Positions 1 through 46,766 of a stretch of 46,766 bases of DNA are shown piece after piece (position 1 is the first letter of the stretch; each line of letters opens with the position of its first letter). Both the position numbers and the translations under genes were made by a program. Origin of the DNA: a virus. The notes beneath the pieces were generated by a model, which was given only the letters and a program-made list of their open reading frames with translations, was not told the origin of the DNA and searched no databases. The DNA lies in IMG/VR virus record IMGVR_UViG_3300025732_000073, positions 1 through 46,766 of that record; one strand, 5' to 3'.

Positions 1-1
1 T

Positions 2-826
2 GAAGCAGAGAATCAGCCTCAAACCCCGCCCCCGGAGCCGCAGGCCCGGGAACCCCAGTCCAATAAGGACGAACTGGACGCTGTCAACGACAACGTCCAA
101 AAGCGCATCGCAAAGCTCACTGCTCGCATGCGCGAAGCCGAGCGCCGTGAGCAGGCCGCCCTGGAGTATGCTAAAGGTTTACAAAACCAAGCCAGCACGC
201 TTCAGCAGCGCCTAGTTCAGACGGATTACAGCCGCCTGAACGAGGCCAAGGCCCGCTTGGATAGCCAACAAGCCTCTTTGCGCCAGATCATTCGCAAGGC
301 TAAGGAAGAGGGCGACCTGGATACTGAGATTGAAGCACAAGAACGGCTTGCCGCCTTGATCCAGGACCAGCGTCAAGTTGCCCAGTACCTGCAGGAGCAG
401 CCCCCGCAGCAACAGCAACAGCCACAGCAGGTCTACCAGCAGCAAGCCCCCCAGCAGCGACCCGCTGCACCGGACCCCCGTGCTGAGGAGTGGGCCGCAG
501 AGAACGAGTGGTTTGGTAAGGATCGCACGATGACGTATGCAGCGTGGGGAATCCACCAGACTTTGATTGAGGAAGAGGGCATTGACCCGTCCTCAGATGA
601 ATACTATACTGTTCTTAATCAAAGGATTCGGGAACAATTTCCGAAACACTTTGCGAACGAACAATCCCCCAGACAACAGCGTTCCGCACCAGCTGTTGCC
701 CCTGCAACCCGTAGTTCGGGAGTGAATAGTGTGCGCCGTACTGTCCGGCTTTCGCCGAGTCAGGTTGCTATTGCGAAGAAACTGGGCGTTCCTCTCGAGG
801 AATATGCCAAGTACGTGAAGGAGTGA
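2..826 (+). CDS. Putative capsid scaffolding protein (5' end missing)
   Basis: The reading frame is open from the first bases of the window, so the gene starts outside it; the first internal Met is at 128. The visible 274 residues are highly charged and Gln-rich, with predicted long helices (EARxxLxxQQ-type heptads) and a poly-Gln/Pro linker around 400-460, then a basic C-terminal tail. A helical, low-complexity, charged protein three genes upstream of the major capsid protein is typical of phage scaffolding proteins, which assemble inside the procapsid and then leave. The role is inferred from position and composition; no catalytic motif is seen. It could instead be a minor head protein. Confidence 0.6.
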   Translation, partial: EAENQPQTPPPEPQAREPQSNKDELDAVNDNVQKRIAKLTARMREAERREQAALEYAKGLQNQASTLQQRLVQTDYSRLNEAKARLDSQQASLRQIIRKAKEEGDLDTEIEAQERLAALIQDQRQVAQYLQEQPPQQQQQPQQVYQQQAPQQRPAAPDPRAEEWAAENEWFGKDRTMTYAAWGIHQTLIEEEGIDPSSDEYYTVLNQRIREQFPKHFANEQSPRQQRSAPAVAPATRSSGVNSVRRTVRLSPSQVAIAKKLGVPLEEYAKYVKE

Positions 827-830
827 AGAC

Positions 831-1307
831 ATGAGCGAAATGAAAATTGATCGTGCCAGCCGCAGTGCGGATACCCGTGCCAAAGCTGAACGCCGCAAAC
901 CATGGACTCCCCCGTCACGTCTTGACACGCCGCCTGCCCCTGAAGGCTTTGAGTACCGTTGGATTCGTTCCGAGGTCAATGGTTTCCAAGACAAGCAAAA
1001 CGTCTATTCCAAGCTGCGCGAAGGTTATGAGCTCGTGCGTTTGGAAGAAGTGCCGGAAAGCTACCAAGCTCTCCTGCCGACGTTAGACGACGGCAAACAT
1101 GCTGGCGTTATTGCTGTTGGTGGTCTCTTGCTTGCCAAGATTCCCAAGGAAACCATCGAGGAGCGAAACGAGTACTATCGTCGTAAGGCCCAGGACCAGT
1201 TGCACGCTGTGGACAACGAGATGATGCGTGAAAACGCTCACTCTACAATGCGAATTCAGACGCCCGAGCGGAGTTCGCGCACAACTTTCCGCCAGCCAAA
1301 CGCCTAA
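831..1307 (+). CDS. Conserved phage head-region protein, function unknown
   Basis: 158 residues; an AAGGAG Shine-Dalgarno (817-822) sits inside the end of the upstream gene and supports the ATG at 831. The N-terminus is basic and Pro-rich (KPWTPPSRLDTPPAP), followed by a compact domain beginning GFEYRWIR, and a C-terminal helical, charged tail (IEERNEYYRRKAQDQ). No enzyme motif or membrane segment is seen. The position between the scaffold-like gene and the capsid genes suggests a head assembly or minor virion protein. I do not recognise a named family with certainty. Confidence 0.7.
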   Translation: MSEMKIDRASRSADTRAKAERRKPWTPPSRLDTPPAPEGFEYRWIRSEVNGFQDKQNVYSKLREGYELVRLEEVPESYQALLPTLDDGKHAGVIAVGGLLLAKIPKETIEERNEYYRRKAQDQLHAVDNEMMRENAHSTMRIQTPERSSRTTFRQPNA

Positions 1308-1344
1308 GTGAGGCTGGTTATCCAAACTTAGCAGGAGCTAACAA

Positions 1345-1932
1345 ATGGCAAACGTAAACAAGCCTTTTGGTCTGCGCCCCTCTGGTAACTTGTCCGCTAC
1401 CGGTGCCCAAAAACAATACGGGTATCAGATTGCTGACAACCAAGCAGGCGCGATCTATCAGGGTGACTTGGTCGTCGTGTATGACGGCTACATCATCAAG
1501 TATGACGCAGCTACCCATGCCGGTCCCACCGGTGTGTTCAACGGCTGCCAGTACGACGATCCCACCCGTGCAAACAAGCCGACGTGGAAGAACTACTATC
1601 CCGGTAGCGTCAACATTACCCAAGGCATCATCGCCTGTGAGGTGTTGGACGATCCGAGCCAGTTGTTCCTGGTCCAAGCTGACGGCGCAGTGACTCAAGC
1701 CAACATTGGCAAGAACGCTGATCCGACCGCTTCCACGACCGGTAGCACCACCTCTGGTGTCTCGAATGGTTCTTTGAGCTCCGCTTCCATTGCGAAGACC
1801 GCTGCTCTGACCTTCAAGATTGTTGGCCTCTACGAGTCCCCGGACAATGAGCTGGGTACCAACGCAGTGGTCGTTGTTAAACTCAACCAACACCAGTACG
1901 GCAGCGTCGGTGTTGCTTCTGACGGAGCATAA
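1345..1932 (+). CDS. Putative head/decoration structural protein
   Basis: 195 residues preceded by a good ribosome site (GGAG at 1333-1336). The sequence is Gly/Thr/Ser/Asn-rich and predicted beta-rich, beginning MANVNKPFGLRP, with a flexible Ser/Thr/Gly stretch near residues 130-150. It lies 2 bases upstream of the major capsid gene, so the two are probably co-translated at high level. This placement and composition fit a head decoration or vertex protein. Function is inferred from context only. Confidence 0.65.
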   Translation: MANVNKPFGLRPSGNLSATGAQKQYGYQIADNQAGAIYQGDLVVVYDGYIIKYDAATHAGPTGVFNGCQYDDPTRANKPTWKNYYPGSVNITQGIIACEVLDDPSQLFLVQADGAVTQANIGKNADPTASTTGSTTSGVSNGSLSSASIAKTAALTFKIVGLYESPDNELGTNAVVVVKLNQHQYGSVGVASDGA

Positions 1933-1934
1933 TC

Positions 1935-2846
1935 ATGGCAATTACACGTTCACAACTCGTTAAAGAGCTGGAGCCCGGCCTGAACGCTCTGTTCGGTCTG
2001 GAGTACAAGCGCTATGAGAACGAACACGAAGAGATTTTCGCAATCGAAACCTCTGACCGTGCGTTCGAAGAAGAAGTGATGCTGACCGGCTTCGGTTCCG
2101 CCCCGGTGAAGACCGAAGGTGCTGGCGTGGCATACGATACCGCTCTGGAATCGTTCACTGCTCGCTACACCCACGAGACCATCGCCATGGCGTTCGCGCT
2201 GACCGAAGAAGCCGTTGAGGACAACCTCTACGACCGTCTGTCGGCTCGCTACACCAAGGCTCTGGCTCGCTCTATGGCGAACACCAAGCAGGTCAAGGGC
2301 GCTTCGGTGCTGAACAATGCTTTCACCGGCGGCGCTTACGCTGGCGGCGACGGTGTTGCTCTGTGCTCTACCGCTCACCCGACCGCCCTGGGTCCCGACT
2401 TCTCTAACCGTCCCGCCGTTGCTGCTGACCTGAACGAGACCTCTCTCGAGCAGGGCATTATCGACGTGGCTGCGTTCACCGATGAACGTGGCCTGAAGGT
2501 GGCCTTGACGGTTCGCAAGATGATCGTTCCCAAGGAACTGCAGTTCACGGCTGAGCGCCTGATGAAGTCCACGCTGCGCACCAGCACGGCTGACAACGAC
2601 ATCAACGCAATCAAGTCGATGGGCCTCGTTCCCGAAGGCTACGCCGTCAACCACTTCCTGACCGACACCAACGCATGGTTCCTGATCACCGATGCGCCCA
2701 ACGGTCTGAAGATGTTCGAGCGTTCGCCCATCCGCACCGCCTTCGAAGGTGACTTCGACACCGGCAACGTGCGCTACAAGGCTCGTGAGCGTTACAGCTT
2801 CGGCTGGTCTGACCCTCGCGGCATCTACGGTTCTCCTGGCGCTTAA
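1935..2846 (+). CDS. Major capsid protein, Mu gpT-like (HK97 fold)
   Basis: 303 residues, the usual size for the Mu gpT-type major head subunit family. Features recalled for this family are visible: an N-terminal helix, an acidic E-loop-like region (EEIFAIETSDRAFEEEV), an ALCSTAHP motif near residue 140, a DTNAWFLITDAPNGLK strand-turn near residue 238, and a C-terminus with RYSFGWSDPRGIYGS. Codon use is strongly biased (many CTG, ACC, GCT), consistent with high expression. A strong hairpin terminator follows directly, as often seen after major capsid genes. It would form the icosahedral shell. Confidence 0.85.
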   Translation: MAITRSQLVKELEPGLNALFGLEYKRYENEHEEIFAIETSDRAFEEEVMLTGFGSAPVKTEGAGVAYDTALESFTARYTHETIAMAFALTEEAVEDNLYDRLSARYTKALARSMANTKQVKGASVLNNAFTGGAYAGGDGVALCSTAHPTALGPDFSNRPAVAADLNETSLEQGIIDVAAFTDERGLKVALTVRKMIVPKELQFTAERLMKSTLRTSTADNDINAIKSMGLVPEGYAVNHFLTDTNAWFLITDAPNGLKMFERSPIRTAFEGDFDTGNVRYKARERYSFGWSDPRGIYGSPGA

Positions 2847-2866
2847 TCAGCGGCAGAAAAATCGTG

Positions 2867-2895
2867 AAAGGGGCCCTTGTGGCCCCTTTTCTTTT
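2867..2895 (+). terminator. Rho-independent terminator after the capsid gene
   Basis: A 9-bp GC-rich stem (2867-2875 pairing with 2881-2889) with a 5-nt loop is followed by a T-rich run (TTTTCTTTT). It lies 20 bases after the capsid stop codon. It probably attenuates read-through from capsid genes into the downstream structural genes. Confidence 0.8.
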
Positions 2896-2905
2896 GGTGT
2901 ATATT
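2877..2905 (+). promoter_or_regulatory. Weak sigma70-like promoter candidate
   Basis: TTGTGG (2877-2882) and TATATT (2900-2905) are separated by 17 bases. The -10 box matches consensus at 5 of 6 positions but the -35 only at 3, and the -35 lies inside the terminator hairpin. It would restart transcription for the structural genes from 2997 on. It is speculative, supported mainly by the terminator directly before it. Confidence 0.25.
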
Positions 2906-2907
2906 GG

Positions 2908-2925
2908 CCCCATTCCGGGGTTTTT
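2908..2925 (+). terminator. Minimal second hairpin with T-run in the capsid 3' leader
   Basis: CCCC (2908-2911) pairs with GGGG (2917-2920) over a 5-nt loop and is followed by TTTTT (2921-2925). The stem is only 4 bp, so alone it would be a weak terminator. It stands in tandem with the strong hairpin at 2867-2895. The remaining leader to 2996 holds another distal inverted repeat, GGCGCT (2926-2931) with AGCGCC (2967-2972), and no gene. Confidence 0.3.
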
Positions 2926-2996
2926 GGCGCTCCTGACAGGTCCCGGCCTGACGACATGCAGACAGAAGCGCCCCACCACTCGCATGTGAGGAACAA

Positions 2997-3398
2997 ATGG
3001 CAAATACCACTTTCACCGGACCGGTTCGTTCCCAGAACGGTTTCCAATCCATCACCAAAAACGCCACCACTGGCGCAGTCACTGTCAACTCGTCGTTTGG
3101 TACTGATGTTGTTCTGAGCGCTCAGTCCCTGTCTGGCGCAGGCGCAGTTGATATAACCAACGCTTTCACCTCGTTGACTACCACTGGTGCAGCGCAGGCC
3201 CTAACGTTGGCCGACGGCACGGTTGGTGAGATTAAAGTCATCGTTCACACCGTGGACGGTGGCAGCGCAGTGCTGACCCCCACCACCAAGATTGGTTTTA
3301 CCACCATCACCTTCACCGCTGTGGGGGATTCCGCAATGCTGATCTATACGGCTGCAGGCTGGGCTGTGATTGGTTCCAAGGGCGCGACCATCGCTTAA
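2997..3398 (+). CDS. Beta-rich virion structural protein
   Basis: 133 residues, ATG preceded by TGAGGAAC. The sequence is Thr/Ala/Gly/Val-rich with alternating hydrophobic and polar residues and few charges, typical of a beta-sandwich virion protein. The block TGAAQALTLADGTVGEIKVI followed by GDSAMLIYTAAGWAVIGSKG resembles a small domain found in many environmental phage head or fibre proteins. It may be a decoration or fibre-attachment protein. It is the first gene after the terminator, so it may be expressed at a different level from the capsid gene. Confidence 0.6.
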   Translation: MANTTFTGPVRSQNGFQSITKNATTGAVTVNSSFGTDVVLSAQSLSGAGAVDITNAFTSLTTTGAAQALTLADGTVGEIKVIVHTVDGGSAVLTPTTKIGFTTITFTAVGDSAMLIYTAAGWAVIGSKGATIA

Positions 3399-3410
3399 TA
3401 GGAGTCCGAC

Positions 3411-3707
3411 ATGGGCTTTCAATATGACGTAAAAGCGAAAACGGTGACCAGTACCGGCGCGTCCGGTATTGGTACTCCCCGTGCTCGCATCAAGGCCATC
3501 TACTACGTCCCCGGAGGCTCCGCTGGATCCATTTCTTTTAAGGATGGAGGCACCGGAGGCACCGAACTGATCAATCTGGCAACCCCTGCCAGCACGACAG
3601 GTACTGGGTCTATGTATGTGCTGATCCCTAATGATGGTGTGCGCTTTGAAGCGGACCCCTACATCACCCTCACAAACGTGACCTCTGTCACGTTCTTCTA
3701 CGGTTAA
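3411..3707 (+). CDS. Small beta-rich structural protein, unknown
   Basis: 98 residues with an AGGAG site 8 bases before the ATG. The composition is Gly/Thr/Ser-rich with a run of predicted beta strands (RARIKAIYYVPGGSAGSISF, then VTSVTFFYG at the C-terminus) and no membrane segment. The position between two structural genes suggests a virion component. I do not recognise the family. Confidence 0.6.
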   Translation: MGFQYDVKAKTVTSTGASGIGTPRARIKAIYYVPGGSAGSISFKDGGTGGTELINLATPASTTGTGSMYVLIPNDGVRFEADPYITLTNVTSVTFFYG

Positions 3708-3717
3708 GGAGCCTATT

Positions 3718-3903
3718 ATGGGACGAGCAGCAAAAATGGAAGACCCCCTGTATCAGGGGGAAGTGCAGCCCGGTGCGCAAAAACAGGACATGTCTAAGGG
3801 GGGTCCTAAGCAGACCCCACGCAAGAACTACCAAAAGCCCTCGGCTTCTGTGGCTCCGCGTGGCGTAGGCATGGCTCGCAACAAACAGTGCAAGATGTAC
3901 TGA
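3718..3903 (+). CDS. Small basic protein, unknown
   Basis: 61 residues, preceded by an AAGGAG site. It is rich in Lys, Arg, Gln and Pro and appears disordered; it ends in KQCKMY. Such short basic proteins are common between capsid and connector genes of environmental phages. Binding to DNA or to the acidic interior of the head is possible but not shown. Confidence 0.55.
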   Translation: MGRAAKMEDPLYQGEVQPGAQKQDMSKGGPKQTPRKNYQKPSASVAPRGVGMARNKQCKMY

Positions 3904-3904
3904 C

Positions 3905-4150
3905 ATGGCCAAGTCTCCGGCATGGCAACGCAAGGAAGGCAAGAACCCCAACGGCGGCTTGAACGCCAAGGGTCGCGCCTCTGCCAAAAAACAGGGGATG
4001 AACTTGAAACCTCCCCAGCCGGAAGGCGGCAAACGCCGAGACTCTTTTTGCGCCCGTATGGAAGGGATGAAGAAAAAGCTCACCTCCGCCAAGACGGCCA
4101 AAGACCCGGATTCTCGGATCAACAAGAGCCTCAGAGCCTGGAAATGTTGA
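3905..4150 (+). CDS. Small basic phage protein (DUF6321-like)
   Basis: 81 residues with a pattern I recall for the DUF6321 family: AWQRKEGKNPNGGLNAKGR near the N-terminus, RRDSFCARMEGMK in the middle, and a C-terminal SLRAWKC. Two conserved Cys (in SFCARM and WKC) are present. The protein is very basic. Members occur in many phages and their function is unknown to me. It starts one base after the stop of the preceding gene. Confidence 0.7.
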   Translation: MAKSPAWQRKEGKNPNGGLNAKGRASAKKQGMNLKPPQPEGGKRRDSFCARMEGMKKKLTSAKTAKDPDSRINKSLRAWKC

Positions 4151-4151
4151 G

Positions 4152-4448
4152 ATGGACCTGAGCACTGTATGGACCAGCGCACTCACGATCATCATGGCCT
4201 TAATGGGCATGGTGATTCGTTCGCGGGACAAAGAAATCGAGGGTGTGCGCCTGGATCAGGGCAAAGACCGCGAGGAAATGCAGCGCCTGCAGGTTCTTCT
4301 CAATCGCACCCGCGAGGAGGTGGCCAAAGAGTACGTTACCAAGGTCGAAGTGCATGCCGACATCAACCGGGTTCTGGTTCGCTTGGAGCAGCTCGATGCT
4401 AAGCTGGACAGATTGATTTTGGAGAAGCACAATGCCCCCGGTAAGTAA
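4152..4448 (+). CDS. Membrane-anchored coiled-coil protein
   Basis: 98 residues with an N-terminal hydrophobic segment (residues 5-22, VWTSALTIIMALMGMVI) followed by a basic SRDK and a long charged coiled coil to the C-terminus. This topology resembles an inner-membrane spanin or other envelope protein. It is far from the holin/lysin genes, which argues against a spanin. The 3' end overlaps the next gene by 17 bases. It starts just after the preceding stop (TGAGATG). Confidence 0.6.
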   Translation: MDLSTVWTSALTIIMALMGMVIRSRDKEIEGVRLDQGKDREEMQRLQVLLNRTREEVAKEYVTKVEVHADINRVLVRLEQLDAKLDRLILEKHNAPGK

Positions 4449-4809
4449 GAAGCAAAAGCGTTTGATGGATGCAGCGGCTCACAGCCCTGCATTTGCCAAA
4501 AAAGTTGGTGTCCCAATGTCCGTTGCCATGGATTTCAGCGAGTCTGGCAAAGGCAAAAAATTCAGAAAAGGCGGTGAAACTATGAACCATGGAACTAAAA
4601 GTTACGCCAAAGGCGGGTTGGCCAAGCGCGGCCAGGGTATTGCCAAGAAAGGTTTTGCCAAAGGCGGTGCCATCACCGCTTCTGGTGCCGATACGGCAGG
4701 CCCACAGGGCAAAACCATCAGCCAGCCGGTAAAGAAATCGGTGTCTGGGGACAACGTCAAAGTTCGCGGAGTGGGTGCCGCTCGCGCTCGCGTCGCCACG
4801 ATTTATTAA
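4432..4809 (+). CDS. Basic Gly/Lys-repeat protein, unknown
   Basis: 125 residues. The N-terminal 45 residues (VSKKQKRLMDAAAHSPAF) form a helical basic domain, followed by short repeats of AKGG and AKRG type (residues 57-78) and a disordered tail. Proteins of this type occur between capsid and tail genes in environmental phages. It may bind nucleic acid, but this is only suggested by charge. The start overlaps the preceding gene by 17 bases. Confidence 0.6.
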   Translation: MPPVSKKQKRLMDAAAHSPAFAKKVGVPMSVAMDFSESGKGKKFRKGGETMNHGTKSYAKGGLAKRGQGIAKKGFAKGGAITASGADTAGPQGKTISQPVKKSVSGDNVKVRGVGAARARVATIY

Positions 4810-4812
4810 GCC

Positions 4813-5490
4813 ATGACCACCTCCGGCACATCCGACTTCAATTTGGAGTTCGATGACATGATCGTCGAGGCGTATGAACGCTGCGGCATCGAGGTCAGGG
4901 ATGGCTACGACATGAAGACGGCCATGCGGTCGATCAATCTTCTTTTTGCAGAGTGGGCCAACCGGGGGCTTAATCTTTGGACGATTGAGCAGCGAGAGGT
5001 GACCTTGGTTACGGGCACCTATCAATACGCGTTGCCGCTTGACACGGTGGACGCGCTATCTGCGGTAATTCGGACAAATGCTGGCCAATCTACCCAGCAA
5101 GACATCACAGTGGATCGCATTGGATATGCAGAGTATTTGCATATTCCGAACAAGAGCACGCAGTCTCGACCTGCTCAGTGGTTCTTGCAGCGCACCACAA
5201 CGCCGCAGCTGTTCCTGTATCCGGCACCCGACGCGACGCAGACCTACGTCTTCCGTTACTACGCTGTTCGTAGAATTCAAGATACCGGCACCTTCACCAA
5301 CACGGCGGATGTGGTGTTCCGTTTCTTGCCGTGTCTGGTAGCGGGGCTTTCCTATTACTTGTCAGTCAAGAAAGCCCCGGACCGCGTTCAATTGCTCAAG
5401 ACAATGTACGACGAAGAGTTTACCCGTGCCTCTAATGAGGACCGCGAAAACTCTGGCTATTTTGCTGTGCCTATGTATCAACAGAGGTGA
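4813..5490 (+). CDS. Head-tail adaptor protein (P22 gp4 / SU10-adaptor-like)
   Basis: 225 residues. The N-terminal helices (FDDMIVEAYERCGIE, then AMRSINLLFAEWANRGLNLW) are typical of podovirus adaptor (gp4-like) proteins that form a ring under the portal. They are followed by a beta-rich middle (VTLVTGTYQYALP, then DRIGYAEYLHIPNK) and a C-terminal helix with YYLSVKKAPDR. This combination is characteristic of short-tailed phage connectors. It is a key indication of podovirus morphology. Family assignment is from remembered sequence features. Confidence 0.7.
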   Translation: MTTSGTSDFNLEFDDMIVEAYERCGIEVRDGYDMKTAMRSINLLFAEWANRGLNLWTIEQREVTLVTGTYQYALPLDTVDALSAVIRTNAGQSTQQDITVDRIGYAEYLHIPNKSTQSRPAQWFLQRTTTPQLFLYPAPDATQTYVFRYYAVRRIQDTGTFTNTADVVFRFLPCLVAGLSYYLSVKKAPDRVQLLKTMYDEEFTRASNEDRENSGYFAVPMYQQR

Positions 5491-5493
5491 CGC

Positions 5494-5829
5494 ATGGCCA
5501 CAGGATACGTATCAGGCAAATTTGCAATTGCGCTGTGCGATCAGTGTGGGCAGCGCTTTAAGCTAAACGCGTTGATCAAGGATTGGAAAGGGTTCAAGGT
5601 TTGCCGGGAGTGCTACGAGCCCAAGCACCCGCAGCTGGAGCCTAAGCGCACGATTAATGAGCCGATTGCTTTGTATCAGCCGCGCCCAGAGGCCCGAATG
5701 GCTGTTACAGTCTATGTAGGCTGGACTGTTGACACGTCGATTGCAAGCGTGGGCATGCAGCCAATGCCGTATGCTAAGCAGTTGTACGCAGGTGGGGTAC
5801 TGTCTCCAGTTACGGTGGTAATCACATGA
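5494..5829 (+). CDS. Zinc-ribbon protein in the connector cluster
   Basis: 111 residues. An N-terminal CDQC (residues 15-18) and a CREC (residues 36-39) form a four-Cys zinc ribbon, followed by a conserved-looking EPKHPQLEPKR. The C-terminal half is beta-rich and has no motif I know. It sits between the two adaptor-like genes and ends by an ATGA overlap with the second one. Such proteins recur in this position in environmental podoviruses, so a structural or assembly role is likely. Zinc binding is inferred from Cys spacing. Confidence 0.65.
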   Translation: MATGYVSGKFAIALCDQCGQRFKLNALIKDWKGFKVCRECYEPKHPQLEPKRTINEPIALYQPRPEARMAVTVYVGWTVDTSIASVGMQPMPYAKQLYAGGVLSPVTVVIT

Positions 5830-6680
5830 ACTACACACAACTCAAAGTTGCCATTCAGGACTATGTCCAGAACACCTTCACTGAGACCGAGCTGGCTACC
5901 TTTGTGCAGCAGGCGGAGCAACGCATCTACAACACAGTGCAGTTGGCCAACCTGCGTAAGAACGTCACGGGCGCACTATCCACTGCCAACAAGTACCTGT
6001 CCGCCCCTGGGGACTACCTGTCTACCTATTCTTTGGCGGTCTATTCATATGCGACTCCCACTATCACAGGAACTTCAGGGTCGTTTAACATCACGGTATC
6101 TTCTTCCACAGATGTCGTAGTTGGTCAGTCTGTGTATGGCACGGGCGTAGGCACCGGTGCGGTGGTGACGGGGATTAATGGTTTGGTTGTCACAGTGGAC
6201 GTGGCCAACAGTGGGACGGTATCGGGCACCGGTACCTTTCAAGGGGATTACGTTTATCTAAAAAATGTGGATGTCAACTACATTCGACAGGTGTATCCCA
6301 ACCCCAAACAAACGGCTCAGCCAAAATACTACGCAATCTTTGGTCCGACCTACAACCAGGAAACGGAATTGTCATTCATTGTAGGCCCCACTCCTGATCG
6401 GGTCTATCAGGCAGAATTGCACTATTACTACTACCCGGTATCGATGACTGATACGGTTCAAAACCCCACGGGAACCACGTGGCTGGGGGACAATTTTGAT
6501 TCCGTGCTGCTTTATGGCTCTCTGATGGAGGCGTATACCTTCATGAAGGGCGAACAGGATCTTTTGCAGCTGTATGACACCAAGTACAAAGAAGCGCTGA
6601 TGCTCCTGAAGAACTTGGGCGATGGCAAGCAGCGGGGCGATGCCTACCTGGATGGGCAAGTTAAGGTCAAGGTGCAGTAA
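5826..6680 (+). CDS. Second adaptor-like protein with an inserted beta domain
   Basis: 284 residues. The N-terminus MNYTQLKVAIQDYVQN, then FVQQAEQRIYNTVQLANLRK, is characteristic of phage adaptor (SU10-adaptor-like) proteins. Residues 78-140 are a Gly/Thr/Val-rich insert (TITGTSGSFNITVSSS, then VDVANSGTVSGTGTFQG) that interrupts the fold. The C-terminal part (YYYYPVSMTD, then LLYGSLMEAYTFMKGEQDLL) is again adaptor-like. A related insert occurs in the gene at 13815. It starts by ATGA overlap with the zinc-ribbon gene and ends by a TAATG overlap with the next gene. Confidence 0.7.
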   Translation: MNYTQLKVAIQDYVQNTFTETELATFVQQAEQRIYNTVQLANLRKNVTGALSTANKYLSAPGDYLSTYSLAVYSYATPTITGTSGSFNITVSSSTDVVVGQSVYGTGVGTGAVVTGINGLVVTVDVANSGTVSGTGTFQGDYVYLKNVDVNYIRQVYPNPKQTAQPKYYAIFGPTYNQETELSFIVGPTPDRVYQAELHYYYYPVSMTDTVQNPTGTTWLGDNFDSVLLYGSLMEAYTFMKGEQDLLQLYDTKYKEALMLLKNLGDGKQRGDAYLDGQVKVKVQ

Positions 6681-7102
6681 TGATTACCGCAGGACTTGTA
6701 ACCAGCTTTAAAAGAGAGGTCCTCTTGGGGACCCACGACTTGCTGAACGACGTGATCAAGATCGCGCTGTACACCTCTGCAGCTGAGCTGGGCCCAGAAA
6801 CCACGGTCTACACGCCGGTGGGGGAGGTCTCCAGCTCGGGGACTAACTACACCACCGGGGGCCAAGTGCTATTGCTGCCCCAGGTAGGGGGCGGAAATGG
6901 CACGGGCTATGCCACCTTTAGTGACCCAATTTGGTATGCCACCACCTTTTCAGCGCGTGGTGCTTTGATCTACAATTACACGAAGGGCAATAAAGCCATT
7001 GGTGTGATGAATTTTGGGTTGGATCAGGTGACCCTGACTCAGGAGTTCAAGATTCAATTTCCTGCATACACCCCAGAATCAGCACTGATTCGCATCACCT
7101 AA
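6680..7102 (+). CDS. Conserved phage structural protein (IALYTSAA type)
   Basis: 140 residues, starting in a TAATG overlap with the adaptor-like gene. The pattern DVIKIALYTSAAELGPETT, then VYTPVGEVSSSGTNYTTGG, is one I have seen in many phage structural proteins annotated as hypothetical. The predicted fold is beta-rich with no membrane segment. Co-translation with the adaptor suggests a tail or fibre-base component. The precise role is unknown. Confidence 0.65.
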   Translation: MITAGLVTSFKREVLLGTHDLLNDVIKIALYTSAAELGPETTVYTPVGEVSSSGTNYTTGGQVLLLPQVGGGNGTGYATFSDPIWYATTFSARGALIYNYTKGNKAIGVMNFGLDQVTLTQEFKIQFPAYTPESALIRIT

Positions 7103-7111
7103 GGAGTAATC

Positions 7112-7687
7112 ATGTCCATCGAAAAAGCAATCTCTACCGACACCGTCAGCGGAACTTTGATCCGTAGCGGCCAGCCCGAAGACCAGTTGATGGCTCTGGG
7201 TAAATTTACCATGGAGTGCTACGACTCCGAAGGCAAGCTGAAATGGTCTGCTGAGAACCACAACCTCGTGGTGAACGTCGGTCTGCAATACATGTGCGGT
7301 ACGGCCCTGACCTCGGTTGCCCAGATCACGACTTGGTACATTGGCCTGTACGGTGCTGGCGCGTCTAACACCCCCGCCGCTGGTGACACCATGTCCTCCC
7401 ACGCTGGCTGGACGGAAGTCGTGCCCTACAGCAACGCCACCCGCCCCACCTGTACGTTTGCCACGGCAACGACGGCCAACCCATCGGTGGCCACGAACTC
7501 CGCCTCGGTTGCGGTGTTCAACATCAACGCTACGTCCACCGTTGGCGGCGCATTCTTGGTCAGCAACAACACCAAGTCGGGTTCTACCGGCACGTTGTTC
7601 TCTGCCGCTGACTTCACGGGCGGCGACCGCTCGGTTGCTTCCGGCGACACCCTGAACGTGACCTACACCCTGAGCTTGGCTGGTTAA
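7112..7687 (+). CDS. Structural protein near the fibre genes, unknown role
   Basis: 191 residues with a strong AAGGAGTAATC site before the ATG. The N-terminal third contains a GKFTMECYDSEGKLKWSAEN segment, and the remainder is Thr/Ala/Ser-rich and beta-like (TTWYIGLYGAGASNTPAAG). It resembles other phage structural proteins encoded upstream of fibre genes. Codon bias is strong, suggesting high expression. No enzymatic motif is visible. Confidence 0.6.
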   Translation: MSIEKAISTDTVSGTLIRSGQPEDQLMALGKFTMECYDSEGKLKWSAENHNLVVNVGLQYMCGTALTSVAQITTWYIGLYGAGASNTPAAGDTMSSHAGWTEVVPYSNATRPTCTFATATTANPSVATNSASVAVFNINATSTVGGAFLVSNNTKSGSTGTLFSAADFTGGDRSVASGDTLNVTYTLSLAG

Positions 7688-7698
7688 TAGAGGCGGCG

Positions 7699-7881
7699 AT
7701 GGTCAAGTTGGATTTCGAGTTTGAGACGCAGTATGGGAGGTTCGCGGATGCACTGCATTTGCCGGACGACCATAACTTGTCCGGCGCAGAAATCGCTGCC
7801 ATGAAACAGCAGCGTCTTGATAACTGGATCGCCGCTGTAACTGCCCCGCCACCTGACGAACCTCCAGCACCGGGGGTGTAA
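7699..7881 (+). CDS. Small protein, unknown
   Basis: 60 residues with a GAGGCGGCG ribosome site. It begins MVKLDFEFETQYGRFADALHL, has an acidic central helix (LSGAEIAAMKQQRLDNWIA) and a Pro-rich tail (TAPPPDEPPAPGV). Its stop codon directly abuts the start of the long fibre gene. Such short proteins often precede fibres and may be fibre chaperones or attachment factors; that is inference only. Confidence 0.55.
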   Translation: MVKLDFEFETQYGRFADALHLPDDHNLSGAEIAAMKQQRLDNWIAAVTAPPPDEPPAPGV

Positions 7882-10800
7882 ATGGCAAACCGCTATTGGG
7901 TTGGGGGGTCGGGTAGCTGGACTGCCGTCTCTACAACAAGCTGGTCCGCCACGTCTGGCGGCGCTGGTGGCGCGTCTGCGCCGACTGCTGCCGATTCTGT
8001 ATTTTTCGATCAGGCAGGAACCTACACCGTCACCATGACGAATGGATTGACCTGTCTGGACCTTACTGTTTCTGCGGGCACAGTTACATTTAATTCGGGG
8101 ACAGGCCCTACGCTTGCCGTAAGCGGGTCCATGTCATTGATTGTTGGGACTGTGTGGAATAACACGGGCCCTATTACATTTAACGCCACAACCACCGGCA
8201 AAACAATTAACACCAATAACATAACTTTGGGCGGCCCAGTAGTGTTTGATGGGGTGGGTGGCGGTTGGACGCTAACTAGCGCACTTAGAACATCATCTGA
8301 CTCTATTACGCTGACAAATGGGTCGTTTAATACTGGAAACTTTAACGTAGGGGCCACGACCGGTTTTATTTCAAACAACTCCAATACGCGGTCGATTACG
8401 CTTGGCTCATCCACGATAAGTTGTTCCAACTGGAACCTCGCCACAACAACAGGTTTAACTTTTTCCGCAGGCACCTCCACAATCACCATAACCGCTATTC
8501 AAGGTGCTTTTTCTGGCGGTGGGCTTACTTATAACAACGTTCAGTTATACCCTTCTGGCGAGTATAGCGGAGCAGTTAGCGGGGCAAATACATTTGCCAA
8601 CTTGACCACTTACGGGTCTACCAATCAAAACTCTGGCATTAACAACGCCAGAATGACTTTTAGCGCAGATCAAGTTATTACTGGTACTCTTAATTTTGGA
8701 ACCTCCACCAACCTTACATACCGTAAAACAATTGGGTCTAACGTTTTTGGCACCCAACGCACTTTGACTGCCGCTGTTGTTACCGGGTCAAACTTTGATC
8801 TTCGAGACATTGTGATTGCGGGGGCTGCTGCCCCATTTAATGCATCGTCGTTGAATTGGGGCGATCTGGGGAACAACTCTGGCATTACGTTCCCAACACC
8901 AAAAACGGTGTATTGGAATTTAGCCGGAACGCAAAACTGGTCTGCGATTGGATGGGCCACTTCTTCAGGTGGAACGCCTGCCCTAGCCAACTTTCCGTTG
9001 CCACAAGACACAGCTATTTTTGATAACGCTGGAAGCGCCGGTACCGTAACTGTACCTGGGTATAACGTTTGCAGTTTGAACATGTCTGCGCGTACAAGCG
9101 CAATGACATTAACGTTCAGTCAAGTTTCCGCGTTTATTGGTGATCTTATTCTTGGTTCTGGGGTTACAATTTCCGGTGCCGCCTCATCATTAAACTACTT
9201 TGGTTATCGTGGAAGGACCGTATATGTAAACGGAAACGGGGTAACGTTTTCGTTCCCGCTAGTTATAAATAATGGTCCAACGCTGCAGCTTTCCGGTGCG
9301 TTTACTACTTCGGCGGCTGTAACCTATACAACCGGCGATATATCGCTTGTATCCTATACGTTTACTACTCCCAGTATTTCTTTTCCAGCCTCGTCAACAG
9401 TGGCGTTTGGCACTGGTAACTTTACGTTGACAGGATCAGGAAGCGTATTTTCATCAACCGCCTCCGCCACTGTTACTGGTACGCCCAATATTTATTTGAC
9501 GTATTCTGGAGCCACAGCTACCTCTATAAACTCTGGACTTTCAATAACTGAAGCAAATTCAATTAACTTTATTATTACGGCTGGGTCTTATAGTTTTTCT
9601 ATACCTAGTAATAATATTGTAAGAAATTTAGATTTTTCAAACGGTGGTACATCAACGTATACGGGAGACTGGGCGGGAACAACCAGCGCATTTACTTGCT
9701 ATGGAAACCTGACCCTTAAGTCAGGCATGACTGTTTCGGGTACGGGTCGCATTACTTTTGCAGCTACCAGCGGAACCAAAACAATTACCAGCGCAGGTTT
9801 GACCAATACACACCCAATAACCTTTAACGGTGTTGGGGGTACATGGCGGCTTCAAGATGCGCTTAATATCAGTTCCGCAACCGCAGGCGCAATTACACTG
9901 ACCAACGGAACATTTGACCTCAACGGTTTTACGGCTACTTTGTCAGCAGCTGCAACCGCTACGTTCGTTACGGGGGTTGGTACAAAGAACCTTACATTTA
10001 ACAGCGGCACGTTGACTATCGCTGCATCGGGTACCACAGCGTTTAACAACGCTCAACCTACCGGGTTTACCACAACAGCTGGTACTGGGACTGGGTCAAT
10101 TAGCCTTACCAGCGCGTCAGCAAAAACTTTTGTTGGTGGCGGCTCCACATTCAACTGCTCTCTTAATCAGGGCGGCGCAGGGGCGCTTACTGTTAGTGGT
10201 TCAAACACATTTTCAAACATTACCAACACCTATAGTGCCACAGGCGCAACCACAATAACATTAACGTTCAGCACTACGCAAACTGTATCGGCATTCACAG
10301 CATCTGGCGCAGCAGCAAAACTATTAACTATTAACAGCACCGCCGCAGGCTCTAGGGGCACGATTGCGTTTACTGGCGGCGGTACAGTATCTACTGACTA
10401 CCTTGACTCCAAAGACATTGCATTTACCCCTGCCGTTGCTGCTGACGGAACAACTCCGTATGTTTGGTATCTAGGAGCAAACTCCACCAACAGTGGCAAC
10501 AATACTGGCGGACTGTTCCAAGCCGGTGGTACGGGTGCGCTCAAGGTCTATCAGATAACCGACACAGCTACAACAACATGGACGGTTCCTAGCGACTGGA
10601 ACAACACCAACACGATCCATTTATTTGGCGGCGGTGGGGGTGGCGGGGGTTCTCGTGCTACTTCTTTAACCAACAAAGCTGGCGGCGCTGGTGGTGGTGG
10701 CGGAGGATACCGTGTTTTAACAAACTATTCTGCAAGCCCGAGCTCTTCAATTACTGTTGCAGTGGGCGCTGGAGGTACGGCGGGAACTACCGCTGGAGGC

Positions 10801-12411
10801 ACAGGCGGCACAGGTGGAACAACTTCTTGGGCTGGAACAACAGCCACAGGCGGCACTGGAGGTTCAACTACGGCAACTCCATCATCTGTTGGAGGTACGG
10901 GCGGTACAGGAACATTTTCTGGGGGCTCAGGTGGCGCTGGCTCAACAACTACAACCTCTGGTGTCATTGCTACTGGCGGGGGTGGCGGCGGCGCTGCTGG
11001 TCCTAACGGAGCAGGTGGCGCTGGCGGTATTGGTTTTGCTAACGCGACTGCGGCCAACACGGCTGGTGGTGGCGGTGGTGGTAACGGCGGTGGTTCTGCT
11101 GGTGGTAACGCATCTTCTGCTCTTGGCGGCACAGGCGGTAACAATTTTGGCGGCACAGGCGGCGGTGCTTCTAATGCCATTGGCACGTTTGGTGGCGGCG
11201 GCGGGGGTGGCGTTAACACCAATGGTAGCCGTGGCGGCGCGGGCATTGATATCCTTAACACCATTGGCGGCGGCGGTGGTTCAGGAGGTAGTGCGGGTTC
11301 TCAAAACACTGGTACATCCGCTGCCTTATCCTTATATGGAGCCGGAGGGTCTGGGGCGTCTACATCCACAGCAGCAACTACAAACAATGGTGGAGCAGGC
11401 GCTCAAGGCATAATCGTCATTGCCTATGTCCCAACCGGCGGTGGCACCTATACGGGCGATGTTGCCGAGACCTCTACGGCCACCGACTTATTCAATGCCG
11501 CCGCTCTGTTTGGCGGGGTAATTAGCGAGACCGCCACGGCTACGGATTCCCTGTCGTCGCAGGCTGACTTCTTCCCCATCATTCTGGAAACAGCCACCGG
11601 GACGGACGCCGTTTCCGGTGTCATGACCTTCTTCGGGGTTGTGGACGAGTCGGCTACTGGCACGGATCAGTACATCAGTGGACTGGCGTTTACCGCTGCA
11701 TTTGCCGACTCCCTCGCCGCCTCAGATACGTACTTGCCGGGACTGGCTTTTGCCGGGGTTATTTCCGAGACTTCCACAGCCACGGACTCCAACAGTGCGC
11801 TGCTGTATGCGGTAGCCTACGCGGCTGAGACAGCCACGGCAACCGACGCCATAACAACCCGGGCAGACTTCCTCACCTCTATTCAAGAGCAGGTCACAGG
11901 TACAGATGCCGTTACCGTGCAGGGCACGTTCCGGGTAGCCTTCTTGGACGCCGCTGTCGCCACAGACAACATATCCATGGCCTTGGTCATGCCGGTCAGT
12001 TTTGCCGACTCCGCCACGGCAACTGATGCAATTTTGGGCTTAAACAGCTTGTATACGGTAGTGTCCGAATCAGGTACGACTACTGACGCTACAAGCGCCC
12101 GCTTAGGCGCTGCGGCCTTCCTAAACGAAACCGCCGCAATAACGGAACTTATTTCCCCCGTATTTGCCTTTGGAGTTTCCGTAATTGATACCGCAACCGC
12201 AACGGAAACTAGCGTTCCTGCAGTAAGCTATAACGCGCAGTTATCGGAGTTGGCAACGGCCTCCGACCAGTTCCTTGGTGCATACCTTTGGAACCAAATT
12301 GATGACAGCCAGACGCCTGGATGGGTGCCGATTGCAAATACCCAGCCCCAAAGCTGGTCTGAAATTGATGACAACCAGGACCCCAACTGGCAAAATATAC
12401 CCACCATGTAA
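7882..12411 (+). CDS. Very long glycine-rich tail fibre/adhesin
   Basis: 1509 residues, the largest gene here. The N-terminal region opens with NRYWVGGSGSW and a similar VYWNLAGTQNW block recurs near residue 344, both followed by Thr/Ser/Gly-rich stretches that look like a beta-solenoid. Residues about 890-1183 are a Gly_rich_2-type domain (WTVPSDWN, then poly-Gly), possibly a polyglycine-II bundle. Residues about 1190-1470 hold about 14 degenerate copies of an ETATATD-type repeat, and the C-terminus has W-x-x-I-D-D-x-Q-x-P-x-W motifs. The fibre-like build and neighbours imply host attachment. The stretch around 9500-9660 is clearly more A+T-rich than flanking genes. Confidence 0.75.
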   Translation: MANRYWVGGSGSWTAVSTTSWSATSGGAGGASAPTAADSVFFDQAGTYTVTMTNGLTCLDLTVSAGTVTFNSGTGPTLAVSGSMSLIVGTVWNNTGPITFNATTTGKTINTNNITLGGPVVFDGVGGGWTLTSALRTSSDSITLTNGSFNTGNFNVGATTGFISNNSNTRSITLGSSTISCSNWNLATTTGLTFSAGTSTITITAIQGAFSGGGLTYNNVQLYPSGEYSGAVSGANTFANLTTYGSTNQNSGINNARMTFSADQVITGTLNFGTSTNLTYRKTIGSNVFGTQRTLTAAVVTGSNFDLRDIVIAGAAAPFNASSLNWGDLGNNSGITFPTPKTVYWNLAGTQNWSAIGWATSSGGTPALANFPLPQDTAIFDNAGSAGTVTVPGYNVCSLNMSARTSAMTLTFSQVSAFIGDLILGSGVTISGAASSLNYFGYRGRTVYVNGNGVTFSFPLVINNGPTLQLSGAFTTSAAVTYTTGDISLVSYTFTTPSISFPASSTVAFGTGNFTLTGSGSVFSSTASATVTGTPNIYLTYSGATATSINSGLSITEANSINFIITAGSYSFSIPSNNIVRNLDFSNGGTSTYTGDWAGTTSAFTCYGNLTLKSGMTVSGTGRITFAATSGTKTITSAGLTNTHPITFNGVGGTWRLQDALNISSATAGAITLTNGTFDLNGFTATLSAAATATFVTGVGTKNLTFNSGTLTIAASGTTAFNNAQPTGFTTTAGTGTGSISLTSASAKTFVGGGSTFNCSLNQGGAGALTVSGSNTFSNITNTYSATGATTITLTFSTTQTVSAFTASGAAAKLLTINSTAAGSRGTIAFTGGGTVSTDYLDSKDIAFTPAVAADGTTPYVWYLGANSTNSGNNTGGLFQAGGTGALKVYQITDTATTTWTVPSDWNNTNTIHLFGGGGGGGGSRATSLTNKAGGAGGGGGGYRVLTNYSASPSSSITVAVGAGGTAGTTAGGTGGTGGTTSWAGTTATGGTGGSTTATPSSVGGTGGTGTFSGGSGGAGSTTTTSGVIATGGGGGGAAGPNGAGGAGGIGFANATAANTAGGGGGGNGGGSAGGNASSALGGTGGNNFGGTGGGASNAIGTFGGGGGGGVNTNGSRGGAGIDILNTIGGGGGSGGSAGSQNTGTSAALSLYGAGGSGASTSTAATTNNGGAGAQGIIVIAYVPTGGGTYTGDVAETSTATDLFNAAALFGGVISETATATDSLSSQADFFPIILETATGTDAVSGVMTFFGVVDESATGTDQYISGLAFTAAFADSLAASDTYLPGLAFAGVISETSTATDSNSALLYAVAYAAETATATDAITTRADFLTSIQEQVTGTDAVTVQGTFRVAFLDAAVATDNISMALVMPVSFADSATATDAILGLNSLYTVVSESGTTTDATSARLGAAAFLNETAAITELISPVFAFGVSVIDTATATETSVPAVSYNAQLSELATASDQFLGAYLWNQIDDSQTPGWVPIANTQPQSWSEIDDNQDPNWQNIPTM
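11459..12285 (+). repeat. About 14 degenerate ETATATD-type protein repeats
   Basis: Within the long fibre, roughly every 19-23 codons a motif of the form (S/A)-E-T-A-T-A-T-D-x-x recurs (examples: AETSTATD, SETATATD, LETATGTD, ADSATATD, SELATASD), followed by a hydrophobic strand. Copies differ enough that they are seen in protein more clearly than in DNA. They likely form a repetitive beta structure or stalk. Confidence 0.75.
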
Positions 12412-12422
12412 CGGAGTGACAC

Positions 12423-13802
12423 ATGACGACCTATTCCTCAAATCTGCGTTTGAATTTGATTGCCAGCGGAGCTGAGGCTGGAACCTGGGGCAACACGACC
12501 AACTACAACCTGGGAACCCTGGTGGAAGAGGCAATCACGGGCTTTTCTACGGTCACCGTGACTAACGCAAACCAAGCCCTCACCGCCAACAACGGGACAG
12601 AGGACCAGTCGCGCATGGCGCTGCTGGCGTTTGCTTCGTTTGCCTCTCCGTTTAACATCTATGCTCCGCCGGTCACTAAGTCCTACATTATTTGGAACCA
12701 GACACTTGCGGACATGAGGCTGTACAACTCGACGGTGATTGGTAATACCACTGCTGCGGGATCGTATGCCACGATCAAGGCGGGGGAGAAGGCTGTTGTT
12801 TTTAGTAATGGGACGAACTTTTACAACGTCACGGTCAGCTCGATCAACGTTTCTGGCGGCACCACCGGGCTGACGTTCTCCGGGGGCCCGATCACTGACT
12901 CGGGCACGATCACCATGTCCGGCACGTTGGCCGTGGCCAATGGCGGCACTGGGGCAACGTCCATTACGTCCGGTGCTTTGGTCAAGGGCAATGGTTCCAG
13001 TGCTTTCTCCGCCGCGTCCTCTGCGGACATTGTCACGGCAATTGGCGCTACAGCGGTACAAAATGCAACGAGCGCAACTACTGCCACAAATGCCACAAAT
13101 GCCACAAATGCCACAAATGCCACAAATGCCACAAATGCCACAAATGCCACAAATGCCAACAACTTGGTATCTGGCGGCACAATTGCAACGGACGTTACGG
13201 CAGTCACTCAGTCGGTCAATAACAACACCACCAGGGTCGCTACAACGGCATTTGTCCAGTCCGCGATAGAGGCTGCGTATCCAGTTGGATCGGTTTATAT
13301 GAATGCCTCCAATAGTACCAACCCAGGCACATTGCTTGGATTTGGGACATGGACAGCAATTGGACAAGGCTCCGTTTTGCTAGGCGCGGGTACCGGAGGG
13401 GGCGGAACTTATGCGGCTGGAGCGACTGGCGGTAGTAAAGATGCCATCACTGTCAGCCATGCCCACACCTACAGCAGTACGACTGGGAGCGGTGGTCAAC
13501 ACGCTCACGGTATTGGTAGCAACAACGGTAACAACGGGGGCACCTGGGGTTATTATGATTGGACCAGCGCCGCCGGATATCCGGGGGCTAAATCCTGGAA
13601 CTGGAACGGTTCTGGAGGCGGTCTTGGCTATGGGGCTAATGCAACAACCGGTAACACGGGTACCACGTATGCAATTAACGCGTCTTCAGGGGACAGCCAC
13701 ACCCACTCGGTCAGCGGAACTACCGCCGCCGTAGGTTCCTCAGGAACGGATGCAAATTTGCCCCCATATTTGGTCGTATACATGTGGCAACGGACTGCAT
13801 GA
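12423..13802 (+). CDS. Tail fibre with collar-type C-terminal receptor domain
   Basis: 459 residues, preceded by a GGAGTGAC site. The N-terminal part (NLRLNLIASGAEAGTWG) matches an attachment region common in podovirus fibres. The middle holds a Thr-Asn-Ala repeat (residues about 221-244). From about residue 284 comes YPVGSVYMNASNSTNPGTLL and FGTWTAIGQGSVL, the phage tail-collar/gp12-like domain, with SHAHTY, HAHG and HTHS motifs that in such fibres bind metal along the trimer axis. The C-terminal LPPYLVVYMWQRTA is also characteristic. It is the likely receptor-binding protein. Confidence 0.8.
   Translation: MTTYSSNLRLNLIASGAEAGTWGNTTNYNLGTLVEEAITGFSTVTVTNANQALTANNGTEDQSRMALLAFASFASPFNIYAPPVTKSYIIWNQTLADMRLYNSTVIGNTTAAGSYATIKAGEKAVVFSNGTNFYNVTVSSINVSGGTTGLTFSGGPITDSGTITMSGTLAVANGGTGATSITSGALVKGNGSSAFSAASSADIVTAIGATAVQNATSATTATNATNATNATNATNATNATNATNANNLVSGGTIATDVTAVTQSVNNNTTRVATTAFVQSAIEAAYPVGSVYMNASNSTNPGTLLGFGTWTAIGQGSVLLGAGTGGGGTYAAGATGGSKDAITVSHAHTYSSTTGSGGQHAHGIGSNNGNNGGTWGYYDWTSAAGYPGAKSWNWNGSGGGLGYGANATTGNTGTTYAINASSGDSHTHSVSGTTAAVGSSGTDANLPPYLVVYMWQRTA
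13083..13154 (+). repeat. Eight perfect 9-bp tandem repeats (GCCACAAAT)
   Basis: GCCACAAAT is repeated eight times without error at 13083-13154 and encodes Thr-Asn-Ala units in the collar-type fibre. Because the unit is three codons long, slippage would change fibre length without breaking the frame. Confidence 0.95.
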
Positions 13803-13814
13803 TTGGAATAAACC

Positions 13815-16484
13815 ATGCCCTTACAGAAACTTTCTCTTCGACCCGGCATCAACCGGGAGGGCACTTCCCTAGCCAATGAGGGAGGGTATTTTGAGTCAGA
13901 CAAAATCCGATTCCGTTCTGGCTACCCCGAAAAAATTGGGGGATGGACGATGGATCAGGGCACGGCGGACACCACCACGTTTGTGGGCGAACTGGCTCCG
14001 CCAACGGGATCTTTCTGGGGCGTGTGCCGTTCACTGTGGAACTGGATCAACCTGCTTGGCTACAACCTCCTGGGGCTTGGAACAAACCTAAAGTTCTACA
14101 TTCAGAACGGCCCAGGGGGCTATTTTTATGATGTAACGCCCATCAGAAGTACAACGGCTCCTGGTGGAGTCACATTTGCAGCCAGCTCAGGGTCCCCCAT
14201 CTTGCTTGTCACCGATATATCGCATGGGGCGCAAAACGGGGATTTTGTTACTTTTAGCGGAGCTGTGTCCCTTGGCGGTGCGGTAACAGCGTTGGTTTTA
14301 AACGCAGAATATCAAATTACCTACGTCAGCGATTCCCAGTACACCGTCACGTTACCGGTTAATGCAACTGGAGGGGACGTTGGTAACGGGGGTGCAGCTA
14401 CCGTTGCTCAGTATCAAATCAACACGGGTGGGGGCACTTATACCGCTGGGGTAGGCTGGGGAGCGGGCGGCTGGGGCGGATCTTCGGGCCCTTCCGCAAC
14501 TTCAACATTGACAGGGGCCCCACTGAGCGCACTGCCACTTACCACTCTTTCTACTGCCTTGAGCGCGTCGGCAACCACTATTTCTGTGGCAACTACTGCT
14601 GCTTTTTCGTCAACCGGGTCGTTGTTGATTGATTCTGAGATCATTAATTACACTGGCAAAACGGCCACTACCTTCACGGGCTGCACTCGTGGCTATTTGA
14701 GCACGGCAACAACGCATGTGGCGGCTACGGGTGTAACTGTTTATACAGGGGGATTGGGGCTTGGAATCACTGTTGCTTCCACTGCCGGGTTTAATGTAAT
14801 GGGCGGGTATATAACAATTGGTCGAGAGGTCATCAGCTACGTCACAGTTGTAGGGAACACGTTTACAGATTGTCTTCGAGGGGTCAATGGGTTCTCAAAC
14901 GCAGCGACGATTGGCACCCCTGTTTATCAATACATGGGCTTGATATCAGGGTGGGGATCTCCTTCCACTACCGGCGTATCACAAGGCGTTCAACTGCGCA
15001 CGTGGAGCCAATCCAATTTTGGCGAAGACTTGATCATTAACCCACGTGGCGGGGCTGTCTACTACTGGGCCAACAGTCCCACAGCAGTATTCAATCGTGC
15101 TCAGTTGCTCGGTCCTTTGAGCACGGTCACTCTAAAGGGGGGCACGTTCACTGCTGATAGCTCTTGCCCTTCGGTTGCCAACTTCGTAACCGTGTCTGAC
15201 GCGTCGCGGTTTGTGATTGCATTTGGTACCAACGAGTTGCCTGCGGGAAAGGACTTGGTCGCACCCACGGCGCAAGACCCAATGTTGATCCGTTGGTCGG
15301 ACCAAGAAGATCCGTTTGTGTGGTGGCCGGAGGCTACCAATCAGGCAGGAAGTTACCGCCTGAGTCATGGTTCTACCATCGTGACGCAACAACAAACCCG
15401 CCAGGAAATTCTGGTGTGGACGGATACCTCGCTGTATTCCATGCAGTTTTTGGGGCCCCCTTATGTGTGGGGGTTTCAAATCATGGGCGACAACATCTCG
15501 TTGATTGGACCCAATGCGGTGGCTGTGGCCAACAACATAACATTTTGGATGGGGACAGATAAATTTTACATGTACACCGGTCGTGTGGACACGTTGCCCT
15601 CTACACTGCGCCAGTATGTGTATGACGACATCAACCTAAATCAGGGGTATCAGTGTTTTGCCACGACAAACGAGGCATACAACGAGGTGTGGTTCTTCTA
15701 TTGTTCTGCAAACTCCTCGGAAATTGACAAGTACGTGGTCTACAACCATCTGGAAAACGTGTGGTACTACGGGACAATGACTCGCACAGCGTGGTTGGAC
15801 ACGCCACTTCGGGATACGCCGATTGCAACACTGGCTTCAACTCCCACGTTTATTGGAAGCATTTCCAGCACAACTCTGACCGTTACGCAGGTGACGGCAG
15901 GAGCCATAGTATCGGGTATGACGTTGGTGGGAGATGAAATCCCCGCAAATACAACTATTACTGCATTTGGAACCGGCACTGGGGGCACGGGCACATATAC
16001 GATCAGCACGCCGCTCACTATTGCTTCTCAAACGATGACTGGAATTACTCCCCAGCCGTGCGGTATTTTGGTCAATCAAGAAAGTGGTAATGATGACGGG
16101 ACCACAAACCCTGCGTCACCGATCTACGCGTATGTCCAATCCTCTGATTTTGATATCGGTGACGGGCACAATTTTGGATTTGTGTGGCGCATACTTCCTG
16201 ATTTAACTTTTGACGGATCTACGATCAACAATCCAACGGTCAATATGACAATCCGTCCCCGTAAATTTCCTGGCTCGCCATACGGCACCGAGGAAAACCC
16301 GTCCATAGTCAGCGCCCAAAACTACCAAAACCAACGTACCTACACTGTTCAAGAATTCACTGAGGAAGTATTTGTGCGTCTGCGTGGACGCCAGATGGCT
16401 TTTAAGTTGGAATCGACCGAACTGGGGGTGTCTTGGCAGCTTGGGGTACCGCGCATCGATTTGCGACCGGACGGGCGTAGATAA
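13815..16484 (+). CDS. Tail nozzle/DNA-stabilisation-like protein (P22 gp10-like)
   Basis: 889 residues. The start LQKLSLRPGINREGTSLANE, then YFESDKIRFRSGYPEKIGG, is characteristic of podovirus stabilisation proteins of P22 gp10 type that seal the tail. Residues about 120-210 (VTDISHGAQNGDFVTFSG, then LNAEYQITYVSDSQYTV) resemble an FCCH-like beta domain seen in many phage proteins. The beta-propeller-like core includes EILVWTDTSLYSMQFLG and FYMYTGRVDTLP. Residues about 676-745 are a Gly/Thr-rich insert related to the one in the gene at 5826. The C-terminus has VQEFTEEVFVRLRGRQMAFK. The exact structural role is inferred. Confidence 0.7.
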   Translation: MPLQKLSLRPGINREGTSLANEGGYFESDKIRFRSGYPEKIGGWTMDQGTADTTTFVGELAPPTGSFWGVCRSLWNWINLLGYNLLGLGTNLKFYIQNGPGGYFYDVTPIRSTTAPGGVTFAASSGSPILLVTDISHGAQNGDFVTFSGAVSLGGAVTALVLNAEYQITYVSDSQYTVTLPVNATGGDVGNGGAATVAQYQINTGGGTYTAGVGWGAGGWGGSSGPSATSTLTGAPLSALPLTTLSTALSASATTISVATTAAFSSTGSLLIDSEIINYTGKTATTFTGCTRGYLSTATTHVAATGVTVYTGGLGLGITVASTAGFNVMGGYITIGREVISYVTVVGNTFTDCLRGVNGFSNAATIGTPVYQYMGLISGWGSPSTTGVSQGVQLRTWSQSNFGEDLIINPRGGAVYYWANSPTAVFNRAQLLGPLSTVTLKGGTFTADSSCPSVANFVTVSDASRFVIAFGTNELPAGKDLVAPTAQDPMLIRWSDQEDPFVWWPEATNQAGSYRLSHGSTIVTQQQTRQEILVWTDTSLYSMQFLGPPYVWGFQIMGDNISLIGPNAVAVANNITFWMGTDKFYMYTGRVDTLPSTLRQYVYDDINLNQGYQCFATTNEAYNEVWFFYCSANSSEIDKYVVYNHLENVWYYGTMTRTAWLDTPLRDTPIATLASTPTFIGSISSTTLTVTQVTAGAIVSGMTLVGDEIPANTTITAFGTGTGGTGTYTISTPLTIASQTMTGITPQPCGILVNQESGNDDGTTNPASPIYAYVQSSDFDIGDGHNFGFVWRILPDLTFDGSTINNPTVNMTIRPRKFPGSPYGTEENPSIVSAQNYQNQRTYTVQEFTEEVFVRLRGRQMAFKLESTELGVSWQLGVPRIDLRPDGRR

Positions 16485-16493
16485 GGAAGGCTG

Positions 16494-17879
16494 ATGTCAA
16501 CATTGATCGTCACCTCAGAGGCACAGCTCACCCGAGTTGTGCCTCCTAACTTGCCTCTGGCACCTGCTCAGTACAACCCCCAGTACCAAGAGCAGTTCAA
16601 CAACGTGCTGCGTTTGTATTTCAACCAGCTGAACAAGATTGTGGGACAGCTCATGGCTACTACCTCAGAACTGCCGATTTCCTTTCCGCCCACTGCTCTG
16701 GATGCTTTTGGTCGGCAACGCGTAAGCCAGCCCTATACGCTGTTTGACAGCCAAAGCCGATATGCTGCGGATAATCAATTTGATACCTCGACCACGGGCA
16801 CCGGATCATCCACATTCAATACCAACCAATCTAGCGTCAGCCTGAGTGTGACTTCTGGCGGGGTAGGTTCTGTGGTTCGTCAAACATTTCGTTCTTTTCC
16901 GTACCAGCCGGGGAAGGGTCTTTTGGTGTTGGCTACGTTCCAAATGGACAGCAGCACTTCCGCCAATCTTAACCAAAAGGTAGGGTACTTCAACACGCAG
17001 AATGGCGTTTTCTTTCAGAGAACAGCGGGAGTAAATTCGTTTGTAATGCGGTCTTACACCGGAGGTTCCGCAGACGACTCCAGGGCCGTGACCCAAGCAA
17101 ACTGGAACGGTGACAAGCTGGACGGCACGGGCGCGTCTGGTCTGACGCTTGACCTCACCCATCCGCAGATTTTGTGGATGGACTTTGAGTGGCTTGGTGT
17201 GGGTTCGGTGCGTTGCGGCTTCATTATCAATGGCCAATACGTTGTTTGCCACACCTTTGAGACGGCCAACGTATACGGCACGACCGTATACATGACTACG
17301 GCCATCCTGCCGGTGCGGTATGAGATTACAACCACGACATCAGCGGTTGCGGCAACCCTAACTCAAATTTGCTCTTCTGTTGTGTCGGAAGGCGGGTTTG
17401 AGCAAACTTCAATTGACCATGTGGCGCGGCGCACCACAATTCTTGGCACCATCAGTACGACATTTTTGCCATTGGTTTCAATCCGCTTGGCTTCGGGACG
17501 CACAGGTGCCGTGGTGCTACCCAACAGGGTTCAAGTTTTGCCGACCACAAGCCAAAACTATGAAGTAGCTTTGGTCAAAAACACAGCCCTGACCGGGGCG
17601 ACATGGGCGGCAACGGTTCCCTCGGATTCCAATGTGGACTACGATGTGGCGGCAACTGCCATGACAGGTGGAACCATTGTTCAAACAGACTTTGTCACAG
17701 CTACCGGCTCTGGAGGCGTGAGTGAAACTAGCCTACCAAACGCTTACAACTGGGACTTGCAACTGGGCGCAACAATTTCTGGGACAAGTGATATTTACAC
17801 GGTTGGGATCAGAACAGTATCGGGGGCAACTACCGGCGACGCCGTAGGCTCTTTGTCATTCTATGACCTGACCCAATAA
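16494..17879 (+). CDS. Virion structural protein, beta-rich, unknown
   Basis: 461 residues with an AAGGAAGG site. The N-terminal 55 residues contain a helix (YQEQFNNVLRLYFNQLNKIV) seen in fibre-attachment proteins. It is followed by DAFGRQRVSQPYTLFDSQSR and a beta-sandwich-like domain. Proteins with this DAFGRLRVSxP-type motif are recurrent in environmental phage and giant-virus genomes. It probably belongs to the tail or fibre assembly. It is the last gene before the promoter candidate at 17892. Confidence 0.65.
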   Translation: MSTLIVTSEAQLTRVVPPNLPLAPAQYNPQYQEQFNNVLRLYFNQLNKIVGQLMATTSELPISFPPTALDAFGRQRVSQPYTLFDSQSRYAADNQFDTSTTGTGSSTFNTNQSSVSLSVTSGGVGSVVRQTFRSFPYQPGKGLLVLATFQMDSSTSANLNQKVGYFNTQNGVFFQRTAGVNSFVMRSYTGGSADDSRAVTQANWNGDKLDGTGASGLTLDLTHPQILWMDFEWLGVGSVRCGFIINGQYVVCHTFETANVYGTTVYMTTAILPVRYEITTTTSAVAATLTQICSSVVSEGGFEQTSIDHVARRTTILGTISTTFLPLVSIRLASGRTGAVVLPNRVQVLPTTSQNYEVALVKNTALTGATWAATVPSDSNVDYDVAATAMTGGTIVQTDFVTATGSGGVSETSLPNAYNWDLQLGATISGTSDIYTVGIRTVSGATTGDAVGSLSFYDLTQ

Positions 17880-17891
17880 CAGCAATCCTGA

Positions 17892-17920
17892 TTGTCTGAA
17901 ACCCCTCCTCATGATACGAT
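17892..17920 (+). promoter_or_regulatory. Sigma70-type promoter candidate with extended -10
   Basis: TTGTCT (17892-17897, 4 of 6) and TACGAT (17915-17920, 4 of 6) are 17 bases apart, and TG one base before the -10 makes it an extended -10 element. It lies in a 74-base intergenic gap, unusual in this compact genome, upstream of the internal-protein operon. It may boost the four injected-protein genes and the lysis genes. Confidence 0.4.
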
Positions 17921-17953
17921 TCACCCACTTCCAAGCCCTGCAAAGGAACCCTC

Positions 17954-20554
17954 ATGGCCACTGATCAACAAGGCATTATGTCCCTGCCACAAGGGGGCCA
18001 AGAAGCCGCTCCGCAGCTGTCAATCGACGACTCTTACGACGCTATTTCCGGGGCCCTGGGCGACACCAACCCTGAAGCCAGCGGCCAGATTCAGCAGTTG
18101 ATGGCCCAGCTGACCCCCATGCTGGATCAGCTGACGGATGAACAGTTGGACTTGGTGATTGCGCTTTTCCAATACCTGCACGATCACCCGGAAAAGTATG
18201 CCGAAACCGTTCAACAGGCAATTTCCCAGGGGGTTTTTGAAGAGGGCATGCTGCCTGAGAAGTACGATCCTGAGCTGATCGCCGCTTTGGGTATGGTGTT
18301 TCTGCAGGCAAAGCGGGAACGCCAAACGGGTAACGCCCGTGAAATGCAGGCCCAGATGCCGCAACCCCCGGCCACGATGGCACGGGGAGGTATTGCCGAA
18401 GCCGCTCGGATGGTGGCAAACCAAGGCCGTTATGGCGACACCACGCTTGCGCACATCACCAAAGGCGAAGCCCGTATGCTCAAAAAGCGCGGGGGTTCGG
18501 GCACCATCAACCCAAGTACTGGGCTACCTGAATATTGGAACCCCCTCAAGGATCTCGTTGATGCTGGTAAGAGCGTGGTAGGTGCTGTTCGCGGCGTCAC
18601 CAGCGGCATCGCCGATGCAGTCAAGCCGGTGCTGAGCAGCACCGTCGGTCGAATCCTGGTCACTGCTGCCTTGGCCACGTTCCTCGGCCCGGGGGCCTTT
18701 GGTATTACTGGAGCAGGGCTGGTCGGAAGTACCGCCGCCGCTGCAGGCCTTGCTTCTGGCATCGTCACCGGTGTAATGGGCGGCAGTCTCAAGGACATTT
18801 TGAAGGCCGGTGCCACCTCGTACTTCTCCGCCGCTTTAGCTCCTGGAGTAGGCAAAGAGGTAGGAAGTGCTGTTGGCGTTACGAGTGCTGCAGGACAAGC
18901 TGCTCTGGGCGCAGGTGTGGTGGGTGCCGGTATTGGAAAACTGACTGGCCAGAGCCTGCAGGATGCAATCAAGACGGGTCTGACCCAGGGTGCAATCTCT
19001 GGAGCGATCAATCTTGCCAGCACTCCTGCCCCCACTGGCCCGGGAGGCCCCGGAGCTCCTGTAGTGGAAGGCAAGCCTGTTTCTGTGGAAGACATCCGCA
19101 ATCAAATCGCTCAAGGCGGAGGACAGCAATCTACCGCTCCGACGACGCCTCCCCCTGCTGCCGCCACTTCCGCACCAGGGATCGCGGCCCAAGGGCCTCA
19201 AACTGCTGGAGCCATGGGCCCCCAGCAGGGCATCGCCTCCCTTGGCCCGGAGTTCAATCAGTATGAAACCACGCTGAGCAAGGTTCAGAACCTGGGACAG
19301 GATACCTATCAAGGGGCCAAGGACCTGTACAACCGGTATCTGTCTCCGTCTGGTATTGCAGAGCAAGGTGCTAAAGACGCCACCGTAAAGGCCAATGAGG
19401 CCTATCGGCAAACCCTTGCTGATACGGGCAGTCAAACTTTGGCGGAAAAAGCCTATCAAACCGCATACGACGCGGCCAAACCGGGCGTTTTTGCTAAGTA
19501 TGGTCCGTTGATTGGCGCAGGCCTCGGTGCGGCAGCATTGGCCGGGGGCTTTAAGCCCACTCCGCTGCCCCCTTCAGAACTGGCAAACAAACTTGCCGGA
19601 ACTCCAGGCGAGGATTTGATAAGGGATAACCCTCGCCAGTATCTTATCCAAAACCTGCCTGGGGTGAAGTACGACGAAAACGGCTACATTATTGGCAGTG
19701 AGCGTTGGACTCCACGGGGCTCGATTGAAACCACTCGTCAAACGATGCCCGGTACCACTTCGACGTTTGAGCCGACCTATTACACGCCTCCCCCGGGCGC
19801 TTTAGGCCAACAAAATCGAATTGCTCAGCCGTACAACAACGCCAACATGTACGGCAATCTGTTCCAGCCGATAGACTTCCTCGGTCGCCCCCGCTATGCG
19901 GCGGACGGCGGTTATATGCAAGCTGCCGACGGCGGTCCGATGAACCCGGCTGCTCCCCCTTCTGAGGGCGGCATGGGCGATGGCGGAATTGCAAGCCTGC
20001 AGCCGACGGTGCATATGTCTTGGGGAGGAGACGTTTTTGACGCGGTACGGCAGGCATTGTCTGGAACAAAGGGCCTAATTCTTAGCAAGACTGAACCAGT
20101 AAGAAATGCACTTAAAGAGTTCACGACTCCAGATCTGCCTAGCCCTAATCCGGGCGGCGTTTCAACTGATCCAGTGCCCAACCCTATCAACCCCGTGGCC
20201 CCCACTCCGACGGTGGGATCGTCACCTCCCAACATGGGCAGTGGGCCTGGAATCTCTTCGCTGGCCGCTCGCCTGTATCCTTCTTTATACAACGAGCAGT
20301 TCAAGCAGCAGTTGCTGAACCCCAACCTTGCAGGCCTTGCCTCTTTCGCCGAGGGCGGGTATCCTCGCCGTACTGGACAGATCAGTGGCCCTGGAACCGA
20401 GAAGTCGGACTCCATCCCTGCGATGCTCTCTGACGGCGAATTTGTCATGACGGCCAAGGCTGTACGTGGCGCGGGTAAAGGCGACCGCAGAGCTGGAGCG
20501 AAGAAAATGTACGCTCTGATGCATCAACTTGAGCGCAATGCTTCACGGGGATAA
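17954..20554 (+). CDS. Internal virion/ejection protein candidate 1
   Basis: 866 residues, ATG preceded by AAAGGAACC. N-terminal acidic helical region (QIQQLMAQLTPMLDQLTDEQ), a conserved-looking block GGIAEAARMVANQGRYGDT, then LAHITKGEARMLKKRGG, and a glycine/alanine-rich hydrophobic segment (residues about 230-300, VTAALATFLGPGAFGITGAG) that could insert in membranes. The C-terminus has KSDSIPAMLSDGEFVMTAKA and KKMYALMHQLE, a motif recurrent in large structural proteins of environmental phages. It heads a run of four low-complexity giants typical of podovirus injected proteins. The role is inferred. Confidence 0.6.
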   Translation: MATDQQGIMSLPQGGQEAAPQLSIDDSYDAISGALGDTNPEASGQIQQLMAQLTPMLDQLTDEQLDLVIALFQYLHDHPEKYAETVQQAISQGVFEEGMLPEKYDPELIAALGMVFLQAKRERQTGNAREMQAQMPQPPATMARGGIAEAARMVANQGRYGDTTLAHITKGEARMLKKRGGSGTINPSTGLPEYWNPLKDLVDAGKSVVGAVRGVTSGIADAVKPVLSSTVGRILVTAALATFLGPGAFGITGAGLVGSTAAAAGLASGIVTGVMGGSLKDILKAGATSYFSAALAPGVGKEVGSAVGVTSAAGQAALGAGVVGAGIGKLTGQSLQDAIKTGLTQGAISGAINLASTPAPTGPGGPGAPVVEGKPVSVEDIRNQIAQGGGQQSTAPTTPPPAAATSAPGIAAQGPQTAGAMGPQQGIASLGPEFNQYETTLSKVQNLGQDTYQGAKDLYNRYLSPSGIAEQGAKDATVKANEAYRQTLADTGSQTLAEKAYQTAYDAAKPGVFAKYGPLIGAGLGAAALAGGFKPTPLPPSELANKLAGTPGEDLIRDNPRQYLIQNLPGVKYDENGYIIGSERWTPRGSIETTRQTMPGTTSTFEPTYYTPPPGALGQQNRIAQPYNNANMYGNLFQPIDFLGRPRYAADGGYMQAADGGPMNPAAPPSEGGMGDGGIASLQPTVHMSWGGDVFDAVRQALSGTKGLILSKTEPVRNALKEFTTPDLPSPNPGGVSTDPVPNPINPVAPTPTVGSSPPNMGSGPGISSLAARLYPSLYNEQFKQQLLNPNLAGLASFAEGGYPRRTGQISGPGTEKSDSIPAMLSDGEFVMTAKAVRGAGKGDRRAGAKKMYALMHQLERNASRG

Positions 20555-20557
20555 AAC

Positions 20558-22180
20558 ATGGCAACTAGCAGTACCCTTCCTTCTACGCTCCCAGCATATA
20601 AGCCTACTGCCACGGGCGCACAAGCGGCAAATATTACTGAGCAGTACGTCCGGGAAGCACCGGATATTGAAGCCTATAAAGTAGGCTTACTGAAGTCTGC
20701 GCAGGCGCTTGGTTCTGCTCCGCCTAATCTCCCCGATTACAAAATCGCGGGAATGTCCCAGGATCAGCAAAATGCCATGGGCCTTGCCCGTGCGGGCATT
20801 GGTGCTTATTCGCCGTACCTGCAAGGTGGTGCGCAGTCTCTGACCCAAGGCACACGGACCCTGGGTGAAGCAGCAAATGTACTGCGCGGGTCAGACACCC
20901 GTGGTCAGTTCGGTGCTGCTCAACAGGCGATGAATTCCGCTGCAATTCCTACTGCGCGGATGGGCCAGTATGCCGATCAAGCAGGGGCGGGCCTTGGCTA
21001 TTTAGGACAAGCTGGTCGGGGGTTTAACACCGCCCAGCAAATGGCGCTTCAGTCCTCTGCGGCTGATCTGGGACGAAGCCAGAACATGATGATGCAAGGG
21101 GCGCTGCAAGGTCAAATGGCGGCGCGTCAGCCCGGTTTTAATGCGGGGCAGAACGCAGTAGGCATGGGTATTGGATCCTTGGCAGGTGCCGCGCAACAAT
21201 ATGATCCGAACAGCGTCAACGCGTTCATGAACCCGTACAACCAAGCTGTGTTGCAGCAAGGGTTGGCCGAGATCAATCGTCAAGGTGCAATGGCGGGCCT
21301 GAACCAACAGGCTCAAGCTGTCAAGGCAGGTGCGTTTGGCGGTTCTCGCGAGGGCGTTCAACGCGCTGAGATGGAGCGCAACTTGTCGCAGACCCGAAAT
21401 CAGGCGATTTCCAACATGCTGCAGCAGGGCTACAACACGGCCCAGCAAAACTCCATGCAGGCCTTCCAAAACCAGCAGGCAAACCAGTTGGCACAAGGTC
21501 AGGGGCTCGCCCAGGCCGGAGCTACCCTGGGCAATTTGGCGGGCCAACAGGGTCAATTGGGCCTGCAGGCCGCTCAGAACACTGCCAATATTGGTCAGAA
21601 CATCGGCGCACAAAATATCCAGCAGGCGGGCCTTGGTCAAAGCGCCGCGAACCTGTATGGTCAGATGGCGGGTCAGCAGGGCAACCTTGCTGGTCAGTAC
21701 GCCAACATAGCCGGACAGCAGGCCAACATTCTGGGTCAGCAAAGCCAACAGCTTCAGAACCTGGGTCAGGGCATCGGCAATCTGGCAAACCAGCAGTTCA
21801 GCCAGGGCTTGCAAACGGCCCAGGGCCTTGGATCGCTTGGCACGCAGATTGGCAACGCAGGCGTGCAGCAAGCCGCACTGGGACAGACTGCACAGCAGTT
21901 GGGCCAGCAGGATGTCAACTTCCTGTACAACACGGGTGCTCAGCAGCAGAAGCAGTACCAAAACGAACTGGATGCGACCCGCGCTACGCAGATGCAAAAC
22001 GCGATGCAGCCGTACCAGAACATCGCTTTTGTGTCGGACATCTACAAGGGCGCACCGTCCTCGACAATGGCCGTGACTCAGCAGGCAGCGGCTACACCGA
22101 GCCCGTTCCAGCAGGCCGCAGGTTTGGCCACCGGTCTTGCCACCACTGCAGGCGTGGCGAACAAAGCTGGCATCCTTTAA
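20558..22180 (+). CDS. Internal virion/ejection protein candidate 2 (Gln/Ala/Gly-rich)
   Basis: 540 residues, Gln, Ala and Gly very abundant. The centre contains INRQGAMAGLNQQAQAVKAG and AFGGSREGVQRAE, a block seen in similar virion proteins. It is followed by many irregular copies of an 11-14 residue pattern such as AGQQGNLAGQYANIAGQQAN, predicted to be a long helix. The extended helical repeat and position suggest a protein packed inside the head and injected. There is no lytic or catalytic motif. It starts 3 bases after the preceding stop. Confidence 0.6.
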   Translation: MATSSTLPSTLPAYKPTATGAQAANITEQYVREAPDIEAYKVGLLKSAQALGSAPPNLPDYKIAGMSQDQQNAMGLARAGIGAYSPYLQGGAQSLTQGTRTLGEAANVLRGSDTRGQFGAAQQAMNSAAIPTARMGQYADQAGAGLGYLGQAGRGFNTAQQMALQSSAADLGRSQNMMMQGALQGQMAARQPGFNAGQNAVGMGIGSLAGAAQQYDPNSVNAFMNPYNQAVLQQGLAEINRQGAMAGLNQQAQAVKAGAFGGSREGVQRAEMERNLSQTRNQAISNMLQQGYNTAQQNSMQAFQNQQANQLAQGQGLAQAGATLGNLAGQQGQLGLQAAQNTANIGQNIGAQNIQQAGLGQSAANLYGQMAGQQGNLAGQYANIAGQQANILGQQSQQLQNLGQGIGNLANQQFSQGLQTAQGLGSLGTQIGNAGVQQAALGQTAQQLGQQDVNFLYNTGAQQQKQYQNELDATRATQMQNAMQPYQNIAFVSDIYKGAPSSTMAVTQQAAATPSPFQQAAGLATGLATTAGVANKAGIL

Positions 22181-22189
22181 GGAAAAGAA

Positions 22190-25129
22190 ATGAAAGAAGA
22201 CATCCTCAAACGCGCCATGTTTGCGATGCCCTTGTCCAAGGATGCTCGCAACTCCGGCATCCTCTCCGGCTTTGACATGGAGGAGATGGACGAGATGCCT
22301 GAGCCTTCCGAAGAGATGCCGCAGATGTCCCGCACGCCTCAGAATCCTGAGATTCTGATGAATACGCTGCGCGGCGACATGCGTTCTGTGGATGCGCGTT
22401 ACCAGGAACTGGCTCAGATGGTGGGCGAAGAAGCCGCCATGGAAACGCCTCCTGAAGTCCTTGCGATGCTGCAGCCGCAACTCGGTGCCCAGCAGGGCGG
22501 TATTGGCGGGTTGCCCGGTGCTCAGGGCATGATGCCTCCTGGAGCGCCCCCTCAAGCAGGCCAACAGCCTCCTGCTCCTCCTCCCGGGCCGCAGGGCATA
22601 GCAGCGGCCATGCCTCCGGGCATGGCGAGTGCGCCCCCTTTCCCCCAGGGCGGGGCTGAGCAGGCTCCGCCCCAACAACTCGCCGGTGGCGGAGAAGTAA
22701 CCGGTGAGGGCGGCATAACTCTGCGCGTTCCTATCAGTGTCGGTGCAGGTGGCATGGGCGGTATGGGCGGGGGCCAACTTGGTCAGCAGGCAACTACTGC
22801 GCTTCAACAGGGATATGGTGCCTCCCAGGGGGCTCCAAATCAACTAGAGGGTTTTAACCAGGAATACATGCAGAATGTAATGCGCTCTCAATTGGGCGGC
22901 GGAGACATGTCTGCCGCCATGACCCCTGAGCAGCAGGATGCGGCTCAAAAAGCTGCGCAGACAGGCGCAGCATTCGCGGCGTTCAAGCAAAGCCAAGCAG
23001 CGCAAGCGGGCAGTGGAAGCCAACAAGTTCCTGGCGCAACTGCTCCCGCATCAGAAGGCGGTCCCAAGATTGCTCCTCCGGTACTTAATCCGATCATGTC
23101 TCAGGGCATGTCTTTGCAAAGACAGCAAGACTACGTTAATCTGTACGGAAACGCATTTAAGGGCAATTCAATGTTCGCTGACGGCGGGATGGTGAATCAT
23201 CCTCCGACGCCTGATGGCATGCCCCCGCTGCATGCTTTTGGTGGAGCATTTGTGAATCCGATGATGCGTTTTGCTCAGATGGGAGCCGACAAGCTGAGCA
23301 CCTTGGGCATGGAAGCAAATGCCTTGGGTGGGCGTTTGATGTCGCAGGGCTTCCCACAGACCTTCCGCCCAATCTTTGAAAACGTGCGGGGCGAAGGCGG
23401 TCGTTATACGGCAGAGCAAATCCTGAAGTACCCGACGTTGACCCAGCACTTGTCTAATCTTGCGGGTCCTCAAGCAACTACCATGGCAGGCCGCGCCAGC
23501 ACTCTAGCTGCCCCCGCTGCTACAACCGCCGCAGGTATGCTCGGTGCAAGCGGCGTGTACAAGGGCATGGCAGGGGACCAGACTGATCCTGTTCGCCAGG
23601 AGTTGATGCAGAAGTTTGAGCAGGAGTACTACCGTACCCGCGACAGAAGCATTCCCATGCAGAACCTGGATCGTCTCAGTAACGATCAACTGGCTCAGGC
23701 GATTGCGAACATGTCTGGCATGTCCGATCAGTCCCAATCTGGGACCCCGGCCCCCGCAACACCTGCTCCTCCCAAAGTGGCGGCTCCTGCTGTCCCTTCC
23801 TCTGAAGCGGCTCCGAGTGCCGATCCCCTAGGGGACTTCATTCAGCAGAAACTGGCTGCTCAACAAGAGCGTGATGCAGCGACCAAAGTCACGCCAAACG
23901 TGGCCAAGCCTACGCTGGAGCCTGCCCTTTCCAAGAGTGAACGAGTCAAAGCAGCACGCAACGAGTATGCTGATCTGTACCGGGAGCTTTTAGGCGACAC
24001 CAAAGACGAGATGCAGACCAACGCACTTCTGATGTTGGCTGATGCTGGGTTTAAGTACGCAGGCGCTCCGGTGACCCCGGGCAGCACGCCGATGACCCGT
24101 TTGGCGCAGTCTCTTGGCGGCATACCGCAGGGCTTCATGGCCCTTTTGTCTCAGGCCAAGGAACGTCAGTTGAAGGTCGATACTGCTGCGTTGTCGCAAG
24201 CCGTCAGCGATGTGCAAGAGCAGGATAAACAAGTTCAGCAAATCAAGCTGGAAATGCTTAAGGGCGACTATCGCTTGCTTGCCGAGCAGATCAAACAAGG
24301 CGGCGGACAACTCAAGGACGGTGGGGCAGGCCTCATCGTTGCCGAGACCAAAGGCGGTGGGTATAAGGGCATGTCGGTTGACCCAAACAACCCAACGGTG
24401 CAATCCGCTCTGGCCAGTCGTTACACGTTGCGCCCGACAGACAACCCGTTTGTCGAGAACCGTGGTGAAGCTCCGACCACCGTTGAAACGGACAAGGAGG
24501 AGCGCGTCAAGCTCACCTCCACGCTGCGCTCGCTGGACAACAGCCTGTCTACGCTGGACAACCTCAAGGGCGTGTACTCACAAGCCTATGGCCCCGGCGC
24601 GTGGTTCTCGGACAAGGTCAACAACCTGTTAGTCCCTGTGCTGCCCACCGCTGTTGTCCGCCCTGATGTGAATCTGGTGGATGCCAGCACCCGTATCAGT
24701 AGCGGCATGAACTCCATCCTGAAGAACATGGCTTCGGCCAATGATGGTGGCCGTGTGGCAGTGCAAGAGCAGGAGTGGGCGCGGGACACCGCCAAGGGCA
24801 TCGCTGACCCCACCAAGTTCTTTGCTGACAAGGAACTTGCAGCCAAGCAGTTCAACAGCATGGAAACCATGCTGCGCAACGCCCGTCAACAGGTGATTAC
24901 GCAGTTGGGCTACGAGAAGAACGACTACGCCATGCGCACGCCTAACACCGGAACGCAGACTGATCCGTTCCAGATTCCGCAGGACCCGGATCAGGCAAAG
25001 CGCATGTACAACTTCCTTGGTAGTACGATTGGCAAACTGCAAGACCCACGGGCCACGGTCTACATCCGTATGCCCAACGGATCGGTGCAGGGCTTCAACC
25101 CGATGCAACTCAGAGGATTGGTCCAGTAA
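22190..25129 (+). CDS. Internal virion/ejection protein candidate 3
   Basis: 979 residues with a strong TAAGGAAAAG site. The N-terminal third is Met/Pro/Gly/Gln-rich and disordered, and contains acidic DMEEMDEMPEPSEEMPQM. Residues about 420-440 include a small apolar stretch (STLAAPAATTAAGMLGASG). The C-terminal half is helical (VSDVQEQDKQVQQIKLEMLK) with a well-ordered domain ending in VYIRMPNGSVQGFNPMQLRG. No known enzyme motif is visible. It ends in a TAATG overlap with the next gene, implying coupled translation. Confidence 0.6.
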   Translation: MKEDILKRAMFAMPLSKDARNSGILSGFDMEEMDEMPEPSEEMPQMSRTPQNPEILMNTLRGDMRSVDARYQELAQMVGEEAAMETPPEVLAMLQPQLGAQQGGIGGLPGAQGMMPPGAPPQAGQQPPAPPPGPQGIAAAMPPGMASAPPFPQGGAEQAPPQQLAGGGEVTGEGGITLRVPISVGAGGMGGMGGGQLGQQATTALQQGYGASQGAPNQLEGFNQEYMQNVMRSQLGGGDMSAAMTPEQQDAAQKAAQTGAAFAAFKQSQAAQAGSGSQQVPGATAPASEGGPKIAPPVLNPIMSQGMSLQRQQDYVNLYGNAFKGNSMFADGGMVNHPPTPDGMPPLHAFGGAFVNPMMRFAQMGADKLSTLGMEANALGGRLMSQGFPQTFRPIFENVRGEGGRYTAEQILKYPTLTQHLSNLAGPQATTMAGRASTLAAPAATTAAGMLGASGVYKGMAGDQTDPVRQELMQKFEQEYYRTRDRSIPMQNLDRLSNDQLAQAIANMSGMSDQSQSGTPAPATPAPPKVAAPAVPSSEAAPSADPLGDFIQQKLAAQQERDAATKVTPNVAKPTLEPALSKSERVKAARNEYADLYRELLGDTKDEMQTNALLMLADAGFKYAGAPVTPGSTPMTRLAQSLGGIPQGFMALLSQAKERQLKVDTAALSQAVSDVQEQDKQVQQIKLEMLKGDYRLLAEQIKQGGGQLKDGGAGLIVAETKGGGYKGMSVDPNNPTVQSALASRYTLRPTDNPFVENRGEAPTTVETDKEERVKLTSTLRSLDNSLSTLDNLKGVYSQAYGPGAWFSDKVNNLLVPVLPTAVVRPDVNLVDASTRISSGMNSILKNMASANDGGRVAVQEQEWARDTAKGIADPTKFFADKELAAKQFNSMETMLRNARQQVITQLGYEKNDYAMRTPNTGTQTDPFQIPQDPDQAKRMYNFLGSTIGKLQDPRATVYIRMPNGSVQGFNPMQLRGLVQ

Positions 25130-28100
25130 TGCCTACGATCATGAACACCCAGGGCCAGATGGTCGATATGACCACTGGCGAGATTGTTGGGCGTGCCGAG
25201 GGTGCTCCCACTGCCGTTGAACCCCGCAAGGCTGGTGCTCCTGAACAGATCACCGAAGGCGCGGACAAGGTCAGAGGCTTGGTCAACAACCTGTCCTGGG
25301 GATTCAACTCTGCGCTTTTCTCGCTGCCTGATGCTGCGCAGCGCGTGATTGGTCGGGGCCTGGGCCTTGATGACAATCAGGTGTTCCAGTTTGCCAAATT
25401 CTTCAACCGTGGCGAAGTGGCCCCCAAGAACTCTGGGGAGCGCTATTCCCGTGCAATTGGTGAAGGCGTGGGCAACGCACTGCCCGTTACCGGTGTGTTG
25501 AGCTATATGGCCGCAACACGGCCCATGGTCACTGCTGCACAGCCTGCGGCAGGTATTTTGCGCGGTATCGCTGACGACACCATCAAATTCATCCAGAAGA
25601 GCCCTGCTCAAGCAGCAGCGATGGACGTGGCGTTTGGTGCTGGCTGGGAAGGCCTGCGTCAGGCTATCGAAGAAAACGTAGACGACGCCAACCCTAGCAA
25701 GGCGCTGTACAAAGAACTGCTGCCCACCGCCGCTTTCATTGGTGTGCCGTTGGCGCTGTCTGGCACCATGGGCGCGGGCAAGAAACTGCTCAATCTGTCG
25801 CCCACCGCGAAGGCCGCTGCGTGGACCAAAGAACAAGTGACCGGGCCGAATGCAAACCTGAGCGATATTGAAAAAGAAGTACTGGGTGCCGCTCCTTCTG
25901 GCTGGAGATTGCCTCTGGTCAACATCGTCCCCAAGATGCTGATCAAGAATGCTGAGCGCAAGCTGACGCAGGTATTCGGCCCCATCGCCGAGAGCAAGGA
26001 AGCGCAAGAGGCGTTGATGGCTTTGGAAAAGGCCATGGCTGATCCGCGTTTCTCTGAGGCGGGCTTCGTGTTCGATGCGGCTGAGAAGACGATGTATGCG
26101 CCGCTGGTGCAGGAAAAGCTGAAGCTGCTGGAACAACTGGGTCCCAAGGAACTGGAAAGCGTTAAACAACGCATCAACCAGAACCAGGAAGCCCTGAACA
26201 ATCTGTTTGTCGGGCTGGCACCTCAGGCACGTCAAGAGGCCATGACCGCGTTTCAAGCAGCACAGGCAGACCGCTTGGCCTTCTTTGAAGGCCTGCTGCG
26301 CCAGAAGAAGGACATGACCGACGCTGAGGTTTTGGCAGTGGCCGAGCGCCTCGGGCCGCAGAACCTGGACATGCTCAACAATGAGTTGCGCGGCGTGATC
26401 CAAGCTCGCATGGAAGCGGATAACAGCATGCGGCAGAACGTCCTGTCCCGCATGGGACTCAAACAAGCTACCGCTCCTGACGGAACTCCGCTGCCTACCC
26501 GGGAAGATGGGAAATCGTTGTTCCAGTCGCAGGACATGGAACAGGCCGTGCTTGAGCTAATCAAGAAGTACAAGGTCGAGCGCCCATCCCTGCGCACGCC
26601 GATGCCTGAGCCAATTCGTCTCCTAGACAACTTTGTTCAGGGACAGTTGCGTCAGCGTGAGCGTCTGGAAGGGCAGGCTTTGACCAGTCTTGTTGATGAT
26701 GCGTTAGCGCAGCAGATTGGAGCAATGGGCCGGGAGTTGGATCCCGAGGTCATGACCGCGTTGCGCGATTCTGTGATGACGCTGGTCAAGGGTGAAAAAC
26801 CTCGTGGCGGCAAGCGTACACCGGGGCTCGCGGAACTGGCTCCAAAGCCCGATGCCCAGGGCAACATTTCTGTCCCCTCCATCATCCCTGGTCGCAAGAT
26901 CGTAATCAACCCCGCACAGTTACGTGAGGATGCTGCTCGCATCGCTTCTGACAGCACTCGGATTGATCTGAACACGCCTGAGGCTTTGGACTACCTGACT
27001 GCAGCCCAGCGCTTCCGCAATGACTCGCTGAACAAGTACAACGCCGCGATGCTCGGAAACAACCGGGTGCGCCAGACGGATGCGCAGCGCATCATGGATA
27101 CCGGTGATGCAGTGTTCCGGGATGTTGAGAAATTGGTCCTGGGCCACGCGCCACGGCTCAAGGGCGAGTACGAGGCGATGAAGACCCTCATCGACGACTA
27201 CAAGAGCGTCTATGACAGCACGTTGCCCCTGCTGATGACCCAGGTCAAGCGCGGTGGGCGTGAGTACTTGCTACCTAACGAAGACCTGCTGCGCAACGCA
27301 TTCAAGAACGTCGAAAGCCTGCGGAGCGTAGCCGCCATCCTTGGCCCTGATCAGCAGTCTGCGGACCTGTTGATGAAGGGCACGATTGATTGGCTGCGTT
27401 CCAAGAATGTCGTCAACAAGGACGGCATCGTGGATCCCAAGATGCTGCGCTCGGTGCTGGACAAGAACCGCAACATTGTTGACGCCCTGCCAGACAACAT
27501 CAAAGCCAAGCTCAACGACGAAGTAGCCCTGGCTGATGACTACGTCAAGCGCCTGGGCGAGCTGGACCGCCGTACCACGGCTGCTCAGGACAACGAACTG
27601 GACCGGGTACTGGCCAAGGCCGTGCGCCCCGAGGCTGACCCGCGTCTCGTGCTCCAGGATGCATTGAAGGATCCGGCCATCATGCGCAAGCTGGTGGACG
27701 CCATGAGCCCGAACCCCGAGATGGTGGATGCGCTGCGCCGTTCGGTGTACGACATCGCTACCCAGGGTGCCCAGGGCGGCGGCGGCTTGAAGTCGTTCCT
27801 GGACAACAACGAGCGGGCGTTGAAGGTGCTGTTTGGCGGGACCGAGCATCTGGACAACCTGAAGACCCTGGCTGATCTCCAGCGTCGGGTGAATGCATTT
27901 GCCAATGTGACCGGCCAGATTCCGGCGTTTGAGTCGATGGATGAGGCCTTGCGCCGCACGTTTGGCACCGGTATTCAATTCCTGACGACCACGGCCCGCG
28001 AAGCAATGGTGGGTCGCATCTCCCCCGAGACGGGTGCCCTGGCCCTGTTAGTGCGCATGACAGGCAGCTTGGAGAACCAGCTGTACAAGCGCATCTTTAC

Positions 28101-28539
28101 CCGGGCACTGGAAAGCGAAGAGTTTGCCAAGCAGATCACCCACATCAGCACGCCAAAGGACGCCGCCAAGGTCACCAAGGCGCTGGAAAGCATCGGCATT
28201 CCGAAGTCCGTGATCACCAACGCTACGATGGCCCCGGTCCGTGGTGCGGCGCAAGAGGCAGGCGATCTCATGCAGGAGGGGAAGAAATCCCCGGTTGCTG
28301 GCATGGCAGGACTGCCTGTTTCACGTGGAACAAGCGCCAGCCAGATGCTGCGTCAGTTGCCCCCGGCACCGCCCACCCGTGGCACGGACTTCAACCCCCG
28401 CATGCCGACCACGCCGCAAGTGCAGCAGGGCGGTGGCGCAAATCAGATACCTTTGATGTATCCGGCCATGTTCCCGAACGACCCCATCAGTGCGTTGCTG
28501 CAACAACGGCAACTCATGGCCCAAAAGCCACAGCAGTAA
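25129..28539 (+). CDS. Internal virion/ejection protein candidate 4 (very large)
   Basis: 1136 residues starting in a TAATG overlap. Apart from a hydrophobic stretch near residues 115-150 (VTGVLSYMAATRPMVTAAQ), it is largely helical and charged (ALMALEKAMADPRFSEAGF, VKQRINQNQEALNNLFVGLA). It resembles the giant inner-core proteins of podoviruses that cross the envelope with the DNA. No transglycosylase or protease motif is recognisable. The C-terminal 70 residues are Pro/Gln-rich and disordered. It is co-transcribed with candidates 1-3. Confidence 0.6.
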   Translation: MPTIMNTQGQMVDMTTGEIVGRAEGAPTAVEPRKAGAPEQITEGADKVRGLVNNLSWGFNSALFSLPDAAQRVIGRGLGLDDNQVFQFAKFFNRGEVAPKNSGERYSRAIGEGVGNALPVTGVLSYMAATRPMVTAAQPAAGILRGIADDTIKFIQKSPAQAAAMDVAFGAGWEGLRQAIEENVDDANPSKALYKELLPTAAFIGVPLALSGTMGAGKKLLNLSPTAKAAAWTKEQVTGPNANLSDIEKEVLGAAPSGWRLPLVNIVPKMLIKNAERKLTQVFGPIAESKEAQEALMALEKAMADPRFSEAGFVFDAAEKTMYAPLVQEKLKLLEQLGPKELESVKQRINQNQEALNNLFVGLAPQARQEAMTAFQAAQADRLAFFEGLLRQKKDMTDAEVLAVAERLGPQNLDMLNNELRGVIQARMEADNSMRQNVLSRMGLKQATAPDGTPLPTREDGKSLFQSQDMEQAVLELIKKYKVERPSLRTPMPEPIRLLDNFVQGQLRQRERLEGQALTSLVDDALAQQIGAMGRELDPEVMTALRDSVMTLVKGEKPRGGKRTPGLAELAPKPDAQGNISVPSIIPGRKIVINPAQLREDAARIASDSTRIDLNTPEALDYLTAAQRFRNDSLNKYNAAMLGNNRVRQTDAQRIMDTGDAVFRDVEKLVLGHAPRLKGEYEAMKTLIDDYKSVYDSTLPLLMTQVKRGGREYLLPNEDLLRNAFKNVESLRSVAAILGPDQQSADLLMKGTIDWLRSKNVVNKDGIVDPKMLRSVLDKNRNIVDALPDNIKAKLNDEVALADDYVKRLGELDRRTTAAQDNELDRVLAKAVRPEADPRLVLQDALKDPAIMRKLVDAMSPNPEMVDALRRSVYDIATQGAQGGGGLKSFLDNNERALKVLFGGTEHLDNLKTLADLQRRVNAFANVTGQIPAFESMDEALRRTFGTGIQFLTTTAREAMVGRISPETGALALLVRMTGSLENQLYKRIFTRALESEEFAKQITHISTPKDAAKVTKALESIGIPKSVITNATMAPVRGAAQEAGDLMQEGKKSPVAGMAGLPVSRGTSASQMLRQLPPAPPTRGTDFNPRMPTTPQVQQGGGANQIPLMYPAMFPNDPISALLQQRQLMAQKPQQ

Positions 28540-28553
28540 GAACGGAGTAAGCA

Positions 28554-28925
28554 ATGGAAATGATTGGACGCATGATTGGCACGATGTTCCTGGCGCGGGA
28601 GTATGCGCACCGGGCGCATCTGCGCGTCACCGGTCCTGGGAGCTTTGCCAAGCACTCCGCACTGGGCGAGTTCTACACGGGAATCATTGACAACGCCGAC
28701 AGCATCACCGAAGCCTATCAGGGCCGCAACGGGATTATTGAGATTCCGTACCTGCCGATGATTGACGAAGAGGACCCCGTCAAGGCCCTGGAAAAGCTGC
28801 TGGATGACATTGAAAAAATTCGCTACGACGCGGTAGACAAGAAAGACACCGCCATCCAGAACCTAATTGACACGGCTGTGGAGACGTTCCTAAGCGCTCT
28901 GTACAAACTCCGTCACTTGAGATAA
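28554..28925 (+). CDS. Dps-like mini-ferritin candidate (DUF5856-like)
   Basis: 123 residues, preceded by ACGGAGTAAGC. It folds on paper as four helices (about 1-24, 30-57, 76-95, 97-122). The segment AHRAHLRVTGPGSFAKHSAL, then GEFYTGIIDNADSITEAYQG, resembles the DUF5856/Dps-like family. His22, His34, Asp49 and Glu53 are spaced exactly as the Dps ferroxidase residues (12, 15 and 4 residues apart, as in E. coli His51/His63/Asp78/Glu82). Dps proteins oxidise ferrous iron and protect DNA. The protein is shorter than usual Dps (about 160). The equivalent of Asp67 is Gly38, so the site may be incomplete. Role in this phage is inferred. Confidence 0.6.
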   Translation: MEMIGRMIGTMFLAREYAHRAHLRVTGPGSFAKHSALGEFYTGIIDNADSITEAYQGRNGIIEIPYLPMIDEEDPVKALEKLLDDIEKIRYDAVDKKDTAIQNLIDTAVETFLSALYKLRHLR

Positions 28926-28929
28926 CCAT

Positions 28930-29484
28930 GTGGATCCTGTTACCGCCTTTACTATGGTTAGTGGCGCTATCTCTGGCGTCAGGAAACTTTGTGCCTTGGT
29001 TAAGGAAGCCCAGGCCGCAGGAAAGGAAGTAGCAGACCTGACGAGCCAAGTCACCCACCATGTCGGCAAGGTACTTGAGCATACGCAGGAGTTGAAGAAG
29101 GCTGAGCTGGAGGTTAAGAAGAACCCGCCCAAGGGCAAGTCCCTGCAGGTTCTAGCGTTTGAAGAGGTGGCGAGGAAGATCGAATTGCGCCAACAATATG
29201 AACAACTGCGCAACATGATCGTCTATGAGTTGGGCCTACCGGGTGGATTCTGGGCAGACTTTGAGGCAACAGTGCATCGGTTGGAACAGGAACATGAACG
29301 GGAGATGGAACTAGCCGAACAGATGCAGAGGGAACTGGAATGGCAACGCAGGGTCAGAATCGATCAAATGCAAGAGGTGGCCCTGGAGGTGGTAATCGTT
29401 CTGGTTATGCTGGCGTATCTAGTCGCCCTGGTGTGGTCAGTGATGCTGTACCAGAAGAATCGATTGGGTGTCTGGTTGGTCTAA
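28930..29484 (+). CDS. Coiled-coil protein with C-terminal membrane anchor
   Basis: 184 residues using a GTG start (MDPVTAFTMVSGAISGVRK). After a small apolar N-terminal helix comes a long charged helical region (HTQELKKAELEVKKNPPKG, then TVHRLEQEHEREMELAEQM), and residues about 148-174 form one membrane segment (ALEVVIVLVMLAYLVALVWS). An ATG start 2 bases earlier in another frame would give an unrelated protein and is less likely. The topology and location before the holin and lysin suggest an envelope or lysis accessory protein. I do not assign it as a spanin. Confidence 0.6.
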   Translation: MDPVTAFTMVSGAISGVRKLCALVKEAQAAGKEVADLTSQVTHHVGKVLEHTQELKKAELEVKKNPPKGKSLQVLAFEEVARKIELRQQYEQLRNMIVYELGLPGGFWADFEATVHRLEQEHEREMELAEQMQRELEWQRRVRIDQMQEVALEVVIVLVMLAYLVALVWSVMLYQKNRLGVWLV

Positions 29485-29627
29485 CTATCATGGCGTTTCT
29501 GTTTGCCATCATGCTGCCGGTGATGATGTTCATGTACATCGACATGCAAAAGCTCAGGCTAGAGAACGAACGGATCACCAGCAAGATTGGCAAGTACCGG
29601 GATTTGATTGAAAGATGTGAAAGGTAA
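29340..29627 (+). CDS. Small membrane protein overlapping the previous gene
   Basis: 95 residues if started at the ATG at 29340, which has an AGAGGGA site about 7 bases upstream but overlaps the previous gene by 145 bases in another frame. A shorter start at 29490 gives 46 residues (MAFLFAIMLPVMMFMYIDMQ) almost free of overlap. Either way there is one hydrophobic segment followed by a short charged helix (KLRLENERITSKIGKYRDLI), a spanin-like or antiholin-like topology. There is no lipobox. The short form is the safer call. Confidence 0.5.
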   Translation: MATQGQNRSNARGGPGGGNRSGYAGVSSRPGVVSDAVPEESIGCLVGLTIMAFLFAIMLPVMMFMYIDMQKLRLENERITSKIGKYRDLIERCER

Positions 29628-29630
29628 ACA

Positions 29631-30146
29631 ATGATTCCAATCGTAGGCGCATTACTTGGAACGCTTGCTGAAAACGGACTTGGTCTATTGGCAAGCGCCA
29701 TCCAGGCCAAGGGCAAGCAGGTGGTTGAGGACAAACTCGGCGTCAAGATTTCTGACAACCCGTCCCCGGACGAGGTCGCCAAGCTGCGTCAGCTGCAGTA
29801 TGACCATGAAGAGCGCCTGTTGGAGCTTGGGATTGAAAAGGCGCGGTTGGAACAAGAAGAACTGAAAGCCCTGCTGGCCGCACAGATGAACCAGGAAAAC
29901 AACGTCAGCGACCGCTGGAAGGCGGACATGGCCTCTGACTCTTGGCTGTCCAAAAACATCCGCCCCATGACCCTCGTGTACATCCTGAGCGCCTATTTGC
30001 TGTTCGCAGCTCTGAGCGCGGCAGGCATCAACGTCAACGAGTCCTATGTGTCCCTTCTGGGCCAGTGGGGCATGCTGGTCATGACAGCCTACTTTGGCGG
30101 TCGTACCGTTGAGAAGGTCATGGAAATGCGTAAGGGGGACAAATAA
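29631..30146 (+). CDS. Holin, 3-TM type (GTA_holin_3TM-like)
   Basis: 171 residues. An N-terminal apolar helix (IVGALLGTLAENGLGLLASA), a long charged central helix (EERLLELGIEKARLEQEELK), then the diagnostic DRWKADMASDSWLSKNIRPM and two hydrophobic segments (residues about 113-130 and 140-157, ending AYFGGRTVEKV). This matches the 3-TM holin family found in gene transfer agents and many phages. It would permeabilise the inner membrane and release the lysin. It is followed by the lysin in a TAATG overlap, a classic lysis pair. Confidence 0.8.
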   Translation: MIPIVGALLGTLAENGLGLLASAIQAKGKQVVEDKLGVKISDNPSPDEVAKLRQLQYDHEERLLELGIEKARLEQEELKALLAAQMNQENNVSDRWKADMASDSWLSKNIRPMTLVYILSAYLLFAALSAAGINVNESYVSLLGQWGMLVMTAYFGGRTVEKVMEMRKGDK

Positions 30147-30511
30147 TGAGCCTCAGCCAAGAACAAGCGGCGTTCCTGCTGGACATGTGTAAGCTCGTGC
30201 AGTTTGCCACGGCCCAAGGGTTTATGGTTACCGGCGGAGAGCTGGCCCGTACCCCGGAACAGCAAGCGGTCTACATGAAGACTGGCCGCAGCCAGACCAT
30301 GGACTCGCTGCACCTGACCCGCCGTGCCGTGGATTTGAACTTCTTCAAGGACGGCAAGCTGGTGTACGACAAAGAGGCATTGGCTCCCCTGGGGGCTTAT
30401 TGGGAGTCGCTGCATCCCCTGAACTCATGGGGCGGCAACGGCAGAAAACTTGTGGACACGCCGCACTTCAGCCGAGGTAACGGCAAACCAGAATGGGTGA
30501 GGGTAACATGA
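30146..30511 (+). CDS. Endolysin, M15-type peptidoglycan endopeptidase
   Basis: 121 residues, the usual size for VanY/L-alanyl-D-glutamate peptidase-type phage lysins. The zinc-binding signature is visible: Ser54-Leu-His56 and Asp63 (SLHLTRRAVDLNFF) and, near the C-terminus, His107 (DTPHFSRG), with Asp104 as likely catalytic acid. An upstream GGELARTPEQQAVYMKTGRS segment is also typical. No signal peptide is present, so release depends on the holin upstream. It overlaps the next gene by 4 bases (ATGA). Confidence 0.85.
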   Translation: MSLSQEQAAFLLDMCKLVQFATAQGFMVTGGELARTPEQQAVYMKTGRSQTMDSLHLTRRAVDLNFFKDGKLVYDKEALAPLGAYWESLHPLNSWGGNGRKLVDTPHFSRGNGKPEWVRVT

Positions 30512-30663
30512 CGAAAAAACCAGTGTGGGAAAAACCGAGGCCCAAGGCCCTCGGAGCACCAAAGAAGCTCAGCCCTGCCAAGAAGGCAGCGGCAAAGGCG
30601 GCAGCTAAAAAAGCTGGTCGCCCCTACCCCAACATGGTAGACAACATTCGCGCTGCGAAGTAA
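30508..30663 (+). CDS. 51-residue Lys/Ala-rich basic protein
   Basis: A short gene beginning in an ATGA overlap with the lysin stop. Its product starts MTKKPVWEKPRPKALGAPKK, has an AKKAAAKAAAKKAGRPYPNM segment and ends IRAAK. The Lys/Ala run recalls the tails of histone H1-like proteins and the GRP could be an AT-hook-like element. It is the last rightward gene before the terminator at 30714. DNA binding is suggested by composition only. Confidence 0.6.
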   Translation: MTKKPVWEKPRPKALGAPKKLSPAKKAAAKAAAKKAGRPYPNMVDNIRAAK

Positions 30664-30671
30664 GTTGCAGT

Positions 30672-30710
30672 TGCCATCATGTTTTATCGACGGTCTCCTG
30701 AATGATGGCA
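30672..30710. repeat. 9-bp perfect inverted repeat around a stop codon
   Basis: TGCCATCAT (30672-30680) and ATGATGGCA (30702-30710) are perfect inverted copies separated by 21 bases. The left arm covers the stop codon of the leftward nuclease gene. No T-run follows on either strand, so it is not a standard terminator. It could shape RNA 3' ends. Confidence 0.6.
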
Positions 30711-31417
30711 CTTGAGCCAGGGTCCACAAGACCTTGGCTCTTTTTTTGGTGCTGCTCTACGCGCCGCCACCACATGTCCTTGTACTGATCGAACTCCCGG
30801 CCAGCGGTGACAAACTCCTGGGGCGTACCATCCTGGCACATCATCATGATGACGCCGTTGTCGATCTTCGTGCCATGCTGTTTGTCATGCGCTTCCGAGT
30901 ACGCGGCAAGCTGCATGAAGTAGTCCTCAATCCACTCCCGCTTCTTCGGCTTGTTGGTCTGCTTGAAGTCGATGATGCAGGGCTTTCCCTTGTAGACCCC
31001 AACGCAGTCAGACGTGCCAGCGTAAGCGCCAGGGACGTACAGCGACACCTCGGTGCCCCAGACCTCATCCACATGCGGAAAGAAGTGCTCGATGAGCTGA
31101 TGCCCCATGCGGTAGCCCTTGACATGCAGCCATGTGCGGGGGACCTCTAGCGGTCGATTCAGGAGTAATCGTTCGATGACATTGTGCATGTGCGTGCCGA
31201 CTGTTGCAGCATCATTCCTGATCTTGTCTGCCTGCTCCTTGCCTACCCGATCCTCCCAGGCCTTCAACGATGATTTGTCCTTGGTGCTGTCCAGAATGGT
31301 GGTCACACTCGGCATCGGTATGTCTACGTTCACGGACTGATAAACGCGGCCCGAGGCCCTGTCGATGCGGTGAAGGCGTTCGTAAACGTAGCGGCGGTGA
31401 AAGGGTACGAGTTGCAT
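30677..31417 (-). CDS. PD-(D/E)XK nuclease (RecB/Cas4-like exonuclease)
   Basis: 246 residues using the ATG in a TAATG overlap with the upstream helicase stop (an ATG 12 bases earlier is possible and would add four residues). Nuclease signatures in the 246-residue numbering: GTHMHNVIE (residues 74-82), Glu123 (TEVSLY), Asp137 (GTSDCVGV), Asp150 and Lys152 (IIDFKQ), and the QLAAY motif at residues 169-173. These form the metal-binding core of RecB-type nucleases. Podovirus exonucleases of this class act in host DNA degradation and recombination. It is co-expressed with the SNF2-type helicase, so the two may act together. Its 3' end contains the late-operon terminator of the other strand. Confidence 0.8.
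   Translation of the reverse strand: MQLVPFHRRYVYERLHRIDRASGRVYQSVNVDIPMPSVTTILDSTKDKSSLKAWEDRVGKEQADKIRNDAATVGTHMHNVIERLLLNRPLEVPRTWLHVKGYRMGHQLIEHFFPHVDEVWGTEVSLYVPGAYAGTSDCVGVYKGKPCIIDFKQTNKPKKREWIEDYFMQLAAYSEAHDKQHGTKIDNGVIMMMCQDGTPQEFVTAGREFDQYKDMWWRRVEQHQKKSQGLVDPGSSAIIQETVDKT
30714..30747 (+). terminator. Strong rho-independent terminator of the late operon
   Basis: An 11-bp stem (30714-30724 with 30730-30740, one G-U) with a 5-nt loop is followed by seven T (30741-30747). It serves the rightward transcript ending with the lysis genes. It lies inside the 3' coding end of the opposing nuclease gene. In the leftward direction there is no T-run, so it should not stop that gene's transcript. 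Confidence 0.85.
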
Positions 31418-32868
31418 TATTTGATCCACTCCTTGAGGTCTTCGCCAAGCACCTGCGAGGCGATGTTGATCTTGTTGCGAAGCGCCTTGACGATGTGCTC
31501 GTCCACGGTGCCCGGGCTGATGAAGTCGATATAGGTCACCTTGTTGGTTTGCCCGATGCGGTGGGCCCGGTCCTCACTCTGCAGCCGCACTTCCAGGTCG
31601 AAGTTGTTGCTGTAGTAGATCACGGTGTGCGCAGCTGTCAAGGTCAGACCATAGCCACCAGTGCGGGGATTGCCAACGAAGAACCGCAGGTCGCTCTCCG
31701 GGTCCTGGAACCGGTTGACGATCTCCTGTCGCTCCTCAGCTTCGGTGTCGCCGTAGTAGGTGGCCACCGTGGTCATGCCGTGAGCCTCGGCCAGCGCCTT
31801 CTTGATGTTCTCAATGTCGCGGCGGTAGTTGGCCCAGATGATGATCTTGCCGGTGCATTCCTCGACGGTGGACAGCAGCTCCTTGACTCGGTTGCTAGGG
31901 ATGTCCTCCTGCCTACCGTCGTCGTACTTCACGTGGCCGCAGACGATCTGATGCAGACGCATGATCTGGGTCAGGGCGTTGTTGGTGGACATGAGGTTGC
32001 CGTCGATCAAGGTCAGGGCCATGAGCTTCATCTGGTCATACGCCTTGCGCTGCTCATCGGTGAGCTCGATCTCTCGGCGGGTGAACACCTTGTCAGGCAG
32101 GTCCAGGCATTCCTCCTTGGTCACGCGGAAGCTAAAACCGTTGAGCTTCTTTTGCAACTCATCCAGGTGGCGATAGCCAACGATCTGCTTGAAGGTGTGG
32201 GTTGGCAGCTTGCGTTCGACGAGGATCGCGTACCGCGCCTGGAAGGCGAAATAACTGAAGTAGTTGAGACACGTAGGCGACAGGAACTCGCACTGGCTGT
32301 AGAGGTCCAGGGGTGACTTGGTCACTGGTGAGCCTGTGGCGATGCGACGATACCGCGCTTCCTTGCCCACCTTGATCACGCTCTTCGTGCGCTTGGCATT
32401 CGGAGTTTTGATGGTGGTGCTCTCATCGATGGCCATGTAGGCATCGGTGACCCGCAGGAAGGTCTTGGCAAAGTTGACGCCCTTCTCCGTGCTGAATGCC
32501 TCGATGTTCATCACCAAGATGCGCAGCGTGTCCACTGCGTTAAGCATGCGATCCATCTCTTCGCGCTCCGCCTTACGTGGCGTGGGTGACCAGCACGCCA
32601 TCGTGTAGGTGATGTGTGCAGGCATGTGCTCAGGGATTTGCCCTGTATACCAGTTGCGATACACGCCCTTCGGTGCGATCACCAGCATCGCGTTGATCTT
32701 GCCCTTGTCGTAGAGCATCGCAGCGTTGTTGATCAGCATGAATGATTTGCCCGTGCCCATGTCCGCAAACAGAGCTACACTCTCGTCCTCCCAAAAGCGC
32801 TGCAAGTACGCTGCTTGATGCAGGTACGGCTGGTTCTTGAATGGGTACTGCTCCAAAAAATATTGCAT
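31417..32868 (-). CDS. SNF2-type superfamily 2 helicase/ATPase
   Basis: 483 residues. Walker A DMGTGKSF (residues 36-43), Walker B AIDEST (146-151), motif III ATGSPV (177-182), and the C-terminal RecA-like domain with GGYGLTLTAAHTVIYYSNNF and the motif VI SEDRAHRIGQ, hallmark of SNF2-like ATPases. The RIGQ-type motif VI argues for double-stranded DNA translocation. The start ATG follows AAGGAAGAAAG. It is the first gene of the leftward two-gene operon. A similar ATPase with a RecB-like nuclease occurs in many podoviruses; exact role (replication or recombination) is unproven. Confidence 0.85.
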   Translation of the reverse strand: MQYFLEQYPFKNQPYLHQAAYLQRFWEDESVALFADMGTGKSFMLINNAAMLYDKGKINAMLVIAPKGVYRNWYTGQIPEHMPAHITYTMACWSPTPRKAEREEMDRMLNAVDTLRILVMNIEAFSTEKGVNFAKTFLRVTDAYMAIDESTTIKTPNAKRTKSVIKVGKEARYRRIATGSPVTKSPLDLYSQCEFLSPTCLNYFSYFAFQARYAILVERKLPTHTFKQIVGYRHLDELQKKLNGFSFRVTKEECLDLPDKVFTRREIELTDEQRKAYDQMKLMALTLIDGNLMSTNNALTQIMRLHQIVCGHVKYDDGRQEDIPSNRVKELLSTVEECTGKIIIWANYRRDIENIKKALAEAHGMTTVATYYGDTEAEERQEIVNRFQDPESDLRFFVGNPRTGGYGLTLTAAHTVIYYSNNFDLEVRLQSEDRAHRIGQTNKVTYIDFISPGTVDEHIVKALRNKINIASQVLGEDLKEWIK

Positions 32869-32896
32869 TTCTTTCTTCCTTTCTTGAAAAAGGGTG

Positions 32897-32924
32897 TTGA
32901 CAACCCTGCGAAGTAGTGTACACT
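32897..32924 (+). promoter_or_regulatory. Sigma70 promoter for the replication genes
   Basis: A perfect TTGACA (32897-32902) and TACACT (32919-32924, 4 of 6) with 16 bases between. It lies in the 87-base gap between divergent operons and faces the gene at 32956. It is the best promoter-like site in the window and probably drives early rightward transcription. Confidence 0.6.
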
Positions 32925-32925
32925 A
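32914..32925. promoter_or_regulatory. Perfect 12-bp palindrome over the -10 box (operator candidate)
   Basis: TAGTGTACACTA is a perfect palindrome that covers the -10 box of the promoter at 32897-32924. A dimeric repressor bound here would block RNA polymerase. A second, weaker inverted repeat (AGGGT at 32891-32895, ACCCT at 32903-32907) brackets the -35. The Cro/CI-like protein at 44163-44372 is a candidate partner, by inference. Confidence 0.5.
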
Positions 32926-32955
32926 TGAGCACGGTTTGAGAAAGGAGAGCGTAAA

Positions 32956-33285
32956 GTGCCCACCGTATTTGTTGTTCAAGAGATGCCGAATCATGACATC
33001 GCTCCTGCGATGCGCTTCGGGGAAATGAAGGTCTTGCTACCTTCAAACACCCAAATCGCATTCAGTACGATCCCCACGGTTCGGACCCTGCGGCGCAAGC
33101 TGCGGGATTACAAGGATCAGGATTTCCTGTTACTGACAGGGGACCCTGTAGCTATCGGTTTGGCCTGCTCGATAGCTGCTTTCTATAACTCTGGCCGCTT
33201 CACAGCTTTGAAGTGGGATCGCCGCGAGAAGCTGTACATCCCTGTTAAGATTGACATCACCGAGAATGGAGAAAGAGATGACTAA
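32956..33285 (+). CDS. Conserved early phage protein, unknown
   Basis: 109 residues with a GTG start and a strong AAAGGAGAG site. It contains FLLLTGDPVAIGLACSIAA and LKWDRREKLYIPVKID, blocks I recall from a conserved family in environmental phages of no known function. It is the first gene after the promoter, so probably early. It overlaps the next gene by 8 bases. Confidence 0.65.
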   Translation: MPTVFVVQEMPNHDIAPAMRFGEMKVLLPSNTQIAFSTIPTVRTLRRKLRDYKDQDFLLLTGDPVAIGLACSIAAFYNSGRFTALKWDRREKLYIPVKIDITENGERDD

Positions 33286-33835
33286 ATTCACCGATATGTT
33301 TGAGCAAGACGCTGGTGCCTTGCAAGTCAAAGACGAGGACCTGTCCTCTGTTGGCGCATTGGCCAAGCGTGCGAAAGAGCTTGAGAAAGAAATCATCGAC
33401 ATCGAGGCTATCCTTGATGAGCGCAAGAAGCAGCAGCGCAAGTTGCTCGAGGAGACCATCCCTGCCATGTTGCAGGAGCTGGGCTTGAAGGAGTTCAAAA
33501 TGACTGACGGCAGTCAGATCACTGTGAAACCCTTCTACGGTGCCAGCATCCCCGAGGAAAAGCGTGCTGAGGCCTTCGAGTGGCTCCGCGAGCGTGGCTT
33601 TGATGACATCATCAAGAACACTGTGTCTGTGCGCTTTGGCCGTGGAGAAGACGGCCTGTGCGAGACACTACTGAATCAACTGCGTGAGCAAAACTACCCT
33701 GTTGAGCAAGCGCAGAAGATCGAACCCCAGACCCTCAAGGCCTGGGTTCGCGAGCAAGTGGAGCGAGGCAACGAGCTACCCACTGAGCTTTTTGGAGTTC
33801 ACGTTGGCCAAAAAGCTACCATCAAATCAGCATGA
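33278..33835 (+). CDS. Coiled-coil early protein, unknown
   Basis: 185 residues from the ATG at 33278 (GGAG site 8-10 bases upstream); in-frame ATGs at 33266 and 33251 are less well placed. Residues about 25-60 form a charged coiled coil (KRAKELEKEIIDIEAILDER), followed by a globular domain with MTDGSQITVKPFYGASI and a helical C-terminus. No named family is certain. Its place next to the SSB-like gene suggests a replication or recombination accessory. Confidence 0.6.
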   Translation: MTKFTDMFEQDAGALQVKDEDLSSVGALAKRAKELEKEIIDIEAILDERKKQQRKLLEETIPAMLQELGLKEFKMTDGSQITVKPFYGASIPEEKRAEAFEWLRERGFDDIIKNTVSVRFGRGEDGLCETLLNQLREQNYPVEQAQKIEPQTLKAWVREQVERGNELPTELFGVHVGQKATIKSA

Positions 33836-33851
33836 AAAAAGGAAATTGAAA

Positions 33852-34625
33852 ATGAGCAAGAATCAAGTTGCGGTCGCCGAGACCAAGGAATATGCACTGG
33901 CTTTGGCCAGCGATTTCGAGCAAGACGCCAACAGTGGCTTTGACGGCATGGGCCAGGAAGACTTTGCGCTTCCGTTCCTGAAGCTGCTCACCAGCACCAG
34001 CCCTGAAGTGGGTGAGGTGGACGGCGCGATGCCTGGGTTCATCATGAACAGTGTGACCGGACAGCTGTACAACGGCAAAGACGGCATCACGGTGATCCCT
34101 GTGGCCTATGTGCGTCAGTACATCGAATGGGCACCTCGCGGCTCTGGCAGCGGCGCACCCATCGCCATCTATCCGGCAACGTCCGACATCCTCTCGCGCA
34201 CGCACCGTGAGCCGGGGGAAAGCAAAGACTTCCTGGAAAACGGCAACTACGTTGAGAACACGGCCAACCACTATGTGATGGTCATCAACGAGAGCGGCAT
34301 CCCTGAGCCTGCCCTGATCGTCATGAAGTCTACGCAACTGAAGAAGTCGCGCAAGTGGAACAGCATGATGATGAGCACCAAGCTCATGGGCAAGAACGGT
34401 CCGTTCACCCCTCCGATGTACAGCCATGTGTATCGCCTGACCACGCAAGCCGAGTCCAACGACAAGGGCAAGTGGTACGGATGGGAGATTGAAAAGGTGG
34501 GTCCCATCGAGGACATGAATCAGTATCACGCTGCCAAGGCATTCGCTGATCAGATCAAGGCCGGTGAGGTCAAGGTCAAGCACGAATCCGAAGGGGCCGT
34601 GGACAACGGACCTGCACCGTTCTGA
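33852..34625 (+). CDS. Putative ssDNA-binding protein-like replication accessory
   Basis: 257 residues from ATG 33852, which has an AAGGAAATTG site. The N-terminal region (FALPFLKLLTSTSPEVG), an OB-like beta-rich core with YIEWAPRGSGSGAPIAIYP, and LKKSRKWNSMMMS belong to a family common in phages, usually near primases. The C-terminus ends in a Pro-Phe (NGPAPF) tail that loosely recalls the SSB interaction tip. The SSB assignment is inference from position and these features, not from a recognised motif. Confidence 0.45.
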   Translation: MSKNQVAVAETKEYALALASDFEQDANSGFDGMGQEDFALPFLKLLTSTSPEVGEVDGAMPGFIMNSVTGQLYNGKDGITVIPVAYVRQYIEWAPRGSGSGAPIAIYPATSDILSRTHREPGESKDFLENGNYVENTANHYVMVINESGIPEPALIVMKSTQLKKSRKWNSMMMSTKLMGKNGPFTPPMYSHVYRLTTQAESNDKGKWYGWEIEKVGPIEDMNQYHAAKAFADQIKAGEVKVKHESEGAVDNGPAPF

Positions 34626-34721
34626 TTTCCGGGGGGAAAGCGGATGCTGGAGGCAGGTGCTGTCTAAAGGGCATATCCAGAACAGACGCAGCGAGTACCC
34701 CCACCTTTCATAGAGGGCAAG
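34626..34721 (+). other. Noncoding gap with hairpin potential before the primase
   Basis: This 96-base gap has no gene over 10 codons but shows structure: TTTCC/GGAAA (34626-34639) and a longer imperfect stem, GCTGTCT (34659-34665) with AGACGCAGC (34684-34692), flanked by GGT (34656-34658) and ACC (34697-34699). A tiny in-frame peptide, MLEAGAV (34644-34667), starts behind a GGGGAAAG site. It may be a structured leader or attenuator. Confidence 0.35.
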
Positions 34722-36254
34722 ATGACAGACATAACAAGATTCAAGGCGATCTTCACAGGGTTGGACATCGCCTATGGAACGTACAAAATAAAAGCGGAGC
34801 GCGGAGATGGAAAGCAAGCAGGGCAGGCGACAGTTGTGCGCAAGCCCCCGACAGACGACCTCTGGATCAAGCACCTCGAGGGTGTTGAACCGAGTCTTGG
34901 AATTATCCCGATCAGGTCTGATAACACCTGCATCTGGGGCTGTGTTGACATTGACCAGTACCCTCTGGACCACAAAGGTCTCGTTGAGCGAGTCGCGCAG
35001 CTGAAGCTGCCGCTGGTCGTTTGCCGTAGCAAGTCAGGAGGAGCACATGTTTTTCTCTTTACCAAAGAACCTGCGCCAGCTCGAGATTTTCAGACATACC
35101 TCAAAAATGCGGCGGCCCTTCTTGGCGAGGCCGGACGTGAAATTTTTCCAAAACAGGCTGAGATACTCGTGGACCGAGGAGACACCGGCAACTTCCTCAA
35201 CCTTCCGTACTTTGGCGGAGACGCAGGGCTTCGCTACGCGATCAACCCGGATGGGTCTGCGGCAACTCTGGAAGAATTCTATGGTCTGTACGATGCGGCG
35301 GTGCAAGAGCTACCGCTTAATTTCCCAGAGCCACCTAAGCAAGCTGAGAGTCCCATCAAAGACGGCCCTCCTTGCCTACAAGCGCTATGTGCGCAAGGGT
35401 TCCCAGAGGGCACCCGCAATAATGGACTATTCAACATTGGGGTCTATCTCAAGCGGGCGCACCCAGGTTCCTGGGAAGATAAGCTGGTTGAATACAACTT
35501 CAAATATGTGGCTCCCCCTTTGCCCAACAATGAAGTCCAGCTGGTACTCAAACAGGCCGGTAAGAAGGACTACCACTACAAGTGCAAAGACGCACCCCTC
35601 AACGGTTTTTGCAATTCTGGACTCTGTCGCACTCGCAAGTTCGGCATCGGGGCTGCGGCCCCAGACGCTCCTCAGATTGCATCCCTCTCCAAGTATGCAA
35701 GCGAGCCCCCGCTCTGGTTCTTGGATGTCAACGGTCGTCGCATTGAACTCGACACCGAGAGCCTCTACAACCAAGCTGCTTTCCAAAAATCCTGCCTCGA
35801 ACGATTGAACATCGTGCCTCCTACCCTGCGCAAGCAGGATTGGGAAAACCTGCTCAACGCCCTCCTGAAGGAGATGGTCGAGACCGAGCAGATCACTGTG
35901 GCCAGTGAAGACACAAGCGTCACCGGGCGCTTCATGGACCTGCTGGAAGAGTTCACGACCCACATGCAACAAGCGATGGTGCGTGAAGAGATGATCATGG
36001 GCCGCCCCTGGACGGATGAGGACGAGGCCAAGACGTATTTCCGCATGAAGGACCTCGAGGCACACTTGAAGCGCAACAACTTCATTGGCCTCTCCGCCCC
36101 CAAGATGGCTCAGCGTCTGCGTGACATGGGCGGTGAACCTATCAGCATGTTCCTGAAGAACCGCACAGTACGCTGTTGGCGTATTCCGCGCTTCCAGAAA
36201 CAGGACGCACCATTCGACACCCACACCCAACGCACTGAAGGGAGCCCATTTTGA
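34722..36254 (+). CDS. Archaeo-eukaryotic-type (TOTE-like) primase
   Basis: 510 residues, ATG after AGAGGGCAAG. Primase signatures: Asp76 and Asp78 (CVDIDQYP) as metal ligands, a SKSGGAHVFLFTKEP block with His109, DRGDTGNFLNLPYF (Asp151, Asn160) and a Cys cluster, Cys218, Cys288, Cys297, Cys302 (KCKDAPLNGFCNSGLC), that can bind zinc. This pattern matches primases of the AEP superfamily found in TOTE systems and phages. The C-terminal 180 residues are helical and may bind helicase or DNA. It starts the replication part of the operon. Confidence 0.75.
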   Translation: MTDITRFKAIFTGLDIAYGTYKIKAERGDGKQAGQATVVRKPPTDDLWIKHLEGVEPSLGIIPIRSDNTCIWGCVDIDQYPLDHKGLVERVAQLKLPLVVCRSKSGGAHVFLFTKEPAPARDFQTYLKNAAALLGEAGREIFPKQAEILVDRGDTGNFLNLPYFGGDAGLRYAINPDGSAATLEEFYGLYDAAVQELPLNFPEPPKQAESPIKDGPPCLQALCAQGFPEGTRNNGLFNIGVYLKRAHPGSWEDKLVEYNFKYVAPPLPNNEVQLVLKQAGKKDYHYKCKDAPLNGFCNSGLCRTRKFGIGAAAPDAPQIASLSKYASEPPLWFLDVNGRRIELDTESLYNQAAFQKSCLERLNIVPPTLRKQDWENLLNALLKEMVETEQITVASEDTSVTGRFMDLLEEFTTHMQQAMVREEMIMGRPWTDEDEAKTYFRMKDLEAHLKRNNFIGLSAPKMAQRLRDMGGEPISMFLKNRTVRCWRIPRFQKQDAPFDTHTQRTEGSPF

Positions 36255-36559
36255 ACAGAGACGACATCATCCGCATGGCGCGGGAGGCTGGAATGCTGCG
36301 AAGCGGTGACGGATGGACAGAGCCGCATCGCTGGGGGGTGGCAGAGATTGAAAGATTTGCAAATCTTGCCATCGCCCATGAGCGCGAAAAATCACTTCGG
36401 CTTTGGATGCTACTGGACGACGTTGATACCGCTGACGATATTGCAAAGGCTGATGACGCTGTTTACCGCAGCCTGTGCAGAAAAGCTCACGCAAAACGGT
36501 GGGGCGTTCTAACCGGCGATGAAGTTGACACCGCTATCCGAGCAAAGGAAAACACATGA
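36251..36559 (+). CDS. Small accessory protein, MNRDDIIRMAREAG family (copy 1)
   Basis: 102 residues using a TTG start in a TTGA overlap with the primase stop, with a GGAG site upstream. The start is supported by homology to the ATG of copy 2 at 36799 (same following codons). It begins MNRDDIIRMAREAGMLR and the remainder is acidic and helical with no known motif. It ends in KENT, whose codons contain the Shine-Dalgarno of the next gene. Family members are common in phages of Burkholderiales as far as I recall; function unknown. Confidence 0.6.
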   Translation: MNRDDIIRMAREAGMLRSGDGWTEPHRWGVAEIERFANLAIAHEREKSLRLWMLLDDVDTADDIAKADDAVYRSLCRKAHAKRWGVLTGDEVDTAIRAKENT

Positions 36560-36560
36560 C
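36536..36560 (+). repeat. Gene-junction repeat 1 (ATCCGAGCAA...ATGAC)
   Basis: A 25-base block with the end of one gene, the Shine-Dalgarno and the start ATGAC of the next. It is repeated at 37105-37129 and 37775-37799, and its last 14 bases recur at 37487-37500. It marks the edges of interchangeable gene cassettes. Confidence 0.7.
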
Positions 36561-36795
36561 CGACAACGTAAAACCCTTTATTAAAGCCACGACACCTGAT
36601 AACGGAGACGCTATTGCAATGCTTGAGCAGTGGTTGGAAGACGCCAAAAATGGCAAGATTGTCACGGTCGCCTTGGTGGGTAAGCGCATTGGCGGTGAAT
36701 GGCAGACCGGCATGAGTAGTTCGCAAAACAGTCTTGAGGATGCAGCCATGCTGATCGAACTTGGAATCCGGCGTCTTGGTTTTAAACAGAGGTGA
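36556..36795 (+). CDS. Small protein, unknown
   Basis: 79 residues, starting in an ATGA overlap with the preceding gene. It begins MTDNVKPFIKATTPDNGDAI, has a helical middle (AMLEQWLEDAKNGKIVTVAL) and KRIGGEWQTGMSSSQNSLED. No recognisable motif. It is followed by the second MNRDD-family gene after an AGAGGTGA site. Confidence 0.55.
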   Translation: MTDNVKPFIKATTPDNGDAIAMLEQWLEDAKNGKIVTVALVGKRIGGEWQTGMSSSQNSLEDAAMLIELGIRRLGFKQR

Positions 36796-36798
36796 AAA

Positions 36799-37128
36799 AT
36801 GAATCGAGATGACATCATCCGCATGGCGCGGGAGGCTGGGTTCAATGAGATACAAACAAACGCAATGGTTTTCGGTGCAATCCTTGAACGCTTTGCCGCC
36901 CTTGTCGCCGCCGCAGAGCGTGAGGCAATGATTGAACAAGGCTGGAGGCAATGCGCTAAAGGCCAGCGAACAACTCAATTTTGCGGGCTGGTTGAACTGG
37001 TTGTGCTGGCAGAGCGTGAGGCGTGTGCGAAGGTGTGCGAGGAAAACGCCGATGATGACACTGAAGGCGATTGGGATTCTGCCTGCATCAGTTGTGCAAA
37101 CCACATCCGAGCAAGGGGACAAGCATGA
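36799..37128 (+). CDS. Small accessory protein, MNRDDIIRMAREAG family (copy 2)
   Basis: 109 residues. The N-terminus MNRDDIIRMAREAGF repeats that of the genes at 36251 and 37496. From residue 31 on it contains the duplicated segment (codons in 36889-37035) ERFAALVAAAEREAMIEQGW, then GLVELVVLAEREACAKV. It ends HIRARGQA, with the next gene's Shine-Dalgarno in the same junction repeat. Helical, soluble, function unknown. Confidence 0.65.
   Translation: MNRDDIIRMAREAGFNEIQTNAMVFGAILERFAALVAAAEREAMIEQGWRQCAKGQRTTQFCGLVELVVLAEREACAKVCEENADDDTEGDWDSACISCANHIRARGQA
36889..37035 (+). repeat. 147-bp duplicated segment, copy A
   Basis: This segment of the gene at 36799 is 147 bases long and matches 37574-37720 with three differences by eye. 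Both copies are in the same frame and strand. Such identity between paralogues implies a recent duplication or gene conversion. Confidence 0.9.
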
Positions 37129-37129
37129 C
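37105..37129 (+). repeat. Gene-junction repeat 2
   Basis: Same block as 36536-36560: ATCCGAGCAAGGGGACAAGC followed by ATGAC. It joins the end of the gene at 36799 to the start of the gene at 37125. Confidence 0.7.
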
Positions 37130-37499
37130 TGACAGAGAACTACTGAAACTGGCGGCAAAGGCGGCTGGACACAAGATTCAAGGTGATGTTGATTACATGA
37201 TTGCTCAACCAGGACATCTAAAAGGTGGCTATGTCATTCGGAATGATCGCGGAGGTGATTCATGCTGGAACCCCCTCACTGATGACGGAGATGCACTACG
37301 GCTGGCGGTGAAATTAAATTTATTTATTTTTCACAGTTGGACTTATGCAAAAGGTGAAGACATACCTTATGCAAATGTAGTTGTTGATAACGCCGAACAA
37401 AAAGTTCCGTCCGGAGAAATTAAAGGCAATGACCCCTACGCCGCCACTAGACGCGCAATCGTCAGGGCTGCTGCTGAGATTGGAAAGGGACAAGCATGA
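37125..37499 (+). CDS. Conserved small phage protein, unknown
   Basis: 124 residues. The start ATG sits in a junction repeat and overlaps the stop of the previous gene (ATGA); an ATG 54 bases earlier in the same frame would overlap further and lacks the ribosome site. It contains LLKLAAKAAGHKIQGD, CWNPLTDDGDALRLAVKL and PYAATRRAIVRAAAEIGKGQ, a pattern recurrent in phage hypothetical proteins. The middle (LNLFIFHSWTYAKGEDIPYA) is clearly less G+C-rich than its surroundings. Confidence 0.7.
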   Translation: MTDRELLKLAAKAAGHKIQGDVDYMIAQPGHLKGGYVIRNDRGGDSCWNPLTDDGDALRLAVKLNLFIFHSWTYAKGEDIPYANVVVDNAEQKVPSGEIKGNDPYAATRRAIVRAAAEIGKGQA

Positions 37500-37798
37500 C
37501 CAGAGAAGACATCACCCGCATGGCGCGGGAGGCTGGGTTTGTTGGCTTTGATGGTGACAATGGTTCTTTGCGCCGCTTTGCCGCCCTTGTCGCCGCCGCA
37601 GAGCGTGAGGCAATGATTGAACAAGGTTGGAGGCAATGCGCCAAAGACCAGCGAACAACTCAATTTTGCGGGCTGGTTGAACTGGTTGTGCTGGCAGAGC
37701 GTGAGGCGTGTGCGAAGGTGGCCGAGGCATACGAGCCGCGCTGTGATACCTGCCCAAGCGGGGTTGCCAACGCCATCCGAGCAAGGGGGCAAACATGA
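37496..37798 (+). CDS. Small accessory protein, MNRDDIIRMAREAG family (copy 3)
   Basis: 100 residues beginning MTREDITRMAREAGFVGFDG. Residues 27-75 encode the duplicated segment shared with the gene at 36799 (144 of 147 bases the same by eye). The end differs (AYEPRCDTCPSGVANAIRAR, with two Cys three apart). It starts in an ATGA overlap within a junction repeat and ends in another. Function unknown. Confidence 0.65.
   Translation: MTREDITRMAREAGFVGFDGDNGSLRRFAALVAAAEREAMIEQGWRQCAKDQRTTQFCGLVELVVLAEREACAKVAEAYEPRCDTCPSGVANAIRARGQT
37574..37720 (+). repeat. 147-bp duplicated segment, copy B
   Basis: Partner of 36889-37035, with three base differences by eye. It lies in the gene at 37496. Confidence 0.9.
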
Positions 37799-37799
37799 C
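37775..37799 (+). repeat. Gene-junction repeat 3
   Basis: ATCCGAGCAAGGGGGCAAAC followed by ATGAC, the third full copy of the block at 36536-36560. It joins the gene at 37496 to the gene at 37795. Confidence 0.7.
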
Positions 37800-37986
37800 G
37801 GAAGAGGACATCGAGTCCATCTTCGCCATCGCTGCAAACAACGCCATGCTGTACGGCATGGGGTTGATCAAGCTCACCAATACGCCCACAGGCATCATGG
37901 TGGACGTGATCCAGCCTGAGGAGTACATCGACGTGGCAGTTGCCCTGGAATGGGCCGCAAAGAACACGATCAAGGTGGTGCAGTGA
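37795..37986 (+). CDS. Small protein, unknown
   Basis: 63 residues beginning MTEEDIESIFAIAANNAMLY. It starts in an ATGA overlap in a junction repeat and ends in a GTGA overlap with the UvrD-like helicase gene. No recognisable motif. The tight coupling suggests it is expressed with the replication genes. Confidence 0.55.
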   Translation: MTEEDIESIFAIAANNAMLYGMGLIKLTNTPTGIMVDVIQPEEYIDVAVALEWAAKNTIKVVQ

Positions 37987-39485
37987 GTGAGATTCACAAA
38001 ATCTTCGGCCCGCCCGGGGCGGGCAAGACCACCTACCTGCTGAACCGGGTGGAGAAGGAACTCGAAGACGGCGTGCCGTCCATGAAGATCGGGTATTTCT
38101 CCTTCACCAAAAAAGCAGCCAACGAAGCACGGGACCGCGCCATCGCCAAGTTCCCACAACTGAACCCCAAGACGGATTTTCCGTTCTTCCGTACTCTGCA
38201 CTCGCTGGCATTCCGATGCCTCGCCATCAAGGCCGACATGATCATGCAGCCGGAGCACTACCGGGAGTTCGCCGCCGAGGCAGGCATTGAGATCAGCATG
38301 GGAACCGAAGACGATGTTGACCTAGCCAAGGCCGACAATCCGATCCTGAATCAGATCAACCTCGCCCGGATTAAGGGCGTGGACCTGCGGCAGCACTACA
38401 ACCAGTGCGGCCTAGACATCGAGTGGTACCACTTTGAGTTTGTGGAGCGGACCTACCGCCACTACAAGCGCTCCAGGGACCTGCTGGATTTCACCGACCT
38501 GCTGGAAATGATCGTCGTGGAGCACGACCGGCTCCCCTCGCTTGACGTGCTCATTGTGGATGAGGCTCAGGATTTGAGCCGCCTGCAGTGGCAAATGGTT
38601 GAGGCCCTGTCTGCGAAGGCGAAACGGACCTTCCTCGCCGGAGACGACGATCAGGCAGTATTCACGTGGGCAGGTGCTGATGTCAAGAGCTTTCTGTCCT
38701 TCCAAGGCCAGATCACCGTGCTCGATCAGTCGTACCGCGTCCCAAGCACCGTCCATGCCCTGGCCGACCGAATCGTCCACCGCATCAAGGAACGCCAGCC
38801 CAAGGAATGGAAGTCCCGAGACTTTGAAGGCGAGGTCAAGACCTACTACCGATTCGAGGACGTGGCCCTCAACGACGAATCCTGGCTCATCATGGCTGCA
38901 GCCAACTACATGCTGAATCCGGTACATGAATGGCTCAAAAGTCAAGGACTCCTGTTCGAGCGATCTGGGGTCCCTAGTCTCAACACGCAGATGGTCAAGG
39001 CCGTGGTGATATGGGAGCGCCTTCGCTCGGGACAGGATGCCAACTACGAAGAGGTCAAGAACATCTACAAGTACCTCGGAGCAGAGCTCGTTGCCCGAGG
39101 ACACCGGGCCTTCAAGAATGGCGACCCAGAGGTGATCTACTTCCTCGAGGACCTCAAGCGCGACCACGGCCTGCTGAATGCGCCCATTTGGCACGAGGCC
39201 CTGACCCGCATCCCTGAGGACAAGCGCGACTACCTGATCGCTGTGCTGCGCAGGAAGACCAAGCTCTCGAGCGTCAACCGCATCAAGCTGTCCACCATCC
39301 ATGGGGCCAAAGGCGGGGAGGCGGACAACGTCATCCTGCTTATGGACCTGTCACCAAAATTTGCACTCGAACTACAGAGGAACGGAGACGACGTACACCG
39401 GCTTTTCTACGTGGGCATTACCCGCGCCAAAAAGTCTTTGCATCTGATCCTGCCCAAACACATAGAAAAAGGATTCCGCCTGTGA
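37983..39485 (+). CDS. UvrD/Rep-like superfamily 1 helicase
   Basis: 500 residues from the GTG at 37983 (GTGA overlap). All main SF1 motifs are present: Walker A GPPGAGKTT (residues 9-17), Walker B LIVDEAQD (190-197), motif III GDDDQAVFTWAGAD (220-233), DQSYRVP (248-254), motif V LSTIHGAKGGEADNVIL and motif VI YVGITRAKKSLHLIL. This is a 3'-5' ssDNA translocase of UvrD/PcrA type, smaller than host UvrD (about 720), so accessory domains are reduced. It is encoded directly before the polymerase and could be the replicative helicase in the absence of a DnaB-type gene; that is inference. Confidence 0.85.
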   Translation: MSEIHKIFGPPGAGKTTYLLNRVEKELEDGVPSMKIGYFSFTKKAANEARDRAIAKFPQLNPKTDFPFFRTLHSLAFRCLAIKADMIMQPEHYREFAAEAGIEISMGTEDDVDLAKADNPILNQINLARIKGVDLRQHYNQCGLDIEWYHFEFVERTYRHYKRSRDLLDFTDLLEMIVVEHDRLPSLDVLIVDEAQDLSRLQWQMVEALSAKAKRTFLAGDDDQAVFTWAGADVKSFLSFQGQITVLDQSYRVPSTVHALADRIVHRIKERQPKEWKSRDFEGEVKTYYRFEDVALNDESWLIMAAANYMLNPVHEWLKSQGLLFERSGVPSLNTQMVKAVVIWERLRSGQDANYEEVKNIYKYLGAELVARGHRAFKNGDPEVIYFLEDLKRDHGLLNAPIWHEALTRIPEDKRDYLIAVLRRKTKLSSVNRIKLSTIHGAKGGEADNVILLMDLSPKFALELQRNGDDVHRLFYVGITRAKKSLHLILPKHIEKGFRL

Positions 39486-41347
39486 GAACCATCCCGATGT
39501 TCCCGAACCCCACTGAGTGGGTCCCGCCCCAATCATTCCCCAATCTGTCTGAAGCGAAGGAGATTGCAATTGACCTCGAAACGTGCGACCCGAATATGGA
39601 ATCTATGGGTCCCGGTTGGCCTCGCAACGATGGGTACATTGTTGGTTACGCAATCGCAGTCGAAGGCTGGTCTGGGTATTTTCCTGTTGCTCATGGCGGT
39701 GGGGGTAACCTCGATAAACGCCTTGTGGAACGCTGGATACGGGACGTCCTCCTCACCCCCGCCGACAAAATCATGCACAACGCCGCCTATGACGCCGGGT
39801 GGCTTCAGGCAAATGGATTCAGCATCAATGGAACGATATACGACACAATGCTCGCCGCTCCCATTCTTGATGAGAACCGATTCAGTTACAGCCTCAATGC
39901 CCTTGGCTTTGACTACCTCAAGGAAGTCAAGAGTGAGCAGGGCCTCAAGCAGGCCGCAGCCGATTTCGGTGTCCATCCTAAAAAGGAACTCTGGAAGCTC
40001 CCGGCGATGTATGTCGGCGAGTACGCCGAGCAAGACGCTGCGCTGACCTTGAAGCTGTGGCAGAACTTCAAGGCCAAACTGCGTATAGAAGACGTAGAAC
40101 ACATCTTCAATCTGGAAACAGAAGTATTCCCTGTGCTGCTGAACATGACGCGCCAGGGCATCCGCTTTGACCGAACTAAATGTGCAGAGTTAATTGACAA
40201 CATGCGGAAAAGGGAGCAGCAACTGCTCCAAGAGATGAAGTCGCAAGTGGGACAAAAGGTCGATGTCTGGGCGGCACAGTCCGTGGCCCAGGCATTTGAT
40301 CGCCTCGGCATTCAGTACGCCAAGACCAGCAACGGTCTTCCGAGCTTCACCAAGGGGTTCCTGGACGCCTGCGAGCACCCGCTGGCCAAGATGATCGTCG
40401 AGGCCCGGGAGGTCAACAAAACCCACAGCACCTTTCTGCAGCCTTACATGGACTTCAGCAAGGCCACGGGGCGCATCCATCCGCACGTCAACCAGATGCG
40501 TTCAGATGATGGCGGCACGGTTACTGGACGTTTATCCATGGCCAACCCCAACCTGCAGCAGGTTCCGGCCCGCCACGAGATCATCGGCCCCATGGTGCGA
40601 AGCCTGTTCCTGCCAGAGGAAGGGCAGCTGTGGGCCTCCAACGACTTCAGCACCCAAGAACCGCGCCTGCTGGTTCACTATGCGAGCCTCCTGGACCTGC
40701 CGGGGGCGGACAAGATGGTCGCAGCGTACAACACCGACCCGAACACCGACTTCCACCAGATGGTCGCAGACATGGCTGGAATCAAGCGCAAGGCGGCCAA
40801 AACGATCGGGTTGGGGCTCATGTATGGGATGGGCAAAAATAAGCTCGCAGGGCAGCTAGATTTGAGCCTGGATGAGGCTTCTGAGCTGATCGATCAGTTC
40901 CACAAGAACGTGCCGTTCCTCAAGGGCACCGTCAACGCCGTCATGAAGCGCATCGACCACCCGGCCAGCGGCGGATCAATCCGCACGCTCCTGGGCCGCA
41001 AATGCCGCTTCCCGCTGTGGGAACCTATGGAGTGGGGCGTGAACAAGGCCTTACCACGTGAGCAGGCCGTCATTGAATACGGACAACGGATCAAGCGTGC
41101 GGGCACGTACAAAGGCCTCAACCGTTTAATCCAGGGTTCTGCGGCAGACCAGACAAAGGCGGCCATGGTGGCCTTGGCAAAGGCCGGGATGCGCCCGATA
41201 CTTCAGGTGCATGATGAGCTGGCGCTGAGCGTGGCCACCAAAGCGGAGGCCGAGGAAGGCGCACACATCATGTCCACGGCGGTCAACATGCAGGTGCCCA
41301 GCCGCTGTGATGTGGAAGTGGGCCCTAGCTGGGGAGAAGCGAAGTGA
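39482..41347 (+). CDS. Family A DNA polymerase with 3'-5' exonuclease
   Basis: 621 residues with a GTG start in a GTGA overlap. Exonuclease residues: Asp31 and Glu33 (IAIDLETCD), Asn100 and Asp104 (MHNAAYDAGW), Tyr181 and Asp185 (YAEQDAALT). Polymerase motif A NDFSTQEPRLL (Asp388), motif B RKAAKTIGLGLMYGMG (Arg436, Lys440, Leu444, Tyr448) and motif C QVHDEL (His577, Asp578). There is no 5'-3' nuclease domain. The residue equivalent to E. coli Pol I Phe762 is Leu444. It is the replicative polymerase of this phage. Confidence 0.92.
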   Translation: MRTIPMFPNPTEWVPPQSFPNLSEAKEIAIDLETCDPNMESMGPGWPRNDGYIVGYAIAVEGWSGYFPVAHGGGGNLDKRLVERWIRDVLLTPADKIMHNAAYDAGWLQANGFSINGTIYDTMLAAPILDENRFSYSLNALGFDYLKEVKSEQGLKQAAADFGVHPKKELWKLPAMYVGEYAEQDAALTLKLWQNFKAKLRIEDVEHIFNLETEVFPVLLNMTRQGIRFDRTKCAELIDNMRKREQQLLQEMKSQVGQKVDVWAAQSVAQAFDRLGIQYAKTSNGLPSFTKGFLDACEHPLAKMIVEAREVNKTHSTFLQPYMDFSKATGRIHPHVNQMRSDDGGTVTGRLSMANPNLQQVPARHEIIGPMVRSLFLPEEGQLWASNDFSTQEPRLLVHYASLLDLPGADKMVAAYNTDPNTDFHQMVADMAGIKRKAAKTIGLGLMYGMGKNKLAGQLDLSLDEASELIDQFHKNVPFLKGTVNAVMKRIDHPASGGSIRTLLGRKCRFPLWEPMEWGVNKALPREQAVIEYGQRIKRAGTYKGLNRLIQGSAADQTKAAMVALAKAGMRPILQVHDELALSVATKAEAEEGAHIMSTAVNMQVPSRCDVEVGPSWGEAK

Positions 41348-41469
41348 AGATTACGATGTGCAAAGGTCGGCTGGAGTTTTTGATCCAGCCGGAAGACAGC
41401 GAGAAGTCCTACCCAGAGCTGTTCTGGGAGGCGGTCGATTCAATCAGGGAGTGGCTGCTGCTCCCATGA
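41344..41469 (+). CDS. Small 41-residue protein following the polymerase
   Basis: GTG start in a GTGA overlap with the polymerase stop, encoding MKITMCKGRLEFLIQPEDSE, then KSYPELFWEAVDSIREWLLL. It is probably the last gene of the rightward operon, and its 3' end overlaps the leftward gene ending at 41444 by 26 bases. There is no motif. Its length makes it tentative, but the coupling and amino-acid pattern favour a real gene. Confidence 0.5.
   Translation: MKITMCKGRLEFLIQPEDSEKSYPELFWEAVDSIREWLLLP
41368..41391. repeat. 8-bp perfect inverted repeat inside the 41-residue gene
   Basis: CGGCTGGA (41368-41375) pairs with TCCAGCCG (41384-41391) over an 8-base loop. No T-run follows on either strand. 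It lies where rightward and leftward transcripts meet and could be an RNA pause or protection element. Confidence 0.4.
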
Positions 41470-42235
41470 CGTAGTCATGGAACACGAAGCCCTCCTCAGG
41501 CATCTTGTGTTTGTTGATGATCATGCTCTTGACCATCACGATCTTCCCGCTCTTTAACCGACGCACATGACCACGGCGCATGTGCGGCTTGGGACTGGCG
41601 TGTGTGCCGCCCAAAGATTGCGATGGCGCACGCGGCTCAACGGTGATCGTGGTCCAGTCGAAGAACGGGCGCTTGCCCTTCTTGATCCGCTTCTCATTCA
41701 GGAACTTGCTGCCTATGTAGGAGGGCTTAGCAGCAGTTGCCGTTGAGTCCCCTATCAAGGCCATGGCAACAATCTTTCTCATAGCCACCGTAAGCGCCTC
41801 CCGACCATGCTCTGCACAATCCTGCAAAGACTTGTCCACGGCGATAGAGTAGTTTGGCGACACCCGGGCCTTGGTTTCCGGGCCGTAGAAGGTTCCAGTG
41901 GTAGTAATTAAAACGCATGACTTGTGCTTCTCGGCGTTAGCCCACAGTTGAAAAGTCATTGCGTCGTCGTGTCGTTCAAGCGTCACCACCATCACCCCCT
42001 GCCGAACGGTGGACCCCCGAGTCGTTACAGGCAAAAGCAGGCACATCTTCTCAAACGGCAGTGGCCATTCCGCCACCGTGGTGGTTTTCAGGCCATATTG
42101 AAAAGTCTTTAGTTTCTCGCTGAGTGCCTTGGCACTTGCATCCGTGGGCAGTGGCCCACTGGCAAAATCAATCCAGATGTATTCCACCGGGTTGAAGGGC
42201 ACGTAGTCCACATACTCACGAATGAGCGGGCTCAT
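41444..42235 (-). CDS. Conserved leftward protein, unknown (end of the array)
   Basis: 263 residues from the ATG in an ATGA overlap with the upstream gene (27 bases after an earlier in-frame ATG). It begins MSPLIREYVDYVPFNPVEYI and has a central EKHKSCVLITTTGTFYGPET segment. The C-terminal part is basic (HMRRGHVRRLKSGKIVMVKS), a pattern found in phage hypothetical proteins. No enzyme motif is visible. It is the last gene of the leftward operon. Confidence 0.6.
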   Translation of the reverse strand: MSPLIREYVDYVPFNPVEYIWIDFASGPLPTDASAKALSEKLKTFQYGLKTTTVAEWPLPFEKMCLLLPVTTRGSTVRQGVMVVTLERHDDAMTFQLWANAEKHKSCVLITTTGTFYGPETKARVSPNYSIAVDKSLQDCAEHGREALTVAMRKIVAMALIGDSTATAAKPSYIGSKFLNEKRIKKGKRPFFDWTTITVEPRAPSQSLGGTHASPKPHMRRGHVRRLKSGKIVMVKSMIINKHKMPEEGFVFHDYVMGAAATP

Positions 42236-42516
42236 TTGAACCATCCCTTGATGCGCTCCCAAAAGCCTTGCGGCTTCTGGCCATCCTCGAATAGGTCAAG
42301 CTGCTGCAGGTGAAAGAGGTATTCCCCCTTCCCCCGCCCAGGCAACAACACCGCCACGATCTGCTGATTGGTTGCCAAGTACAAAGCCGCACGGCGAACG
42401 ACAGAGGACGGCAGGCCCGTCCATTCCGCCAGCTCAGACGTGCGACCCTTGTACCCATGCAAGCGCAACTGAGCAAGGACCAAGGACCGCGCTTCCTCAG
42501 GGGTGATCTTTTTCAT
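42232..42516 (-). CDS. Helix-turn-helix-type DNA-binding protein candidate
   Basis: 94 residues; the ATG at 42516 is used, since a longer frame would run over the upstream small membrane gene. The segment GYKGRTSELAEWTGLPSSVV, then RRAALYLATNQQIVAVL, has the pattern of a winged helix-turn-helix (tri-helical core and wing). The C-terminal half ends ERIKGWFK. It starts in a TGATG overlap. Likely a small regulator or replication factor; inference. Confidence 0.55.
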   Translation of the reverse strand: MKKITPEEARSLVLAQLRLHGYKGRTSELAEWTGLPSSVVRRAALYLATNQQIVAVLLPGRGKGEYLFHLQQLDLFEDGQKPQGFWERIKGWFK

Positions 42517-42683
42517 CAGAACCACCCGAACCAGAGGCCCGTACCGTGAATCCAAGCGATGGGGACCAGAAGTGCCCCTGCCACAAGGAAGCCCCACGAA
42601 GCGGTTTTCAAACAGACCACAATGTGCGTGAGCCACGCAGCGATGACCCAAAGGCCAGCGCCAATAATGAAGAAGCTGTTCAT
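42516..42683 (-). CDS. Small two-helix membrane protein
   Basis: A short gene of 55 residues, ATG at 42683, between two coupled neighbours: an ATGA overlap upstream and a TGATG overlap downstream. The product is almost wholly hydrophobic: MNSFFIIGAGLWVIAAWLTH and SWGFLVAGALLVPIAWIHGT. Two membrane segments are separated by a short basic loop (CLKTAS). Such proteins occur as superinfection exclusion or holin-like proteins; no specific assignment. Confidence 0.6.
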   Translation of the reverse strand: MNSFFIIGAGLWVIAAWLTHIVVCLKTASWGFLVAGALLVPIAWIHGTGLWFGWF

Positions 42684-43021
42684 AGGTCAAGTCCTTGTGT
42701 GAGTGAATCAAGCCGGGTGAGTTGATCTGACAGGATGCCATTGAAAGAAGCCAATTGCATGGTCAAACTCGAGCCAGAGGCTGGCCCGTTGCGAAGTCCT
42801 GGTGTCGTCTCAGACTGTGGGAGCAGCACAGGAGCGAGTATGTTGTGCAGCAAGTCGATGCTGCACATCAATGCGCTGAGGTTTTTATCCATGTACTGGA
42901 GCTCGCGCATCAGTCCGCTTTCCTCGCGCTTGGCCGTCTCCTGGTACCCAATGGGGCCACTGCCCCCCTGAATGGCTTGCGAATTGGCTGCGTAATTTCT
43001 CATTTCTCCAAACGGGCTCAT
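42680..43021 (-). CDS. Small protein, unknown
   Basis: 113 residues, ATG in an ATGA overlap. It begins MSPFGEMRNYAANSQAIQGG and contains a helical segment ESGLMRELQYMDKNLSALMC. There is no motif I recognise. Coupled translation with both neighbours supports it as a gene. Confidence 0.55.
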   Translation of the reverse strand: MSPFGEMRNYAANSQAIQGGSGPIGYQETAKREESGLMRELQYMDKNLSALMCSIDLLHNILAPVLLPQSETTPGLRNGPASGSSLTMQLASFNGILSDQLTRLDSLTQGLDL

Positions 43022-43560
43022 CGTGCGTTCCCCTCGAGGCGGTCAGCGATCAGCTTGGCGTAGCCAGCAATGTCAGTCCAGTGATCGACCTTGTCAGGGT
43101 TGCCGTTGACGATGCGGCCAATCTTGTGGACGATCATCTCCAGCGCCTCCCACTGGTCGTCTGCGAACGTCTTGCCATGCTTCTGCGCATGCTCAGCCAT
43201 GGCCCGCTTCATTGCCTGCATGAGCGCAGCGCCGTCTTTGAACTTGCCGTAGTCCAGGGCACGCGTGTCGAGGACCGTGTCCACGTCCGTCTGCTTGGCC
43301 TTTTCAATTGCCTTGCGGGTGGCCTCGTCTGCCGGGTGATCCGGTACGTCCTTCAGGGACACGCCAAAAGCCTCGTCAAGCGTCTCCGGTGTATCCAACA
43401 GCTCAGGCGGCTGCCAAGATTCCTCACGCGCTCGAGCGCGGATTTTGTAGGTGTAAGAGAGGTTTGTCTTAAACTTCTTGGCCACCTTGGCCACGGAGAC
43501 CTCAGGATGATCCTTGAAGTACTGGATCATGTTCAATGTTTTTTGGGCTATTGGTTTCAT
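43018..43560 (-). CDS. HTH protein with C-terminal DUF6378-like domain
   Basis: 180 residues. The N-terminal 45 residues (TLNMIQYFKDHPEVSVAKVA, then KKFKTNLSYTYKIRARAR) look like a helix-turn-helix of DNA-binding type. The C-terminal 75 residues contain FADDQWEALEMIVHKIGRIV and NGNPDKVDHWTDIAGYAKLI, matching a DUF6378-like domain as I remember it. This combination of regulator and DUF6378-like domain is unusual. It overlaps its neighbours by ATGA on both sides. Confidence 0.6.
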   Translation of the reverse strand: MKPIAQKTLNMIQYFKDHPEVSVAKVAKKFKTNLSYTYKIRARAREESWQPPELLDTPETLDEAFGVSLKDVPDHPADEATRKAIEKAKQTDVDTVLDTRALDYGKFKDGAALMQAMKRAMAEHAQKHGKTFADDQWEALEMIVHKIGRIVNGNPDKVDHWTDIAGYAKLIADRLEGNAR

Positions 43561-43691
43561 AGTGGTGCTTCCTCAGCGTCAGTTGGGTATGCAGTTTTCT
43601 TTTCAGTGGTCTCGGGAAACCGCTTGGGGTCCAAGCGCTCAAAGGGCCACCACCCCTTGTACTCTTCCTCAGTCAATCGTTTTTGCTTCAT
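43557..43691 (-). CDS. 44-residue acidic/basic protein
   Basis: A short gene, ATG at 43691 after AAAGGAAAACC. The product begins MKQKRLTEEEYKGWWPFERL and ends DAEEAPL. The start overlaps the end of the upstream gene by 23 bases and the stop overlaps the next gene's ATG (ATGA). Coupling on both sides supports a real gene. Function unknown. Confidence 0.5.
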   Translation of the reverse strand: MKQKRLTEEEYKGWWPFERLDPKRFPETTEKKTAYPTDAEEAPL

Positions 43692-44163
43692 GGTTTTCCT
43701 TTCTAGTTACTATCGGTCGCGCCTTCTTCGCAACGATTGTCTTGCGCACCAGATCAATCGCCTTCTCCAACTCTGATACAGTACAGACTGCTAACTGAGC
43801 ATCATGAATCTCCATGCCGAGATTCAATGAGTTGAGTTCGGGTCCACGCAAAATAAACCTGCCGGTCTCCGCTCCTCTGCTTCCCACAGCGTACAAAGCG
43901 TCCTGCGCGGCCCGAATCTCAACCTGCCAGTCTTCACCAATGCGCATCAGAGCTAACGCCTCTGTCATGTTCAGCGCAGCAATCACCACGTCAATGTCAT
44001 CCCTCGTCGCCTCGCCCCTGCGAATAGCATCCAGACAACTGTGGTTCTTGATCATCAAATCAGTGCCAGCACTGATCGACCCGACCTTCTTCATCCCACC
44101 AAGGACATAGGACAACGGATCAGGGATCACGCCCCGGGGCCGGTACTTGCTGCGCTTTCTCAT
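43669..44163 (-). CDS. Conserved phage protein MRKRSKYRPRG type
   Basis: 164 residues, starting in a TGATG overlap. It begins MRKRSKYRPRGVIPDPLSYV and has IKNHSCLDAIRRGEATRDDI, then ALNMTEALALMRIGEDWQVE, a pattern I recall from many phage accessory proteins. The second half contains ELNSLNLGMEIHDAQLAVCT. Function unknown. It encodes an RKENHE end whose codons hold the ribosome site of the next gene. Confidence 0.7.
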   Translation of the reverse strand: MRKRSKYRPRGVIPDPLSYVLGGMKKVGSISAGTDLMIKNHSCLDAIRRGEATRDDIDVVIAALNMTEALALMRIGEDWQVEIRAAQDALYAVGSRGAETGRFILRGPELNSLNLGMEIHDAQLAVCTVSELEKAIDLVRKTIVAKKARPIVTRKENHEAKTID

Positions 44164-44372
44164 CAGACAATCTTTCGCTTGGTCACCGTCTCTTGGATAT
44201 CCTCAACCCGGATTGCCCCGGCCTTGATGATGATCTCCAGCATGCGCGGCACAGGCGTCTCGCCATTGAGCCAACGCGACATGGTTCGGTAGTCCACGCC
44301 CAGGTAGTTGGCCAGCTCCCCGCGTGGGACCCCTAGCCATTCGATGTAGTCTTGTAGTTCTCGTCCTGTCAT
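44163..44372 (-). CDS. Cro/CI-like helix-turn-helix regulator
   Basis: 69 residues, a typical length for phage Cro-like proteins. The segment GELANYLGVDYRTMSRWLNG, then ETPVPRMLEIII, is a classic HTH_XRE pattern (recognition helix around YRTMSRWL). It begins in an ATGA overlap. It likely represses or modulates transcription; the palindrome at 32914-32925 is a candidate binding site, by inference. No integrase or cI/cro pair is visible. Confidence 0.75.
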   Translation of the reverse strand: MTGRELQDYIEWLGVPRGELANYLGVDYRTMSRWLNGETPVPRMLEIIIKAGAIRVEDIQETVTKRKIV

Positions 44373-44569
44373 TCATCTTCTCCTTTCAAGTCCCTGCTCT
44401 TCAGCACCGCCTTCTTGGCAGCTTCCAGGGATGTGTACTTCTTGCTCGTGCTCTTGACCCAAAACAATTCATCGCTGAGCCCACGGCTGATCTCATCGAG
44501 CACTTCCCCATCGGCTGCTTCCAGCACCCATTGGTTGATGCCCCAGGTTTTCCAGTTCAGGGTTTTCAA
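44369..44569 (-). CDS. Small protein, unknown
   Basis: 66 residues, TTG start (44569) with a strong AAGGAGAGG site 10-14 bases upstream. It begins MKTLNWKTWGINQWVLEAAD and ends LKSRDLKGEDE. The central part is acidic. No motif is recognised; the ATGA overlap with the HTH gene suggests coupling. Confidence 0.55.
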   Translation of the reverse strand: MKTLNWKTWGINQWVLEAADGEVLDEISRGLSDELFWVKSTSKKYTSLEAAKKAVLKSRDLKGEDE

Positions 44570-44582
44570 ATGTTCCTCTCCT

Positions 44583-44897
44583 TTACTTTGTAATTGGTAT
44601 CGCCACGGGTTGCCCGAATCCGACAGTGCTTACATAAGCCACAGTACACCAGTCACCGGGGCGCAAAGAGTCGTCAAACTCATGCACGATCCCCAGCGGA
44701 TACTTCTTGTCCCACTCTTTCATTTGCGGTTCGCTGTCGGCCCAACACTTTGAAACAATGAGGCACTTGGATGCGGCGTACCCCACCACATACGCCTGCG
44801 GGTGAACGTGGCGCGGCTTGCTTATCAGCTTCCATTTTTTCTTTTTGCACCACGCCTCGACTGCGGCAATGGCCTCTTTGTGTAACTTGGTGGTCAT
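44583..44897 (-). CDS. Small protein, unknown
   Basis: 104 residues, ATG in the junction AGAAAGAACACATGACC. It begins MTTKLHKEAIAAVEAWCKKK. It has three Cys and a basic N-terminal helix. There is no membrane segment. Function unknown; a 13-base gap separates it from the next gene. Confidence 0.55.
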   Translation of the reverse strand: MTTKLHKEAIAAVEAWCKKKKWKLISKPRHVHPQAYVVGYAASKCLIVSKCWADSEPQMKEWDKKYPLGIVHEFDDSLRPGDWCTVAYVSTVGFGQPVAIPITK

Positions 44898-45178
44898 GTG
44901 TTCTTTCTCCTTAATGTCTGTTCAATCGCCCTAGCAAACTCATTAAACCCACCGCCCTCTTGCGTGTCATCAAAGGCAATGTCGATGTCTTGCTGAGTCA
45001 GCCCAACCCATTCACGTGGGTGTTGCATAGTGGGTGAAAAGAATTTTTCAAACAGTTTTGCCATGCCGCCATGCTCACCGCACAACCAATCAATAGTTTC
45101 ATCGGTGTCTTCACCGGCCTGTAATGCCAGTCGTTCAACTGCTTGATAAAGCCGTTTGCTTTGCTCTTGTTTGCTCAC
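44894..45178 (-). CDS. Small WVGLT-motif protein (pair member 1)
   Basis: 94 residues with a GTG start overlapping the stop of the upstream gene (GTGA). The C-terminal half PREWVGLTQQDIDIAFDDTQ, then ARAIEQTLRRKNT, parallels the end of the gene at 45175-45615. It may share an ancestor with it. The last codons (RRKNT) hold the next gene's Shine-Dalgarno. Function unknown. Confidence 0.55.
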   Translation of the reverse strand: MSKQEQSKRLYQAVERLALQAGEDTDETIDWLCGEHGGMAKLFEKFFSPTMQHPREWVGLTQQDIDIAFDDTQEGGGFNEFARAIEQTLRRKNT

Positions 45179-45615
45179 GTGTTTTTCTCCTTGAGTTGGT
45201 CTAGCGCCCATCGTGCGCCATGTTTGAAACCTTCCGATTCCGTGTAGTCACCGGACACAATCTCAATCTCCTCATCCGTCAGCCCAACCCATTCACGCTG
45301 TGGTTGTGGGGTGGTGTAGAGGGGTGTCCAAATTGGGTTGACCACCTCGTCGCGCAAACTTGCTTCACGGCGCTCAAAATGAAGATGGCGAAGTCCTGTG
45401 CCACTCCATTCGTGCTCAATCCACGCCACCGGCTCCTGCTTCTCAGCCTGCTCTATGGCTTGGCGTAGGGATGTGATGGCGGGGTCGCACAGGTCATGCG
45501 CCTCCAAAACATGGTGCAGCGGCGGGTCAATGTCCCATGCGCTAAGTTCTTCTGCCAGCGCCTTTTTGCATTTCTCCAACGCCTCCAGCGCCTGTTTCAT
45601 TGCTTCTATGGTCAT
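45175..45615 (-). CDS. WVGLT-motif protein (pair member 2), EALEKCKKAL type
   Basis: 146 residues. It begins MTIEAMKQALEALEKCKKAL, and contains LRQAIEQAEKQEPVAWIEHE and PLYTTPQPQREWVGLTDEEI, a pattern I recall from small accessory proteins of betaproteobacterial and enteric phages. The REWVGLT and GFxxxARxxxxQLKEKNT end resembles the gene at 44894. Its last codons (LKEKNT) hold the Shine-Dalgarno of that gene. Function unknown. Confidence 0.65.
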   Translation of the reverse strand: MTIEAMKQALEALEKCKKALAEELSAWDIDPPLHHVLEAHDLCDPAITSLRQAIEQAEKQEPVAWIEHEWSGTGLRHLHFERREASLRDEVVNPIWTPLYTTPQPQREWVGLTDEEIEIVSGDYTESEGFKHGARWALDQLKEKNT

Positions 45616-45839
45616 CGCTTCATCCCCCTGATGTAGATCGCAAAGCTGCTGACAGTGTCAGGGCCAAAGGAGGACGAGAACTTCTCCACGGCCCGCGCAA
45701 CCTCCTCAATGGTCTCGTTACGTACCCTCGCACGGTACGGATCAAGCTCCCTGGTCAGCACTACCTTGTCAGCAATCTGACGTTTGCGCCAACCCTGGGC
45801 ATGCTCAATGCGCTCAAAGGCCTCATCCTCCTCGGTCAT
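45612..45839 (-). CDS. Small protein, unknown
   Basis: 75 residues, ATG overlapping the end of the upstream gene by 17 bases. It begins MTEEDEAFERIEHAQGWRKR and contains a helical ETIEEVARAVEKF segment. Ends in an ATGA overlap. No known motif. Confidence 0.55.
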   Translation of the reverse strand: MTEEDEAFERIEHAQGWRKRQIADKVVLTRELDPYRARVRNETIEEVARAVEKFSSSFGPDTVSSFAIYIRGMKR

Positions 45840-46038
45840 TACTCTCTCCCCGCTTTTGCATCTCCATCATGTGCAGCAATCGGGCATACATGTCAGCACC
45901 CGTGTTGCGCATGTACTCCTTCATGTCCAAAATGCCAGGGAGCGCGGCCACCGGAACATTCACCTCGATCAAACAGCCCGCCTGCTCCATGGTGATCCTC
46001 AAGACCGGAATGTCCCGGTCATCATTCGTTTCTTTCAT
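45823..46038 (-). CDS. Small protein, unknown
   Basis: 71 residues from the ATG in an ATGA overlap (a longer upstream start would run into the preceding gene). It begins MKETNDDRDIPVLRITMEQA and has EVNVPVAALPGILDMKEYMR. Mildly acidic and possibly alpha/beta. Function unknown. Confidence 0.55.
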   Translation of the reverse strand: MKETNDDRDIPVLRITMEQAGCLIEVNVPVAALPGILDMKEYMRNTGADMYARLLHMMEMQKRGESNDRGG

Positions 46039-46229
46039 AGTTCCTCCGGGTCGTAACCCTCTGCAGTTAAAAAAGTGTCCAGCAACCAATGCGCCTTCTC
46101 TTCCAAATGGGTCGGCACCCTACGCTCCACGTAGGTCGTCTCGACCTTGGGCTTGGTCGGCTTGATACCATCCCCCCAATCCACCACCATGCCCTCGCCC
46201 TTGACAGGCGCGTCACTCCAGTTTGTCAT
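46035..46229 (-). CDS. Small protein, unknown
   Basis: 64 residues, ATG overlapping the preceding stop by one base (TGATG). It begins MTNWSDAPVKGEGMVVDWGD and ends LLDTFLTAEGYDPEEL. It is acidic at the end. No motif recognised. Confidence 0.5.
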   Translation of the reverse strand: MTNWSDAPVKGEGMVVDWGDGIKPTKPKVETTYVERRVPTHLEEKAHWLLDTFLTAEGYDPEEL

Positions 46230-46441
46230 CAGTCATCCCCCTGGTACGGGTTCATCCCCGGTTGATCAATAGCCCCGCGTGACCCGTCCCGCCACTCGGA
46301 ACACGTGACACGGCTCACGGTGTACCGCTTGAAATTGCGCGACTTCGGATTCAAGCACGCCGCCGATACGTCCGCCGCATCCGCCGAAGCAAGCATCTCG
46401 GACCAATACCGGCAATCCTCACAATTTCCCTGGTTCAACAT
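46229..46441 (-). CDS. Small Cys-rich protein, possible zinc ribbon
   Basis: 70 residues from the ATG at 46441. CEDC (in MLNQGNCEDCRYWSEML), a later Cys in AACLNPKSRN and another in RVTCSEWRDG give four Cys, which may bind zinc. A longer start at 46552 would overlap the upstream gene and is less likely. Short Cys-rich proteins with this NCxxCRYW pattern are common in phages. Confidence 0.55.
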   Translation of the reverse strand: MLNQGNCEDCRYWSEMLASADAADVSAACLNPKSRNFKRYTVSRVTCSEWRDGSRGAIDQPGMNPYQGDD

Positions 46442-46442
46442 G

Positions 46443-46682
46443 TCACTGCCCTGCTTTCTTGAAGTGCTCGTCCGCATCCTTGTAGAACGACATGAACAGG
46501 TGGATCGCCCTGTGCATGTCCATGTTCGCCGCCCGGGCCATCCCCGCCGCAACCTTCGTTGACGACAGCACGCAAATGCGCTTGTCCTTCGAGACCTTCA
46601 TCATTGCGTCCGTCATCGCCTCGGTCATTGCCTTGGCGTCGGCCTTCATGCGGGCCATCTCTTCTTTGGTTATTTCACTCAT
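46443..46682 (-). CDS. Small helical protein, unknown
   Basis: 79 residues, ATG in an ATGA overlap. It begins MSEITKEEMARMKADAKAMT, rich in Met and Ala and helical, with a second half containing HRAIHLFMSFYKDADEHFKK. No known motif. It is one base before the next gene's start. Confidence 0.55.
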   Translation of the reverse strand: MSEITKEEMARMKADAKAMTEAMTDAMMKVSKDKRICVLSSTKVAAGMARAANMDMHRAIHLFMSFYKDADEHFKKAGQ

Positions 46683-46766
46683 GATTTTTCCTTCAATACA
46701 TGGGCACCAACGCTCATGCCACTTAAATACACCGCCGCCAAAGCCTGCTGGAATGTGCAGCCGCCA
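46679..46766 (-). CDS. Partial gene running off the right edge
   Basis: The leftward frame is open to the window end, encoding at least GGCTFQQALAAVYLSGMSVG, then AHVLKEKS and a stop in an ATGA overlap with the next gene. Only the last 28 residues are visible. The continued coupling shows that the array extends beyond the window. The product cannot be identified. Confidence 0.45.
   Translation of the reverse strand, partial: GGCTFQQALAAVYLSGMSVGAHVLKEKS

Follow-up and report, generated by a model that had tools for sequence, protein, structure and literature searches.

The Dps-like gene and its neighbourhood

The DNA analysed here, referred to as the window, covers positions 1–46,766 of the virus record IMGVR_UViG_3300025732_000073. 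On its plus strand, an ORF at positions 28554–28925 begins with ATG, ends with TAA and translates to a protein of 123 residues (P0001), the same length and sequence that the first-pass annotation gave. A GGAG at 28544–28547 (plus strand), read directly from the sequence six bases 5' of the ATG, is Shine-Dalgarno-like and is the likely ribosome-binding site. The ORF and its translation, together with Pfam, PHROG, AlphaFold2 and Foldseek results, identify it as a Dps-like gene of the DUF5856/PHROG 858 family. The encoded protein is acidic, with 15 Lys and Arg residues versus 20 Asp and Glu residues.

The gene starts 14 bp past the end of a late gene on the same strand (25129–28539) that encodes 1136 amino acids and is conserved in the clade. 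No Pfam or PHROG match was found for the 1136-aa protein, nor any tblastn match in GenBank phages. Downstream, a gap of 4 bp separates the Dps-like gene from a GTG-start ORF (28930–29484), which is followed by holin-like and M15-peptidase-like genes. A further large late ORF of 979 aa (22190–25129) also lacks a Pfam or PHROG match, and dozens of IMG/VR loci conserve both it and the 1136-aa ORF.

Elsewhere in the window, a 1509-aa ORF (7882–12411) has no PHROG match, and positions 33684–34625 encode a Pam3 phage gp34-like protein (PF23977, E 5e-65). An SNF2-type helicase is encoded on the minus strand at 31417–32868; two plus-strand ORFs, 30734–31150 and 31270–32316, matched no family, and most of the second is antisense to the helicase. 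An 889-aa protein (13815–16484) has relatives among the ‘stabilization’ proteins that podophages (for example DSL-LC04) and phages of Roseobacter, Pelagibacter and cyanobacteria encode; judged from its sequence, this protein suggests a podophage-type virion for the window phage.

Genomic context was compared across loci carrying the gene. In the clade of the window, all 41 loci have a gene of ~1130 aa immediately upstream, with a gap of 9–14 bp; these loci include several near-duplicates and therefore do not represent 41 independent events. The upstream protein has diverged to 47–60% identity in some of them, and the downstream content varies. The gene had been described as having genes for injected virion proteins on one side and lysis genes on the other, which is true in the window, but only the upstream virion gene proved to be a conserved neighbor. 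Only 3 of the 41 loci have homologues of the holin and peptidase downstream, and the lysis-gene context was dropped as a meaningful one.

In a separate podophage clade, a homologue of the portal gene annotated in DSL-LC05 or ctNMl277 is directly upstream in 78 of 80 loci, within 60 bp in 67 loci and within ~90 bp of the alignment end in 11. The two genes in this clade often overlap by 4 or 14 bp. Comparison of the portal with the 1136-aa protein revealed no similarity. Thus, in two lineages independently, the gene lies after a large gene for a head or virion protein, and for this reason late expression is considered very likely. In podophage ctNMl277 the late cluster that holds the Dps-like gene also encodes a putative 2OG-Fe(II) oxygenase (locus L045, 14527–15138).

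The family gene adjoins rI in T4-like phages and lies between DNA ligase and thymidylate synthase in a crAss-like phage. Because these locations differ, the role of the protein does not appear to be tied to one structure. Among contigs in metagenome-assembled bins, the gene was found in only three (L140, L141 and L142, from bins of Burkholderiales, Betaproteobacteria and Verrucomicrobiota). Virion genes of the window clade are upstream in L142 and a portal homologue is upstream in L140; at least these two look like phage contigs, and there is no clear host gene among the three.

P0001 belongs to DUF5856 and is related to Dps

Profile searches against Dps and DUF5856, which the first-pass annotation had proposed as a check, placed P0001 in Pfam DUF5856 (PF19174; E 4.2e-14, 53.8 bits against a curated cut-off of 34.6) and in PHROG 858 (E 3.3e-20, residues 4–122). 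The Pfam Ferritin profile (PF00210) scored 13.3 bits on P0001, below its cut-off of 24.5. When P0001 was searched against the PDB as a single sequence, matches to Dps were insignificant (E 0.15 or worse). The family profile did match Dps chains among PDB sequences, with NapA at E 1.1e-4 and MrgA at E 2.4e-5.

Relatives were gathered from GenBank phages by plain tblastn and from IMG/VR by peptide patterns, and collection searches used a tighter alignment and single members as queries. DUF5856 relatives are present in hundreds of sequenced phages, T4-like phages included. A crAss-like member used as the query found no relatives. P0001 adds a new member to a known phage family; what is new is the evidence on the nature of DUF5856.

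The Dps metal ligands are the only invariant residues

His22, His34, Asp49 and Glu53 of P0001 are spaced 12, 15 and 4 residues apart, which is the spacing of His51, His63, Asp78 and Glu82 in E. coli Dps, exactly as first claimed. An hhalign comparison of the family with E. coli Dps put all four ligand residues in register (E 1.7e-4, probability 49%, with one template sequence only). The corresponding plus-strand codons are 28617–28619 (His22), 28653–28655 (His34), 28698–28700 (Asp49) and 28710–28712 (Glu53). The pattern H-x11-H-x14-D-x3-E occurs once in the 48,043 residues of the window's six-frame stop-free stretches, and it appeared in 89 of 200,000 shuffles of P0001.

Conservation was assessed in 32 representatives sharing less than 70% identity. 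The same four residues are the sole fully invariant columns, and L119 is the next most conserved at 97%. If four of the 123 positions were drawn at random, the probability of hitting precisely this set would be 1.1e-7. Since the residues had originally been picked from Dps and not from conservation, their invariance is an independent confirmation. Some of the IMG/VR retrieval patterns include His34, which may bias that column toward conservation; in a 21-sequence set led by GenBank tblastn matches, the invariant positions are the same four plus Y117 and L119. His19, one turn before His22, is conserved at 91% among the 32 representatives and may take part in the site.

Gly38 (codon 28665–28667, plus strand) does occupy the slot of Dps Asp67, as the first-pass annotation stated. 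The substitution is real, but the worry about activity that was drawn from it was overstated: the slot holds Gly in 21 of the 32 representatives, with Asp in four, Glu in two, Arg in two and Asn, Gln and Ala in one each. Because the slot varies across the family, the absence of Asp is a family trait and does not mark the copy in the window as dead. Placed on a tree whose internal support is poor, the slot has undergone at least four changes. Glu39 was considered as a replacement for Asp67 and is present in 17 of the 32 representatives, but a whole group has Lys at that position and compensation is therefore not general. Asp67 is one ligand of five and lies outside the site described as conserved in all Dps (PMC8389677).

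The predicted fold is of the Dps type

A single-chain AlphaFold2 model of P0001 was built with 40 family sequences. The model is a confident four-helix bundle (mean pLDDT 96.4, pTM 0.89) with helices at residues 3–24, 30–59, 75–93 and 99–121. The protein had been called four-helical on paper, and any predicted fold but a ferritin-like bundle had been named beforehand as an outcome that would refute its identity; the model has four helices in a ferritin-like arrangement. The top 50 Foldseek matches in the PDB were almost all Dps, with E. coli Dps (6b0d) at a TM-score of 0.79 over the query and 2.9 Å. Foldseek E-values to single PDB chains were weak (0.015 at best), a consequence of the low scores that short helical bundles obtain. 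A T4-type relative, the rI.-1 protein of an ECD7-like phage, gave a similar model (pLDDT 94.8), and Dps again predominated among its Foldseek matches, although the first on the list was a spurious one with a TM-score of 0.31.

In Dps, the B–C loop contains a short helix. The corresponding loop in the model of P0001 (residues 60–74) is helix-free and is followed by a short helix C, which makes the subunit smaller than that of Dps. These two features may lead to dodecamer interfaces that differ from those of Dps. Dps binds DNA via a basic N- or C-terminal tail, whereas the model has no tail beyond the bundle, with helix 1 starting at residue 3 and helix 4 ending at residue 121. Given the missing tail and the acidic chain, tail-mediated DNA binding by P0001 is unlikely. 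Many Dps proteins do not bind DNA, so a missing tail is not decisive.

A Dps-type fold and membership in DUF5856 can be assigned to P0001 with near certainty. Its identity as a Dps-like mini-ferritin, first proposed from residue spacing, now has the support of its family, its fold and the invariance of its ligands. P0001 is classed as a DUF5856 protein that is related to Dps and shares its type of fold, but not as a canonical Dps, since the Pfam Ferritin score is below its cut-off, Asp67 is replaced and the B–C helix is absent. These departures weaken the statement that P0001 is a Dps, not the statement that it works like one.

A probable metal site between subunits and its possible function

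In Listeria Dps, the site conserved in all Dps consists of His31 and the Asp58 and Glu62 of a neighboring subunit (PMC8389677). These residues map to His22, Asp49 and Glu53 of P0001, and His34 is the second histidine. His34 and Asp49 are 15 residues (~22 Å) apart on one continuous helix, so that one chain cannot close the site. With this helix geometry, the joint invariance of His34 and Asp49 is sensible only if two subunits meet as they do in Dps. Helix geometry in the predicted model thus makes it very probable that the metal site forms between subunits.

Two subunits would pack antiparallel, with His22 (and His34) of one and Asp49 and Glu53 of the other forming the metal site. This intersubunit site would bind Fe(II) and probably oxidize it; ferroxidase activity is predicted with moderate confidence. 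The oxidation product would be taken up by a homo-oligomer, most likely the Dps dodecamer, an assembly that is only slightly favored. Made late, alongside the virion proteins, P0001 could lower free iron and so reduce Fenton damage during phage DNA replication and packaging. Taken as a whole, we consider it likely that P0001 is a minimal, oligomeric Dps-type mini-ferritin that is made late, binds iron and probably oxidizes it.

The protein may also travel with the particle. Sajous1 gp217, a Kuttervirus protein confirmed here as a PHROG 858 member, was detected with 10 spectra in CsCl-purified virions and was called a ferritin by Phyre2 (PMC10892097). Sajous1 is a myophage whose gene neighborhood differs from that of the window, although the protein is of the same family as P0001, and detection in virions of such distant relatives, from which all of the virion evidence comes, can be contamination. 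The fENko-Kae01 remark ‘identified with LC-MS/MS’ was rejected as virion evidence, since according to its authors ultrafiltration at 300 kDa is unable to demonstrate presence in the virion. Packaging of P0001 in the virion is plausible but less likely than not. A ‘ferrojan horse’ mode of entry was unsupported in Sajous1, which infected TonB and FeoB mutants of its host normally (PMC10892097).

Alternative explanations

The Dps fold could instead have been kept as a virion or assembly part, in which a structural metal (zinc or iron) ties subunits together in a head or portal accessory that does not oxidize iron. The tight linkage to a large virion gene or portal, the relative in purified Kuttervirus virions and the variable Asp67 slot would each agree with such a part. 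The gene is far from virion genes in T4-like phages, where it is beside rI, and in the crAss-like phage, which speaks against a single structural role, and this explanation is considered unlikely.

P0001 could also be a lysis-timing protein like T4 rI.-1, tuning holin and antiholin, with metal binding secondary. T4 rI.-1 belongs to the same family, and the part of PMC6832632 that covers Golec et al. 2010 reports that its over-expression slightly delays the collapse of lysis inhibition. In the window the downstream genes include a holin and an M15 peptidase, and an endolysin gene is next in Caulobacter phage GB2A. However, the rarity of the downstream holin and peptidase homologues in the clade argues against a lysis-timing role, and RaK2 has an rI.-1 homologue with no recognizable rI, t, rI.1 or rIII (PMC3622015). 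The invariant residues, moreover, are metal ligands and not an interaction surface. A primary role in lysis timing is thus quite improbable.

A DNA-binding transcription regulator is indicated by a database label only, the PHROG 858 description ‘starvation-inducible transcriptional regulator’. This label was inherited from Dps annotation and the acidic P0001 has no basic tail outside its helices, which leaves this possibility very slim. Chance resemblance of an unrelated four-helix protein, for which only the insignificant single-sequence Dps match speaks, is contradicted by the significant profile matches to Dps, the invariance of exactly the four ligands and the Dps-specific Foldseek list, and its probability is negligible.

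Significance and relation to known systems

The preferred reading of P0001 as a late-made, metal-binding mini-ferritin bears on a family that is listed as being of unknown function. Among the open-access papers searched, none names DUF5856 or describes a ferroxidase test for any DUF5856 or PHROG 858 member. The finding that no residues but the Dps metal ligands are invariant provides a direct, testable function for T4 rI.-1, and it does the same for an unannotated gene that ends virion operons. If these proteins are active, an iron-sequestering protein is part of the gene set of many lytic phages. A broader proposal, which is speculative and probably too far-reaching, is that DUF5856 is a distinct, reduced lineage of viral mini-ferritins (~115–130 aa) with a pared-down intersubunit metal site. 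Its members would be produced together with the virion, and possibly carried in it, next to the portal or to a protein that is ejected, and the phage would thereby supply an iron-handling cage of its own. On this proposal T4 rI.-1, too, would be a mini-ferritin, one with an input into lysis inhibition.

Phage-borne Dps proteins of Gratiaviridae and Lactobacillus phages have been proposed to handle iron, oxygen or peroxide stress (PMC8008677; PMC6669764). With E. coli Dps as the query, matches were obtained in Streptomyces, Lactobacillus, Campylobacter and other phages, a set largely different from the phages matched by P0001. The bacterial proteins (E. coli Dps, B. subtilis MrgA, H. pylori NapA and L. 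innocua Dps) share with P0001 the four-helix fold and ferroxidase ligands in register. They differ from it in length, at roughly 145–170 residues compared to 123, and identity in the Foldseek alignments is 11–19%. P0001 is further set apart from them by its helix-free B–C loop, short helix C, Gly at the Asp67 slot and lack of an N-terminal DNA-binding tail.

The closest comparison is with the other members of DUF5856 and PHROG 858, T4 rI.-1 among them, which share with P0001 the profile family, the length range and the invariant His, His, Asp and Glu. T4-like members carry ~10–14 additional residues at the N terminus, usually have Asp or Glu in the Asp67 slot and are encoded beside rI; P0001, in contrast, has Gly at this slot and is encoded behind a virion gene.
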